From assembly GCA_009801085.1 (NCBI GenBank), contig VNWV01000002.1, forward strand, positions 4,092,001-4,156,000: DNA of 64,000 nt, in the 5' to 3' direction. The position numbers and the translations under genes were made by a program. This stretch comes from Lasiodiplodia sp. COLG20 (lineage: Eukaryota > Ascomycota > Dothideomycetes > Botryosphaeriales > Botryosphaeriaceae). The notes beneath the pieces were generated by a model. That model saw only the letters and a list, made by a program, of their open reading frames with translations, ran no database searches and was not told the origin of the DNA. Below are positions 1 through 64,000 of this stretch, piece after piece (the first letter of the stretch is position 1; every line of letters begins with the position of its first letter).

Positions 1-17
1 CTCTCACAACACTCTAG

Positions 18-1120
18 AAAATCGACAACCCAGAGACTGTCGACGACTTCAAGAAGAACATTGATAACTTTGTGCGCAACGAGAGCCCCGAGCTTAGCTC
101 TTTCTTTGCTCCAGGAAACGACTTCCTCCAGAAAGTGGCGGAAAAGGCGGTCGAGCTGAAGGAAGATCCGAACAACCATCTCAAAGCCCCCGACCAGATC
201 AGTGATCTTACCAGGCTGGCACTCTACCAGCCGATCCTTTACTGCGGTAAGTATTGCCGGCATGACAAGCAGCGCGTCAACTGACAAACCCCGAGACGAT
301 AGTGGGTCCATGGGGGAAGTTGACACTCCGGACGGCCCCAACCGCCAGCAGCTGCTTCGAAGGCTGGTCACTCGCATGTGCAGCGTCGCCACGCGGCTTG
401 TCCCAGACGGCGAGGGCGTGCATCTCCGCTTCATCAACAAGGAAGAACCCCGCAAGGGTGCGTTTGACAGCCTGAACTCAGAGCAGATCGACAATGCGCT
501 CAACTTCGAGCCGTGCGGCGGAACGGACATCGGCACGGAGCTGCGCGAAAAGATTCTCAAGCCTTTCGTGTTCGACGTTTTTGCGCGCGGCGAGACGCTC
601 AAGCGGCCCATCCTCATTATCGCCATTACCGATGGCCATCCAACAGATGATGATCCGCATGAGTTCAAGAATGCCATCGTCGAATGCAGCCAGGCGCTGG
701 CGGATAAAGGCTACGAGCCGGAAGGTAGGTTGAACATCATTTCCTGCCGCGTCGAGGGCTAGGTACTGACTTGTTTTCACAAGCCTGTCGCTTCCTTGTT
801 AGCCGCATCGGTAAGGACGAGGCAGCCGGCCACTTCCTTGACGATCTTGGGGGCGATATCGCCATCGACAGAGTTGTGCACCGCACGTCAGGTAACCAAT
901 CCCCCCTCTCCACAGTCCAGCTGCTCAACTGCTCACCGCTCTAGGCCCATTGGATACGAAACTGGCTGATCTGAGCAAAAATGAGGCTCATGTTGAAGAA
1001 TGGGTGTGTACTATGCATTTTTTAGCCGAACCATGTGCATTGGACGTAGCGCTAACAATGTGGCTGTGCCAGCTTCTCAACGTCCTCATGTCCCCAATCA
1101 CAGGTAGATCTCGCAGCTAA
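18..1120 (+). CDS. von Willebrand factor A domain protein, 5' end outside the window
   Basis: Five exon pieces can be followed: about 18-246, 296-724, 784-891, 945-1003 and 1073-1120. The window opens at an acceptor (ctctag, ending at 17), so at least one upstream exon is missing. After the 246/296 junction the protein reads YCDDSGSM, the DxSxS-type metal-binding (MIDAS) start of a vWA fold. A second vWA block, IAITDGHPTDD, follows about 115 residues later. The last junction (1003/1073) removes an intron with a clean gctaac branch site. The end, with the tail LLNVLMSPITG, is the least certain part. Fungal vWA proteins of this simple type are usually cytosolic and of unknown role; ligand binding through the metal site is inferred from the family only. 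Confidence 0.75.
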
Positions 1121-2226
1121 ATGTGGGCCTCCTCTAATCATCTCTCCTCGAGACACGATTCCGTGTAGCCAGATCCTCGGGTCCAGCGGAATCTCCCGGC
1201 TGTTTACTCTGTAGCACGTGTACATCCGTAGCAAATTGAAACCGGACCTTTCGTCCACTGCCATACCTAAAATATCTGCCTTTGGTTACGTGTTCTGTGT
1301 TTAAGCCGCATTGCCTTAGTGTGAGTGAGGCATTTTGCCTGCGTAATCGCAAGGCTGGCGTCGGGGAAGGAAGCTTTACGCGCGCATGTTGATCCATTGC
1401 ATCTCGTATCGCGAGCCGAACGACGGCCCGCAATTCCACACGGGTACGGATCAGCGGGAGCCTTTGATTTCAGCCGCACGGCAAATCCACGAGTGTGGTC
1501 AAGGTTGACCCACTGACACGCTGTCCCCGCCGGCCGGCTACTCGCCGTGCCCCGTTTTTTCTGTCAGAAGCTTGATCACAAGGACCGAGCTTCGGACCTC
1601 GAAATTTCCAAAGCAGCCATCCAAAACGGACAGAGCCGCACTAGTAAGGCTGGTGGCGGCTGGCCACGTCGTGCTGGTGTGGTAGTACACTCCTCTCGCT
1701 TCCACTGAAACGTCCTTCTGCGTGTGCTCGACACGAACATCGGCCGTGCACGCACAGAAAAATACTCCCCGTGACGGTCTACGCCATTGATCAGCCACGA
1801 CTATGTGTGGAAACAAGGCAACAGGCTCCAATCGATCGCGCCGGGACCATGTCTGCTGGGTGACTAGCTGAGATAGCATCGCCAACATTATCCAGAATAG
1901 TCAAATGGTATGAAGAAAAAAAAAAAGGTCAACTGCATTATCACACCTTCCGCACTCTCCGAAACGAGCATATACCGTCATAGGAAGTGATCAGAGGCCA
2001 GGCAGCAGCCAGCGTAGTTGTTGATTCAGACCGGTCAAGCACGGGCTGAGGCAAAAAAAAAAAAAAAAAGAAGAAGAAGAAGGCAACGGAATGGTGATGT
2101 GCTGGCAGAGCCGCATCTTATCGCGAGACGTAGAGCCGCACATTTGGCTATGTGTCTACGGGCTATAAAATTGATCATAGAGGAGAGAGTTACGTAGGGT
2201 AGCAGACTGGATTCTTTCATTCAAAC
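1121..2226. other. intergenic, no gene seen
   Basis: No reading frame here has protein-like composition or splice support. The stretch has two A-rich runs, near 1916-1927 and 2053-2068. The second runs into a short GAA microsatellite ending near 2081. The last 60 bases are the probable core promoter of the lectin-like gene. Confidence 0.6.
2164..2169 (+). promoter_or_regulatory. TATA box of the lectin-like gene
   Basis: TATAAA lies 58 bp before the ATG at 2227. It is a good match at a short but acceptable distance for a fungal gene; the transcription start is not known. Confidence 0.4.
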
Positions 2227-3264
2227 ATGAGCGCCGACGTCAAGAAGATCGCCCTCTACCTCAGCGCCGCAGGCTTCACAGCCAAAGATGAGAAAACTTC
2301 CAGCATTCTCAAAGAGGATGGCGGGAGTCTCATTGAGCAGAATGTCAACGGCACCGATACCATCGATGAGATCTTCATCGCAGAGGACGTCAAACCAGAC
2401 ACATCTGCGTTGTACATCAACAGAGCAGACCGGGTAGCTTGATTTCCCTTTCCCGCCTTTTCCCTTTTGGTGCTGTCAGAACTAACCAGGCACTCAGTCC
2501 ATGATCATCTACGTCACCCAGTCCAACACTCTCGGATGCGTCGAGCGCACCTCTGCCCCCGACGACGAGCCCGAATGGACGGAGGTGCCCCTCGCCGGCG
2601 TCAGCACCGTGTCCGTGGCCGCCAAGAGTCGCATTGCCGGCACGAACTCAGCCGACGGAGCCCAGGTCTTCTTCCAGCACCCAGACGGCTCCATCAAGAG
2701 CATCCTGTACGACGATGAGACAAAGAAGTGGGAGGAGGGCGACGCTGTCCCCGCCACAGCGGCTGCCGGCACGCCGTTGTATGTGATGGAGCTGGAGGAC
2801 GCGCTGGGGGTGTTCTACCTCAGCAGCGAGCGCAAGATCTGCGGACAGCTGCAGAATTACGAGACTGGCGAGTGGAAAGGTAAGGAGCTCTCTCCACCCC
2901 TCTTTGCACGGCGCTGACGGAAGGTCTCCAGAACAACTTATCCAGGATTCCCTCTTTGAAGACGGCGTCACTAGCTTCATCTTGATCTGGGATGGAGAAC
3001 AGAAGGCAATCAATGCCTACGTCCTCGCTGCCGCCGCTCTCGTCCACATCGACGGCGGAGGTGGCAGGAAAGTGCTGGGAAAATGGGAGAGCGGTGCTTT
3101 TGTCCCTGATACGGCGGCGGAGTGCGGGCTGTTGATCAACATTTTTATCGGTATCTTTTCCTTTTGCGGAGGTGGACGAGGGTATCATCACTATAGACGA
3201 CACCACCATCGCCGTCGTATTGGATGTTAGGACAGTGATTGGGAAGGGGATTCTGGATGCATAG
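2227..3264 (+). CDS. fucose-specific-lectin-like beta-propeller protein
   Basis: Exons 2227-2433, 2498-2879, 2932-3150 and 3197-3264 add up to 292 codons including the stop. The first intron has an actaacc branch site. The protein has no signal peptide. It shows the repeating pattern of fungal fucose lectins (AAL/FleA-like): short strands ending in a Trp, separated by segments such as VFFQHPDGSIKSILYDDE and AAAGTPLYVMELEDALGVF. Such lectins bind fucosylated glycans as a six-bladed propeller. At 291 aa it fits the usual length of roughly 300. I chose the fourth exon because reading through the 3151 donor gives an implausible His/Arg-rich tail, whereas splicing gives DDTTIAVVLDVRTVIGKG. Binding residues cannot be confirmed by eye. 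Confidence 0.65.
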
Positions 3265-3881
3265 AATTTTTTGTTGCACACAGTAATATGTGCACTACTG
3301 CAGAGAAAGTAACGAAATATCAAACCCCGTTGTTGTAGAGTGAGATTGATGCCATTCGGAATCATGTCGCCAATATCATGGCATGAAGTTTCTAGCCTTT
3401 TGTGGGAATAGACTCTCGATGAAAAAGACATCATTTGACCTCCTTGATTAACAATGACTGCAAGTGGATAGAACAGTGGTTAATTCAGGAGGAAAGAGTT
3501 GCAAAGAAAGCTCTTTCACAGCTATCCTGACTACTTAGTCGAGTAAGAGATGCAAGTGAGGGCACTGTGTTTCCTAATAGATGTAAAAAGCCTAGTCACT
3601 GAAATTGTGGGTTTAATACAACGTGAAAAAGCTGTAAGCGAGCTGCGCTCTGCAACAATTACAGCGAGCCCGCCTTGTCTCAATCCCTGCTGGCGCCTCG
3701 AAGTCAGCAGTTGCCCCGAATTCCTCCTCCCCACTTGTTCTGTTTTCCTGTGATAACGCCAGTCTCAATGATGATCCATTCTCCAGAAGCTGGCCTTGTA
3801 CTTCCGTCCCAATAAGAATAATTACGTAGCTGTGTAGTACAAAACGAGAAAAATTTTCAAGGTATCACAAACACGTGATGA
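3265..3881. other. intergenic, no gene seen
   Basis: A fairly AT-rich gap between two genes on the same strand. It must hold the lectin gene's 3' end and the next gene's promoter. I see no conserved coding pattern or clear repeat. Confidence 0.5.
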
Positions 3882-4868
3882 ATGGCCATGTCCTTTGTGC
3901 CGAGTCGAACGGCCACAGTTTCACTCTCTCTCAACGGTGCGACTGCTTCCATGGCGAACGGCAACAATCAGAAAGTACGCTCTCTCATTCTTCCTTTTTC
4001 ACAAAGAATTGATAGCTTCCACTTACAGAGATACATTGACACGGCTTATAGGTCATTTTTCTCACGCATCCGCCCTTGGCTTTTCGAACGACGCACATTT
4101 CCTATCCTTCAAAGAAGCTTCGAAACCTCGAAAGTACTACCATCAAATCGCCTCGCACAGGGATCTCAGCGTAGGAATCGCGATTCAGAGATGCTTCGCC
4201 GACTCAGCTTAGTTCCAACAAGAAGCTGCCGCCGAATCCCTAGGCCTGTCGCCCAGACTCACTACATACGGCTTGGAGCCTTCGATTCCACTCTTTCCAA
4301 GAAGCCAGCCGTCTCAATTCCAGCCGGAGCTGCGTCTAGATGCTTCTACAACAGCCGTCTGCTCCGCACCAATTGCGATTTCGGTACCCTCTGCGACTGT
4401 AGAGAGTGTAGGGAAACCGATTGGAGGCCTGTATGTGACGTGTGCAAAGTCAGTCCTACGACGAAACAATATCCCGAATTTCAATGCGACCGCGATGGAA
4501 TCTGGTCCTACCACTTTCACTCCTTGTGCGATCACTGTCGGCCAAAGCTCCAGGAGGAGGAGAGGAAGGAAGCGTTAAAAATGGCTAGGTCCTTATACGA
4601 AGAACGCGAAGAGGAAAGAGGCAGGATGATGTCGCGTGTAAGAGCAATCGAGCTGACGGAACAAGTGCCCATCAGATATGCAGTCGACAAAGTCTTGGAC
4701 GTTGTTAAATCCCTGACTAGCTCATGCCACTCACGGCAATGGCACCAGCGGCGCGTTCTTGAATCATTTTCACAAGATCTAGAGATAGTGAAAGTGCGCA
4801 ACCGGTATATGTGTAACAAGGGCCGGGTTGATGCCATGGACTTTAAGCTCTGGTATTCCTGCAAATGA
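3882..4868 (+). CDS. hypothetical Cys-rich protein
   Basis: An open frame of 328 codons from ATG 3882. The recognisable part is residues about 165-225, where Cys/His pairs follow each other (CDCREC, RPVCDVC, FQCDRDGIW, HSLCDHC). This looks like a small zinc-binding module. A charged, probably helical segment follows, with EEERKEALKMARSLYEER at about 225-245. Such Cys-rich modules occur in uncharacterised ascomycete proteins. The first 100 codons are doubtful: possible splice sites lie at about 3976 and 4027, and another frame in 4050-4210 also looks protein-like, so the true N-terminus may be spliced differently. No function can be assigned. Confidence 0.5.
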   Translation: MAMSFVPSRTATVSLSLNGATASMANGNNQKVRSLILPFSQRIDSFHLQRYIDTAYRSFFSRIRPWLFERRTFPILQRSFETSKVLPSNRLAQGSQRRNRDSEMLRRLSLVPTRSCRRIPRPVAQTHYIRLGAFDSTLSKKPAVSIPAGAASRCFYNSRLLRTNCDFGTLCDCRECRETDWRPVCDVCKVSPTTKQYPEFQCDRDGIWSYHFHSLCDHCRPKLQEEERKEALKMARSLYEEREEERGRMMSRVRAIELTEQVPIRYAVDKVLDVVKSLTSSCHSRQWHQRRVLESFSQDLEIVKVRNRYMCNKGRVDAMDFKLWYSCK

Positions 4869-5035
4869 TAGTAGAGATGAGAATTCAGGATAGAATGTCA
4901 GGTGAAACCAGATTCATATTTAGGAGTGAGAAACAGTGATAAGCAAGCGTGCGACCAAGAAATTACATACCTATCTTAAGTACTATCCTACTTTATTCTG
5001 ACGAAGTAGATAGACAGCAGTATTATAAACGGTAA

Positions 5036-5284
5036 ACGTCCGCTACCTCGCTAAGAACTAGAAAGTCTAAGGGTTTAGCGGACTGTAGAAACTATGTATT
5101 AGAGCAATATAATGACAATCCTTATTCTAAGCTGGCCTTTATCGATGTCTAAAGTAAGGAATGGCTATGAGCTAGAAAATCCGTAATGAAAAAGATAGTA
5201 AGGTTAGGGGCTTCAAATATAACCATACTCGCTAGTATCACAGCATGCCGCCGATACTCCCTCGCTCCGGAAGGCAGCATGTAG
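5036..5284 (+). pseudogene. decayed coding relic, probably of a mobile element, with RIP-type stops
   Basis: One frame reads as 83 protein-like codons (for example LADCRNYVLEQYNDNPYSK and IVRLGASNITILAS) but is broken by TAA at 5150, TGA at 5168 and TAG at 5282. Each stop can arise by a single C-to-T change (CAA, CGA, CAG), as repeat-induced point mutation would do, and the surrounding DNA is rich in TA. I do not recognise the family. The adjacent LTR-like sequence suggests a retroelement. Confidence 0.4.
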
Positions 5285-5362
5285 TAAGACTAATACCTTT
5301 ACTCAACCAAAGTATACTAAATCTCCGGTGGAAAAGAGCACTACTATCTATGTTAGTTAATA

Positions 5363-5808
5363 TGTTGCGGTCCTTCCCAGGTCGTCCTGGGAAGGAGCCT
5401 CACACGTAGAGTAGATAGGTCGGATCGACCTGGTCGATCAGACACCACCAATTCATCATCATCACGATTCATTGCATCCGTCTAGGACGTACCATTATAG
5501 ATAGTGTCTAATTCTATAGAAGAGTTTAAATGTCTCCATACAGTGTAGAGCACGATCGGCCTTCCTTACGAACACACGAGTTGTAGTATTAGGACGCTCG
5601 GCTTGGTCAGGAAATGTGGTTGGTCTTTGAGATAAAACTTCGTCTTTCATTATTTTTTTTTTGGATTAAGCAGCGGCTGTTGAAGTTAAGTCACGTGATT
5701 CAAGCTACACTACTGCCTATATATTCGACCCTATCCTGTATGTTAGCATAGTTAAGCAATCTACTCTTTTTTCACATACTCCACGCTTAAGATTGATCCT
5801 TAGCAACA
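5363..5808. mobile_element. candidate solo LTR, degenerate
   Basis: This 446-bp segment starts TGTTGC and ends GCAACA, the perfect short inverted ends typical of retroviral-type LTRs. It holds an 11-bp-arm hairpin (5371-5381 with 5386-5396, 4-base loop) and a TATATA run near 5718 that could be the LTR promoter. The flanking five bases (taata and acatc) do not match, so there is no target-site duplication. The element may therefore be old, mutated or misjudged. Confidence 0.4.
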
Positions 5809-5914
5809 ACATCAAAAAGATTCAAGACCCCAAACCCAGTAGTGGAATGTCATTAAGAAAAGAAAAGATCGTAAATCGTGACCGTAAACCCAAGACCTGT
5901 CCCGTTAGATCGGC

Positions 5915-8213
5915 TTAAAATGTCTGTGTTCTCGTGGGCCTTTCAGAAATCACAGTGACATGATCCTTTCCTTCCTTTCCCACAATCTCCGTGTTCGATC
6001 CATCATCTTGTAACGTCTCGCTTCTTATACTATCACTCTGCACCGCTTCCACCGCTTCACGAGACTCAATATCTCCAGACGCCCGGCCCACCTCTTCCAC
6101 CGTGATCGCTGACGGAGCTTTAAGCCTTGGATGCTCGGCGTTCTCCAAGTCCAGCACGGCCAAGAGCTCACCGCCCTTAGTCACGGGAACAATATTGATG
6201 GCGTGAGACCATGTACCGAAGCCGATGCCCTCGTGCGCGAGTCGCTGAAGCTGCAGCGTCTCGTTGGCACACCATTCCAGTCGTTGGTACTCGCCGCGGT
6301 GGTGGCGTTTCTGCAGCCAGCCAAGGACGGGTTCGATGATGTACGATACGAGGATGATGATGCTTCCGAGACAGAAGATGAAATAGAGGCCGAAAAGGCT
6401 GAAGGAGATGTGTGCAGTGCTGAGGATTTTCTGATAGATGTAAGTTAGCTTCAGCTGGGGTGCGGGTGGTGAGTGGGGTACAAACCTGATTGCGACACAT
6501 CGACTGTTCGCCCGTGCTGTTTGGCTTCACGACGTACTGCTGGAGGGAGATGTCCGAAGGACCCGTTGCAAGATCAACGAAATACGCTTGCATGTATGCC
6601 AGACGCGTCTCAAACCAATTCTGTACGTCTAAATGCCACTGATTATCGGGAAGTGGGCCCTGTGCGCCGCTGCTGAGGCTGTTCCTGGACGTCAGGGACT
6701 GAGAGCCCAGGTAGGCCACGGCGTTATCAACAGTGAGAGTTGCGTCCCAAAACCATTTGACTCGATCTTGCATTGCTTGCTCCGGAAACAGGGCCGGATA
6801 GCTGTTGTACCATGAATCCAGTCTGCTGCCGAGTGGTCCGCATCGGCTTCCCTCCGGAAGATTGGGATTGCAGTATTGCTCTTGGCTGACACAGGCCATG
6901 GGAGACGCTGCCTCGTCCTGTGCAAAAATGTCAATCGTTGGATTCTCACTCGTGTCGTTCGAGGCCTCGGCTCTGCGCGCCACGTCTACTAGTCTGGTCC
7001 CTCGGTACCAGTCGTCGGATGCCGGACTGGTGAAAAAGATGGAGCCGGCTGATAGGAAGAACAACAAAACATCGGAGTCCGTACGCACAAGATCGGGAAT
7101 TGGATTGAAGACAGACTGGGAAGCGAGGGATCCATTTTTGTACCAAGCGAATCTAGCTCTGTTTTGATTTATCAAGTCAGAATTCGGTAAGTAGTGCTGT
7201 GAGCACATATGGAGGTGGCATATAACTCACCCAAGGTCGTATTCTATGGTGTCGGGGCGGAAACGAATCTGTTTCGCCTCCCAAACAGCATCGTTTGTAT
7301 ACTCGTATGTATAGTTGGCAAAGTCGAATTGTCCGTAGTGATACCTTGTATAGGATCTGTCACTACTCAAGTTCCGAACAGACTTGTATCCTTCTGTTAC
7401 CAAGGGCGAGCAGTGCAGTAGCGAACTGTACTGGAACCTTTCCTCAGCAGGTGCGTTAAGGCCAAAGTCTTCATGGCTGTCCAGGTATCCAGTATCCAGT
7501 AGGAGAGTTTGATTGTCGCGACGGCAGATGCCTCCGCTGAAAGGGCAGCTGGCGTTGACAGCTGTACCCATTTGCAGGCGCTTCTTGACAAAAGTGTTGC
7601 AGCCCAGCTTGCCAGATGCCTCGGGAGAATAGCATTGCTGAACATAGTTTGCTGCATTCTTCATCTGTTTGGTATAATACGGCATGGAAATGAGTTGGTA
7701 AGCAGTGTAATTGTTGAAGACAATTGGAGTATTCAGGATGCCACAGCGGGGGCTTGAGAGCAAGACCTGGGTTCCAGTCGCAACCCGGGAGGAGAATCCA
7801 CTGGCTACGGTAAAGGCTACCACAAAGAGGACTGCAAATGTGATTGGAATAACCAGGCGATTCCAGCTCTTGGAGATTCGTCGCCGCCATGCCCACGAGA
7901 GTTGAATAAGAGAAATGAGGCCGGAGGCTGGGCTGAACGAGTTTCGTAGGGTCGCCTGACGTTGATGATAAAGGCCGTCGTGAGCTCTCGTTGATGAGAG
8001 CGCTTGGTGTAGAGCAAAGCAGGCCACTCTCCAGGCGCGAGCTCCGACAATAGTGACAAAGAGTGCCACAAATGCAATGAGTAGAGTGCCTTCTGAGCGG
8101 CCCAGAGTGAGTGTAGCACCAAACACAACCCCACGGTCCCAGTTCGTCCAGGTTCCAGTGTACACATCGTAGAGGTTGTCCGAGTCGGCAGGAGCAGAAG
8201 GATTGAAAGACAT
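5915..8213 (-). CDS. multi-pass membrane protein of unknown function (left paralog)
   Basis: Exons, in transcription order, 8213-7231, 7158-6486 and 6430-5915 give 723 aa. The start is ATG 8213 (MSFNPSAP). There are two N-terminal membrane segments, LLIAFVALFVTIVGARAW at about 45-62 and VIPITFAVLFVVAF at about 120. A long extracytoplasmic-looking region with many Cys and N-glycosylation sites follows. A last membrane segment (FIFCLGSIIILVSYIIEP) opens exon 3, and the tail is polar. The gene at 60968-63226 is a clear paralog: both begin with a YDxYTGxWTxW motif, both have intron 2 at the same place, and both central exons are exactly 673 bp. The family occurs in ascomycetes without known function; a surface or transport role is only inferred. 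Confidence 0.85.
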
Positions 8214-9169
8214 TTTCAAAAGATAATCTAGTTTCGGTGCTTTTTGCTGAGGGAAAAGTTGTGGACCAGTACGACTTGAATTAGTTCAGGTGAATGTGCA
8301 GTAACACTGGGTAAGTGACATATAAGTGATTGCGGGCCATCAAGAGCTTGTTTAAGCAGCTGAGAGTTCGACTCCCAATTTGGCATGCTCAGTTCCATGG
8401 CCATCGATCTGTCATCGGAGCGGGCTCCATGGATGGGGGCCACAACGAGGTAGAACAAAAGTATGGTGTGCGTACCTAGCCGCAGGATAATTCCATATTC
8501 GGGTACTTGTAGATCTCTTCAGGGAGATGTCTTGAAATGCAAGCCAAGCTTTGGGGGCCAAGAAAAGCGGGATGGCGGGAATGGGGGCGACGCGCTACTG
8601 GTCCATCTTTTCTTAGAAGACGCTATTGCGGACTTCGAAGGAATATGCCCCCGTCAGACGGGCTAGGCAATACGAAGATGCAGACGGCAGAACGGCAGGA
8701 CGGCAATGGCGGCTGTTGATATCCAGCCAACCCAGGAGCTGCCAAGAGGTATTCTTAATGTGCTGCAACTAAATCGCCCGTGCAGTCTTGACATCTGCAT
8801 TGCCTTTTTTGGTATTTGTTCGAATGTTTGTTTGGCATCTTGGCAAGGGAAATGTGGTGTTCCTGTGATGCTCTGTAAGCGAATCCTTCCGTTGTTATCT
8901 CAAACCCTATCGTTCCATGTCGTACCACTGACTTTAGCCGGCTTCTGGATGAATGTTTTATTTAGATCTTGCCAGCAAGGTAGACAGAAATTTTCCGGTT
9001 ATAAACATTTACGTTAATAATCATCCAGTCTTCAAAGATTAAGTAAAGAGTCTACCCCGACGCCAAACTCTCCAAGCCTTTAGAACGGGTGACAAGCGGA
9101 TCCACCCTGCACAGCTGCAGGAATAAAGATTACTTACCAAGAAGCCAAGAGCAAGAGCAATTAATAAGC
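8214..9169. other. intergenic, no gene seen
   Basis: The gap lies between the divergent membrane-protein and GPI-protein genes and should hold both promoters. Short open frames here lack codon bias and splice support. Confidence 0.5.
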
Positions 9170-10175
9170 ATGCTCGCCAATATCACCACCCTCCTCCTCC
9201 TCGGCGTCGCCGCCACCGTCCGAGCCGTCCACCCTAAAAATCACATCTTCGGCGTCGTTCCCGCTGCAGCCAACAACAACGCGCTGCGGCCCCGCGCAGG
9301 CGCCGCCAGCACAGTTGCACCAGGTCCCACACCCACGCCCACGTCGACGGTCATCTCCTTCGCCTTCCCCGGCGGCCAAGAAGCGCCGCAGGTCATCATC
9401 CCGACGGCTGGCGTCAGCGGCTCCATCATCGACATCCAGTCCTCGCACACCACCCTCGCCTTCACGTGCGCGTCGGCGGTGCAGGACCCGCAGGCGTACT
9501 GGAACGGCAGCAGTCCGGGCGAGCTGTGCCCGTGGTTCACCACCGCGCCCGTCACCATCGTCTACGGCTCGGATTACTACGGCTACACCTTCAACTGGAC
9601 GTATGGGAGTGATTATTATCCGGCGCGCACGACGTTTGAGGATTATGAGCGCGTGGCGGCGGGGACGCTGGGCTGCGCGGTGACGGCGACGCAGGGGCAG
9701 CAGCCGGTTGCAAGCGTGGATCCGACGTGCACGGTTGATGTGACGAGTATTCCGGCTGGGTTGGGGCCGGCGGATGTGGTGCCGTCGTTGAGGTGCTGGT
9801 GGGAGGATGTGGCGGGGCCGCAGAAGAGCTTGTATTATCGGGAATGGGTAAGTTCTTTGACCCTCTCTTTCGTCGGGTTTGTACTGTACATGGCTGTGGG
9901 GAAGAGGAAGAAAAGATAGTAGTTGACTGATCCTCAATCTTTAGAATTCTGCCGCCTTCAACAGCTGCACGTCCTCCCTGACGGCTACTCCGACCACCGA
10001 GGCGACCGGCACTTACAAGGCTTCAAATGTTAGGTACTGGACGGTCACCGTTACTGAGGTTGCTGCTGGGGTTACTGTTCAATCGACGAAGTCTGCCTCT
10101 GCTGCGGCAACCGCCGATGTTGGTTTATGGGGAATTTTCATTGTCGGTCTTGTCGCTGCTTTTGGACTGCAATGA
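9170..10175 (+). CDS. secreted, probably GPI-anchored protein
   Basis: Two exons, 9170-9847 and 9945-10175, encode 302 aa. I chose ATG 9170 because it begins a good signal peptide, MLANITTLLLLGVAATVRAV. The upstream in-frame start would bury that peptide. The mature part has several Cys, two NxS/T sites (YWNGSS, FNWTYG) and a Pro/Thr-rich hinge (PGPTPTPTST). The second exon ends in a Ser/Ala-rich stretch followed by a short hydrophobic tail (GLWGIFIVGLVAAFGLQ), the layout of a GPI-attachment signal. It resembles uncharacterised ascomycete wall or surface proteins; no enzyme motif is visible. Confidence 0.75.
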
Positions 10176-10550
10176 AATAGAGCAATCTACAAATTCTACA
10201 ACATCGTACAATGCAGATACTGATATGATCAATTATATCTTCTTTGGTATATAGCGTGTATCACTTGGTGGCGAGACACTTATCTGTGTCAGCGTTTGTT
10301 TTTTTTATTTTATTTTTTTAAATACGATAACAACTCTCATTACTCTACGTGAACCTACTCTCGAATGCTTATTCGGCGATCTCGTTGTTCGTTGATTGGT
10401 TGATCAATTTGACTTAGTCATATGACAACTTCTCAGCCTTGTTCTAGGTAAAGGCGGGGCAACCTCCACTGTAAGCCGCTTCTACGCAACCCGCTTCTAC
10501 GCAGCCCGTTCACCTTGCCCGCTGCGAAAACGGACCCCGACTCCACAGTA

Positions 10551-12740
10551 ATGGAGGAATTCTACGAGGAACCAGCGTACAGTTACGCGCCATTACCCGG
10601 CAACGACTTCATCCGCATTCTGGAGTTGAAGCCCTCACTTGACGAGGAGGCTCCGCTCCAAGGCAGCCTTCAGATCGCTCGGCTTGGCCACGACGACTAC
10701 CCGTACGACGCCATGTCATACACCTGGGGAGAACCGGTGTTTTCGGAAACATTGTACATCGAGGCCACTCCGCCAAACCAGTACTCGGCAAACGGGGGAC
10801 TCCATCCCATCGCAATAATGCAAAACCTCTCAAAGATGCTTCAAAACGTGAGCCATCCGTTTCTCAGAAGTCTATTCGACTCGTCGAGCGAAAGACTTTA
10901 CCCGATCGGAATAACACCAAATCTATCAAAAATGCTTCAAAACATGAGGCATCCGCTTCGCACGCGGAGGCTATGGGTGGACGCTTTGTGCATCAACCAG
11001 CAAGACGATGTCGAAAAGAGCCACCAGATCCCGCTCATGTTTCGGATCTATCAGCAAGCTTCTCGGGTGGTCATATGGCTTGGAGACAGCATCGAGGACC
11101 AGAAAAGGATGCGGCTGTTGAGTATCTTCGCTCGACGCCGTGTGCAACATGGCGGACTCATCTCCACCATGTCACCTGATGACCTGCAACCTGCACAGGA
11201 AGCAATTCATCGCCTAACCGAAATCCCATGGTTCTCGAGGCTCTGGGTGGTTCAAGAGGCAGTAGTCAACACTGACGTGACGATGTACTGCGGAGTCGAG
11301 AAAATGTCACTCATGCGCTTTTTTGACATTGTCAAGGATATACATTCTTTGTCCGAACATCAGCCAGCCCGGCTGAAGTCATTCTTGAGGATGAGCGATC
11401 TCTGGGATGAACATGCACGTGGTCATGCTTCAGACACCTCATCCGGACGATGCAACAGTGACCGAACATGTGCTCTGGTCGACATGATGGAGAAATTCGA
11501 GCATTTTGGTTGCGCAGACGCGCGAGATCGCTTTTACGCCCTCTCCAACCTCGAAACATGCGTAGAAATCGTTCCAGATTACCGACTCAGCCCCGAGCAA
11601 GTTCTCACCAATTTCGCATCTTCGATGCGTGATCACGGACAGCTGCAATGGGTACTCAGAGAAGCAGCAATCCGCCAATGTGGGAAAAGGACTCCAGGAC
11701 TCCCATCATGGGTACCCGACCTAAGCACCCGACCGATTCGACGACCGATCTTCGCAAAGCACTTGGGCTTTGATGGCAAATACTTAAGAGATGCTGTTAA
11801 TGTTTCCACTTCGCAACAGAAAGATGGAAGACTTTCCATATGCCTCACACACAGCTACCTCTACGGCGGCGAGTGTGGTATAATTAGAGCCGACCGCTGC
11901 TATTACTCCGGCCCACGCGATGAATGGGACCCTTTTCATTACCAGTACAGTAGCCCCTCTAGCCGTAAACACCTAGCATCAACAAGGTTACGATTTGATC
12001 CATGTCCAATGATTGTTACGTGGAGAGGGGACTCATTCCCTGATCAACCCGAGCCAGCGGAGGCTAAAGCCTGGATAAAGACTGCACTTAAACTACTAAG
12101 GCAACAATTCTCCGAGAGGGCAGCAACAGTATCATCTGGCACATTAAAAGGGCTGGCCTGGAAACATTGCATAGCGATCGTCGCATCAACCCTCGTGGCC
12201 GATGGGGTTCACATTGGGGATTTGCACCCGAGCACATCAGAAAAGGTTCGAGAGCTGTCAAACACAGTTTCTGACATATTCGAGCACAAAAATATATCTT
12301 CGGACCCTGACCCCACATGCTATTCTCGACTCTTCACCACCTGCTTGCAAGAGCTGGTCGAGGACACCGTCGACCAATCCCCCATGGTTGATGCATTCGT
12401 CCGGCTCGTGATCATCACCATGCAAGGGCGGTGCCTTTTCACAAGCGAAGTAAATGAGAAAGTTGTCATTGACCAGGTGCCGTTGATCGCCTGCGGTGTT
12501 GGGCCTTCTCATATGCAGATTGGGGACCAGGCTCTTATACACCACATGCCTTTCTGGGAGCAGGCCTACCTGGTAAGGGCTCACGACAGAACCGAACAAG
12601 AGTCTCCTCGCTGTTTTGAACTCGTTGGTGACTGTTATCTCAAAGAGCCCACGGCTTGGATGTATGATACGAAACCCTACAAAAGGGGTTCACTATCATT
12701 TCGTAGAGAGGAGAAAGAAAGAACTATAATCCTCAAATGA
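10551..12740 (+). CDS. HET-domain protein 1
   Basis: Intronless, 729 aa from ATG 10551. The HET domain spans roughly residues 55-235, with the signatures YDAMSYTWGE, LWVDALCINQQDD and WFSRLWVVQE. The later DRFYALSNL motif is also typical. HET domains trigger or regulate the cell-death reaction in fungal allorecognition. A C-terminal region of about 450 residues has no recognised fold. Oddly, the HET domain carries an in-frame internal duplication of the NLSKMLQN motif between its first and second conserved blocks (see findings), so this allele may be modified or inactive. Confidence 0.9.
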   Translation: MEEFYEEPAYSYAPLPGNDFIRILELKPSLDEEAPLQGSLQIARLGHDDYPYDAMSYTWGEPVFSETLYIEATPPNQYSANGGLHPIAIMQNLSKMLQNVSHPFLRSLFDSSSERLYPIGITPNLSKMLQNMRHPLRTRRLWVDALCINQQDDVEKSHQIPLMFRIYQQASRVVIWLGDSIEDQKRMRLLSIFARRRVQHGGLISTMSPDDLQPAQEAIHRLTEIPWFSRLWVVQEAVVNTDVTMYCGVEKMSLMRFFDIVKDIHSLSEHQPARLKSFLRMSDLWDEHARGHASDTSSGRCNSDRTCALVDMMEKFEHFGCADARDRFYALSNLETCVEIVPDYRLSPEQVLTNFASSMRDHGQLQWVLREAAIRQCGKRTPGLPSWVPDLSTRPIRRPIFAKHLGFDGKYLRDAVNVSTSQQKDGRLSICLTHSYLYGGECGIIRADRCYYSGPRDEWDPFHYQYSSPSSRKHLASTRLRFDPCPMIVTWRGDSFPDQPEPAEAKAWIKTALKLLRQQFSERAATVSSGTLKGLAWKHCIAIVASTLVADGVHIGDLHPSTSEKVRELSNTVSDIFEHKNISSDPDPTCYSRLFTTCLQELVEDTVDQSPMVDAFVRLVIITMQGRCLFTSEVNEKVVIDQVPLIACGVGPSHMQIGDQALIHHMPFWEQAYLVRAHDRTEQESPRCFELVGDCYLKEPTAWMYDTKPYKRGSLSFRREEKERTIILK

Positions 12741-13008
12741 TGTTCCTGAAGGTAGTTTCAATATTGTGCCGCATGATGGCGAAGATCGGTTAGAAGTTTC
12801 TTTTTTAGCTAGCAGTAGTGGGGGTGGTAGAACCAGTTTTGAGGTGCAGACCGAGTGTTACTGGCAGATTCTTGGGGATTAGGAAGTTGATGAAGGAGGG
12901 AGAAATCGTGGGCAATAGAAACACCTGGTACAGAGGAAGGGGCGTACACTTAGTTACTTCTCAGACATACTTTTCATACCAAATACACTTGGACCGTTGA
13001 AACTACAC

Positions 13009-14844
13009 TTATAACTTATGCTGCAGCGGCTCCTCTCTATCCTCATCATGCCACATCCCACCAGTAATCCGTGCAATAACGTCTCTTAGCTCCGGAACAT
13101 GCTTCTCGTAGATCCCACGGGGCGTCGTGCGGTACTTCCTGCATAGGTGCGCCGCAGCCGCAGTAGCAACAGCATGCTGCGCGCCATTCCCCATGAACTT
13201 GGTGTTCGAGCTAGCGACGTGCGTAGCGCTGACATGCTTGCCCGCCATCATCAAGTTCCTCACATTAACAGAGTACAAGCAACGAAACGGGACCTCATAC
13301 GGCCTCCGATCGCGGGCATCCCACTCCCAATGCTTCAACCGGAAATCGTACTTCTCATGCCCAGGATAGTGCAGACAAAACGGCCCGCCATTCTGCGCCA
13401 CAGCATCGTGGAACCGCCTGTGGCTCCTGATGTCGTTCTCGGTCAGAACGTGGTCGCCCTTATACCGCCTAAACTCGCCTTGCGCAGCAACGTGCGCGAC
13501 CCAGTCCAGCGCCAGCTTCGCATACTTCTCCGGCTCCAGCGTCTTGACGTTCGAAAACGTCCCGTAGATCGCCCGCAGCAAGTAGTCCCGGACGTGCTCG
13601 CCGTGCGTATACGGATCCAGCCGCTGCCCGTACTCCCAGAAATGCGTCATCGGGCCCCGCATGCGCTTGGGTACGTTGTCCCCTGGCGGCCTGACGACCG
13701 GACCCATCCCGTTCTCGACGCCTGGCTCGTCCAGCTGCCCGCGGAGGTCGGCGTAGTCCTTCGCGACCGCGGTCGCCCACGGCACGGAGGGGAAGGGCAC
13801 GGGGATGTCGGCCATGCGCGTGCGGAAGAAGACGGTGTGCCCGTGGTGCGTGTCGTCGCCGTGGATGGGGGCGAGGGCTTCGCCGTACGCGCTGCGTGGC
13901 TCCTGGCCGTAGAGCGTCTCGGCGCCGGCGTGGAGGCCGAGGACGCAGGTGCCGGAGCAGTCGATGAAGATGGGGGCGGTGAGGAGGACGTCTCGGCCGC
14001 TGCGGGCGTGGCGGGCAAGGATGGAGGTGATGACGGAGTCGGGGGTGGTGGAGACGCTGTGCACCGTGTGCTCCAGGAAAACAGTGGCGTTGGGTTCGGC
14101 GTCAAGCAGCTTCTTCGCGGCCAGGTCGCCGCCGCTATCCCGCCTCATGAGCTCCCTTACCAGCGGCCCCTGGATGCCCCGTGGACTCAGGCCAATTTCA
14201 ACACTTGCGTTGCCGCCCAGGAACGGTCGGTTCTGCACGATCGCCACCTTCTCCCCCAACCGCGCCGCCGTCAGCGCCGCCGCGCACCCCGGAACACCTC
14301 CTCCAACCACCACAACATCGAACGTCCCGCCATCGTCCGGCTCGTTAGGGATCCCGCGCAACCTCCGCCGCCACGCACGTGCTGTTGCTCCGTCGTCCGT
14401 GTCCTCCGGCGGCGCAACATCATCACCATCCCGACTGAAGAAAACGGCATCGCACCGCCCGCAAAAACCAGTCAGGTCCCTCAACGCCAGTTCCGTCCGG
14501 CCCGCAGCCAGCTCGACCCTGCCGCCAAACTGCCACGACCAGTCTTGGTCATTAGCGCCGAACTCGGTAGGCAGCGGCTTGCCATTGATCAAGAGTGAGA
14601 AGCGCCCAGGGTGGTGGCCAGGCACCCAATCCTTCGCGCGGACCCAGACGCCATACGAGCCCGCGGCATCAGGGGAGATGGATAACGAGGTCGTGGCGTC
14701 GGCGACGGGCCGGCCGTTGCCGTGGGCGAGGAGGTAGGGCGAGCCCATTGACAGCTCGAATTGGGAGTCCAGTGTCCACCCGCCGTAGGAGGTGAAGGAC
14801 TCGGCTTCGATGAGGATGCCGGAGGGGAGGGTTGTGGGCGCCAT
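13009..14844 (-). CDS. FAD-dependent oxidoreductase with N-terminal beta-sandwich domain
   Basis: Intronless, 611 aa, from ATG 14844. Residues about 10-138 form a beta-rich domain (EAESFTSYGGW, YGVWVRAKDW, FSLLINGKPL) resembling the carbohydrate-binding-like part of xanthan-lyase/golvesin-type proteins. The FAD_oxidored-type core starts near 176 with the dinucleotide motif VVVVGGGVPGCAAALTAARLG, followed by LGGNASVEIG. The C-terminal VRNLMMAGKHVSATH and GNGAQHAVATAAA segments fit the end of an FAD-binding fold. No signal peptide is seen, so the enzyme is probably intracellular; the substrate is unknown. The gene has no introns and is GC-rich, and this family is best known from bacteria. Confidence 0.85.
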   Translation of the reverse strand: MAPTTLPSGILIEAESFTSYGGWTLDSQFELSMGSPYLLAHGNGRPVADATTSLSISPDAAGSYGVWVRAKDWVPGHHPGRFSLLINGKPLPTEFGANDQDWSWQFGGRVELAAGRTELALRDLTGFCGRCDAVFFSRDGDDVAPPEDTDDGATARAWRRRLRGIPNEPDDGGTFDVVVVGGGVPGCAAALTAARLGEKVAIVQNRPFLGGNASVEIGLSPRGIQGPLVRELMRRDSGGDLAAKKLLDAEPNATVFLEHTVHSVSTTPDSVITSILARHARSGRDVLLTAPIFIDCSGTCVLGLHAGAETLYGQEPRSAYGEALAPIHGDDTHHGHTVFFRTRMADIPVPFPSVPWATAVAKDYADLRGQLDEPGVENGMGPVVRPPGDNVPKRMRGPMTHFWEYGQRLDPYTHGEHVRDYLLRAIYGTFSNVKTLEPEKYAKLALDWVAHVAAQGEFRRYKGDHVLTENDIRSHRRFHDAVAQNGGPFCLHYPGHEKYDFRLKHWEWDARDRRPYEVPFRCLYSVNVRNLMMAGKHVSATHVASSNTKFMGNGAQHAVATAAAAHLCRKYRTTPRGIYEKHVPELRDVIARITGGMWHDEDREEPLQHKL

Positions 14845-15768
14845 TGTTGTTGTCTTTCTCTTTTCTGGTTTGAAGGAGTATGATACTCGGCGTGCGCGCT
14901 GACTTCTTATGGAAGCGGGGAAGCCGTACCTCAGAACACGTGGGTATACGTCAGTTGTTACTAGAGCCGTGTCCGAGAATGGTAATGAACGCGCGCTGGA
15001 CCCGCATGCTTCTCCTCGGCGGGTCAGACCAACTGCTCACTTCCGAGGTTTGATCACTGATCAGAGCTAGTCCGAAACCGGATAGCGCATAACGGCGCGC
15101 ATCGTAACAGTCAATGAAACATCCAGCATCATTCTGTAGCTAAGAGAATGCACATAAAATGTAGCGGCAGCAAAAGATATTCAGGTTTACTATATGGCAC
15201 CCGGGAGTAGGTCATGTTAACCTACCGAGGTTCAAAGTCAAAGACGGCATGAACTGAACCAGCTTGTTGGTACGTGGCGCAAAAGCTACTTACATTACAA
15301 ATCGATTCGCTTCTTGCGCGGTAAATGCGAATAGTTAGTCATAACATAAGGCAGGGAAGGGTGACTGAGCGAGGCAAAGAATGCGCATTTGACTACTTGT
15401 TGTTGTAGTAATTACCCCTAAAACTATCAAGCGATATGGTACAATCTACCTAGCTTTGTATCATCACAGCCAGTATGTACTGGAACAGCCTGCAGAGTTC
15501 TCTTAGACAGATATGTGGGCATCGAGCGATAGAACCTCAAAAGCTATTCTGTCAAGCGCAGAGCTACAAGTTCATTAACCAGATTAATGCTATTGCATAA
15601 ACCCCGCACTCCCACCGGTAACATCACAGAATCTCTAAACTCAACGGCTTTATTATCTCGACAAATATGCTGCCCAAGCAAAACGAAGATATTACTAAAT
15701 ACAGTCTGATTTTTGCTGGTTGCCTACGGAAAAAGGCTAAGTCCAAATACACTCAAAGCCCCGTAGAA
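14845..15768. other. intergenic, no gene seen
   Basis: Upstream of the FAD oxidoreductase gene and downstream of the NLR gene's stop. It should hold the oxidoreductase promoter. No coding pattern, repeat or RNA gene was recognised. Confidence 0.5.
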
Positions 15769-18700
15769 TCATTGCTTCCTCTCTGTTCGGTGGTCTCTGG
15801 AACTGCAGAATCCTCGGTTGATATGCGGAAAACCAACAATACCACACTGAGAAGCGAAAAAGATCAGAGGCCACCCTACCCCTAAAAGCCCCCTTTCTTT
15901 GTCATCGCGAATCGCACGTAGTTCTTTCTCGTCTTGCCTAAAGACTTCCCGCAGCAAGGCGGCTCTCAGGGCTGAATGTTCAAAAGCCCGATTAGACGCT
16001 AGGCAGTGAGCCAAAGACTCGTGCTCCCCTTGAAACGAACTAATAGGCTGGTCTGCATATTTCAGAAACAGACTGACCCATCCAACAGAGCAAGCATGGA
16101 AGCAAAATGATAATGCTGATCGAAAGTCAACCCTGTGGCCATCAAAATGCACCACCATCCTGCCGAACCCGTGCATTTCAGCGTTTTCACCATTCTCAAG
16201 CATTAGAGCGCCCATCTTGATTATTTCGGACTCAAAAACAAAGGGATGGCTTTTGATTGAGATGAGCGTTCTCAGGAGTGTGGTATTGCCGGCGATATTA
16301 TAGGCATCTGCACCAACAGAGCTCAGCATCCTCATACGGTCTGATTTTCTGATCGAGCGTGACAGTCTTTCTGCCGGTGGAAGTCGAACCCGCGATGTCT
16401 GTCGTGTAGATCGGAATGGATTACGTGATGGTTCAAATACCCATTGCATTCCGTCAATGAGAGTTTTGACCATTTCTACGCGTCCTGTGAAATTATCGAG
16501 AAGAGATGGCCCCAAAGCAGCTAAATGCACAACCTTGGTGAAGTCTTCCTCGTAATCGTAGTATGCCATGATCGTATTTTTCCAGTTAGCCGCAACGGCT
16601 AACTCAACTCGGGAAGGTCCAGCAGTGAAAGATTTCAACTTGGTGTAACCTGATGAACTCTGTAACAGGTTTTCATTGTCTAGAATGCTGCTCAAACTCT
16701 CCAGTGCTAAGTTTCTCCTTTTTTCGGATAGCTCGGGGAGCTTTTTGTCGAGCTCCTCGGCGTAGGTGAACAAGTGCCGAACGATTAATGCTGAACAGGA
16801 AGGCTTTCGGAGTCCACAAAGAAGGAGAAACTCCGGTCCTTCCAAGTTTTGGAATTCATCTCTGATTCGATGAAGCGGTGAAGATGGGTAGAACATTATG
16901 AAATTTGCCGAAACTGATTCAGATGTCGTATCCGTATATTTGAGGCTGAGGCGACCCCCATGGCTTCGAACATATTCCTTAGCAGTTTGGTGGATAAACT
17001 GTACAATCGAAGAGCCATCGCTGTCCACCGTCTCAAGAAGACCCCCTGTTCTGCTTGCTAGCCGACTAGCTTGCGCCTCGGGCTCCTGAGGATCAACCCT
17101 GTTCATGAAAAGCCATGATACACAATCGAAAAGTGTTTGAGGAGGGAGCGGAGAAAGACTGGTCAGGACCAGGTGTAATATGATGTGTGCTTCGACAGTG
17201 TATGCCCACCTGACTTTGTGTAAAGTTCTTGCATACAGATCCTCGAGCTCATGCGGAATGTCCTCCAAAACCTTCTTCAGCATTGGGATTGGAGTTCCGT
17301 CAGTGAGGCCCTGACACAGCTCATCTATGACCAGCCGTACCCAAATGAAGACACCTTGCGCATTGCTGGTGACATCTTCAGCCAATTCACTCATGGCAGT
17401 CTTTTCTCGAATTTGGATTTTATTGGCCATGTGTCGTGATTCGATGCTTTGTGATGATTCGTAGAGTCGGCTGGTGACATAATTACGTATGTCATTTTCC
17501 GTGTGCTTGTGGATTGCAAAGTTCCTACAGCATTGGAAATACTTTTGAAATACCGGCCAGGGCCTGCTTGCCAAACATATTTTCAGCAAGATAGAACCTC
17601 CAGGCTTGCTGCTGAGGTCCCAAAAGAACTCGCACAAGTTCTCGTGGGGTCCACTGTGCTCGTCTAGCGCGTCCATAAAAAGGCAAATGCCAGCCTTTGA
17701 TGAGGACTTGACTATCACCTCTGATATCCCTTCACGAAGTTCGTCTACATCCCATTTCGGAATGTTTGTTTCCTGCATCTTACAGAGGCGTCTGTATAAA
17801 GAAAGGACAAGGTCGAACGAATTTCCTAATCGACTTAAGAGTTGGTGCAGAATTTTGTGGAGCATTGTTCGGAACGCCCGATGTTTTTCTGAGCCTCTGT
17901 CGGAGAAGAAAAATGGTATCAAGTGCCACTCGCGCACACCTGAAGCTTTCAGATGACGAATTGTCTTCGAGTTTCGTATAGCGTGTTTCATGATGGTAGA
18001 TTTTCCTGATCCGGGCTTTCCTGTAATCCAAAAGAGTCGTCCAGCTGGCCCGGTCTCTTTTGCTTCACTAAGCCAGTCACTGAATGGAACCGTGTTCTTC
18101 TCGAAAAGCCAACCAAATGTCTCGTCATGGTTTTTGACTACTTGTTGGTAGCGCACATCGGCTTCTGGGATTTTCAAGCTTTGCAAACAATCTAGTCCAG
18201 CTCCTGTTAGCTAATTAACCTGAGATTCGTGATGCTCAGCATTACCTTGGTACTCGTCTATATTGATCAACAAATTTTACAATTCTGTTAGCAATCACTA
18301 CTAATACTATGCACTGACAACACTGAGAGGGAATTGTGCCACGGGGGATCTCAAAGTAAACTAGTCTCAGCTTGATATGTTTGACGCTTTGCTACACTTA
18401 GCAGATATAGTTGCATCCGGACATAACGCAACCGTCAGAATCAAAGTATGCATCATTCATCCGCTTGTACAAGTCTGAATATATGCTTCATACCCTGAGA
18501 TTCGTCGCCAGAGACAATCTTCTTCGAGACCCGCGTGATACCGTTTGTCTTGGGATGAAAAGGGACATGATGGCTCTTTAGAACTTAGTCTGGACAGGCG
18601 TACCTTTTCTGGATGAAATAGCTGTTTCAACCCATCTTTTGATAGTGTTACTGACTCTGCTGAATCCAGTGTCTGACTCAGAGTCAAATTTGACCATGTT

Positions 18701-19771
18701 CCTATGATCCGCCGGAATGGTTCCCGTCTCTTCTTTAGGATGACCAATTTTTGCAGAGTCGGGCTTGACAATGAACATGTTGATGGAAAACAAAAGCCTC
18801 ATTTCCTTTTCCTCACAAAATGAGGCAAGCTGGAAGCCGTATTTCTCCAGAGTCTGCAGGAACGAATCTCCGATGCGGTCGAGTATCTCGAAGTTTTGCT
18901 CAAGCGCCTGGATCAACTTTACGTTGGGTTTTCTTGAAGCAAGAGACGCCATCGCAACCATACTCTTTCCAGACTTTGCCAGTTTGGATCCGCGGTGAGG
19001 TGTGCCTAGAAAGCATATGGCAAAGGCACTTGGTGCAATCTCCTTGATCCGAGTGCCGATCTCGCTAGAAGATCGATTCAGCGCCTGTTTCGGTACGATT
19101 TTGGTCAGTCATCTGTCTAGATTTTGAAGATTTATTCTCTTCACTTACATCCTTCACAATAAGTCCACCGAGGCTGTGTGCAATGAAGATGAACGGAATT
19201 GTTTTCTGTGAAGTTAGTAAAATGAGGGCGATGACAATGGCTAGGGATGTGAAGAGCTATTTATGAACTTGAATGATAGTGTCTAGTTGTGTTTCTCGAG
19301 CTTAGCTGAAAATAGGACTCGTAAATACTTACATCATCATATGTGTCCCTAAGATCGCACAGGTCGTTCAAGAGATTTCGTGCGTGCTGATACACGGAGT
19401 TCTTGGAGGCAGGCTGCATGAAATTGTCTATGTCCGCATCGTATCCCCAGGTATGGACTGTCGCTTGAGGAGTGGATTTTGGAAGGAGTTCTTCTGGCCA
19501 AAAAATCGCATGACGCCAGGTATCATGGCCATCCTCTTTCTCAACTGCGCGGTCCGACGCTTCCTTCGTCCATGTCTTCTCAGGGCTTCCAAACAGCCCG
19601 TGGACGAAGATGATACTACTATGTATTAGTATTCGGATTTACCATGTGAGGTTCCCAGACTTACTGCGCCTCCACAGCCTTGTTGTCAGAGGGTCGGTAT
19701 AGCTCTGTGAGACCATCCCGAGCGACCCGAATCCTCGGTGAATTTGGCATCGCTGCAGCGGCTTCCGCCAT
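15769..19771 (-). CDS. NLR-like protein: alpha/beta-hydrolase (lipase-like) plus NACHT
   Basis: Exons run 19771-19665, 19618-19333, 19205-19149 and 19084 to about 18600; after an uncertain stretch (18600-18260) the main exon is 18191-15769. The N-terminal hydrolase has the oxyanion motif FVHGLFG, the nucleophile elbow AHSLGG and a later DHRNMVKF carrying the likely catalytic His. The NACHT ATPase follows in the main exon: Walker A GKPGSGKST, Walker B ICLFMDALDEH and the LASRPWPVF block. The C-terminal 400 residues look helical, with ankyrin-like hints but no clear repeats. This architecture is that of fungal NLR receptors of the SesB-like class, used in non-self recognition and cell death. 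The join between hydrolase and NACHT may use a 12-base exon at 18246-18257 coding DEYQ. The 3' end may hide another intron. Confidence 0.8.
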
Positions 19772-20389
19772 GCGGACCGGAGGGAACCCACCGCTTGATG
19801 GATAAGTTGAGAATGTGGATGAAGTGTGTCTTGTGCGATCGGGGGCGGGGATGGGGCTGACTTTTCAGCTGGGCTTGTCAGCTCTCAGCTATCACAGTAG
19901 CTGCTGTGTAACGGTGGCTGTTATCGGCGCTTAATGTCCAGCAAATGAGACACGGTGATTGCCACCAAAGATCTCAACATTGAGGTATTGGAATTTGATA
20001 CCAATGGACATATACATATAAACGAAAAAGTCCTGTACAGATATGTATAGTCTTTCATTCAGCATTGACGTTCGGACGATAGCTTCAACTGCCCATGACA
20101 TCAGTGAAAAAATAAATCAACACCAGCCTTCGGCTGCAGTACCGCTGTATACGGCTCTGGGGCCAATCATGCATACGCCTTTTACCGAGGCTCGGGTGAA
20201 ACTTGGATTTATGCAATGTTCCCCGAAAACAAAAGGCCAAGTTGTTGCCTGAAAGTACTTCGGACTTTGGGTGGGGGCCTGCGCACCTGCGCGGATGGCC
20301 TTCTCAGCCTCGTCTCTTTTTGAGAGATCGCTTTTCTCAACCCCCCGCGCAAGCGCCTCACCACAAAGCACAGCTAAGCCGTTGGAAAT
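19772..20389. other. intergenic between divergent NLR and HET genes
   Basis: The region is the shared 5' flank of two divergent recognition-type genes. Apart from the repeat at 20069-20099, I see no coding or operator pattern. Confidence 0.5.
20069..20099 (+). repeat. left copy of a short repeat flanking HET gene 2
   Basis: The 31 bases from cgttcgga closely match the right arm of the inverted repeat at 23488-23516. Weaker similarity continues about 45 bases further right in both copies (an AATAAA-like run followed by ccttcggc / catcggcc). The two copies have the same orientation and enclose the HET gene. Confidence 0.6.
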
Positions 20390-23050
20390 ATGGCCGACCA
20401 ACAACAAGAGTCGGCATTTGAGGGCGCGTGCAGCGAAGGCGCTGCGCACGTTCATCATTACGTCGACCCACCAGAGTCCAAAATAGAGGACGGCACGAAG
20501 AAGCGAGGCTGTTCATATTGTGACGCAGCACCGGTTCATTCTCAACACGGGGATATATTCCACCAGCCTTGCGCGCAGCGATCCCAACACCCTGACGAAG
20601 GGTTACTCTGCCCACATTACAGGCATCTGAACCCCCGTCATGTTTTCAACCGGCACGCGGCTGGCTGTTTGCCTTCGAAAAATACACCACTCTCACTGGA
20701 AACTACCGTCGAAGTTATGGAGAGAGCACGGAAATGTCCAGAATGTCCTCTCTGCAACCTTGTGGCCGCAGTTGTGAGACGGAGCTCAGTCCATACCTCA
20801 GGCATGGCCGTTGCCGTCGTTATTGAGGTTCACTCTAGTCACATTAAATTTTGTCAGAATTTCGATGTGAAACTCCTTCTACCACACAATGATACACAAA
20901 CTCGCGGTTTTTCGAAAGGAGTGACACTAGAAAAAGCATCGCTTTTATCCGAAACCAATATCGCGGTCTACGATCGCACGAGCCTACCAAAGCACCACTG
21001 GCTCATAAACATGGCGGGGACGATATACGAAAATGCCAGCCCGGATGTTGCCCTTTTCTCAGCATCATCGCCAGGGCCGATGACGATGCAGCGGGTCGAC
21101 TGGCCTGTAATCAGGCGATTCATCCAGGAATGCGAACACACCCACAAGAACTGCGCCCCCAACGGAGCTGGAATTCTCCCAGCATCTTTCCGCACAATAG
21201 ACGTGCTCGAGAGGCGAGTCGTGCGTGGCTACCCTTCAGGCCGCTTCGTCGCGTTGAGTTATGTGTGGGGAACACGCGGCCCGTCTGGCAAACTGTCGGC
21301 CAAGAAGTCGAGCATCGAATACCTGGAGACGACCGGCTCGCTCTGCGATGCGGATCTACCCACTACGGTTGCGGAAGCCATGCAGGCTTGTCGGATGCTG
21401 GGGGAAAGGTATCTGTGGGTCGACAGCCTCTGCATCGTCCAAGACGACTTTGACGTGAAACAAGAGCAGATCGATGCGATGGCGGAGGTGTACGGAAGCG
21501 CTGCTTTCACCATCATCGTCGCGACGGGGAGCAGCATGCATGATAGTGTCCCTGGAATCTCGGTTGACCGTCCGGGAAGGGTGCATACGAACATGCTAGG
21601 GATGAGCTTCCTTGAGATGGAGACGTGGGACTCCTCGGTCAGTTCCTCGCCGGAGAAGCTCATCGAGAATTCGACGTGGTACAGACGGGGCTGGACGTAC
21701 CAGGAGAGAGTACTGTCGACCAAGAAGCTCTATTTCTCAGACAACGACGTGTTTTTCCAGTGCTCGTCCTCGGTGAAGTACGATCACTTGAGAGAAGCGA
21801 TTTACGACCAGAAAGGCACGTCACACGAAGACTTGGAGGAATACGCAGAAACTCCCTCGGCGGCCTCCAATAGATTCCTTGATTTCCAGATTCATCTGAG
21901 TGCGTACATAAAGCTGTGCCTTACGAACGAGTCCGATATCCTCAACGCCTTTGCTGGGATTCTTCAAGCACTTGTTGGAGACGGATATGGTCCAATGTTT
22001 GGTCTCCCGCCGCCAGCTTTGGACCAGACTATCCTGTGGATGCCTTGTAGAGATAACAAAGATGAACCAATGCACTTGGCCGCGCGAAACATCCCGGGTA
22101 TCACCATTCCCTCCTGGTCGTGGGCTTCGATCAAGGGCTATCGAGACATCTCCTTCCCCAGGAACTTCGCAGGGACTCTAATCACTTGGTTCCAACTGGA
22201 CAAAACGCAAACGTCTCTGCACAGGATAGACCAAGCGCCAGCTCAGTGGGGTAAAGATAGAACAGTCGAGTGGAACTCAGATTTGCTGCAGGATCAAGAG
22301 CGGATAGAGCACGAGTTATGCTGTCAAGGGGAGCTGTACATGGTGCTAGCATTGTTGGCGGGTTGTTGCGAATGGGCCGTGCCGAACGACGAGTACTGCC
22401 TTCACATCCCTTTGAGCTTCTCAGACCTCAGACAGGAGGCTGCACAGCGATGGCCGTCCTACGAAGACTATTTGCAAGAGATGGCAGAAAGCGCCGTCGC
22501 ACCGTTGCATCATCACCAACGGCTGGGGCAGACGAATGCATCCGTCGTCGGCGCAAACTGGTGTGGGGTGCTGTGGTGTCGAGCGCAATCAGCCTTCTTC
22601 AACGTAACGAAGGCTGCGGAGGACGGCCGGCTCGTGATCGAAGACGAAGAGCGGCAGTACGTTGGCATTTTCGGCGTCAACGAAGGCGAGCCGAATATGA
22701 AACACGTGCATATTCGACTGGCGGCGGGAGAAGATCGCGTCAAATGCGAGTTCATTGCGCTATCGGTCTGTGTACGCTTTGCGTGGAAAAGCTACGTTCA
22801 GTCTCCGTTCATTGCTTTGGACAAACTGGAAGTTTGGGATTATTGGACGGATGCTATGATCAGCGCGCCAGAGAACGGTTTAACCTTCTTTGACCCCGAG
22901 GGCAATCATCTCGAGTACCCTGCGATGGCCAGTGTTATGGCGATCGGGAGGGACGCGGAGGGCTTCGCGTTCCGTATTGGTGTAGGTGAGATATTTCTGA
23001 CAAAATGGGCAAAGGCGGAACGACGTTTCACGGACATCGCTCTGAGGTGA
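20390..23050 (+). CDS. HET-domain protein 2 with N-terminal Cys pairs
   Basis: Intronless, 886 aa from ATG 20390. Residues 40-130 hold Cys/His-rich elements (GCSYCDAAP, CPECPLCNLV) that may bind zinc. The HET domain spans about 280-460: FVALSYVWGTRG, RYLWVDSLCIVQDD, AFTIIVATG, and later STWYRRGWTYQERVLS. This is the long HET class common in ascomycetes. It begins 618 bp from the divergent NLR gene, and short direct repeats lie on both sides. A role in allorecognition or programmed cell death is inferred from the domain. Confidence 0.9.
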   Translation: MADQQQESAFEGACSEGAAHVHHYVDPPESKIEDGTKKRGCSYCDAAPVHSQHGDIFHQPCAQRSQHPDEGLLCPHYRHLNPRHVFNRHAAGCLPSKNTPLSLETTVEVMERARKCPECPLCNLVAAVVRRSSVHTSGMAVAVVIEVHSSHIKFCQNFDVKLLLPHNDTQTRGFSKGVTLEKASLLSETNIAVYDRTSLPKHHWLINMAGTIYENASPDVALFSASSPGPMTMQRVDWPVIRRFIQECEHTHKNCAPNGAGILPASFRTIDVLERRVVRGYPSGRFVALSYVWGTRGPSGKLSAKKSSIEYLETTGSLCDADLPTTVAEAMQACRMLGERYLWVDSLCIVQDDFDVKQEQIDAMAEVYGSAAFTIIVATGSSMHDSVPGISVDRPGRVHTNMLGMSFLEMETWDSSVSSSPEKLIENSTWYRRGWTYQERVLSTKKLYFSDNDVFFQCSSSVKYDHLREAIYDQKGTSHEDLEEYAETPSAASNRFLDFQIHLSAYIKLCLTNESDILNAFAGILQALVGDGYGPMFGLPPPALDQTILWMPCRDNKDEPMHLAARNIPGITIPSWSWASIKGYRDISFPRNFAGTLITWFQLDKTQTSLHRIDQAPAQWGKDRTVEWNSDLLQDQERIEHELCCQGELYMVLALLAGCCEWAVPNDEYCLHIPLSFSDLRQEAAQRWPSYEDYLQEMAESAVAPLHHHQRLGQTNASVVGANWCGVLWCRAQSAFFNVTKAAEDGRLVIEDEERQYVGIFGVNEGEPNMKHVHIRLAAGEDRVKCEFIALSVCVRFAWKSYVQSPFIALDKLEVWDYWTDAMISAPENGLTFFDPEGNHLEYPAMASVMAIGRDAEGFAFRIGVGEIFLTKWAKAERRFTDIALR

Positions 23051-23940
23051 AAAAAAAAAATAAGCTTTATTGCCAGAGTATCTTCAGCGTGGAACCGGAA
23101 CTCGGAGGCGAGGTGTCTCCGATTTCTTAAATCCCTAGCGCCGTATTTTTAGAACATCCGTATAGACATACATACGCTGTAGCAACAAGTGTTGCGGCTC
23201 CGTGATAATGCAGGAATCCTTGCGAACTGCCCAATAGCAGAAAGTATGATACCCACTCCATGCAACCGATCCCATTAAGAAACTCTGATACCCACAGCAT
23301 CCAACCGATCCGATCACCAAGCTATCACGCCGATGCCTACAGGGGGGTCTTGCAGCCGACGGCTAGCGTGAAGAACAGTAAGACCCCATCCGTAACTATA
23401 CCTCAGCTTTCTCTTTGAAAAATAACATATGTGGGTAGTTGAAGCTATCGTCCGGACGATAATGTCGAATTAAAAATTCTACATACACGTCCGGACGATA
23501 GCTTCAACTACCCACAACATGAGCAAGAATAAACCGCGCTAGCCATCGGCCGCGAGAGGGGACTGTAAGCGACGCATTGCAGAAGACAGTACCGGGAAAC
23601 AGGTCAACCAATCAACACGTGCATTCTCACCACGCCTCAAATTTGCCGGAACAGTTTCACAAATAACCTCAAACGACTCGTTGCGTACCACTCTGAAACA
23701 AGTTCGCAATAGCATTGCACTACGTTTCTCGCATCCGCATCCGCATCCGGAAAAGAAAAAATCTTCAAAGCCATAACCTTCACAAAAAATCGAAAAGTTG
23801 TGGTATCGAAACGAAGTTGAAACAATAGAGCATTCATTCCACCCAGCAAGCTCCCATCCCAAGCCAAACTACCACCCATGCTTTGCATCTCGCCGTCTAC
23901 CACCCCACTTCCGTCTCCACTTTTCCCCGCATCTCTAACC
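23051..23940. other. intergenic, contains an inverted repeat
   Basis: An A9-10 run follows the HET stop directly. The inverted repeat at 23430-23516 is the only structure I see. The remainder is the 3' flank of the peroxidase gene. Confidence 0.5.
23430..23516. repeat. 87-bp perfect inverted repeat (MITE-like)
   Basis: Arms of 29 bp (23430-23458 and 23488-23516) are perfect reverse complements around a 29-bp AT-rich centre. Each inner arm end is itself a palindrome, CGTCCGGACG. The right arm is repeated upstream of the HET gene at 20069. It could be a miniature element or a recombination scar; no convincing target-site duplication is seen. Confidence 0.7.
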
Positions 23941-25478
23941 TTACAACGACGAACCGGCCTGCGCCGCACCAGGGAACTTGCTCTGAATGCCATCCCACAG
24001 CGGCTGGCCGCCCTCAGTCAGATCCTTCCACGCAGGGCATGCGAGGCTAGTCAAAGGACCAGTAATAGCCTTGGAGATCAGCTGCAGCGGCGCCTCGAGC
24101 GTCTTGAGCAGGGGCGACAGCGAGTTGGGCGCGAAAGTCTTGACGACCTCGAGGACGAAGCACAGCAGGTTGTTGCCCTCGAGTAGGGTGTCGGCGTTGA
24201 GAACGCCGTCGGTGATGTTGTCGAGCTCGAGTCCGGTGAAGGAGTTGACAGTGCCCGTGTTGCCGCCAACGCTGTTTCGGGTAATTAGCGTTTTTGTACT
24301 ATTGGAAAAGCGAAAAAGGAAAAAAAGTGGGGGCGGGGATCGGGTTGGGGTCGGGTTGCGGCCTTACCTTCCGAGCTCAGGGTGCTTCAGCACCCAACCG
24401 ATCGTATCCAAGTTCAAGTTCAGAAGGCCGTAGTCGACCGGCTTGCGGTACCAGTTATCGGGGAACTGCTCGTGGCCCTCGCGGTACTCCCAGTCGCCAT
24501 CCTCGCCCTCATACACGGCGAAAAAGCTCCTGAACACCTCCTGCGTCAGCACGCCCTCGGGCGCCTCCTCGGTGTGGTTGGCCAGCAGGCGGCCGAGGAA
24601 GAAGTAGCCGGCGTTGCGCGAGATCATGCCGGTGATGGGGCCATAGTAGAAGTTGGGGTTGTTGGCGATGCTGTAGTGGAAGCGGCGCGCGGCCTGGTCG
24701 GCCAGAAGGTCCATCGACAGCACGCCGTCCTCGTCGGCGCGGTCGTGGATGTCGCGGAACAGCGTCATGTTCATCGTCCATGAGTTGCCCGTCATGTACA
24801 GGTCGTCGCGCGTCAGCGACGAGTCCGACTCGATCCAGTTGTGGGATCCCTGCAGACCGCGGGGGTCGCCTAGGTGGAGACGTTAGCATGGATGTGTTTT
24901 AGGTTTTGTGTTTCTTTTTTAGGAAGATGCGTACCGAGAAGGCCGACAAGGTTACCCAGGAGGTTGTCGCTGCCGTCGCCGGGCACGGTGCCACCAATAG
25001 AGAAGCCGGGGTCCAGGGCCAGCGGGTTGCCGGTCCAGACGGTACCCATAATAGCGAGAATAAGAGCGAGTTCGACCTCCATGCCCAGCACTTGAAGATC
25101 CATGTCAGCGCCAAGAGTGGACCTCGACTTGCGGGGTACATGTTACGAACCCTGGTTGATGGCATTAGTGACCTCGGCGAAGCTGGTGATGCCATCGTGA
25201 GAGATGTAGTTGTGGTTTGCGAGGACGTTGAGACCGGGGCAGGGGCCGCGCTGGTCGCCCTCGCCGGGAGCCACGAAAGCGTGTTCGCCGGTGGTGTCGA
25301 TGGGCTTGCTGGAGTCGATGAGGATGCGCTTCTCGAGCCTGTGCTGCTCGAAGGAGCGGATGGCGGCCTCTAACCGGTCCGCGGTGAGGCCCTCGAGGTT
25401 GCGTCCGGAGAGGGCGGGGAAGGCGTTGACGAGGGCGGAGCCCGACGAGAGGGCGAAGAGAGTGGATGAGAACTTCAT
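23941..25478 (-). CDS. secreted haem-thiolate peroxidase / peroxygenase
   Basis: Exons 25478-25151, 25090-24935, 24869-24368 and 24271-23941 give 438 aa. I chose ATG 25478 because it starts a signal peptide, MKFSSTLFALSSGSALVNAF. The axial-Cys motif RGPCPGLNVLANHNYISHDG marks the chloroperoxidase/unspecific peroxygenase family (PF01328), whose members use hydrogen peroxide to oxidise or halogenate organic substrates. The second conserved block, EVELALILAIMG, follows in exon 2. Several NxS/T sites agree with secretion. At 438 aa it is longer than classical chloroperoxidase and fits the larger ascomycete members. The neighbours do not suggest a substrate. Confidence 0.9.
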
Positions 25479-27181
25479 GGCGGAAAGGGGGAACAAAATG
25501 CAAACAAGAACCTTCCAATACGCAATTCAATGGGTTTGGAGTATTAGCAATTACAACGAATGACTAAAGTGAGCGTGAGCCTTGGCGCCTGCCTCCAGCA
25601 AAAGAGTGAATGGATGGTGGTCGGTAGAGATGAGGCTCAAGACGACGACATAGGTTGGGGTGCAGCGTAAAGACCCTCAGAGAAAGGGTGAACAAATAGC
25701 AGGAAAGCTGATTACTCCTACTCGGCTACTGCGGATTACCATGCCGATCGCACTGGCTGGAAGGTCTCGGCAGGCACTTGGGGGGTCTCGCCTAACCAGC
25801 TCTCGTGTAGCCATCACCGCAGAGGAACAAGCTCAGGTACCTTCTGTCGGGGAAGGCATCCTGTAGCCATGGTAGGCATAGCGGGCGAGTCGTTAGGGTG
25901 ATTGGTCAAGAAGCGTGGTGAGACACGGGGAATTTGGATCTCCCACGTGTTGACCCGATTCGAGCTGGAGAAGACGTTGGGCGAGTCATGAGGGACGGAC
26001 CGCAACAGTGACAGGTGGTCGGTGCGCAGGGCTGACCCTGTGGTGGGGAGCCATGGGCAACAATCGGCCCAGGGGTCCGGGCTGGAGACGGGCGCAAAGG
26101 AGAGGGGCTCAGATGACGGATGGCGTCGGAGGGGTTGTTGGAAAGAGTGAATTTGCCGACCTGGGCGGTCGACTATCTTATGGCCTAAGATCTATAGGGT
26201 CTTCTTAGCTGCGGCCGCCAACGAGCGGTCAACAACTTTATCCTCACGTCGACCTACGTGCTCGACTCGCGCTACCGGACGGTGCGGAAGCGGGAAGACG
26301 GCGGATGGTCGACGGATGTGCTCTGCCTGTCAGCAGCCGGATCCCGCGCGGATGCGGCGCAGTGCTGGCTAAAGTTCAGCAAGTGGGAATTAGTCGGAGA
26401 TTTTGCTAGTCATCGTAGGATGGAGAGTTGGGAAGGGATGGGCGGAGTTGGGAGAAGGAGCGAGGCTGCGGTGCGAACAAGGCTTGCGGGGCTAACCGAG
26501 CTCGGACTAGTCCAGGAACGGCCAATCCGCATGCACGGAACTGGCGGGCAGGTGCAGGCGGCCCAACGCGAAGAGGGAAGGAGCTGCACGGTGCTCTCCG
26601 TCGACAGGGGCGCCCAAGAGCCGTTCGCCGTCTTCGAGACCGCTGCCACTGACGCCAACGCCCCACATCCGCCCTAACACGGGCTCAACTTTCTTCCTCT
26701 CTGCTGACGCGGTACGTGTGTCGTCGGAGATCGCGCCCCCATTTTTCGATTCGAGAAGGCCAGCGCCGGCCCACTGCGCTGCTTAATACGACCGCTATAG
26801 CCCCTCTTCGAGGAAGCCGCCCCGTTAAGCTCTAGATTGTCGAATCTTGCCATGATTGAGGCTAATCTGACGCCCGATTGCCGGATTCATGCGTTAGCCC
26901 TGTAGAAATTGTGGCTAAACCTTGTGACTGGTTGCCTGAAACAGTGGCGGTGAAAGTGGGACGATGATGACGATAAGAAGTGGTATCATTTGGAAGACTA
27001 TCATTTCGAAGTTTGGTAAACGATGGCTAGAAGAAGGCAAAAATAATGGCCCAAGTCCGACTGAAGGTGAAGCGAAAGTACGCGGCCTCGGGAACTGTAG
27101 AAGGGTATCCAAGAACAATTACAACGACGCTATGCCCAAACCAAGAAGAACACCCAATCCCGTTTAGAAACCTTTTTTCGT
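25479..27181. other. 1.7-kb gap, no gene seen
   Basis: GC-rich in the middle (about 26000-26700), which yields several chance open frames on both strands. None has splice support or family-like motifs. It must include the peroxidase promoter and the receptor gene's 3' end. Confidence 0.5.
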
Positions 27182-28752
27182 TCAGACGTGCTCCTTGCTC
27201 GCCGGCCCGTGTCCCATGGTCCAGCTATCCGGCCGATCCTGCAGCTGTCCCTCGGTCGAAGAAATCTGCACCGTGCTAGTTTGCATAATCCATGACGACT
27301 TCTGCTCCGTGTGCGACGACTCGACGGCGGACACCGCGCGGGCGCTGTTGGTATCGACGTCCACCAGCGGCACAAAGTCGCCTTCGTCTCCGGTCTTGGG
27401 CTTGGTCGAAACCGTCGTGGCCGTCTTGTTCGTCGCCGTGCCGGCCGAGGCCGAGAAGTTGGAGCTCGCGTTGGTCGACTTCTTGGTTCCACCCATGGTC
27501 GACTTGATCTTGGGCCAGGCCTTGGCAAAGACGAAGCGGTGCGCAGGCATGCATCCGCAGAGAATCGACACGTAAATCTCAATCAAACTCCAGTAGCCCG
27601 CCTCGACGTAGTCCCAGGTGATGTTCTGCGAGTTGGCAAAGTGCACGAGAGAGTAGAGACGGATGGCCGACGTGAAGATGACGAAGATACCGACCGAGAA
27701 CATGGCCATGACCATCATCTTCTTCTTCAAGTCCATGTTGAGGTTGGCCAAGTGCTTGAGCGGAAGAACCATGACGACCGTGTCCAGAGCAATGTTGACA
27801 GCCGCCGCCACGTAACCCTGGATGTGAATGTTGTTGCAGTGACCCTCGTGGAGCCCGTCCCATTGGTTCCAGGCGTGGCTGACGGGCAAGCACTGAAGAG
27901 CCGTGACGATACCGAAAACGACCGTGTAGACGACAGCGAAAGCCATGACAATCCAGATGATGGTACGGAACTCCTTGGCCGGGAAGACGCGGAGGTAGAA
28001 GAACAAGATGGAGATCTTGGAGACACCGAGGGCGACGACGTAGAAGATCTCTCCGAAGTAGTAGTAGTACAGCACGTTAGTGATCTGGTACGGCTGCAGC
28101 GTCCACATGTCCTTGCCCATTCCGTTCTGAACCACTGCTTGTCGTTAGTCTGTTGCCGTCGAGTTGTCCAGGTCCTGAATACTTACGAATCGGGGCGAAG
28201 ACGGCAGGAGGGATGGCAAGAATCACGACAATGCCCATGGTAGCGTCGTCCCAAGAAATCTGGCGACCACCCTTGCCCAGACTGGCGGCCATTCTCAGGA
28301 GATAGGCAACACCAGCGAGAACCATGCCGACGATACCGATGGCAGTGAAGACAGAGCCATTATCGCGGACGGGGGCACCGCAGCCGTTCATCGAAACATT
28401 CTTAGTCTCTGTGGCTCGAGTCAGTATAGGGAGGGAGTGAGGGAGGGCTGCAGCCTTCTTACTCAGAAGTTCGGCGACGGTGCAAGTCTGCATGGCACAG
28501 AGTCCAACCTTGGCGTTCAACTCATCGTTGCTGCACATGCATGCCGAGGTAAGGTTGGTGGCACATGTCGACTTGGGAAGCTCTTTGGTGAAGCATGTCA
28601 ACTGCGACCGGGTCAGAAGGCACGTCTATCTCCGGTTGCATGACACTTACGGAGCATTTGGGCATCTCAGCCGCCAGCGCTAGCAAAGCAGACTGGGCAT
28701 GCACGGAAGCGATGAAAGAGGCCAACAAGGCCAACACGGTCCATAATCTCAT
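27182..28752 (-). CDS. CFEM-domain rhodopsin-like membrane receptor (PTH11-like)
   Basis: Exons 28752-28651, 28601-28463, 28408-28187 and 28134-27182 encode 471 aa. A signal peptide (MRLWTVLALLASFIASVHAQ) precedes a CFEM domain whose eight Cys are complete only after splicing: CSLTC, then C, CMC, C, C and NGCG. A seven-helix rhodopsin-like region follows. The clearest helices are FTAIGIVGMVLAGVAYLL, VVALGVSKISILFFYL and IIWIVMAFAVVYTVVFG. The WDxxEAGYWSLIEIYVSILC motif is typical of the fungal integral-membrane family next to PTH11. The Ser/Thr-rich tail is cytosolic. Homologs act as surface sensors, in some fungi for host or hydrophobic surfaces; the ligand here is unknown. The last intron has a tandem AAGCAG acceptor. 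Confidence 0.9.
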
Positions 28753-29725
28753 GATGGCGTACGATGGTGGAGTCGAAACGAAGGGAGCGGGGTCAGAAAG
28801 GGAAGGAATGGAGCGGACTGGCGCTTCGTCTCTCGTCCGGTGAGCCGAGGATTATAACGCAGCGGGCGGCGACTTCCAAGAGTTCTTCGAAGATTAGACG
28901 ACAGCACACGCCAGGGATGAAATCGGGATTGATACGTGAGGGGACTGTGCCGCCATTCATCCCGAGTCATCACGCGAGTGCTAAGATGACCAAGACTGGG
29001 AAAAAGATGGTCGGCATTCGTAAAGGCTTCCATGGGTGGGGAGACGGGGCCGCTTCCAGACGGCTGGCGAGTCCACAGCGGGGGGGATTCGCAGGAGCCC
29101 TGGGAGCAAGGCGAGCAGAGAGCAGGCCCTGCCTGGATGTGCGCATGGTGGCCGGTCCGAATGACTAGTGACGGTGAAGGCGAGTCGTGGTGGCAGTCCG
29201 AGCCGAACTCTTCCCGTGGCTTGGGCGCCCCTGCCGCGCCGTTGCAACGGTTGGCCCCTGCAGCCGCACACACCCCCGCGCAAAAATGAGGGCTGCTGCT
29301 CCCCGCAGCACGACCAACCAAAACAGTATGTCGTCCGGCCTCCCTTATCTGCAACCAGCAACCGGTGGGGCGGCAGCTTATACCGATCTGGTGTCGTAAT
29401 TTGCAGATCGAAAATGGTCGTACGGGCTGCTCGTGCGCCGCCACGCCTCCTAAAGCCTTCCCGCAACTTACGCCAGCGCCGCTGATGATCTCAATCACCA
29501 TCGCTTGCCCCTAGCGGTCCGGCTCGTGATGTTTCCACCACTTCCGAGGGCTGTGCGCGTAGCCTGCAACCCTCACAGTCCGTATAAAAGACCAATGCTG
29601 AGACCTGTCTTGGCTCCTCACAGTTCCAAGTCACTCTTTTGCCAACCAGGGACTACCACCTCTCTCACCCTTTGTCATTCGTTCTTTAGACTTGGGTCCC
29701 GGGCTATTGCCTTAATACTGCCAAG
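28753..29725. other. shared upstream region of the receptor and GMC genes
   Basis: This 973-bp gap separates two divergent genes. A TATA box for the GMC gene is visible. Nothing else stands out. Confidence 0.5.
29583..29588 (+). promoter_or_regulatory. TATA box of the GMC oxidoreductase gene
   Basis: TATAAA lies 138 bp before ATG 29726. A pyrimidine-rich stretch (cctctctcacc) occurs between it and the start, as in strongly expressed fungal genes. Confidence 0.45.
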
Positions 29726-31818
29726 ATGATTGTTATGAAAGCTTTCGCCGTTCTCTCTCTTGTGAGCTCGTTCGCCTCTGCGCGCATCATGTAAGCCTGA
29801 CTCTGTCTTAATTGCCTGTGCTATTGATCGCTGACATTGACCACAGTGACGGCGCTCAGCACACGCCCTTCCGCGGCGCGAATGTGAAGCGTGCCGAAGA
29901 CAGCTCGGCTTCCTCGACCACGCTCGAGGACTACGACTATGTCGTTGTCGGCTCCGGTCCCGGTGGTGCTCCCCTTGCCGCCAGGCTCGCCCTTGCCGGC
30001 CACAGCGTCCTCCTCGTCGAGGCCGGTGGCGACGAGACCAACAGCACCCAGTACAACGTTCCCGCCTTGCACTCGGTTGCTGCCGAGTGGGAGCCCATGA
30101 GGTGGGACTACTTCGTCAAGCACTTCGACGACGTCGAGGATCAGAAGAGGGACACCAAGCTCACCTACACGCTCCCCAACGGCGAGCGCTACACGGGCGC
30201 CAACCCGCCCGAGGGTGCCGAGCCTCTCGGTGTCCTCTACCCGCGTGTCGGCTCTCTGGGTGGTTGCTCTGCCCACAATGCCCTGGTCACCATCTACCCG
30301 CACGAGAGTGACTGGTCGTACATCCAGGAGATCACGGGCGATGACAGCTGGGCGCCCGACAACATGCGCGAGTACTTCAAGCGCATTGAGAGGTCGCGCT
30401 ACCTGCCCAACTCCATCACGGGCCACGGCTTCAGCGGCTGGCTCGAGACTTCGCTCACCGAGCTCACCCTGATTGCCCAGGACTTCAAGGTCATCTCCCT
30501 CGTCCTGGCCGCCGCCGCTGCTCTCGGCCAGAACCTGCTGCAGTCGGTCCTCACCACCGTCACCGGCCTTGCCCACACGCTCCTGCTGGACCCCAACACG
30601 GATGCTCCCGGCCGTGACTCGGCTGAGGGCATGTGGCAGGTGCCCCTCGCCATGAAGATCCCCGAGTACAAGCGTGCCGGCCCGGTCGACCTTCTGCACG
30701 AGGTCCTCAGCGCCACCAACGATGATGGCAGCGAGAAGTACAAGCTCGACATCCAGCTCAACACGCTCGTCACCAAGGTCACCTTCGAGACGGGCTCCGA
30801 CGGCACCCCCCAGGCCACCGGCGTCGAGTTCCTTACCGGCAACTCCCTCTACGGCGCCGACCCCCGCCGCCAGACCGGCGAGGCCACCGGCAAGGGCACG
30901 AAGGGCTCCGTCAAGGCCAACAAGGAGGTCATCCTGTCCGCCGGTACCTTCAACACTCCCCAGATCCTGAAGCTTTCCGGTGTCGGTCCCCGCGACGAGC
31001 TCGAGCAGTTCGGCATTGACGTCGTTGCCGAGCTCCCCGGTGTCGGTACCAACATGCAGGACCGTTACGAAATCCCCGTCGTCGGCGAGGCCCCCACCAA
31101 GATCTCTCTTGTCAAGGACTGCACCTTCCTCGAGGGTGACTCGGACCCCTGCCTTGAGAAGTGGGAGAACCTCCCCGTCGAGAAGGGCGTCTACGCCACC
31201 AACGGTGTCGCCCTGGCCATCACCAAGAAGGCTTCCAACACCGAGAACAACAACGCCGACCTCTTCATCGCCGGCTGGCCCGCCTACTTCAACGGCTACT
31301 ACCCCGACTTCTTCAAGAACGCCACCGCCGGCCGCAACGCCTGGACCTGGCTCACCCTGAAGGCCCACTCGCGCAACAACGCCGGCACCGTCACCCTCCG
31401 CAGCGCCGACCCCCAGGACGTGCCCGAGATCAACATGCGCAACTTCGCCGTCGGTGGTGACGAGGATCTCGATGCTCTCGTCGAGGGCATGAAGTACGGT
31501 CGCCAGGTCTTCCAGGACCTCATCCCGATCGACGGCAAGTTCACCGAGGTCTGGCCTGGCGACCAGGTGCAGACCGACGAGGAGTGGAAGGAGTTCGCCA
31601 AGTACGAGTCGTGGGGCCACCACGCCTCCTGCACCTGCCCCATCGGCGCCGACGACGACGAGAACGCTGTCCTCGACACCAACTTCAAGGTCCGTGGCGT
31701 CACCGGCCTCCGTGTCGTCGATGCTTCCGTCTTCCCTAAGATCCCCGGTACCTACATTGCCGTCCCCATCTACATGATCTCCGAGAAGGCCTCGGACGTC
31801 ATCCTTGCTGACGCGTAA
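29726..31818 (+). CDS. secreted GMC-family FAD oxidoreductase
   Basis: Two exons, 29726-29790 and 29847-31818, give 678 aa. The first codes a signal peptide, MIVMKAFAVLSLVSSFASA. FAD-binding motifs are DYDYVVVGSGPGGAPLAARL near 48 and GSLGGCSAHNALV near 170. GMC signature 2 is seen in ILSAGTFNTPQILKLSGVG. The active-site His lies in WGHHASCTCPIG, and the FAD-contact end is PGTYIAVPIYMIS. Family members oxidise alcohols, sugars or choline and pass electrons to oxygen or quinones. The codon use is very GC3-rich and regular, suggesting high expression, and this creates a long spurious antisense frame. The substrate is unknown. Confidence 0.93.
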
Positions 31819-34016
31819 ATGGTGTGATGGGTGGAATGGAAGAAGGGAAGGATGTTGGGCATGTGAGATGTGCTGGATATGCGGGATGAATTGAAACCGT
31901 TGGGCGGTGGGAAGCTTGGGAGCTGGCTGTCTTCGAAAGCTTTTGTACATATGTTTTAGTAGTTGAGTCCTAATCCTAATCACAGCCAGTGAACATGGAA
32001 TCCTATCTTGACTACGATGATATGTGACTTGTGACTTGTGAATCTACAACGAAACACTGAGCAGAAACGCAGACAATACAACCAACAACACCACCACAAC
32101 TTGACATCACGAAACACCTTGTCCCAAACCCGCCACCAGGAAATCCACGAACACCAACACCCCAACCCTTGCCTTCTGCACCTCTGATCAGCCTTCCCGC
32201 AGCGGGAACGGACTTTCACCATCGCACGATCTGACGCACCCATGTCACCACCCCTACGCAATCCTGCGGCCTTTTTCCCTGCCTCAGCATTACAATCAGC
32301 GCTCCCTTCATCGCCAATCACCCCACTCTCGAACCTTCAGCGCAAATCCCGATCACTCATCAAGGGTCTGGATCAGCCATCATGCCTTCAAAGCAGGAAG
32401 ATCATATGTTTCAGCGTGAATCATAACCAGGGCGATCCAGCGCTCAGAAACCAGGTTGGCAAAAGAGCAGCGATGCGCAGCGCCGCAGGGAACCAGGATG
32501 GCAAAGAGCAGCAGCGGCATTGCGCAGCACCGCGCCGCAAGGTCCCGCCTCACCGCGAGTAAGTGAAAGGAACAGCAAAGTTCCGCGCCAAGCGCATGGA
32601 CGCCGCAATCCGCAATCCGCCTGGTGGGCAGGCTTGATGACTCAGTTCAGGCAAGCCTTGAGTCAGTGCAGACTGGCAATCGCTATTGTACTACTGTACG
32701 TGCAATGACGCGAATGACGCGTTGCCGAATGAGGATCCGTCGTGCATCAGGGCAACGATGTGCTGCAGATGCAGCCCGTATCGTATGCACGACGCGCGCC
32801 CCCATTGACTCCACTATTGGGTTGATGAGATTTTCAATAGTGGAAGACCGTGTGTTGGGCAACTACGCGGCGTGGCGAGGCCCATTGCTGACCGCAAGTC
32901 CTGATCACAAATCATATCGTATGCGCGCGCTCTCGCCTTGCGCATTTTTTTCTGATGGCGCAGTTTTGGGACTAGAGAGCATTGTTGTTGATGCGCTGTG
33001 CCTGGTGCCTGAACCGGGATGTTCGGGATGTGGATACGAGCCACGCCGATCATTTTTCTGGAAAAAACCAGGGTCTGCCTGCGGGTGGAGCGGCGGTGCG
33101 CGGAGCCCCGGCTTTGGGCTTCCGGCGGCCCCCAAGAGGAAGCGTTGGGTTATAGGAGGAAGGGGGCGAAGGAGCTAACCGAAATCCTTAAACAACTCAC
33201 CAAGGAAAAAAAAAAGTGGTCTGAGGTAAACTCGAGAAAATGGTTCCCCCGGAGGTAGTGTGCAGGTTTTAACTCCGCCGCCGGTCAGACAGGAGGCAAA
33301 ACTATCGATTTGTCTGTGTCTGTGGGGGGGTGCGCGCGTGCGAAAGGGGAGGCGAGGAGCGTGCAGCAGCTGTGACACCAATGTTCTGGGCCGGGGTCCG
33401 GGTAGGGCGCAGCAGCCAACAAGCGAGGTGGATCTCGACGAACGAACTTGTGATGTGCACGGCTTTTTGGGGGGGTGTGCTCGGGCGAAAATCGATATCT
33501 ATCCGAGTGGAGAGAGGGAGGAACGAAAAGCAGTGCTGCTCGTCTCCATGTGATGGGTGTTATGTCTCAGCCTTGTCGTTATTGTGCGACCGCCCGGTGC
33601 GCCGTGGCAGTTCGACGACTGCAGAGAGAACCCTACCGGAGATCCGCATCTCGTTTGACGCTTAGTCAGTGTCTCGGGCGAAGGGATGCTTGGTCTTGAA
33701 GCTGGATGCTTGTCTATACATCTGCAAGAGCGGGATGCGAATACGGGAGCGACCCGAGCCGGGTGTGGGGTTGACCCGCGCACCAGCCAGCTTTCACTAT
33801 AGCTCTACAAGGCTGATATTGATATAGAACCCTCTCTATAAGGCTTGAGCCACGTAGGCGAAAGTTCGCTGGAATTCTGGAAGCCGATGCGTCGCTTGCG
33901 GCTTAAAGTCGCAACATCTATCTATGACACCCCTTTCACGTTCTCTCCACCCGAGTTCTCACATGTATACGTTCGCATGGCAACGGTGACTAAGATTATC
34001 TGCCTTCAAGACTAAG
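31819..34016. other. 2.2-kb gap, no gene seen
   Basis: Several open frames of 60-180 codons exist on both strands, but none has a plausible fold, codon bias or splice-site support. A short imperfect tandem repeat lies at 32449-32540. Confidence 0.5.
32449..32540. repeat. imperfect two-unit tandem repeat
   Basis: Two adjacent units of about 42-50 bp start with aaccagg-t/a-tggcaaa and run through gagcagc and gcgcagc to a GC-rich end. They differ by small indels and substitutions. Confidence 0.5.
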
Positions 34017-35161
34017 CTAAACGTCCAGACCACGTTCGATTTCCCCCTCAATCCCCTGTCCAGGAATTGGTGCCAGCGTTCCCTTCACCTTCATGTAGCC
34101 TTTTTTGATGCTACGCAGCTTCTCTAGGCGTCTACGGAAATGTTTTGGGTTGGCGTAGGGGTTTGTTGATATTGCTGGTGCTGCCTGGCCAACCACCACT
34201 TGCCAGCACCAGGGTTCACCATCAGATGGGTCGGTTGGCTCTGCAGTTCGAAAAACAAAGCCGCTATCACTGCTCACGTCAGCATGAAGTCCCACGATGA
34301 AGCCAGAAAGGCTGGGAAGTAGGGCCTACCTTGATATGCCGGACATTCTCCCAGACGGGCTCATGTCGACGGGCATGTCGAAGGTGATTTTGCAGGACTC
34401 CTTGACCGTGGTGTTGCGATCTGGAATGTGAAGCGATGTCAGAAAGCTGCGCTAGAGTTGTATTACATCAGACACTTACATATATCGCTCATCATGCGCC
34501 ACACATTATCCATGTTGTCACGTACCTCCACGAGGCTATTTCCCAGGCGCCAGTACTTCTGCATCCTGTCGATGCAGCACCACGCCAGCTCGACATCATC
34601 ACGGGGCCCCAGGAGACGCACGGTGCCCTTGAACTCCATATCCTCCAAAGCGCGGATGAAGGGGAGGAACACATTCACCATCTTCGTGCGATCTTTATAA
34701 CTGAGCTCAAGTTCCTCAAGGTCCACGTGGTACTCGATGATGTCAGGGCAGACCGATCGGAGGAAAGAAAAGTCCCAGGCCTGGCGTGACGATCGTGGCT
34801 TGGATGTTGTGAATCGCAGTGTGAGCGCATGCCATAGCCGCGACATGAACTCTTTCCGTACGCCGGGAACGCAGCGGAGAGCGCTCGTCCTGATCGCACT
34901 CAGATATGGCTCTTCCTGTCGGCGAGCCCTCTCTCTCCGATACCTCTCGTGGAACGTGAGTGTGTCGTCATCGCTGCTGGTGCACCTGGTCATCAGGATC
35001 TCCGGCTCGACGAAGTCTGATTGCGGGAGCGTGTCGGCAAGGACAGCATCGTAGATTCTGTTTCTGATTTCCCCGGGAATGCGCGTGAGGAAATTGAAGG
35101 GCTGGAGCGTGTTATGGGCGTGGACGTGGTCCATATCAGTGTCCTCCTCTTCTGCTGTCAT
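34017..35161 (-). CDS. F-box-like / RIPGEIRNRIY-family hypothetical protein
   Basis: Exons 35161-34480, 34420-34330 and 34269-34017 encode 341 aa. Residues 21-38 (FNFLTRIPGEIRNRIYDA) match the degenerate F-box-like motif that opens a very large, expanded family of fungal proteins of unknown role. A proposed job as substrate adaptor for ubiquitin ligases rests on the motif alone. The rest is mixed helix/strand with no other domain. The reading frame continues upstream of ATG 35161 through a basic motif, interrupted by one TAG; see the next entry. Confidence 0.75.
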
Positions 35162-35407
35162 CTTCGGTCTCTTGAGGCAGGGCGAGAGGTCATGGAGATC
35201 GTCCTCGGATTTGCGCTTCTTGTTGGAGCTACCATTGTAAGCTCTCTCCCTAGGGAGGCGGTGAAAGGACTGGCGGTCATACTAGGCACAATCGAGTTCG
35301 GTGTCGTCTTCTTCTTCTATCATCCTCATCCTCTTCAGGCTGGGCGAGAGGTTCTCGAGATCATCCTCGAACTTGCGCTTCATGTTCATGTTCGAGTTGC
35401 CGCTCAT
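35162..35407 (-). pseudogene. duplicated 5' segment in frame with the F-box-like gene, split by TAG
   Basis: ATG 35407 opens 41 codons ending at TAG 35284-35282, in the same frame as the gene starting at 35161. The segment codes KRKFEDDLENLSPSLKRMRM; 162 bp further on, after the TAG, a second copy reads KRKSEDDLHDLSPCLKRPKM and runs straight into the annotated start. No splice pair removes the TAG cleanly. The segment is therefore an upstream ORF, a duplicated and disabled N-terminus, or a readthrough site. Confidence 0.5.
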
Positions 35408-36118
35408 GATGACTTGGAAGTAAGATTGAGAAGTGGGTCGTTGGTGAGGTGAGTCGTTGGTGTAGGAGTGAGCAGTGGGTCGTCGGTGTTGATGTGCTGG
35501 AGGAGAGAAGCAATGAAGAGGCCATCTTGTAGGCAGAAGCAGTTGGTGAATGAGACGCGGTTCCCATAACACATGAGCCGGAGGGCCCACCTGCATGGTG
35601 CACAAGGTGATTGAAATGCATTTGACTCATATATAGTGATATAAATTCCTCAATTGGTGAGTGTTATCCCAAGGATATAGAAGGGAAATATATGCGTGAA
35701 GGATGATTCGAAGAATACTTGTCAGCAGCCTCAATTATATATGCTGCCAGGTGGCTCAATGAACAACTAGCAAACAGCGAATGTCGGAGAGAGAGAGCCG
35801 AATATCATAGATGTGAAAGACAGAAGGCTGAAATAAATAGCAAACTTCTGCCAACAAGAGGCATGCAGACCTACACTATGTTTGGATACTGGAAAATATA
35901 TCAAACATTGCATGAGGAACTCACAAACATTGTTCACCATGACATACCTTGCCCAGGCGGGCGAAGCGATGGTCATGTACAAGGCTCGTCCGCAAGCGTC
36001 CCGCGCATCACGGGAAGAGAGACTTAAGGCCTGTTTAGGGCAATTTTATCTAATGGGAAGACTATCTTCCCCGACTTCGTCTTTCATGCATGGCTTGGTT
36101 TTTCCTTTTCCTGTATGG

Positions 36119-36131
36119 CGGAGGACGTCCG
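36119..36131. promoter_or_regulatory. CGG-N7-CCG site, Dabb promoter, site 1
   Basis: cggaggacgtccg, ending 138 bp before ATG 36270. It is the inverted-repeat type bound by dimeric Zn2Cys6 regulators and shares the AG after CGG with four other sites in the cluster. Confidence 0.6.
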
Positions 36132-36152
36132 CAATCTGAGCGTTTTTGTTTG

Positions 36153-36165
36153 CGGAGTAACTCCG
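36153..36165. promoter_or_regulatory. CGG-N7-CCG site, Dabb promoter, site 2
   Basis: cggagtaactccg, 34 bp after site 1 (centre to centre) and 104 bp before the ATG. The 13-mer is nearly a complete palindrome (CGGAGT/ACTCCG around one base). Confidence 0.65.
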
Positions 36166-36269
36166 ACACGGTACAAATATCAATCAAGCCCCAATATTTT
36201 GGCTGGAACAAACAGATCTTCCAGAGAAGAAACCCTCCTCAACACTCAGCTTCTACATTGTTTTCGATC

Positions 36270-36717
36270 ATGACAGTTGTTCACATAGGTTTGAACTTGC
36301 ACCTATCCTTTGTCCCACGCCTTGGCGTTAATCCCTTCCAGTCCTCTTCAAATTCCGGCCCGATGTGCCACAGACGCTCAAAGACACGTTTGTCTCCGAG
36401 TTGAAGGCTCTGAAATCGCTTCCATGCGTGCAAGATCATCGACTCATCGTTGGTGGCCCCTCAATCACAGATCCCATCGAGCGCAGCCAAGGGTTTCAAA
36501 TTGCGCTTTTGAGCTTCCACAAGGACAAAGAGGCTCTGAGCGAGTACCAAGCAAGTAATGAACATCACAGGTGAGAAATTCTGGCTTCTGCATATAACAA
36601 AAACACTTCTCATCAGTGAACAGCGTTACCAGTACTTATCTTTGGCCCTTTAAGGAGGATGTGGTCCGGTTTGACTTTGAAGTGGATGAAGGAGATGAAT
36701 ACATGTGCCGGTTTTGA
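36270..36717 (+). CDS. stress-responsive A/B-barrel (Dabb) domain protein
   Basis: A small three-exon gene: 36270-36288, 36342-36570 and 36624-36717, giving 113 aa. Spliced, it starts MTVVHIVLFKFRPDVPQTLK, the opening strand and helix of the Dabb fold, and continues with LKSLPCVQDHRLIVGGPSIT. It ends with STYLWPFKEDVVRFDFEVD. The whole length is one domain, as usual for this family, which forms dimeric alpha+beta barrels. Family roles include stress proteins and small cyclase- or isomerase-like enzymes. Its two promoter sites tie it to the sugar-acid cluster, where a mutarotase-like or lactone-handling role could be imagined; that is inference only. Confidence 0.88.
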
Positions 36718-36883
36718 AGGATAAATAGCGGCATTGTTGTCAATTAATCACTGCTCTCCGAAGTCAAGCAGATGGAACATCAAGAAGTCTCGTCCTATTT
36801 GTTCTTGATTCTGAGTTTTACTATGTAGTCGTGAATCCTGACTGCACCTGGAACTATATGAGATGCACACCCGAGTAAACTCT

Positions 36884-37738
36884 CTAAGTACGACCAGTAG
36901 ACGACGTGAAACCCCCATCCACAACAATCTTCTGACCCGTAATATACCTCGCCTCATCCGACACCAAAAACAACGCCGCATTAGCCACATCCCACGCATC
37001 CCCCATCCGCCCCATCGGCACCTGCCCCTCCCTCATCCTCCTAAACTCCTCCACCCCACCCCCCTCCACCGGGAACCGCTCCGCCAAAGCCTGCGTATAC
37101 GGCGTATCCATCAACCCCGGCACAACCGTATTCAGCCGCACGCCCCTCCCCGCATACACCACCGCCGTCGCCTTGACGAACTGCATCACCGCCGCCTTCG
37201 TTGCGGAATACGCGACTTGCGGCTTGCCGATGTACCGCATCCCCGCCACGCTCGCCACGCACACGACGGCCCCGCCCCCCTCCTGCTTCTCCATGACCGG
37301 CAGCACGTGGTGGCACGCCAGGTACACGCTCTTCAGGTTGACGTCGACCTGCGCGTCCCACGTCGCCTCGTCCATCGTCGCCGGGCACCCCGGCTCGGAC
37401 CGCCCGACGTTCGCGACGAGGATGTCGATGCGGCCGTGCTGGGCGAGGCACGCGGCGACGAGGGCTTGGACGGAGGAGGAACTGGTGGCGTCGGTGGGGA
37501 CGACGGTGATGGTCCCGTGGCCTTCGCGCTCGATTGTTTCGCGTGTTTTGGCGGTCGAGGCGAGGGTGCGGTTGCCGCCGAAGATGTGGGCGCCCTGCCG
37601 CGCGAAGAGGACGGCGCAGGCGGCGCCGATGCCCCAGCCGGAGGAGCCGGGGGTCTGGCCGAGGCCGATTATGAGGGCGACTTTGCCTTTGAGGTCGTGC
37701 ATTGTGGGGGATGTGGTGGGAGAGGGATGGTGAGACAT
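36884..37738 (-). CDS. short-chain dehydrogenase/reductase of the sugar-acid cluster
   Basis: Intronless, 284 aa. The cofactor-binding region starts at about residue 15 (KGKVALIIGLGQTPGSSGWG). It is slightly unusual because the TGxxxGxG motif appears as GLGQTPGSSGWGIG. NVG is at about 110, the catalytic Ser is in VASVAGMRY, and YSATK holds the Tyr and Lys. The end ARYITGQKIVVDGG is standard for classical SDRs. It is divergent from the IlvD/Edd gene, sharing a 285-bp promoter that holds a CGG-N7-CCG site. In an oxidative sugar pathway an SDR would oxidise the aldose to its lactone or oxidise the later keto-deoxy acid; the sequence does not decide which. Confidence 0.9.
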   Translation of the reverse strand: MSHHPSPTTSPTMHDLKGKVALIIGLGQTPGSSGWGIGAACAVLFARQGAHIFGGNRTLASTAKTRETIEREGHGTITVVPTDATSSSSVQALVAACLAQHGRIDILVANVGRSEPGCPATMDEATWDAQVDVNLKSVYLACHHVLPVMEKQEGGGAVVCVASVAGMRYIGKPQVAYSATKAAVMQFVKATAVVYAGRGVRLNTVVPGLMDTPYTQALAERFPVEGGGVEEFRRMREGQVPMGRMGDAWDVANAALFLVSDEARYITGQKIVVDGGFTSSTGRT

Positions 37739-37895
37739 GAGAAAGGCGAGAATTTGGGTTAAACTGTTCTGATGGTAGTCGGACCGCAGCCTTCTTTCTT
37801 CTAGACTTATATTTCTCTAGAGGAAACTGGGGAAATCAACGACTTGGAGGGGGTTTGTGGGGTGGACCGGGGGTATGGGGGTATTCCGTTGCAGG

Positions 37896-37908
37896 CGGAG
37901 ATAATCCG
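37896..37908. promoter_or_regulatory. CGG-N7-CCG site in the SDR-IlvD divergent promoter
   Basis: cggagataatccg lies 157 bp from the SDR start and 115 bp from the dehydratase start. A further CCG-N7-CGG arrangement overlaps it at 37886-37898, giving three evenly spaced half-sites. Confidence 0.6.
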
Positions 37909-38023
37909 ACCTCGCACCTGACGCTGTCTTCTTAATTACCAGGCCTTCTTCTGAATTATCAGCTCTGCCATTTGCTGCTTTTGTTTCAATTTACTTCTCA
38001 TTCTCGCCCCCACAGTTGCAAAG

Positions 38024-39998
38024 ATGAGCCAGTCTGAAAGCAAAGAGACCAACCAGCAGAACTCAGATTACGATCTGTCTAAGCCTCTGGACTCGAAAGT
38101 TGGTCTGCGCCAGGGCTTAACATCATACGGCGATCCTCACTTTTCTCTTTTCCTCCGCAAAGTCTTCATCAAAGCCCTTGGGTATAGCGAAGATGCTCTG
38201 TCTCGGCCCATCGTTGGCATCGTCAACACATACTCCAGTTTCAACCCCTGCCATGCCAATATCCCACAGCTGATCGAAGCCGCCAAGAGAGGTGTCCAAC
38301 TGAACGGCGGACTGGCAATCGACTTTCCAACCATCAGCCTCCACGAGTCGTTCTCCTCGCCTACAAGCATGTTCTTGCGGAACCTGATGAGCATGGACAC
38401 TGAAGAGATGATCCGAGCACAACCGGTAGATTCGGTGATTCTGATTGGCGGTATGTAGTTCCCATTTCTACAAAGACCCTGCCGTACAACACCGTTCAAT
38501 AGAAATTCACTGACCACAAACCTACAGGCTGCGACAAGACGACCCCAGCACAACTCATGGGCGCCATCTCCGCCAACAAGCCCATCATCCACCTCGTAAC
38601 CGGCCCCATGATGCCCGGCAGCCACCGCGGGACCCGCGTCGGCGCCTGCACCGACTGCCGCAACAACTGGGCCAAGTTTCGCGCCGGCACGATCGACATC
38701 GAAGAAATCTCGGGCATCAACGAAGAGCTAGCTCCAACGGTGCGCCTCTCCCCCATCCTGCCCTCCCCTCCCCTCCCAGCCTGACTCCAGCCGCTTACAA
38801 GCCCACGTTACAGGCCGGAACATGCGGCGTCATGGGCACCGCCAGCACAATGGCCTGCCTCCTCGCCGCGCTCGGCCTCATGCCCCTCAAAGGCGCCACC
38901 GCGCCCGCCGTCTCCGCCGCACGCCTCCGCATCGCCGAAGAAACCGGCGCACAAGCCGTCCGCCTCGCCACGTCCAACAACCACCTCACGCCGCAAACCC
39001 TCCTCACCCGCTCCTCCTTCCTCAACGCCATCACCGTCCTCCAAGCCATCGGCGGCTCCACCAACGCCATCGTCCACCTCCTCGCCATCGCGAACCGGCA
39101 CCCAGGCCTCCTCGCCTCCCCCATCACCCTCGCCACCATCGACGCCATCGGCCGCCGCACACCCCTGCTCATCGACCTCAAGCCCAGCGGCGACGGGTAC
39201 ATGACCGACTTCCACAACGCCGGCGGCATGCCCGCGCTCCTCCACACGCTCTCACCCCTCCTCGACCTCAGCGCGCTGACCGTGACCGGCGCCACGCTCG
39301 GCGAGCTCCTCGCCCGCACCCCCTCCTCCCCCCACGCCAACAGCTGCATCCGCCCCCTCACCTCCCCCCTCCACCCAGCCTCCTCCCTCGTCATCCTGTC
39401 CGGCAACCTCGCCCCCCACGGCGCCGTCCTCAAAGCCTCGGCCAGCAAACTCCCGTCCCTCCTCTCGCACCGCGGGCCCGCCCTCGTCTTCGCCGGCGCC
39501 GCAGACATGGCGGCGCGCATAGACGACCCCGCGCTGCCGGTGACGGCGGATACCGTGCTAGTCCTGACGGGCGTCGGGCCGGTTGGTAATCCGGGGATGC
39601 CGGAGGCGGGGTTGATACCTATTCCGAGGAAGTTGGCGGAGGGGGGCGTGGTGGATATGGTGAGGGTGTCGGATGGGAGGATGAGCGGGACGGCGGGGGG
39701 GACGGTGGTGTTGCACGTCGCGCCTGAAGCGGCTGAGGGGGGAGGGGGGCTGGGGGTTGTGCGGGATGGGGATGTGGTGGTTTTGGATGTGGGGAGCAGG
39801 GTGTTGAGGGTGGAGTTGACGGAGGAGGAGATTGCGAGGAGGGTGGAGGAGCGGAGGGGGCGGTTGGAGGGGGAGAGGAGGGCGAGGGAGAGGGAGAGGG
39901 GGTATAGGGGACTGTATGTCCGGTCGGTGAATCAGGCGGAGCAGGGCGCGGATTTTGATTTCTTGACGGCGAGGGGCCCCGGGGCGGGGGCGGCTTAG
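38024..39998 (+). CDS. IlvD/Edd-family dehydratase (probable aldonate dehydratase)
   Basis: Exons 38024-38450, 38528-38739 and 38814-39998 encode 607 aa. The Fe-S ligand motifs of the family are all present: NPCHANIP, GGCDKTTPAQ (created by the first splice) and GTCGVMGTASTM. The C-terminal SDGRMSGTAGG block is also intact. Members dehydrate dihydroxy acids (branched-chain synthesis) or sugar acids such as arabinonate, xylonate, gluconate-6-P and galactonate. With a lactonase, an SDR, a transporter and its own regulator alongside, a catabolic sugar-acid dehydratase making a 2-keto-3-deoxy acid is more likely than the housekeeping mitochondrial enzyme. No clear mitochondrial presequence is visible. 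Its stop overlaps that of the convergent regulator gene. Confidence 0.9.
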
Positions 39999-42282
39999 GA
40001 GAGGTAGGGGATGGGCGTGATGAAGTCTTCGAACATGTCGAGCATGATGCTGTCCATGTCTACTGAGCTCAGGAAGTCGTCTTGGTTGAATATTCCTGGA
40101 AAGGCGTCGAACGTGTCTATGCGCTGGTCTCCTCCGATGTTGTTTGATGAATTGGGAATCGAGGCTGGGGCGTCGAAACCTGCCATTGGAAGCGGTGGCA
40201 GTGTCTCTGCGGCTGTTGGGGGATGAGACGGCTCTCCTGACTGTTCACCGACTTCTTCCGCGCGGAATTGAGAAGGCCGATACGCAGACGCCTTCATAGT
40301 TCGGCGGATGATGACGGCGGATATTTCTTCCAGAATGTCTCTACTCCGCTTTGCCCCTGGCCAGTGCTCGCCTGCTGCGCTGAGCATACTGAGACTGATG
40401 CGGACATCGTTGATGAGGACGTCAAGCTCTGTATTTCGGGCAATCTCGCCAACATTCCAGATGCAATAGAACATGGTGATGATACTCATGATGAGCGAAT
40501 GAAAAGTGATCCAGTTGTGGACGAGGAGGTCCCTTTTGTAGAGCTTGTCGAAGAGCCGCAAGCAGCTGATGGCGCTGTGGTGGCACTGTTTCAAAGATTC
40601 CACCGATGGTGATGGAATCGCTGGGCTAGGGCGGAGCAAGACCATGCGTAAACTGTGGTATCTCAGCTTGCACATGAGTTCGATGCACGTCTCACTATCT
40701 TCCGAACGGGGAATGTCCACGGCCCATTGGTCCAACTTTCGAAGCATGCTGCTTTGCCAGTCGTGGATGTCGATGATGTTGGGGTACGCATAGCTTGGAG
40801 CATCTCTCACAATGCTGTTTGCGACGTATTTAATCTCCGAGTTGAGTCTGGCCAACTCGAAAAGGTGAATCGAGTAAGTCATCTGTGATGGTGGGTCTGA
40901 TTGGCTCCTGGGAAATTGAGACGATGCAAGGTCGTCGTCGCCAATGTCCTGGGGAAGCTGAGATGGGTAAGATATAAGCAGTTGATCACGACTAACAAAG
41001 GTGGCTACTTACTCGGAGCTCGCATGCCTCGTCTCTTAGACCAATCGGCCTCCCCATCATGGTTGCGATGGTTCTATCAAGAGAAAGTACAACCCAGAAG
41101 ATCCTCGTCCTCATCTCCTGCTCGAGGAGTGAGATTCCGCTGATTTCACGCTGCAAGCCTACGTCGATCAAAGCCGCAATGCATTGGTAGTTCAAATACC
41201 AGGCATTCAGCTTCATGGATGGGCAGTGCAGCGTGAAGATCAAGAGTAGCAAGAGACTCTGGATGCCGTTGATGGAATTCTCTATGCACATTTGATCGAA
41301 GTACTGCATAGCAAAGGCACAGTAGCCTTCAGCGGGAAGCGATATCCTCAACCGCTGTGACAGAACAGTTGCTGCAATAGCCAGCACCATGTAGACCTGG
41401 AACATGCCGGTAGGGTCTGGAGAGTCGGACTCATACATGTGGTCAAGAAACCTTGTGAAGGCAGGCCGATGCAGAATCGGATACTGAGTGTGAATAACGT
41501 CAAAATAGATGGCGCTGAGATGGGTAGCTTGATCCCTGCTCGCAGCCACAGGACTGTTCGAGGCTTCCATCAGATCACACACAAAATGAAGATCATGGGT
41601 CGCAGATTGCGTGCGCCTCAAAATACGCGAATTTCTCGTGGTTGAGCCCGGAAGCATCAGCTTGGCAAGTAGATGGCCGCTGGACGGGCCGATGTACTTG
41701 GGATCCTGGCTCGCAGCCAGGGAGACCAGGCCAATCTCATGGGCAAGTGCAGGATTTGGAGGGCTAGAGAGAGGCACCACATCCGCGCATACCGGGGGTT
41801 GGCGCGGGGTAGAATTGAGGTCCACAGCTGCCGAAGGACTCGCCGCGGGATGTTCCCGAGGCTCGGACGGAGGCCGCGCCGCTGACTCTTCCACCCCGCT
41901 GACTTCGGAAGGCTCGCCATTGGGCGGCCCTTGGGAGAGGTCAATATCTGGGCATCTGGATTTGACAATCGACTCGAGCCAAGTTATGCGGGTCTGCAGG
42001 CGCGTCACGTAGCTACAGCAGAGTCAGCGCAGTACAGTCGAAGGCAGGGGAGATGCTACCTACGCGCGAGGCATATCTTTATTTCGGACACTGTCGCCAT
42101 CGACGCATTCTGCAGATGCCTTCCTGCAGTTGTTGCAACACGGAAAAGTGCCATCGCACTGCAGTCGTCAGCTCGCGAATCAGAAGGACGGTATTGTAAG
42201 CACTTACACGAATCTTGCGACGCTGGCAGCGGGAACACGCTAGCCCTCGGCGCGGATCGCGGCGCCGTAGATGATCAGACAT
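39995..42282 (-). CDS. Zn2Cys6 transcription factor, putative cluster regulator
   Basis: Exons 42282-42208, 42158-42064, 42012-41013 and 40957-39995 encode 710 aa. The zinc cluster is split by the first intron: ACSRCQRRKIR, then CDGTFPCCNNCRKASAEC, giving the six Cys in the C-x2-C-x6-C spacing. A linker and a short coiled-coil (RLQTRITWLESIVKS) follow, which would allow dimer formation. The Fungal_trans middle homology domain follows, with YFDVIHTQYPILHRPAF and later GRPIGLRDEACELR. Acidic, Ser-rich C-terminal sequence fits an activation region. Two CGG-N7-CCG sites lie just upstream of its own start, suggesting autoregulation. Confidence 0.9.
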
Positions 42283-42316
42283 GGTTGTGAGTGGTGATGG
42301 AGGAATGTGAGAGGGG

Positions 42317-42329
42317 CGGAGAAAACCCG
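42317..42329. promoter_or_regulatory. CGG-N7-CCG site, regulator promoter, site 1
   Basis: cggagaaaacccg, starting 35 bp upstream of the regulator ATG at 42282. This is close enough to lie in or near the leader, fitting feedback control. Confidence 0.6.
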
Positions 42330-42369
42330 CACGCTTTTAATTGTATGGCGGCAATCACGTGCATGAGTG

Positions 42370-42382
42370 CGGAGAGACTCCG
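42370..42382. promoter_or_regulatory. CGG-N7-CCG site, regulator promoter, site 2
   Basis: cggagagactccg, starting 88 bp upstream of the regulator ATG. Like the Dabb site at 36153 it reads CGGAG...CTCCG. Confidence 0.65.
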
Positions 42383-42941
42383 GACTAGCGTACGAACTGG
42401 GTAGTATTTACGACACATACTCGAGGTTCCTATCTTTACGGCAAAAGCAAGCCTTACAAAGAACGGCTCAAGCATCAGACCGAGCGAAGAACGTTTCACG
42501 TCGAGCCACCCCCCCGCCCGCACCTTTGTCGAGGCCATCCTCTGCGACAACGGCGTCTCACCGGACAATGCTTAGTCGGTGGCGATTTGCACGGCGTTAT
42601 TATGGGCTTGGAAAAGGCATCCGGCATGGGCTGCACTTAATTCCCGGGCCAAATCGAATTCACCCATAAGGAGAGAGAAGAGACTGGCATCCCATATGTC
42701 GAAGCAGAGACTAAGGCTTTGAATGGCGAGGCTATCTGTGCCGGAGTGGAGCCTATTATGTCAGAGTAATTATTTGAGAACTGCCTGAGCGATTCAATTA
42801 ATCTGTATCATTTCCGTTTGCTACATACATGTCAAAGTGATGCCAGATCATTGTAGCATGCGGCCTCGCCGAAACACTGTCATATCTCCGTCAATTTGCT
42901 TAACTACATGCTCACTTTTCTCTTACAGAATATCTCTGCCA

Positions 42942-44557
42942 TCAGATATCATATCTGTACGAAGGGTTCCCGTCCGCATCAGCGCCCATGTCGATGCTAC
43001 AATCGACTTCAGGCTTTCCGTATCTCCTATCTCTCGAATTATTCTCCAGATACAGCAGCAGAGACATTGCTATAGCAGCCACCGCAGTAGTAAATGTCAG
43101 GACACTGGACACAACATTTCCCATAAAATACTGCGGCGCCTGATTCTTCGGGTAGATATACGACGCCGCTATGCCCACGGCATGACCAACGGCCACGACC
43201 ACACCGACGCCGACGCCACTTTTCGTATCGCCGCCGAATGTACTAGGTATCCAAGCAAGCACGATGGGATATGCCATGTAGGTCCCCTAAGAGGAGGCAG
43301 TCAGTGTAGGCTATTAGTGAAAAGATGCGAGCGAGCTCACCACAACGGCGAGGAAGGCGCTCGCGTATCGGGCGCGATGTTCGTGCAACAGGCCAAGTAG
43401 AACGTACCCTGTGCCAGCGATAAGTCCGCCAACAGCGATCGGTGCGCCCCTGAGGCGGGTGCGGTCTGAGAGGTGTGCGGTGAGCAGGAGGCATACGTAT
43501 GCTGAAGCATATGCTGGGGCCGTCATCAGGTTGGCTTTGACGGATTCATAGCCAAGCGTGGCGACGATGGTGGGGAGAAACACGGACATGACCGCTAGGG
43601 ACAGCGACAATCCTGAGTAGATGAAAGCAAACAAGTAGAGACGGTAGTCGAGAAAAGCACTGGAAATGGTTAGCCTAAGTATCTTGCGTCCATCGGAATG
43701 GGAAGCGAACCCTTTCACCTGGTCGAGTTTAATGCCATCATCATGATTCCTCACAAATCTCGTCCGGCGGTGTAGGATGATCTGGTACTCCTCTTCGTTG
43801 AACCAGTGTGACTTCCCAGACTCTGGCCGCCCGGGCAGTATCCAAAACGTCAAGACACCACAAAGGACCGTCGGCAGCCCCTCTATGATGAACACGGCTT
43901 GCCACGACTCAACGAGCAGGCCATCTGCAGCACTCAGGCCATATGCCACGAGACCGGAAACCACTCCACTCAGCGCGCTCATGCCAGCGTAGGCGGCGAT
44001 GCGCAAAGAGAGTTCCGACTTGAGGTACCAGAAGCTCAGGTACAACGCACAGCCCGGCGCGAACGAAGCCTCGAACACGCCGAGGAAGAATCGGAGCGCG
44101 ATCAACCCGGCCGCGTTCGTGCAGCTTGCTTGCAGCGTGCTCATGGCCCCCCATCCCACGAGGCACCCGGCTAGCCATGTCGATGGTGGAACGACCTTCA
44201 GCATCAGGCCGCCAATGGTGCCGAAGAGGACGGTGCCGATGTAGAAAGTGGCCGATGCCCATTCGTATAGCGTAGGAGTAAGCCCAAGGTCTCGCTCCAG
44301 CCCGATTTCACGCACGTTGCCGAGATTGCTCCTTTACTGTTTATCAGCGAAGTCCTGTTGGAGGCTCTCTGAAATGGAACAAACCTGTCCATGTACGATA
44401 GCAGATACATGAGCATTACCCATGGTAGGATGACGCGGTCGAGCTTTCGAACAAGCCGTTTTTCCTTCTCGGCATCTTGGGCGACCGGTGGATTGCAGTT
44501 CATGTTGTCGACATTCTCCATGTGGAGCGCTGGGCGGTCTTTGCTGAAGGAAGTCAT
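42942..44557 (-). CDS. MFS transporter, Dal5/allantoate-permease type
   Basis: Exons 44557-44385, 44331-43341 and 43286-42942 encode 502 aa, the usual length. The Dal5-type (anion:cation symporter) opening is clear: KLDRVILPWVMLMYLLSYMDR, spliced to SNLGNVREIGLE. LRFFLGVFEASFAPG and WYLKSELSLR follow in the first half, and TYMAYPIVLAW opens the last exon. A short insert (KGFASHSDGRKILRL) in the loop before helix 7 may be retained intron-like sequence, but it is in frame. Relatives carry organic anions such as allantoate, nicotinate and sugar acids, consistent with uptake of an aldonate or lactone. It is divergent from the SMP-30 gene across 196 bp. Confidence 0.88.
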
Positions 44558-44635
44558 GACTAGTGCAAAAAGTAAATGCGGGGAAATTAGGAGACCAAAG
44601 TCCATCCAGGCGGGAATAAAAGGAGATACACCATG

Positions 44636-44648
44636 CGGGACGAATCCG
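44636..44648. promoter_or_regulatory. CGG-N7-CCG site, MFS-SMP30 promoter, site 1
   Basis: cgggacgaatccg in the 196-bp divergent promoter, 78 bp from the transporter start and 105 bp from the lactonase start. Confidence 0.55.
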
Positions 44649-44664
44649 ACCTTCCCCTCCGCTG

Positions 44665-44677
44665 CGGACTTTGTCCG
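44665..44677. promoter_or_regulatory. CGG-N7-CCG site, MFS-SMP30 promoter, site 2
   Basis: cggactttgtccg, 29 bp after site 1 and on the same helical face within about 3.5 bp of three full turns. Confidence 0.55.
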
Positions 44678-44753
44678 GCAAAAACGCGTCACTATTTAGA
44701 GTGAGGGAAATAACGGGCATCGCTGAAACCCAGCACATGCATACACATCCACC

Positions 44754-45695
44754 ATGGCGGGATACGCTTGGGCCACCGCGCCTCCAAAACACCTCACACC
44801 AGACGTCTTCACCACCCTCCCAACCTCCTTCCGCACCCTCGGCACCTCCGAGCACTCAACCAACCAGAAGCGCGGGCGCCCACTCGACTCCTTCCTCGAA
44901 GGCCCCGTCGTGGTCGACAACAAGACCCTGTACCTCGCCGACATCCCGTACGGCCGCATCTTCGCCGTCGACCTCGCCACGCGCGCCTGGTCGCTCGTCG
45001 TCCAGTACGACGGCGAGCCGAACGGCCTGGCGTGGCACCGCCAGCGCAACCAGCTCGTCGTCGCCGACTTCAAGCTCGGCATCCTTGGGATCGACCTCGA
45101 GACGCGCGAGGTCACGCCTATTATGCAGCGGTTCAACGGCGAGAGGCTGAAGGGGCCGAACGACGTCGTTGTTAGCGCGGACGGCGATATCTACTTCACC
45201 GACCAGGGTATGAGCGGCCTGCAGGACCCGAGCGGCCGTGTGTACCGGCTGCAGCATGAGGGCGGCCGCGTGGATGTGTTGCTGAGGAACTGTCCATCGC
45301 CGAATGGGCTCGTGCTTGACGGCGCTGGGACGAGTCTGTTTGTTGCTATGACGCGGGACAATGGCGTTTGGCACGTACCGCTGTATCCTGACGGCAGCGT
45401 GCAGCGTACGGGGAGATTCGCGAGCTATTACGGTATAGGCGGGCCGGATGGCATGGCGACTGACGAAGAGGGAAACATTTTTGTTGCGCATTCGACGCTC
45501 GGAGCTGTGTTCGTGCATGACAAACATGGGAACCCTGTGGTCCGGATAGATACTACTGCAGTCGGGAACAGCGCTACGAACATGACATGGGGTGGTGTGG
45601 ATCACAAGGCTCTTTTCATTGTTGAGAGCGAGAGCGGGACCATTCTTTGTGTTGAATGGCATTGTAAAGGTCTCATGTATCCTCCATGTAGATGA
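44754..45695 (+). CDS. SMP-30/gluconolactonase family lactonase
   Basis: Intronless, 313 aa, full length for the family. Metal ligands are visible in order: LEGPVV (Glu), LKGPNDVVV (Asn), CPSPNGLVL (Asn) and GGPDGMATDEEGN (Asp). These bind the divalent ion of the six-bladed propeller. The enzyme hydrolyses sugar lactones to aldonic acids, the step between a sugar dehydrogenase and the IlvD/Edd dehydratase. It has no signal peptide and is presumably cytosolic. Divergent placement with the transporter and two CGG-N7-CCG sites put it in the regulon. Confidence 0.92.
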   Translation: MAGYAWATAPPKHLTPDVFTTLPTSFRTLGTSEHSTNQKRGRPLDSFLEGPVVVDNKTLYLADIPYGRIFAVDLATRAWSLVVQYDGEPNGLAWHRQRNQLVVADFKLGILGIDLETREVTPIMQRFNGERLKGPNDVVVSADGDIYFTDQGMSGLQDPSGRVYRLQHEGGRVDVLLRNCPSPNGLVLDGAGTSLFVAMTRDNGVWHVPLYPDGSVQRTGRFASYYGIGGPDGMATDEEGNIFVAHSTLGAVFVHDKHGNPVVRIDTTAVGNSATNMTWGGVDHKALFIVESESGTILCVEWHCKGLMYPPCR

Positions 45696-46482
45696 TTAAC
45701 TGCAATTGGGAATTAGTAGAGCCTTTATGTGGTTCCGAGTCAGCTGGCACAATTGGATGGCTAGTGAGGCGACGAGCCTGAGAATCAGTTGTAATAAGTG
45801 ATGTAATGCCCTTTATTGCTGGGTGTCTCTATTGGAGGTGGAGGAAAACACCTCTCGGGCGAATGATGGCCTAATCTTGGCAGAGACAGTCAATACAAAA
45901 AGTCGAAAAGAAGATGTGGAGTCGTGTTAATTGGAGAAATTCATGTGAAGCACTGTTGAAGTCTAGAATCGTCATGACACAAAGCTAGCATGTGATGCAA
46001 AATCGTGCTCAGCCGCAGGGCTGAGTGCTATGGTGAAGCATGTGAAAGAGGCTGTGCAACCTTCGCGATCTATCCCACCGGGAGCTGAGCTGGATTAGAC
46101 TTGAATAACCACTCGGAGGCCTTTAATTCTTTCTCGGGTGTATTTGTTCGTCATAAGTTCATCTATCTCGTATAGTGTGAGTTCCACGAAGCCAGCGTGT
46201 TCGAAGAATCGTATCGTTACAAGAGCTGGATGAAGCTTTGCGTTTGAGAGGCTGTGCTCTCCGTAAGGAACAAGACGCCGCACCGCATGATTCTTAGTCT
46301 AAGTAAAAGTATACCCCCGCACTTTCTTTGAGGACGGGGTAGGATCCGCCACCGCTCACTAGTCACTCGATCCTGAGGCGGACCAATCTTTAAAAACACG
46401 ATCAGCCCTAGGCAATATTCCACCTCATTCCATACTTTTCTTGTTGCCTTTCTCAAGATTGCATCAAGCGACGCCCCACAAA
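45696..46482. other. intergenic, no gene seen
   Basis: Contains the lactonase 3' end and the HET3 promoter. No coding pattern. Confidence 0.5.
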
Positions 46483-48108
46483 ATGCCTGTCCGTGGAGAC
46501 AAGAAAGTGACCCTTTCACTAATGGATTTATCTCCTCCTGGGCTCTTTCACAATCGTCCGAGGGCTGCTGTTAGCAAGTCTGATACTATAGAACAGCTAT
46601 CAGCACATCAGGGCTCTTTACGCGCCCAGGTTATGGAAGAGGTGAAGTCACCCAAAGAAGACGGAAGTAATTTCGAGCCACAGTTTGAGTATCAACCGCT
46701 CTTACCTGCATGGAAGACCATACGGATCATCAAGCTCTTGCCAGGAAGTCCATCGGATCCACTCGAGTGTGAATTGGAGCACAGTCCAATCGACTCAACA
46801 GACCGCTATGAGGCGATCTCTTACGTTTGGGGCGAAAAGAAAGATTTCGTGGATCTTCTTTGCGAGGGAAAGAATCTGAAAATTCCTCGGAGCCTGTACG
46901 ACGCCCTTTTGCAGCTTCGATGTCCCTCCAAGCCCCGCAAACTATGGGCTGATGCAATCTGCATCAATCAAGACAAGGATTCAGAGAAAAACCACCAAGT
47001 TCCGTTGATGCGGACCATCTTCCGCCGCGCTGACAAGGTTCTGATCTGGCTCGGTCATCATGGCGCAGAGCTTGCGGAGTGTGCTTTTGGATTCGCCCGG
47101 CGCCTTTCCGACAAAACTTCCACAGAACTCCCCCCAGACACAAGTATCTGGCACTCTTTCTCTGTGATGTTTATGCAACCATGGTTCTGGAGAATATGGT
47201 GTTTTCAAGAGATCGTGCTGGCCCGGAAGGCTGAAGTGATGTGGGGCGAAGCCAAAATCGACTGGGAACCTTTGGGACGGATCGCAACGTGGATCGGAAG
47301 TACTAGGTACGATGTCATGGAAACTTTCCCATTCCATGGTGTCTACAATGCAAGTCTCATGTACACACTATCGAGCAGCCTCACCGGCGCGGATCCGGCA
47401 TCCTTCCTCCACCTTTTGATAGTGACTCAGCGCTTCAAATGCACAAGAAGCGTAGATCAGATCTATGCGCTCTTGGGCATCAAAACTTCCGACACGGATC
47501 CTGATGAGGGAGAATTTTACATGGTTCCGGATTACGGGAAGCACAAAGAAGATGTGTACGAAGAGTTCGCCGTCAGAGTCATGAATACCTCGCGAGACAT
47601 GACTCTACTCTCGGCAGTCCAACACGGCCCGCATCTCAGCGAAAGCACCAAGTCCTGGGTACCTCAATGGGACAAAAGTGACACGCGCACCGTCGTATCC
47701 GCCCATGCTCCAGGTATGACGTTCTCAGCCTCACGTCATCTCGAAAGATCACCGCCATCATTTCACGACCCGGCTTTGACCGTCCATAGACTTGAGGTCG
47801 ATAATGTTGAGCGTATAGTGGTTGGAGATGTTCTGGGCAGCAAACATGGAAAGGTGGTCAGACGGACTCTGGTATCACACGTGTACGCTACCAGCGCTTC
47901 ATCTGCAGTCAAAGGGTTATTGGCACGAAGCAGACATCAGCTCACTTTTTGCCCTGCCATAGTGAAGGCAGATATTGCTCGGATGCCCCATTTTACACTC
48001 AATAAATCTGATGTATGGTATCACAGTCCTCGATGCCGAGTGGATCACCCTAGTCCTGCTTACGCCTATCACAGCATTGTTTATGTCATGTCATGTACTC
48101 CACAATGA
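46483..48108 (+). CDS. HET-domain protein 3
   Basis: Intronless, 541 aa. I chose ATG 46483 (MPVRGDKK) as the first ATG in the frame. HET motifs are YEAISYVWGEKK near 110, LWADAICINQDKDSEKNHQ near 160 and WFWRIWCFQEIVLARKA near 240. The DQIYALLGI block follows near 325. It is shorter than many relatives and ends in a region (after about residue 450) that does not look conserved, so the 3' part could be truncated or diverged. No introns are apparent. Confidence 0.87.
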   Translation: MPVRGDKKVTLSLMDLSPPGLFHNRPRAAVSKSDTIEQLSAHQGSLRAQVMEEVKSPKEDGSNFEPQFEYQPLLPAWKTIRIIKLLPGSPSDPLECELEHSPIDSTDRYEAISYVWGEKKDFVDLLCEGKNLKIPRSLYDALLQLRCPSKPRKLWADAICINQDKDSEKNHQVPLMRTIFRRADKVLIWLGHHGAELAECAFGFARRLSDKTSTELPPDTSIWHSFSVMFMQPWFWRIWCFQEIVLARKAEVMWGEAKIDWEPLGRIATWIGSTRYDVMETFPFHGVYNASLMYTLSSSLTGADPASFLHLLIVTQRFKCTRSVDQIYALLGIKTSDTDPDEGEFYMVPDYGKHKEDVYEEFAVRVMNTSRDMTLLSAVQHGPHLSESTKSWVPQWDKSDTRTVVSAHAPGMTFSASRHLERSPPSFHDPALTVHRLEVDNVERIVVGDVLGSKHGKVVRRTLVSHVYATSASSAVKGLLARSRHQLTFCPAIVKADIARMPHFTLNKSDVWYHSPRCRVDHPSPAYAYHSIVYVMSCTPQ

Positions 48109-48699
48109 TGAATAAACGAAAGCAGTGTATGCCGCGCTATACACTCAGTAAAAGAGCACGACCAGGCACAAACTGGTACTAATTTATACATTTAATCCTA
48201 GCGCAGACATTAATATCCGGAAGTATTTACTTCATTTATTCATACATGCACAAGGATAAATAATTAAAGAACCTTTCAGGCACTCTTCGTACGATTTATC
48301 AGATGAATCTATACTCTACAACAAAGATAATGTTACAAGTTAACTCAGCGGTATCAAATAAGACCTAAACTACGATTTTAAAATGTTTCGTACAACTGTT
48401 AGAATAGATCCCGAGGATGATAATCGGGCGTGTACAAATACGTAGTACAAGTGACGTGGCGAAGGAGATGTGAAACCATGGCTGAGCTTCACTAACTTAA
48501 ACAGATATGGGTCGGTAGTACGCCACTAACATCATGACGTTCGCAATAATCATAATCCCCGCACGACACACTCAGTTGCAAGATGTAATAATCACCTTTA
48601 AAGATATTAAAGTAAACGGCCGCACTACCTCCAGACAGAATTCCGAGAAGGAAAGCGATGATGTCACAGCCATCCAAATTTGTCGCCATGCAGCAAATT
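48109..48699. other. AT-rich gap, no gene seen
   Basis: Low-complexity AT-rich DNA from about 48180 to 48380. No coding or repeat element recognised. Confidence 0.5.
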
Positions 48700-51072
48700 T
48701 CACTTGGCAAATGGGAGAAGTCGGGTAGAATATGAACTAAATCCTCTCAAGAAAGAAAGAAAGAAATCACGGAAGGTCACGTTCGTAGACCACAGGCTTT
48801 GAGGTGAATGATAAAGGGGAAAGTCGTCAGGGTAGGCGAAGTAACTCAGCTCCGCTATGCAAATATCCAGGGGGGGGGGGGGGAAGAAAAATGGGGGTGA
48901 ATAACTAACAGAAGGTCCTTCAATTTCAAAGGAAGCTCTCAAGATACCGTACACCGCCTTCGGTTTTACGTATTCATCCTCCTTTGGGAATTTCCTGTCC
49001 ACACCTAATTTCGAGATGCTGAAAGACAGACACAGAAGATCAATAGGAGACTCTTCCGTCCACTTCCATAATCCGTCGACTTTGCTTTTGATCGTATCGT
49101 CATATCTGGTCTCTCCGTTCATCACTGTGCGAGCCTTTACGTCCGTGAGAAGCCACACAACAGCCGTTGTTTGTGTCTTCGATCGTACGTAGTCTGTCAC
49201 CTTCTGCTCCCAGCGGGAAGCTTGCCAGATACAATATGAGCAATGAAACGCCAAGAGTTTCGGTCTATGACAACAGCAGGTATGACCTAGACACATGCTT
49301 TACATCTACGTTTCTCCTTTTTTTCTAAAGCCCGGTAACATATGTTTATCATACCTTTGAGATGGAAAAAATATTGTCAGACGTATACCAAGCCTTCCAC
49401 GCTCACATTGACAAAATGAGTAGAACCATAAATCTGAGTCGATCGTGAGTCAGCTAAAACCGTGATATTGAAACCGAGCACCGAGTTAGCTGGCACTTGG
49501 CGATAGCGTTTGAAAGATGAAATTTCGGATCGGGGATGACTTGGAGGATCCTTCCTCGGGAGCAGGTATGATCTCCTATATGGCAGGGAGTCAGGTCTCT
49601 ATAGAGCAAAGCGGCTATTGCGGAGATATGCTACCATGAGCTAGCTAGAATACTTACATAAACTCTAGCGATGACCCAAGCGGTAAGCACAAGGCTACGG
49701 TCAAGGTCAGAGGTTATTAAGACGTAGACATAGCTGAGTACGCTCCTTATCTCCTTTGCCTGCAATGAATCACTTGGCGTCGCATAGTTGTAGGCATGGA
49801 TAACCTTGCGTAGGAACTCTCGAGGGGGTTCGGCTGAGGTGAAAAGGTCAGTCATCATCAACTTCGACCGAAGATCACCACATGTCACAGAAATGGGCTC
49901 AATATGGGCCACGTACCGTCATCTTTAAGCGATTCGAGATACAAGCGGATCTCCGAGTGTGTAAGGATCAGCACGGCCATTGCCGAAGTATCTGTTGCCT
50001 TCGAAGGTATCCGTGCCATTAGTTTGCGTGTCCTTTGAGCGAATACCGGGACGATAAGCCGTAGTAAATACAACATCTCTCCTTTCTGCCGTCCGGCATC
50101 GCGTAGATATGATATATCCGGGTCGGTACGTGATGACTTGTGGCACTCAGCTGTCTCAAGGAAGCCAAAAAGGAATTCAAGAGTGTCGTCGTCGATATCG
50201 AATGGTGCATGTTGGGCCGCCAGAAAAGACCCTAGCTCATAGAAACTGGTGAACGGTTTGTTCTCAGATTTGGACCGTTGGAGATGGGCTTCGTGTAGTT
50301 GCTCGAGCAGATGTTCTCCTACTTGAGTGAGGCCACTGAGTCCGTCCAAAATCTGACGCTCTTCTGTGGATACAGGTCCCTTCTTCTGTTTGTACACCAG
50401 ATCATGCTCCACTTCGGTCCATGCATGGTGCAGCATAGATACCACTTGAATTTCGATGATGTCTTTATCCTCTTCGGGGTCGTCGTGCTCAGATCCCTCC
50501 TCTTCATTGTCCTCAGATCTTTCTTCGCCTTCATCCTCTTCATGTTGATTATTCTTCCTCTCCACCTTTAAACAGACTTGGAAATGCTTGCCCCGATAGC
50601 CTGAGAAGTGCTCCAAGTGGTTGATTCTGTCCGCATTGTTCTGAACTTGATTGTTCTTGCCATGGTCAACTGACTGGCAGATTCGAAAACGCGCATAGAT
50701 GATGTTCTCCGTTAATGACAATTGATTTGGGAAGTATAAGCCGATGCGGACACCAGCGAGATCCACAATGTCCTTTCGTATGGCTTGAACGTCATCATAT
50801 CCCCCGCGCATCTTGCTACGCTGATGGAGCTTTTCGCGGAGCGACTGGCGATCCTTGACTCGGGCTGTAACTTGTGCTTGGATGCCCGATCGCCGCAATT
50901 CCTCATCGCATATATCCTTCGCTTTGTTCGCAAGACTGCGGTAGTATTCCTGCTCGCGTTTGAAGCGCTTCAGGAACTCATCGATGATACGAGTTGTCTC
51001 GTCCATCTGTGATGGCATTGTATGATGGGCTGTATGGAATGAATTCGACGGAATCAGGGCTGGATTTCTCAT
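48700..51072 (-). CDS. RelA/SpoT-domain protein 1 (multi-exon, 3' structure uncertain)
   Basis: Exon 1 (51072-49917) and exon 2 (49833-49658) are well supported. Later exons lie within about 49560-48700, and a block at about 49255-48900 (GLWKWTEESPIDL, FSISKLGVDRKFPKED) matches the C-terminus of the gene at 57249. The nucleotidyltransferase signatures are intact: ARVKDRQSLREKL (RxKxxxSLxxK), DLAGVRIGLYFP, SGYRGKHFQV and EIQVVSMLHHAWTEVEHDLVYK. An acidic low-complexity insert lies in the middle of the domain (DEGEERSEDNEEEGSEHDDP). There is no HD hydrolase domain. In bacteria this fold makes (p)ppGpp; in fungi RelA_SpoT domains are known among N-terminal domains of NLR-type proteins. A 14-G tract lies in the 3' part, probably intronic. 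Confidence 0.75.
48870..48883. repeat. 14-bp poly-G tract
   Basis: An uninterrupted run of 14 G on the + strand (C on the gene strand), prone to length change and to sequencing error. Confidence 0.85.
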
Positions 51073-51491
51073 TTTTCGACGCTTCGGGTAGACTAGAATG
51101 ATGAAACTGGTGGCTGACGATGAATCAATCCGTGATTTTCCGTGTCGGCATGCGTGGGGGCTACAGGGAGTAAATCAAGGCTGCTGATCTGCAGGCTCGT
51201 AAATTTTGCCAGTAATAAATATTGAATGTCACATTCCGAAGAAGTCAAAACCAACAGGCAGACCAGATGATAATGCCGCAAACATGCTGCGAGTTCTCCA
51301 CCCCATGTCTGCCTTGGGAGGGGTTTCGGTGGCGCAGCTGACGTGCATTCGTCTGACTACCACCATTACCGGTGTGCCGCATCCGGCCGCCTCCACACTT
51401 CATGACCAACCAATCCGAGAAGAAAATAGACTTGAGCTGCAAAAAAAAAGAAAAAACCCCTTGGATTGCTTCCGTTAGCAATGATACCCGT

Positions 51492-51766
51492 TTACTCTGC
51501 AGCCTTGCACATCCGCATCAGCGTCTTCCCTGCATGACTCATAATTCCATCGAACTCAGAAAGCCATGTGATACAGAAAACGAGTAAGGCTGTAGGCACC
51601 GACACGGCCATATAGATCCAAAACTGTGGGCCCCGAGGTAGAAACGGGGCGTCCATGCTGAAAAGCCCAGCCGTTGTAGAGAGCGGAACGAAGACTAATG
51701 CGAGGTATGTCAGTCTTCGCACATACCCTGCTTCTCTTGTGTCCTGCCCGTTCTACCTAGAGATAG
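51492..51766 (-). pseudogene. orphan CorA-like C-terminal exon
   Basis: The segment codes QDTREAGYVRRLTYLALVFV, then a GLFSMD motif and a second hydrophobic helix (FWIYMAVSVPTALLVFCI). It closely matches the membrane end of the CorA-like gene at 54914 (SRLTYLALVFVPLTFTTG). A stop in the same frame precedes it, and nothing resembling the large cytosolic domain lies in 51770-52470. Unless distant exons exist, it is a broken remnant of a second CorA-like gene. Confidence 0.6.
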
Positions 51767-52472
51767 CTGAGCCGGCAGGTGCTGCGTGTTAGACCAGATG
51801 CAGGCTGACTCCGCCAATTTAGACTGCATGCATGCGCCTCATCGCTGTAACCCCCATTTGAGCCACGCGTCCGAGAAGCTGTGCAGCTGGCAGGTCTCAA
51901 AGCGGGGCAGGAAGGTTAAGCGAAGATCATCCAAGCGCTTGTGACACCATTCGGAGTTCCTCCCTGCATTCTAATTCACTCCGATCGAATCGTAACTGCT
52001 GGCTGACGAAAAAGTGCCACGTAACATGCGGAGCTCGGCGTTCTCTCTTCCCGTGTCTTTCCCAGGTCACAGCCTGCTCTCAGACCTTTCCGAGCGAATG
52101 AAACGCCACCGGGTGAGCAACTTTCCAGCTAAGTAGGCATTGACGCTGGAGCCACCTGGTGGAATGGCCCACTTTGAATCAACAGGCTGTGGAATTATAA
52201 TCGAGGCCGCACCCAGGTCCGCTACAAGCACCATTTCAGGTCATGCTTCTTTCATCACCTATCTACCTTCCCGACACTAATAGTACATACAATTCTAAAA
52301 GTACGCCCAAAATCCCAACTCCAAACTCCGGAGACGGCATTACTGAATGAAATAACATCTACAGAAGGAAGTAGAAACTAAAAAGCAGGCTACATATGTA
52401 TTGACCTTGACCAAGTCCATATCTGCGTGGGTATCCCCTTATGGACCGTTCTCCGTACTCCGCTGAATGACC
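51767..52472. other. gap with no recognisable coding
   Basis: This is where the missing N-terminal part of the CorA-like remnant would be expected. I find no open frame or familiar motif. Confidence 0.45.
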
Positions 52473-53707
52473 TCATGTAACAGGGCCGCACAAGCATTTG
52501 CAAAGAAGCTGGAAGGGTACCAGAACCTTTTTCAAAAAGCCTCCGTTCTGCCTCTTAGTTTTCATCGGACTTTCGCCGTTTTCTCGAAGGGTCCGGCTAT
52601 CATCATCATCAGAGGCGCCTTCACGGCTGGTCATCCCAGAGCGATCTGGAGCCGCCCTTGAAGAACGCTGATGGTTGTGCACACCGGATCGAGTATCTTC
52701 CTGACGATAACTGCTGCCTTCCTGAGGTGTAGCCGGCGCGGTGTTTCTCCGACGATGATCGCAAGACGTTTCCGGGCATACCTCGTTTCCGACCGTAGCA
52801 GGTGGATGGCCATCAGGCGGAAGGGTGTAAACGCGAGGTATCCCCCGAAAGATGTTGGGTTCGTCGGACGGTGGAACTGGAGAAATCGAGGATAAGTCGA
52901 GGTTGCCATGGTGTGAATATTGTGTTTCATCGCCTGACCCTGGGAGCAGGGGATGGCTGATTGGCGGGACCTTGTACAGGCCAATTATCCAGTCGAGCTG
53001 TTCCTTTCTCGCTTCCTTTTTGAAATTTTCGAGGAGGTGAGCGGAGACATTTTCTCCTTGCAATTGGGCGTAAAAATGAAGGTCTGATCAGTCAGTTTGG
53101 AGTGCTAAAATGAGGCTGACATTGATAGATGAGAGCCGTTGTGGGAGGATACATACAATGAGCGTATTTACGGTCAATTATGGAAAAGGCGTCATTCTGT
53201 GGCTGGGAGGTCTCCCTGAAACTGTCACGGTACCATAGCCTCATCGCCCACGCCGTCACGTTGGCAATATCGTCTCTGTTCCAGCCTCGTGTTCTCTTGT
53301 CTCGTTGGATATTCGCAAAAGTCTGACGAATGAGTTTTGCACCCTCTCCGTTCAGCCGACCGAAGCATGCCTCTTGAATGAAGAACTTTTGGCCCGGAGT
53401 TGCATCGTCTTTATTAATGGTTAGCCAATAATGTGCGCACAATGTGCAAGTAAGATCAAGCTTTGACGAAGTGCCACTTACCAAAGCCTTGAGCAGGGTC
53501 GAACCTTCTGAGAGCTTGGCTGACTTCATCCGAGGTTGTCAATCGAGAACCAACTGATGATGACTCGGCTACAAGACTCGAACTCGACTCATGCAATGAC
53601 TGCTGCGTACGTGAACCCTCAGCCCGGGGTGGAGCAAAAGCGCGTTGTTGTGTCTGATGCATCTCCAGGCCATCTACAGGTTGATTGCTCGGTAAGTCGG
53701 ATGACAT
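52473..53707 (-). CDS. hypothetical protein in the RelA/SpoT-CorA neighbourhood
   Basis: Exons 53707-53482, 53408-53157 and 53083-52473 add up to 362 aa. I chose ATG 53707 (MSSDLPSNQ). The N-terminal 70 residues are Ser/Gln-rich and probably disordered. Residues about 75-200 form a charged, helical domain (FFIQEACFGRLNGEGAKLIR, AHLLENFKKEARKEQLDW). The last 130 residues are polar and low in order, ending in a basic patch and a Cys-containing helix (FLKKVLVPFQLLCKCLCGPV) that might be a membrane or lipid anchor. I recognise no family. Its position between two CorA-related sequences is the only hint of role. Confidence 0.65.
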
Positions 53708-54913
53708 GGTTGACTGGATGCCTTGTAGAGCTCTAACTCGTAATCTATGTCCGCAGGCAGTCACCTAGGCGAGACACTGAACCGGATCTCCGTACACGTC
53801 CGTGAGATTCCTGCTTTCTCTATTGGTCAATCAGGCTTGGAGTGTAAAGTAGTCTGGAGGTTTGACCTACCGTCGCGGTGGATGGCTTGCGGTGCGTGCT
53901 TTGATCGTTGAGTGTCGCGGCTGCTGGGGGCAATGCACGAGTCGCGGGGGGCTTGAGCTTAGCTATAGTGTTGGTGGTAGGTTGACGGCGTGTTTAAAAG
54001 CCGAGAGACTCAGCGTTTCCATGCTGGCTGGCACGACGAGGCGCAGCGCCGCCTCGAGGCAGACGTCGAATTTGGTGTGGCAGTGCGCCTAAGGCAGTCG
54101 GTAGCTTGGCAAGCGGAGCCTTCTGAACAAATTTTCTGGACGTCACAGCTCATAGTGTCTGGCTGGTTGCGGAAATTCCAGAGTAATGGCAAATACTACT
54201 CTGTCAATGTGTTTGTGAGCATGTTGTCTTGTTTTTGGTTTTGACTGCGCGGCATCGGCGGAGGAGGTTGAGCCTGACCCTGTTAGGGCATAGCCATGGA
54301 TGCCGAATGACCCCTCATATGGCACTCACACCTTGTCTTCCTTTTAGTCTTGCAATCTCGCCCAGCATCGGCCATTGTTCCTCTAATGCTGCATTGCGAA
54401 GCTCTTCCAGTGGAGATGTACGTTTACATCTGAAACCTCTTCGGTGCGCAATCCTCTCCGTGGCCGATCGGCCACGGTTGTCCCCACACTTCGTGCAAGA
54501 CGACCGTAAGCTGCGTCAGGCGCATTTAGCATGTTACACAAAAATCTCGTATCTTCTTGGGCTCCCAGACGCCCACGTCAGCTTTGCATGAGCCCGTCCT
54601 TGACTGCGCTCGGGCACACAGCATTGTGGCTTATTGGATACCCTTGATATTCTTGCCACCCTTCCTGCACGTGGTGAAAATAATGGGCTTCTGTCCGGCC
54701 ATACGTTCTCCCCTTTTTGGTACGATGATACTGTGGGGCTTTATGACAAAGCTACCAGAAACGGCATAGTAGTACCTCACTGATGAAATTCCCAAAGCTT
54801 TTTAATGAATGCAGGTCTTGGTATTGACTTCTCATCGAGCTGGCCTCGCTTACGAAAAGATGAATGATGTAATATGAAGTCATCCGATGCTTTAATAGAC
54901 ATAGTGCACCTCT
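53708..54913. other. 1.2-kb gap, one palindrome, no gene seen
   Basis: No supported gene. A perfect 20-bp palindrome occurs at 54458-54477. Confidence 0.5.
54458..54477. repeat. perfect 20-bp palindrome
   Basis: ccgtggccgatcggccacgg is its own reverse complement. It might be a protein-binding site or simple chance in GC-rich DNA; no sibling copy was seen. Confidence 0.6.
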
Positions 54914-56609
54914 TTACTCTTCCGTTCGGCCTCTTGCGTTACGCTCGCCAGGGACTGCGTTGTCATGCCTAGCCAATAACGAACTTTGAAATGGCCTTCC
55001 CTCTCCAAGCTCTACACCATGAGATTCATCTTGATTGATTCGCCTGTTCGAAGGCAAATTTTGAGTCCAGAATCGTGATATGCATTCCCAAAGTTGTCGT
55101 GTCTCATTAACTGGTGGTCGTGCGGCTAGGAACACGGCAGCGGTGACTGGGATTGCAACGGCAAAGAATATCCAAAATCCAGGGCTTCCAGGAGAGGTGC
55201 TGTCGTTCATGCTGAATAGTCCAGTGGTGAAAGTGAGAGGTACAAATACTAGAGCTAAATAAGTCAAGCGACTGACGTTAGCTGTTTCCGCAAAAGACCG
55301 CCGGCTATCGGCAATCTGGACCATCGATGTAACAACCGGCAGCATCCTTTCAAATCTTTGCCCAAAGTCGTCTACGTTCGAAGCAAGTTGATCGTAATCT
55401 TGAGCTAGCAGCTCCAAGGAACCGGACAGATCTCCGGTGGTCCGACAACTCCGGATAAAATGAGAAACCGAGCGCATCTTTTGCTGCGAAGCCATACTCC
55501 TGCGACGCCAGCTCTGAAGAGATCTTAAATCAGAATTGAGCCTATCGAGCTCTCGGAACAAAGCAGGAAGATCTTCTATGGCGTATTCGTATTGTTTGAT
55601 GCTGTGATGCATCACCGCTAAGTAAGACACCCATTCCGAGGCAATAATGCGAAGAGGGTAGTAGGCCAGTTGACGTAGGCTTGGTGATTTACGGTTAAAA
55701 AACTCCGGTTGATGCCTTTTCCAGTAATAAACTAGGTCTTCCAGCATGCCGGCTCGAGTCGGCCCAGGCAAATAACCGGATTTGTCAACCATGGATGGGG
55801 GGTCCAGAAAGTCTTCATAGCCGCCAAGAAACAAGGTTGAAAGGATGTCGTGATACGAAACCCCCTTCTGCTGATGCTTTACCGAGTAATATGTGCTGCC
55901 GATGGGTGGATCAACCAGGATAACACCTGCATTATGGATTAGAGCGGTTGAAATTTGTATGCGGAACTTACGTACAGATCCAGGTATTGTCAGACAATAC
56001 ACTCCTAAACATAGAGCACGAATGTTGGGCCAAGCCGATACGAATGTTCTTCGTCTTTGGAAGGACCATTACCTTCCTGTGTATGTTGCATGTACGCAAA
56101 AGCTTTCTCAGTGGAATCTCGGAGTCGTCAAATTTGATAGTCCGATGATAGTGGACAGCCAAAGACGTCTCAGTCTTCAGCCGGGAAGGCAGAAGGGCCA
56201 TGTCAGGAGTCTGGAAGGATACATCGGGCCAAGGAGAATGCAGGTGAGAAGCGAAGAATAAGGGATCCATTTGCAAATTTGATCCCAATGTTTCGATGAC
56301 GCTTTTTGTGAGATCCTCGACGATGACGATTCGCCCAAGCAACTTTGTATCGGCGGTAGGTGGGGAGGGAGTGAGAAGGTGGCCGAGGTCTCTTTCATCA
56401 ACATTGTAAACCGTTGGGCTAGAAACGTCAGAAGAGAAGTCCAAAGACGCAATGCGGCAGCATAGTCCTTCTCGTTCATCGTCTCCCATAAACTTAACGA
56501 GATTCTGGATGCTTGGGTTCCGTTTGCTTTGCGCTGTAATGAAACGATGGTATGGATCCATAGCTGGAGGACTGGACCTTGTCTTCGACAGCTTAGAAAG
56601 GCTGGACAT
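54914..56609 (-). CDS. CorA-like membrane protein
   Basis: Two exons, 56609-55977 and 55927-54914, give 548 aa from ATG 56609; an upstream exon is possible because coding-like sequence continues to about 56728. The large cytosolic part has the fungal CorA-like hallmark VEDLTKSVIETLGSNLQMDP with FFASHLHSPW. A long helical region then leads to two C-terminal membrane helices, RLTYLALVFVPLTFTTGLFS and FWIFFAVAIPVTAAVFLAA. The pore signature GMN of true CorA magnesium channels is replaced here by SMN, so magnesium transport should not be assumed. These proteins are abundant and fast-evolving in ascomycetes. Confidence 0.8.
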
Positions 56610-57248
56610 GGACAAATACCCTTGGCTGTACTTACTCGCTTCTGGGCTCTGCTGGTTGCGGCGAAGGCGTTGATGTGGCTGCTAACCCTCAATAGCGTGT
56701 TGAGCTGATGCGTGTAATCCAAAAGCAAGCGAGGCGGTCTGCGTGTTGCCTAGAACCCTCGCATATGTGGTTGCCTGCAGCCGAGGCACACACGTACACG
56801 GGCGCCACAGCCAATCACAACAAGAACGCGAGAACGGGTTTTCAGGAAAGAGCTGTTGAAAGGAGTACTGCGAAGTATTGAGATTTGTAGCCCTAGCCTT
56901 GTAATATTCGCCCCCTGGGCGCCGGTAGGCATGGGGCTGGGGAGGCGCAGTGTCGCTGCGGTCGCTGAGGGTTTCATGGAACTTCGCGTTTGCGCGTTAC
57001 ACGGTGGGCTGATTCGCATGCATGTTACACGTATGTGGCTGAGCAGTCACATCACTTGCGCCCTAGTCAAGGCTGCGTTCAGCTGGTCCCAATAGCTCAA
57101 TTTCGATGACCTTAAGAATTGTATAAAAGCCCATGACTCGCAAGCAATATATGACACTAACCAAACATCCTCCACAGCCTAAGGCTTACCCTCATTTTTA
57201 CATCGCACTCAATCGTCCCTATTCCAAGGCCTATCGTTTTGAGCCACC
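56610..57248. other. divergent promoter region between CorA-like and RelA/SpoT genes
   Basis: The region separates two divergent genes and may include a 5' exon of the CorA-like gene at 56640-56728. A TATA box serves the RelA/SpoT gene. Confidence 0.45.
57122..57127 (+). promoter_or_regulatory. TATA box of RelA/SpoT gene 2
   Basis: TATAAA, 122 bp upstream of ATG 57249, in a context typical of fungal core promoters. Confidence 0.45.
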
Positions 57249-58661
57249 ATGACCGACGTCGAGGACTCTGAAGTACCAGCGGTCATTCAGACATTCCTCG
57301 CCGAGTACGAAAAAGACCTGCCATACCACACAAAACTAGCAAAGTTCGTGAGCGAGACTTGCAAAGATTTCCTGCACAAGTCTTTGTATGATGCAAATGT
57401 CACCTACCGTGTGAAAGAGGTGGCAAGCTTGCGCAAGAAGCTTTGCGATCGGTACCAACAGGACCAGTACAAAACAAGCGACGACATCAGAAAAGGAGTT
57501 GTGGATATTTGCGGTGTCCGCATAGCTCTGTTCTTTCCGCACCACAGGTTTCCTGTCGACCGTTGGATCAACCAGGCTTTCCATGTCGAAGAGCAAGTCA
57601 ACCATCCGAAAATGAATGGGAAGGAGAGCACTGCGGTGACGGACGTAGTGACAAGGGATATCGACGGAAGCGATACGGAACATGAATACCAGAACCGGTT
57701 TCGAGGCTATCAGGCCACTCATTACCGAGTGCGGCTGAAGTCGGGACACTCCCGCGAGTTCCGTTCAGAAGACCAGGTCGAGATTCAGGTCATGTCCGTC
57801 CTGCAAAGCGCCTGGTCAGAGGTGGAACACAACATCATATACAAGCAGCTAAAAGGGCACCCATCGCAACCGGAAAAATCAATGTTGGACGGTCTGAATG
57901 GGCTGGTCTCAATTGGCGAGCTATACCTGGAACAACTGAGCCAGATATTTGACAACCGCATCGCGCATGAGAAACACAAGGACGAACCGTTTGCCAACAA
58001 GTACGAATTAGGATCGTTTCTCACTTCTACAATGCGTGGCAATAATGTCCCAGAAGATAAGTTCACAATGTCCTCCGTGGAGCTTCTTCGCAGGTTCTTG
58101 AAGTTGGACAGTGTTAAGCTTGATTCAAAGACACGGCTCAGCGACAAGCTCCAAGGCCTCGATACCGAGAGCATCTCGAAATCCTCTCTAAGGTCTCAAC
58201 TTGGTGTCTCTCAAAAACCAAATGTGTCACTCGTGGTACTGGAACGTCTTATGAAAGATCCTGACATCAACGTTCAAGCGAAGGCCCGAGAGCTCAAGCC
58301 GAAATCGCAGCGGAAGGAATGCAAAATTCTGCTGAGCACCATCATCTCATTGCATGAATTGTTTTCTCCAGTGCGGTTCTGGGTAGACGAACTCAGCAAA
58401 CACACCAAACGCTCCAACAACCTGGATTGGCTGATGGATAATCAAGCCCCTAGGAATATTCTACTCGACAAGGATGAACAGATACACCCACAGGATTCTT
58501 CAACCTTGACGGAGCTCTGGAACTGGTTTGAGACACATCCATCGCCTGTTGTCAGATTCGTTTTCACTATTTCGAAGCTGGGAGTGCTTAGAGATCTACC
58601 GCAAGAATTCGACGTTCTCAGCAGAATCCACCTCATGAGGATGGAGCAACTTGCTGTATGA
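57249..58661 (+). CDS. RelA/SpoT-domain protein 2
   Basis: Intronless, 470 aa. The ATG sits in ccaccATGa, a good context. Nucleotidyltransferase motifs run from about 55 to 205: YRVKEVASLRKKL, DICGVRIALFFP, RGYQATHYRV and EIQVMSVLQSAWSEVEHNII. All key residues of the synthetase type are present (Arg/Lys/Ser-Lys loop, Asp and Arg of DxxGxR, Glu of ExQ). The C-terminal 250 residues are helical, ending in LTELWNWFETHPSP and FTISKLGVLRDLPQEF, shared with gene 1. There is no HD hydrolase, TGS or ACT domain, so it is a stand-alone synthetase-like enzyme; whether it makes (p)ppGpp or another nucleotide is unknown. Confidence 0.85.
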   Translation: MTDVEDSEVPAVIQTFLAEYEKDLPYHTKLAKFVSETCKDFLHKSLYDANVTYRVKEVASLRKKLCDRYQQDQYKTSDDIRKGVVDICGVRIALFFPHHRFPVDRWINQAFHVEEQVNHPKMNGKESTAVTDVVTRDIDGSDTEHEYQNRFRGYQATHYRVRLKSGHSREFRSEDQVEIQVMSVLQSAWSEVEHNIIYKQLKGHPSQPEKSMLDGLNGLVSIGELYLEQLSQIFDNRIAHEKHKDEPFANKYELGSFLTSTMRGNNVPEDKFTMSSVELLRRFLKLDSVKLDSKTRLSDKLQGLDTESISKSSLRSQLGVSQKPNVSLVVLERLMKDPDINVQAKARELKPKSQRKECKILLSTIISLHELFSPVRFWVDELSKHTKRSNNLDWLMDNQAPRNILLDKDEQIHPQDSSTLTELWNWFETHPSPVVRFVFTISKLGVLRDLPQEFDVLSRIHLMRMEQLAV

Positions 58662-59408
58662 CATCACTCTAGGAGCTGGACAAGGAGAGAATTCTCTGTT
58701 CTCTACTTTCTTTGGTCTCTGTCTTACTCATCCATTCGTTGGAATATTTCTCTTCATTCTCCAAGAAATACTGCTACTCGTAGGGCTATGCCCTTCTTCC
58801 TTTTTCCGCTTGCCCTTGGTATTGATTGTTGCATTTTTCGCGTTGTCTTTTTATAGATCAGTTCTCTGTTATCTTCTACGCTGTCCTTTACTTCTCTATA
58901 TAATAATCAGAAGATCAATTTAAACGAGATATGGCAACCCATTTCGTACTTCCGCATGCGCCGAAGCTTACTACTATTATCCACATGGGAAGCGGTCGTG
59001 CGGATGTAACGAGATCAGCTAGGGCTTTTAATGAGCATCCCGCGGGGCATTCTTTGCAACGAGGCCAACGGCTTGCTAATTGCTTAATCTATTTGCCGCA
59101 TCGAGGGGTCATCGTCAGCCAAGAAGAAGGCAAAACCGACAGTCGGTTTGATGGAAATGGTTCATCACTAGTGCCAGAATCACCCTCGACGATCGTTGAG
59201 TAGGAGAAAACGAGATTGAATAGGATTGGGTGGGGATGAAATTGTATGGCGGAGTGGCTCATGTCGCTCACGGATGATTTGACAATGCCCCGTCCTCAAC
59301 TTTACTGTAAAATCATTTTCATACCCGTCCTATATTAATTTCTGCCTCGGTAATCACTATGCGCGACGGAGTAGTGGGTAAGCTAAGACTCGAGAGCAAG
59401 CAAACCGC
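58662..59408. other. intergenic, no gene seen
   Basis: A T-rich, pyrimidine-rich 3' flank of the RelA/SpoT gene. The hydrophobic frame at 58651-58923 overlaps the gene's end and looks like translated T-rich DNA rather than a protein. Confidence 0.5.
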
Positions 59409-60672
59409 TCAGCTGACGTGAGTCACCCTTGTAGCCCAAGTAGACCAGAATGCCGCGTGTGGGGAGAAAAGCAGGCTGCGGAACGCTTCGATCATGACAA
59501 AGAGCCGCGCGGCCACGTGCAGAACCACGATTCCAAAGGGGAATAAAAATTTGAACAAAGCTAACAACAATTTTCCCAGAGCCGAGTATGGCGCCGGGCC
59601 CCGATCGACAAAGCTGGGCTAAACATTGAGTAGTAAAATAAGCAGGTTGACTGTCAGCAACGACGTCAACTTCTAGAGCAACCCTCGACAGGCGTCGGGA
59701 AATCAAAACTCCAGGCGAGCAAATGGATCGCCTTGAATACGACGGCGCTGGCTGAGGCCAGGTAGAAGCCCATCGTATCCGGATGTACACGAGTGTTGTC
59801 GAGCGGATGAATAGCCGACGTTGACACCCATAAGCTGAACCTGGCGCCCAGTCGGTAACGCGGCGCCTGCCTGAGCAGATGGCTCATCTACTCCGCCGTA
59901 GCGAACCGACGGCCGTCCATCTCGGTCATAGTAATCATCTCCTGCGGCTTTCCCCCAGATCAGAGCGAGGATGAACAGCGCCGATGCGGTGTAGGCGAGG
60001 GCGAGCACCTCGAGCTGCGCCGAGGGAAGATCGTGGTGGGCGCGGACAGAGAGCTGGATAATGAGCCAAACGATCTGCAGCATGGAAAGGATGTTGACCA
60101 GAATGCTTCTCCGGTCGGCGTTGGCTATCGCTGGCAGCGATAGCCACGGCATCTTCTTGGGTGTAGAAGGTCTGGACACTGTTGAGGACCCAGTGATCGT
60201 ATTGGAGGAACAATGCAATTTGCTTGAGGTGGTATTATAGTTTTCAGCGCCGTGCTCACGATGACTTAGTTTTTCGGGGACAAGACAAACTCGTGAGGCC
60301 CCAGTCGCTCAGCGTCGCTCTCGTGAGCCTGGTACCTGCTTTCTCACTTCGACATGCAGTCGGGAAAGGTTTGTATGAGAGGCCATGGTGTGAACTCTAC
60401 GTAATCCTTCGTTAGCCAGCTGCGCCTGGCTGTGACACAGTGTGCGATTGTCAGCGTCCGGGGAGGGGCCGTGCCGAGACTTACTCTCCACTGAATATTA
60501 CACGCAGCAATGCGGATGCGTACGAGAAGCCTCCGGGCGGGGGTTTCCATTAATACGACGAAGAGCATAAAAATGGTGATCAGCCCCACAACAATATGGA
60601 TACTCGGGGTAGTCGGGCTGCTTACCTACCTTTTATGACATCGTACATATATTTGGCAAATTTACAGTGCAT
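59409..60672 (-). CDS. multi-pass membrane protein, exon model unresolved, possibly damaged
   Basis: Conserved pieces follow one another on the - strand but in different frames: VVGLITIFMLFVVLM (about 60570), SMLQIVWLIIQLSVRAHHDL and LEVLALAYTASALFILALIW (about 60090-59950), FYLASASAVVFKAIHLLAW (about 59765) and HVAARLFVMIEAFRSLLFSP (about 59490), ending at stop 59409. Together they match, in order, a large ascomycete family of unknown membrane proteins with about five helices. One junction (donor about 59900, acceptor about 59861) works in phase; the last, between FPTPVEG and the final block, has no good splice pair in the right phase. The gene may therefore contain a frameshift. The start at ATG 60672 is a guess. 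Confidence 0.5.
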
Positions 60673-60967
60673 GAAGCCCTCACTAGGTAATAGCCTAGCT
60701 ACATTCATGTTCAGCTTCGGTCTTTATGCGACGGCGCCTGCGACGAGTTGCACAAGCGTCCTCGAACACAGCTGACTCGCTCGCGCTTGGCTTCATGGCC
60801 TCTGGCCCCCAATCTTTTTTTTTTTTCAGCTTCTTTTTTTGCACGCAGATTAGATTCCCGGGAGTCAATTAAAATGCAGCAGGTCGAAAACCAGTCACAG
60901 ATTGTATTTAAGATGTCGCGAAGAATTGGCTTCACCATTTATAGCCATCTCATTTTCCTCATTCAAT

Positions 60968-63226
60968 ATGGATCCTCTTCCACCGGCATCGAACGCGCCA
61001 CCACACTACGACATTTACACCGGCGTCTGGACCGATTGGTCGCAGAATAGGATCGTTGGGTCTACCCTCACAACAACGCGTGCTCATGGGAGCCTCTTGA
61101 TCGCTTTTATCTCCCTCTTTGTTGCTGTTGTCGGTACAGGCTTTTGGAGGATATGTTGTTTCGGGCTTCATTGCCTCTACTCAACCAAGGCCTCGCGTGA
61201 TGCAATCTATCATCAGAGGCAGATGGTCCTCCGAAACGCAGCAAATGCGGCCACAGGAGTGACAAGCCTATACCAGGTCCTCAACGCCTGGCGAAGGGCT
61301 CACCCAAATACGTCATTAAGACGCATTTTGCCATTGCTAATTTTCAGCTGTACAGCCTGGGTAGCGTTCGGGGTGGCCAGTACCTTCTCTTCGCGGCTTT
61401 CAACCATTACTGGAGATGCCGTCCTCATCTCGAGCAACAACTGCGGCCACATGTACGCTATGGTCAATTCGAACCTCACAGACTTCACTGAGGTTTATCA
61501 ACGCTATTTAGCACAGCGGTCTATTTTCAGTGCCCAATACGCGGAACAATACTACCATGAGGGTCATGTGGTTGAAGGGTGCAGTGCCCTTATCAAACAA
61601 CATTTATCGACTGCAGTCACTGCAGACGCCCTTTGTCCGTTTCCTGGCGATATCTGCAAGAGTCGCGACGCAAACCTTGTGCTTGATACTGGCCTTATAG
61701 ATAGCCATTACGATCTCGGATCTAATGCTCCGGTAGGCCAGCGTTACCAAGTTCGCTTGGTTTTGCAAGCAGCGCCTTTGAAAACTGAAGGGTACAAACA
61801 GTCAGATGGACCAGACTCTATGACGCAGGATTCGTACGCACAATACCATTATGGGCCAAGAACAAGCAACGGTAGGACCGTTGCCAACTTTACGTTCCAA
61901 CATGAGAGGCCGAAGAAAAAACAATACCTCAGTCTCAATTGGACAGGACCGCAGCCAGATATGGACATCAAGTATGCAACATTTTGTTATTGTGCTTGAT
62001 ATAATTCACTGACGGGTTCCCAGTATATATGGCGCTCAGTACTCAAATGGGTCCATCCGTCCATTATTCTCGACTATGGAACCGATCAAGGATCTTGAAA
62101 GAACTGATGCGGACGTGTATGTCGCATTCCTATCACTCAACACAATACTATTCCCACAAAAGTCGGACGACTTATGGTACCCTGCCCACGATTTTGCGGT
62201 CAATATCTCTGCTGGAACCTTCGGCCTGGACGAAACAACTCCCGTCTACTGGAGCGATGAAGTTGCGTCTCCACTGGGACTAGTTTTACAGCTCCAAGTA
62301 TGCAAACCTAGCCTACCAGCCGGAATACGCTGCACTCCGCTGTCATCCCCTATGGACGCTTACGAAAGCGCCATGCAGTTATGGCCAAAGAGCGAATGGG
62401 GCGAGGACTGGGCATGGTTCTTCGCTACTGTTGGTGGAGCGCGGGATCTAATCTCCACTCCAATCAAGGCCTTGGGATCTCCAGCATTGGATTCCAAGTC
62501 GCTGCTTGACCAAGGCATCATGGGCCCACTCGCCACTAATCAATGGCAACTCGACGTCAGCAAATGGGTCAACATTTCCCTAGCAACGATTCAACAGAAC
62601 TTCGTCGATGTCGCCATGGGCCCTTCGGATCCGCGGCAAGAATCATTTCTCATAAGGCCTCGCACCCATGCAGAGAGAAATATGTGCAAAAACCAAGTAA
62701 GCGACTTCTTTCCACCTATCACTTCATACACCCCGGTACACGAAGCTGACCTCCATCTCCCCTCCACCAGAAAATCCTCAGCACAGCCTATATCAACTTC
62801 CCCGTCTTCGGTCTTGCCGCCATCCTCATAGTCGGCAGTCTCATCATCATCCTTTCGTACACAATCGAGCCACTCACTGTCTGGATCCAGCGCCGCGGTA
62901 ACCTTGACGTCTACGCACGGCTCGAGTGGACAATGAACGAGACCTTCCAGCTCCAGCGCCTGGCCCACGAAGAACTGGGTGTGGGTACCTGGGTGCGTTG
63001 CGACACCGACGTACCCGTGACAGAAAGGCTCGAGCGGCTCGGGGTCCTCGATCTGAGCGACCGAGCGCATCCGAAGCTCGTGGCGCCGCCACCGGCGTTT
63101 GGAGAGTTGCTTGCTGAGGAGGGGGAGGCTAGAGAGTGTGACAGTGATCAGAGCCAAACGGGATCTAGTGAGAGCTGCGCACGGAAGGAGGAGGCGCCCG
63201 CAAGTCAGCGCTGCGATGGGGGCTGA
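60968..63226 (+). CDS. multi-pass membrane protein of unknown function (right paralog)
   Basis: Exons 60968-61971, 62024-62696 and 62771-63226 encode 710 aa from ATG 60968. Layout is the same as in the left paralog: YDIYTGVWTDWSQNRIVGST, membrane segments SLLIAFISLFVAVVGTGFW and RILPLLIFSCTAWVAFGVAS, a long Cys-containing external region, the junction MCKNQ/KILSTAYINF, and a last helix (LAAILIVGSLIIILSYTIEP). The cytosolic tail contains LQRLAHEELGVGTW, nearly identical in the other copy. Function unknown. The high conservation of the membrane ends and last-exon motif points to a maintained role rather than decay. Confidence 0.87.
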
Positions 63227-63652
63227 ACGCCCGGCCTGCGAACGTCCGGGCGGCGGTGGTTCACCGGCTCTGTCTGTAGTGACACAAGGCTGAAATTTGT
63301 GCTTGGGGACGTAGCGCCCACGTTGTTCGATGGTCCAGGCAGCTTGGGCGTCAAAGACCGAAATTTGCTGTATCTGGAGTTGGGCGTTTCCTTCGAGTAG
63401 CGGCACGTCAATTCAACATTGGTTCGAAGAGTCCTTGTGCATTTTTTGGAAATAGTGAGGCGGTGGAGGAGAACGAGCGGCATCAGGCGGTCGGGATCCC
63501 TGTGGCGAGATTTCTCAAAAGCTTTGACAGCACTTTCCTAGATACTTGCTTTTCATTTTTTTTTTCTCAAATTTCATCGAGCATGGCCTTCAAATCTTCC
63601 GGCAGAGGTGCTTTCAGCCCTATCTTTTTCTACTGGGAATGCCGCACGCCCA
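63227..63652. other. convergent 3' flanks, no gene seen
   Basis: Lies between two convergent genes; no coding pattern apart from chance frames. Confidence 0.5.
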
Positions 63653-64000
63653 CTATGCCTCATTGACGTCCTGTTTCTTCTTCTTCTTCTTCTTCAAAAC
63701 AAAAGCATAATAATCGAACGAGCTTTCGCCCTCCGAAAGAGTCTCCATATGGAGGTCCCAAATGTCGTCCCGATTTAATACGGGTCTCATGAAATGGGGT
63801 TGCCTGTAGGTGATGTAGAGAAAAGCTCCGTCGTCTCGGAGCACGCGGAAGACCTTGAGAACATCAGCGAAGCTGTATCACACAAATTTCGAAAGAGTCT
63901 CGAACCTCGTTGATATACTGGCCTGTATTCTGTTTCACAATGTCCGGCGGGTCCCAGGGACTTCCGGAGATCATGGCGTCCAACGTTCCCTTATCGAAAG
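63653..64000 (-). CDS. SAM-dependent methyltransferase, C-terminal part (gene continues beyond the window)
   Basis: Two exon pieces, 64000-63906 and 63853-63653, join through an intron with a ctgatg branch-like site. The spliced text reads DKGTLDAMISGSPWD, then NTGQYINEVFRVLRDDGAFL and ITYRQPHFMRPVLNRDDIWD. This is the end of a class I methyltransferase of the METTL13/EEF1A-lysine-methyltransferase-like group (KGTLDA and VLRxDGxFxxITY are its post-binding motifs). The 5' half with the SAM-binding motif lies to the right. The C-terminus ends in a run of seven Lys encoded by a triplet microsatellite. Confidence 0.8.

What the first reader, a model, noticed from the sequence alone, without database searches (positions are those of the whole stretch)
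36119..44677. Shared CGG-N7-CCG operator in every promoter of the cluster, including the regulator's own
Seen: seven inverted repeats CGG-N7-CCG, at 36119 and 36153 (Dabb), 37896 (SDR/IlvD), 42317 and 42370 (regulator), 44636 and 44665 (transporter/lactonase). Five have AG after the CGG, giving a consensus near CGGAGNNANTCCG. At equal base frequencies such a site occurs about once in 4096 bp, so about 0.5 would be expected in these 2 kb of promoter. Known: Zn2Cys6 dimers bind CGG triplets at fixed spacing set by the linker. Inference: the cluster regulator binds these sites and controls its own gene.
Basis: partly seen in the sequence, partly recalled or inferred. Interest (0 to 1): 0.88.

Follow-up and report, generated by a model that had tools for sequence, protein, structure and literature searches.

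The report
Shared operators of fungal sugar-acid cluster
Every promoter of a fungal sugar-breakdown gene cluster, including that of its own regulator gene, carries the same paired DNA signal at one fixed spacing, far beyond chance, so one regulator probably controls the whole set together; binding itself has not been shown.

Summary
Observation confirmed. The seven CGG-N7-CCG sites stand at the stated coordinates, in all four start regions of a six-gene cluster (Dabb, SDR, IlvD-type dehydratase, Zn2Cys6 regulator, MFS transporter, SMP-30 lactonase) of a Lasiodiplodia-like fungus. These 1.4 kb hold 8 sites at N7 and at most 1 at any other spacing 0-15; 0 of 5000 dinucleotide shuffles reach 7; the genome-wide rate predicts 0.42. 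Tandem pairs of that form occur 13 times in 43.5 Mb, 3 of them here. A second cluster in the same genome, with a paralogous regulator and Dabb gene, has N7 sites in the three promoters examined, regions I set after seeing the sites (4; shuffle mean 0.24). Regulator, Dabb and dehydratase genes are linked in many other fungi. Best reading: operators of the cluster's own regulator, with autoregulation. The surprise is the spacing: the nearest solved relative, PPR1, aligns without gaps through the linker yet is reported at CGGN6CCG, and no N6 site lies in these promoters. Binding is untested.

The parts
36119..36131 (+). CGG-N7-CCG site 1, Dabb promoter (CGGAGGACGTCCG)
   Evidence: 138 bp before the Dabb ATG
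36153..36165 (+). CGG-N7-CCG site 2, Dabb promoter (CGGAGTAACTCCG)
   Evidence: tandem pair with site 1
37896..37908 (+). CGG-N7-CCG site in the divergent SDR/IlvD promoter (CGGAGATAATCCG)
   Evidence: 157 bp before the SDR ATG, 115 bp before the IlvD ATG
42317..42329 (+). CGG-N7-CCG site, regulator promoter, proximal (CGGAGAAAACCCG)
   Evidence: 34 bp before the regulator ATG
42370..42382 (+). CGG-N7-CCG site, regulator promoter, distal (CGGAGAGACTCCG)
   Evidence: 87 bp before the regulator ATG; pair with 42317
42551..42563 (+). eighth, off-consensus CGG-N7-CCG site upstream of the regulator, possibly chance
44636..44648 (+). CGG-N7-CCG site in the divergent MFS/lactonase promoter (CGGGACGAATCCG)
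   Evidence: pair with 44665
44665..44677 (+). CGG-N7-CCG site in the divergent MFS/lactonase promoter (CGGACTTTGTCCG)
   Evidence: pair with 44636
36270..36717 (+). Dabb gene (PF07876), 113 aa, 3 exons
   Evidence: gene model; Pfam; alpha-beta fold predicted for the Botryosphaeria homologue
36884..37738 (-). SDR dehydrogenase gene, 284 aa, 1 exon
38024..39998 (+). IlvD/EDD-family sugar-acid-type dehydratase gene, 607 aa, 3 exons
39995..42282 (-). Zn2Cys6 + Fungal_trans regulator gene, 710 aa, 4 exons
   Evidence: nearest solved DNA-binding domain PPR1
42942..44557 (-). MFS transporter gene, 502 aa, 3 exons
44754..45695 (+). SMP-30/gluconolactonase-family gene, 313 aa, 1 exon

Best explanation
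The sites are operators for the cluster's own Zn2Cys6 regulator. A regulator dimer reads the two inverted CGG triplets seven base pairs apart (core CGGR-N5-YCCG) in all four start regions, probably as an inducer-dependent activator. The genes would encode uptake (MFS), oxidation of an aldose (SDR), lactone opening (SMP-30) and dehydration of the sugar acid (IlvD type) plus a Dabb protein, that is, a non-phosphorylative oxidative sugar pathway. Two sites in the regulator's own promoter make it part of its regulon. Shown: sites, their spacing specificity and rarity, gene models and domains, linkage of genes in other fungi, repetition of N7 in a paralogous cluster. Inferred: binding by this protein, dimer, activation, autoregulation and its sign, the substrate.
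For: Spacing-specific excess in 4 of 4 promoters; genome background 0.42 expected; 3 of the genome's 13 tandem CGGR-N5-YCCG pairs lie in this 8.6-kb stretch. Zinc cluster C-X2-C-X6-C-X6-C-X2-C-X6-C with R22/K23 at the Gal4 K17/K18 positions, invariant in 26 of 26 aligned sequences, the window's and 25 chosen from the 120 listed homologues (contact roles from passages of PMC4245848). Paralogous C3 cluster: regulator 31-36% identical in pieces and a Dabb paralogue; N7 sites in the promoters of Dabb (a pair, starts 27 bp apart), regulator/Ldh_2 and class II aldolase: 4 in 1187 bp, shuffle mean 0.24, 0 of 5000 reach 4. Linked regulator, Dabb and IlvD homologues in other fungi.
Against: The DNA-binding domain and linker align without gaps with PPR1 (25 of 63 identical), whose site is given as CGGN6CCG (PMC11534201 passage); N6 is absent here (0). 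The closest regulator paralogue (C1, about 41%) has no N7 site between the gene before it and its likely ATG; two N7 sites lie just after that ATG. Three other Dabb loci give no clear support: C23 and C4 have no N7 site in the 500 bp before the likely ATG; C67 has two (-346, -214) but N9 also two there. The other IlvD locus on C78 has none in its 500 bp. None of 12 loci (9 places) with DHDPS-family matches has a CGGR-N5-YCCG site. C3 sites share N7 but not the R/Y inner bases or the preceding G. No binding or expression data.
Confidence: 0.75

Rival explanations
1. The sites are real operators but are bound mainly by another Zn2Cys6 protein (a paralogue such as those at C3 or C1, or a PPR1/UaY homologue), with the local regulator acting elsewhere.
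For: The genome has many related regulators (60 matches at E <= 0.001, some of them exons of one gene); the PPR1-like linker would predict N6, not N7; the C3 cluster also has N7 sites.
Against: The sites surround this regulator and sit in its own promoter; 3 of 13 tandem pairs of the genome are here; the C3 cluster has its own regulator and different inner bases; no N6 sites in the four promoters.
Confidence: 0.15
2. A variant of the best explanation, not exclusive of it: the local regulator binds the sites, but the two sites next to its own ATG serve negative autoregulation rather than activation.
For: The proximal site lies only 34 bp before the ATG, the nearest of the seven, and the distal one 87 bp; a TATA-like AT-rich stretch lies between them (read by eye).
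Against: A similar pair arrangement stands at structural genes; transcription starts are unknown; the distance to the ATG alone does not give the sign.
Confidence: 0.3
3. Chance or base composition: CGG-N7-CCG is common in this genome.
For: One site per 3.35 kb genome-wide; window total only mildly above shuffles; the consensus was chosen after seeing the sites.
Against: 0 of 5000 shuffles reach 8 even over 63 spacing/orientation combinations; genome counts do not exceed the reversed control patterns; repeated in the paralogous cluster.
Confidence: 0.02

Closest known systems
Ppr1 of S. cerevisiae and C. albicans (CGGN6CCG)
   Same: Zn2Cys6 DNA-binding domain aligning without gaps through the linker, 25 of 63 identical; inverted CGG triplets; pathway regulator
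   Different: Ppr1 is given with six base pairs (PMC11534201, one passage); these promoters have seven and none at six. The UaY site (N6) is recalled; one search found no paper holding 5 of its 6 terms.
RhaR of A. nidulans (L-rhamnose regulator, CGG-X11-CCG)
   Same: Zn2Cys6 regulator of a sugar pathway, numbered next to its pathway gene lraC; K at the Gal4 K18 position and R at K17 (PMC4245848 abstract and passages)
   Different: Spacing 11 rather than 7; its dehydratase LraC is of another family (recalled); no homology test between the two proteins was made here
FUR1 of T. reesei (L-fucose regulator)
   Same: Zn2Cys6-type regulator (class recalled) of a sugar pathway started by a dehydrogenase; NAD(P)-dependent oxidoreductase genes are often near it (PMC12370193 abstract and passages)
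   Different: FUR1 resembles XYR1 and its proposed dehydratase is LGD1; the main text has no word beginning with CGG
Caulobacter xylose operon (Weimberg/Dahms pathways)
   Same: SDR dehydrogenase (XylB), lactonase and IlvD/EDD dehydratase (XylD) encoded together (PMC9795676 passages)
   Different: Bacterial; here a fungal cluster with a Zn2Cys6 regulator and a Dabb gene, without the later enzymes; the paper describes this kind of pathway as found in archaea and bacteria
KojR of A. flavus
   Same: Cluster-specific Zn2Cys6 regulator with a shared palindromic motif in cluster promoters (PMC9961346 passages)
   Different: 11-bp motif CGRCTWAGYCG; kojic acid production; autoregulation stated as not known

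Membership tests
Zn2Cys6 (Gal4-type) regulator | C-X2-C-X6-C-X5-12-C-X2-C-X6-8-C zinc cluster | tested here: met
   residues 16-43, C-X2-C-X6-C-X6-C-X2-C-X6-C; PF00172 and PF04082 above cut-off
Zn2Cys6 (Gal4-type) regulator | binds paired CGG triplets as a dimer | not testable with these tools
   sites of the right form are present; no binding data
PPR1-type regulator (N6) | DNA-binding domain and linker of PPR1 type | tested here: met
   ungapped alignment with 1pyi over residues 14-76, E 5.9e-13, best of the PDB sequences
PPR1-type regulator (N6) | CGG-N6-CCG target sites in controlled promoters | tested here: not met
   0 N6 sites and 8 N7 sites in the four promoters
Non-phosphorylative oxidative sugar pathway (Weimberg/Dahms-like) | sugar dehydrogenase, lactonase and sugar-acid dehydratase encoded together | tested here: met
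   by family only: SDR, SGL and ILVD_EDD domains; IlvD over the PRK06131 cut-off, under that of L-arabinonate dehydratase; cysteines 76, 144, 217 with the same spacings (68, 73) as the Fe-S ligands of Rhizobium L-arabinonate dehydratase. Substrates untested
Non-phosphorylative oxidative sugar pathway (Weimberg/Dahms-like) | aldolase, or second dehydratase plus semialdehyde dehydrogenase, co-regulated | tested here: inconclusive
   none among the six cluster genes; no CGGR-N5-YCCG site in 12 loci (9 places) with DHDPS-family matches; other aldolase families not searched
Conserved metabolic gene cluster | same genes linked in other species | tested here: met
SDR, MFS and lactonase neighbours not tested

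The most novel reading that the evidence does not exclude
A subgroup of PPR1-like fungal regulators, tied to Dabb-containing sugar clusters, reads CGG-N7-CCG with a linker of PPR1 length, so the spacing was shifted by one base pair by something other than linker length (for example coiled-coil register); sister regulators in one genome keep the spacing but differ in the bases inside and around the triplets, which would keep their regulons apart.
Probability: 0.4. Interest if true: 0.55.

Novelty: new variant of a known kind. Interest (0 to 1): 0.42.

Why it matters
It gives a specific, cheap-to-test operator for a fungal cluster that is linked in many species and looks like the bacterial oxidative sugar pathways; my three searches for such a cluster listed 8, 5 and 0 papers, and none of their titles or shown abstract starts describes it. 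It also offers a natural test of the rule that the linker of a Zn2Cys6 protein sets the spacing of its half-sites: same linker length as PPR1, one base pair more. If right, the motif can be used to find the rest of the regulon, including the missing aldolase step.

Tried and rejected
Regulon outside the cluster: for the 10 tandem CGGR-N5-YCCG pairs elsewhere I fetched stretches covering 10 of 10 (two more stretches fetched there were chosen for single sites) and listed their reading frames, but checked families only at C78 and C56. C78:2046500 lies upstream of an Ldh_2 gene near a sugar transporter gene, C56:153388 before an amidohydrolase gene with an MFS gene nearby; with a control count of 14 pairs these may be chance, so I do not claim them. 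DHDPS-family matches as the missing aldolase: no CGGR-N5-YCCG site in 12 of 12 loci, 9 places. Closest regulator paralogue (C1): its first N7 sites fall after the likely ATG, so no support. Other Dabb loci: in the 500 bp before the likely ATG, C23 0, C4 0, C67 2 N7 sites, the last beside 2 N9 sites; other IlvD locus on C78: 0. L-fucose (FUR1) as the pathway identity: the paper describes a regulator of another type. Footprinting in other fungi: no fungal genome collection with context was available to me; only protein neighbours could be used.

Papers: strings for N7 gave 0 papers (six spellings without brackets; forms with brackets cannot be searched); N6 strings gave 1. No paper held 5 of 6 terms on the UaY site. 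'Not in print' is claimed only for those spellings in that library. Searches gave listings; of the papers listed there I read passages of PMC5559640, PMC8929692, PMC4245848 and PMC9961346.

Dabb structure: a confident model of the B. dothidea homologue matches hydroxynitrile lyase, olivetolic acid cyclase and other Dabb proteins; this does not identify its reaction, and a mutarotase role remains a guess.

The three C3 regions were set after seeing the N7 positions; the aldolase region was taken from 9652, and its likely ATG was then placed at 9785 (site at 9869, 84 bp upstream; the 500 bp before that ATG hold 2 N7 sites). A fourth C3 gene (ATP-grasp-like, L057:3504-4391) with N7 sites at 4509 and 4666 near its start was not counted.
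Full report
What is there. The window lies in a 43.5-Mb genome. The regulator is 90% identical to a Lasiodiplodia theobromae fragment covering 65% of it and 72% identical to a Botryosphaeria dothidea protein; the dehydratase is 91-92% identical to three Lasiodiplodia proteins. The source is a Lasiodiplodia or a close relative. Six genes stand together from 36270 to 45695: Dabb (+), SDR (-), IlvD-type dehydratase (+), Zn2Cys6 regulator (-), MFS transporter (-) and SMP-30/gluconolactonase (+). Domains were confirmed with Pfam. Their starts share four regions: upstream of Dabb, the divergent SDR/IlvD region, upstream of the regulator, and the divergent MFS/lactonase region.

Observation. Over the four regions CGG-N7-CCG occurs eight times; CGG-Nk-CCG for every other k from 0 to 15 occurs 0 or 1 time, and the other orientations counted do not exceed 3. 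In 5000 dinucleotide-preserving shuffles of the same regions (1410 bp) the N7 count averages 0.27 and never exceeds 4; the best of 63 spacing and orientation combinations reaches 7 once and never 8. The genome has 13001 such sites, one per 3.35 kb, against 18274 for the reversed control pattern, so 0.42 would be expected.

A better description of the site. CGGR-N5-YCCG matches 7 of 7 and is symmetrical, as a dimer site would be; 5 of 7 are CGGA-N5-TCCG. Three of the four regions carry two sites with 16, 21 and 40 bp between them. Such tandem pairs of CGGR-N5-YCCG (10 to 40 bp apart) occur 13 times in the whole genome, control 14, and 3 of the 13 are in this cluster, where 0.002 to 0.003 would be expected. 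In 7 of 7 a G stands before the left CGG; this was seen after the fact and is unexplained. The eighth site, 42551, has neither feature.

Who binds. The regulator has a standard zinc cluster (residues 16-43), with R22 and K23 at the positions of Gal4 K17 and K18, the two lysines that make the base contacts; RhaR has the same K17-to-R change (passages of PMC4245848). Both residues are invariant in 26 of 26 aligned sequences, the window's regulator and 25 chosen from its 120 listed homologues. Its best solved relative is PPR1 (1pyi, E 5.9e-13), aligned without gaps from the first cysteine through the linker, 25 of 63 identical. Ppr1 is given the motif CGGN6CCG (one passage of PMC11534201). Here no N6 site exists in the four regions. 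Either the spacing differs by one base pair despite equal linker length, or another protein binds. I favour the first because of the next observation.

An internal replicate, with its limits. A search of the genome for regulator and Dabb relatives showed one other place with both: contig C3, about 474 to 481 kb. It has a Dabb paralogue, a regulator paralogue (31 to 36% identical in pieces), an Ldh_2 gene and a class II aldolase-family gene, and between Dabb and regulator an ATP-grasp-like gene. Its promoters also carry N7 sites: a pair with starts 27 bp apart before Dabb, one between regulator and Ldh_2, and one 84 bp before the likely aldolase ATG. Four N7 sites stand in the 1187 bp examined against a shuffle mean of 0.24, 0 of 5000 reaching 4, while each other CGG-Nk-CCG spacing from 0 to 20 gives 0 or 1. 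Over the whole 14 kb N7 is also the commonest spacing, 10 against at most 6. CGG-N7-CCG pairs occur 198 times in the genome, control 395, so a pair in a given 500-bp promoter has an expectation of about 0.002. The C3 regions were defined after the positions were seen, and the inner bases differ from those in the window. Other paralogues give no support: the closest regulator paralogue, at C1, has its first N7 sites after its likely start codon, the C23 and C4 Dabb loci and the C78 IlvD locus have none in the 500 bp before the ATG, and the C67 Dabb locus has two beside two N9 sites.

Conservation of the cluster. Locus tags show close neighbours: SLS57_007725/007726 (Botryosphaeria), CDV31_005846/005845 and BHE90_006768/006769 (Fusarium), NLU13_2571/2573/2569 (Sarocladium), CIB48_g537/g535 (Xylaria), PMIN06_002285/002283 (Paraphaeosphaeria). 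The lists are capped at 120, so these are lower bounds. The promoter sequences of these could not be fetched here, and linkage of the SDR, MFS and lactonase genes was not tested.

What the cluster does. An SDR dehydrogenase, a lactonase and an IlvD/EDD dehydratase in one operon are the layout of the Caulobacter xylose genes, a kind of pathway described as found in archaea and bacteria (passages of PMC9795676). The dehydratase scores over the cut-off of the PRK06131 subfamily and second best on L-arabinonate dehydratase, below that cut-off; its second-best solved relative is an L-arabinonate dehydratase. Its cysteines 76, 144 and 217 have the same spacings, 68 and 73, as the three Fe-S ligands of the Rhizobium enzyme. 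The most likely function is oxidation, lactone opening and dehydration of an aldose or its acid. The sugar is unknown; the Dabb protein has the alpha-beta barrel fold and its reaction is unknown; the next enzyme is not in the cluster and was not found by the motif among the DHDPS-family loci.

How it probably works (inferred). A regulator dimer, likely switched by a pathway intermediate, binds one or two operators in each start region and activates the divergent and single genes together. Its own promoter has two sites, 34 and 87 bp before the ATG, so it would control itself; the sign is open.

Verdict. The kind of system (a cluster-specific Zn2Cys6 regulator with shared CGG operators) is well known; the N7 spacing with a PPR1-type linker, and its repetition in a sister cluster, make it a variant worth a direct test.

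Noticed in passing
L057/L058 (G000:C3:471500-485500): Second sugar-type cluster with a paralogous regulator, a Dabb paralogue, an Ldh_2 gene and a class II aldolase-family gene, with N7 sites in the promoters examined.
   Followed up: partly
L019 (G000:C78:2042000-2051000), sites at 4501 and 4524: Tandem CGGA-N5-TCCG pair upstream of an Ldh_2-family gene near a sugar transporter gene; possible regulon member or chance.
   Followed up: partly
L026 (G000:C56:149000-158000), sites at 4389 and 4413: Tandem CGGR-N5-YCCG pair just before an amidohydrolase gene, with an MFS gene nearby.
   Followed up: partly
23430-23516, also 20069-20096, and L057:4707-4777: Inverted repeat with 42-nt arms and a 3-nt loop; one arm sequence recurs at 20069 with 3 mismatches, and a similar inverted repeat stands in the C3 cluster, suggesting a small dispersed repeat element.
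   Followed up: partly
36119-44677: In 7 of 7 consensus sites the base before the left CGG is G on the + strand, whichever way the genes run; unexplained.
   Followed up: no
46441-48108: Heterokaryon-incompatibility (HET, PF06985) domain reading frame just outside the cluster.
   Followed up: no
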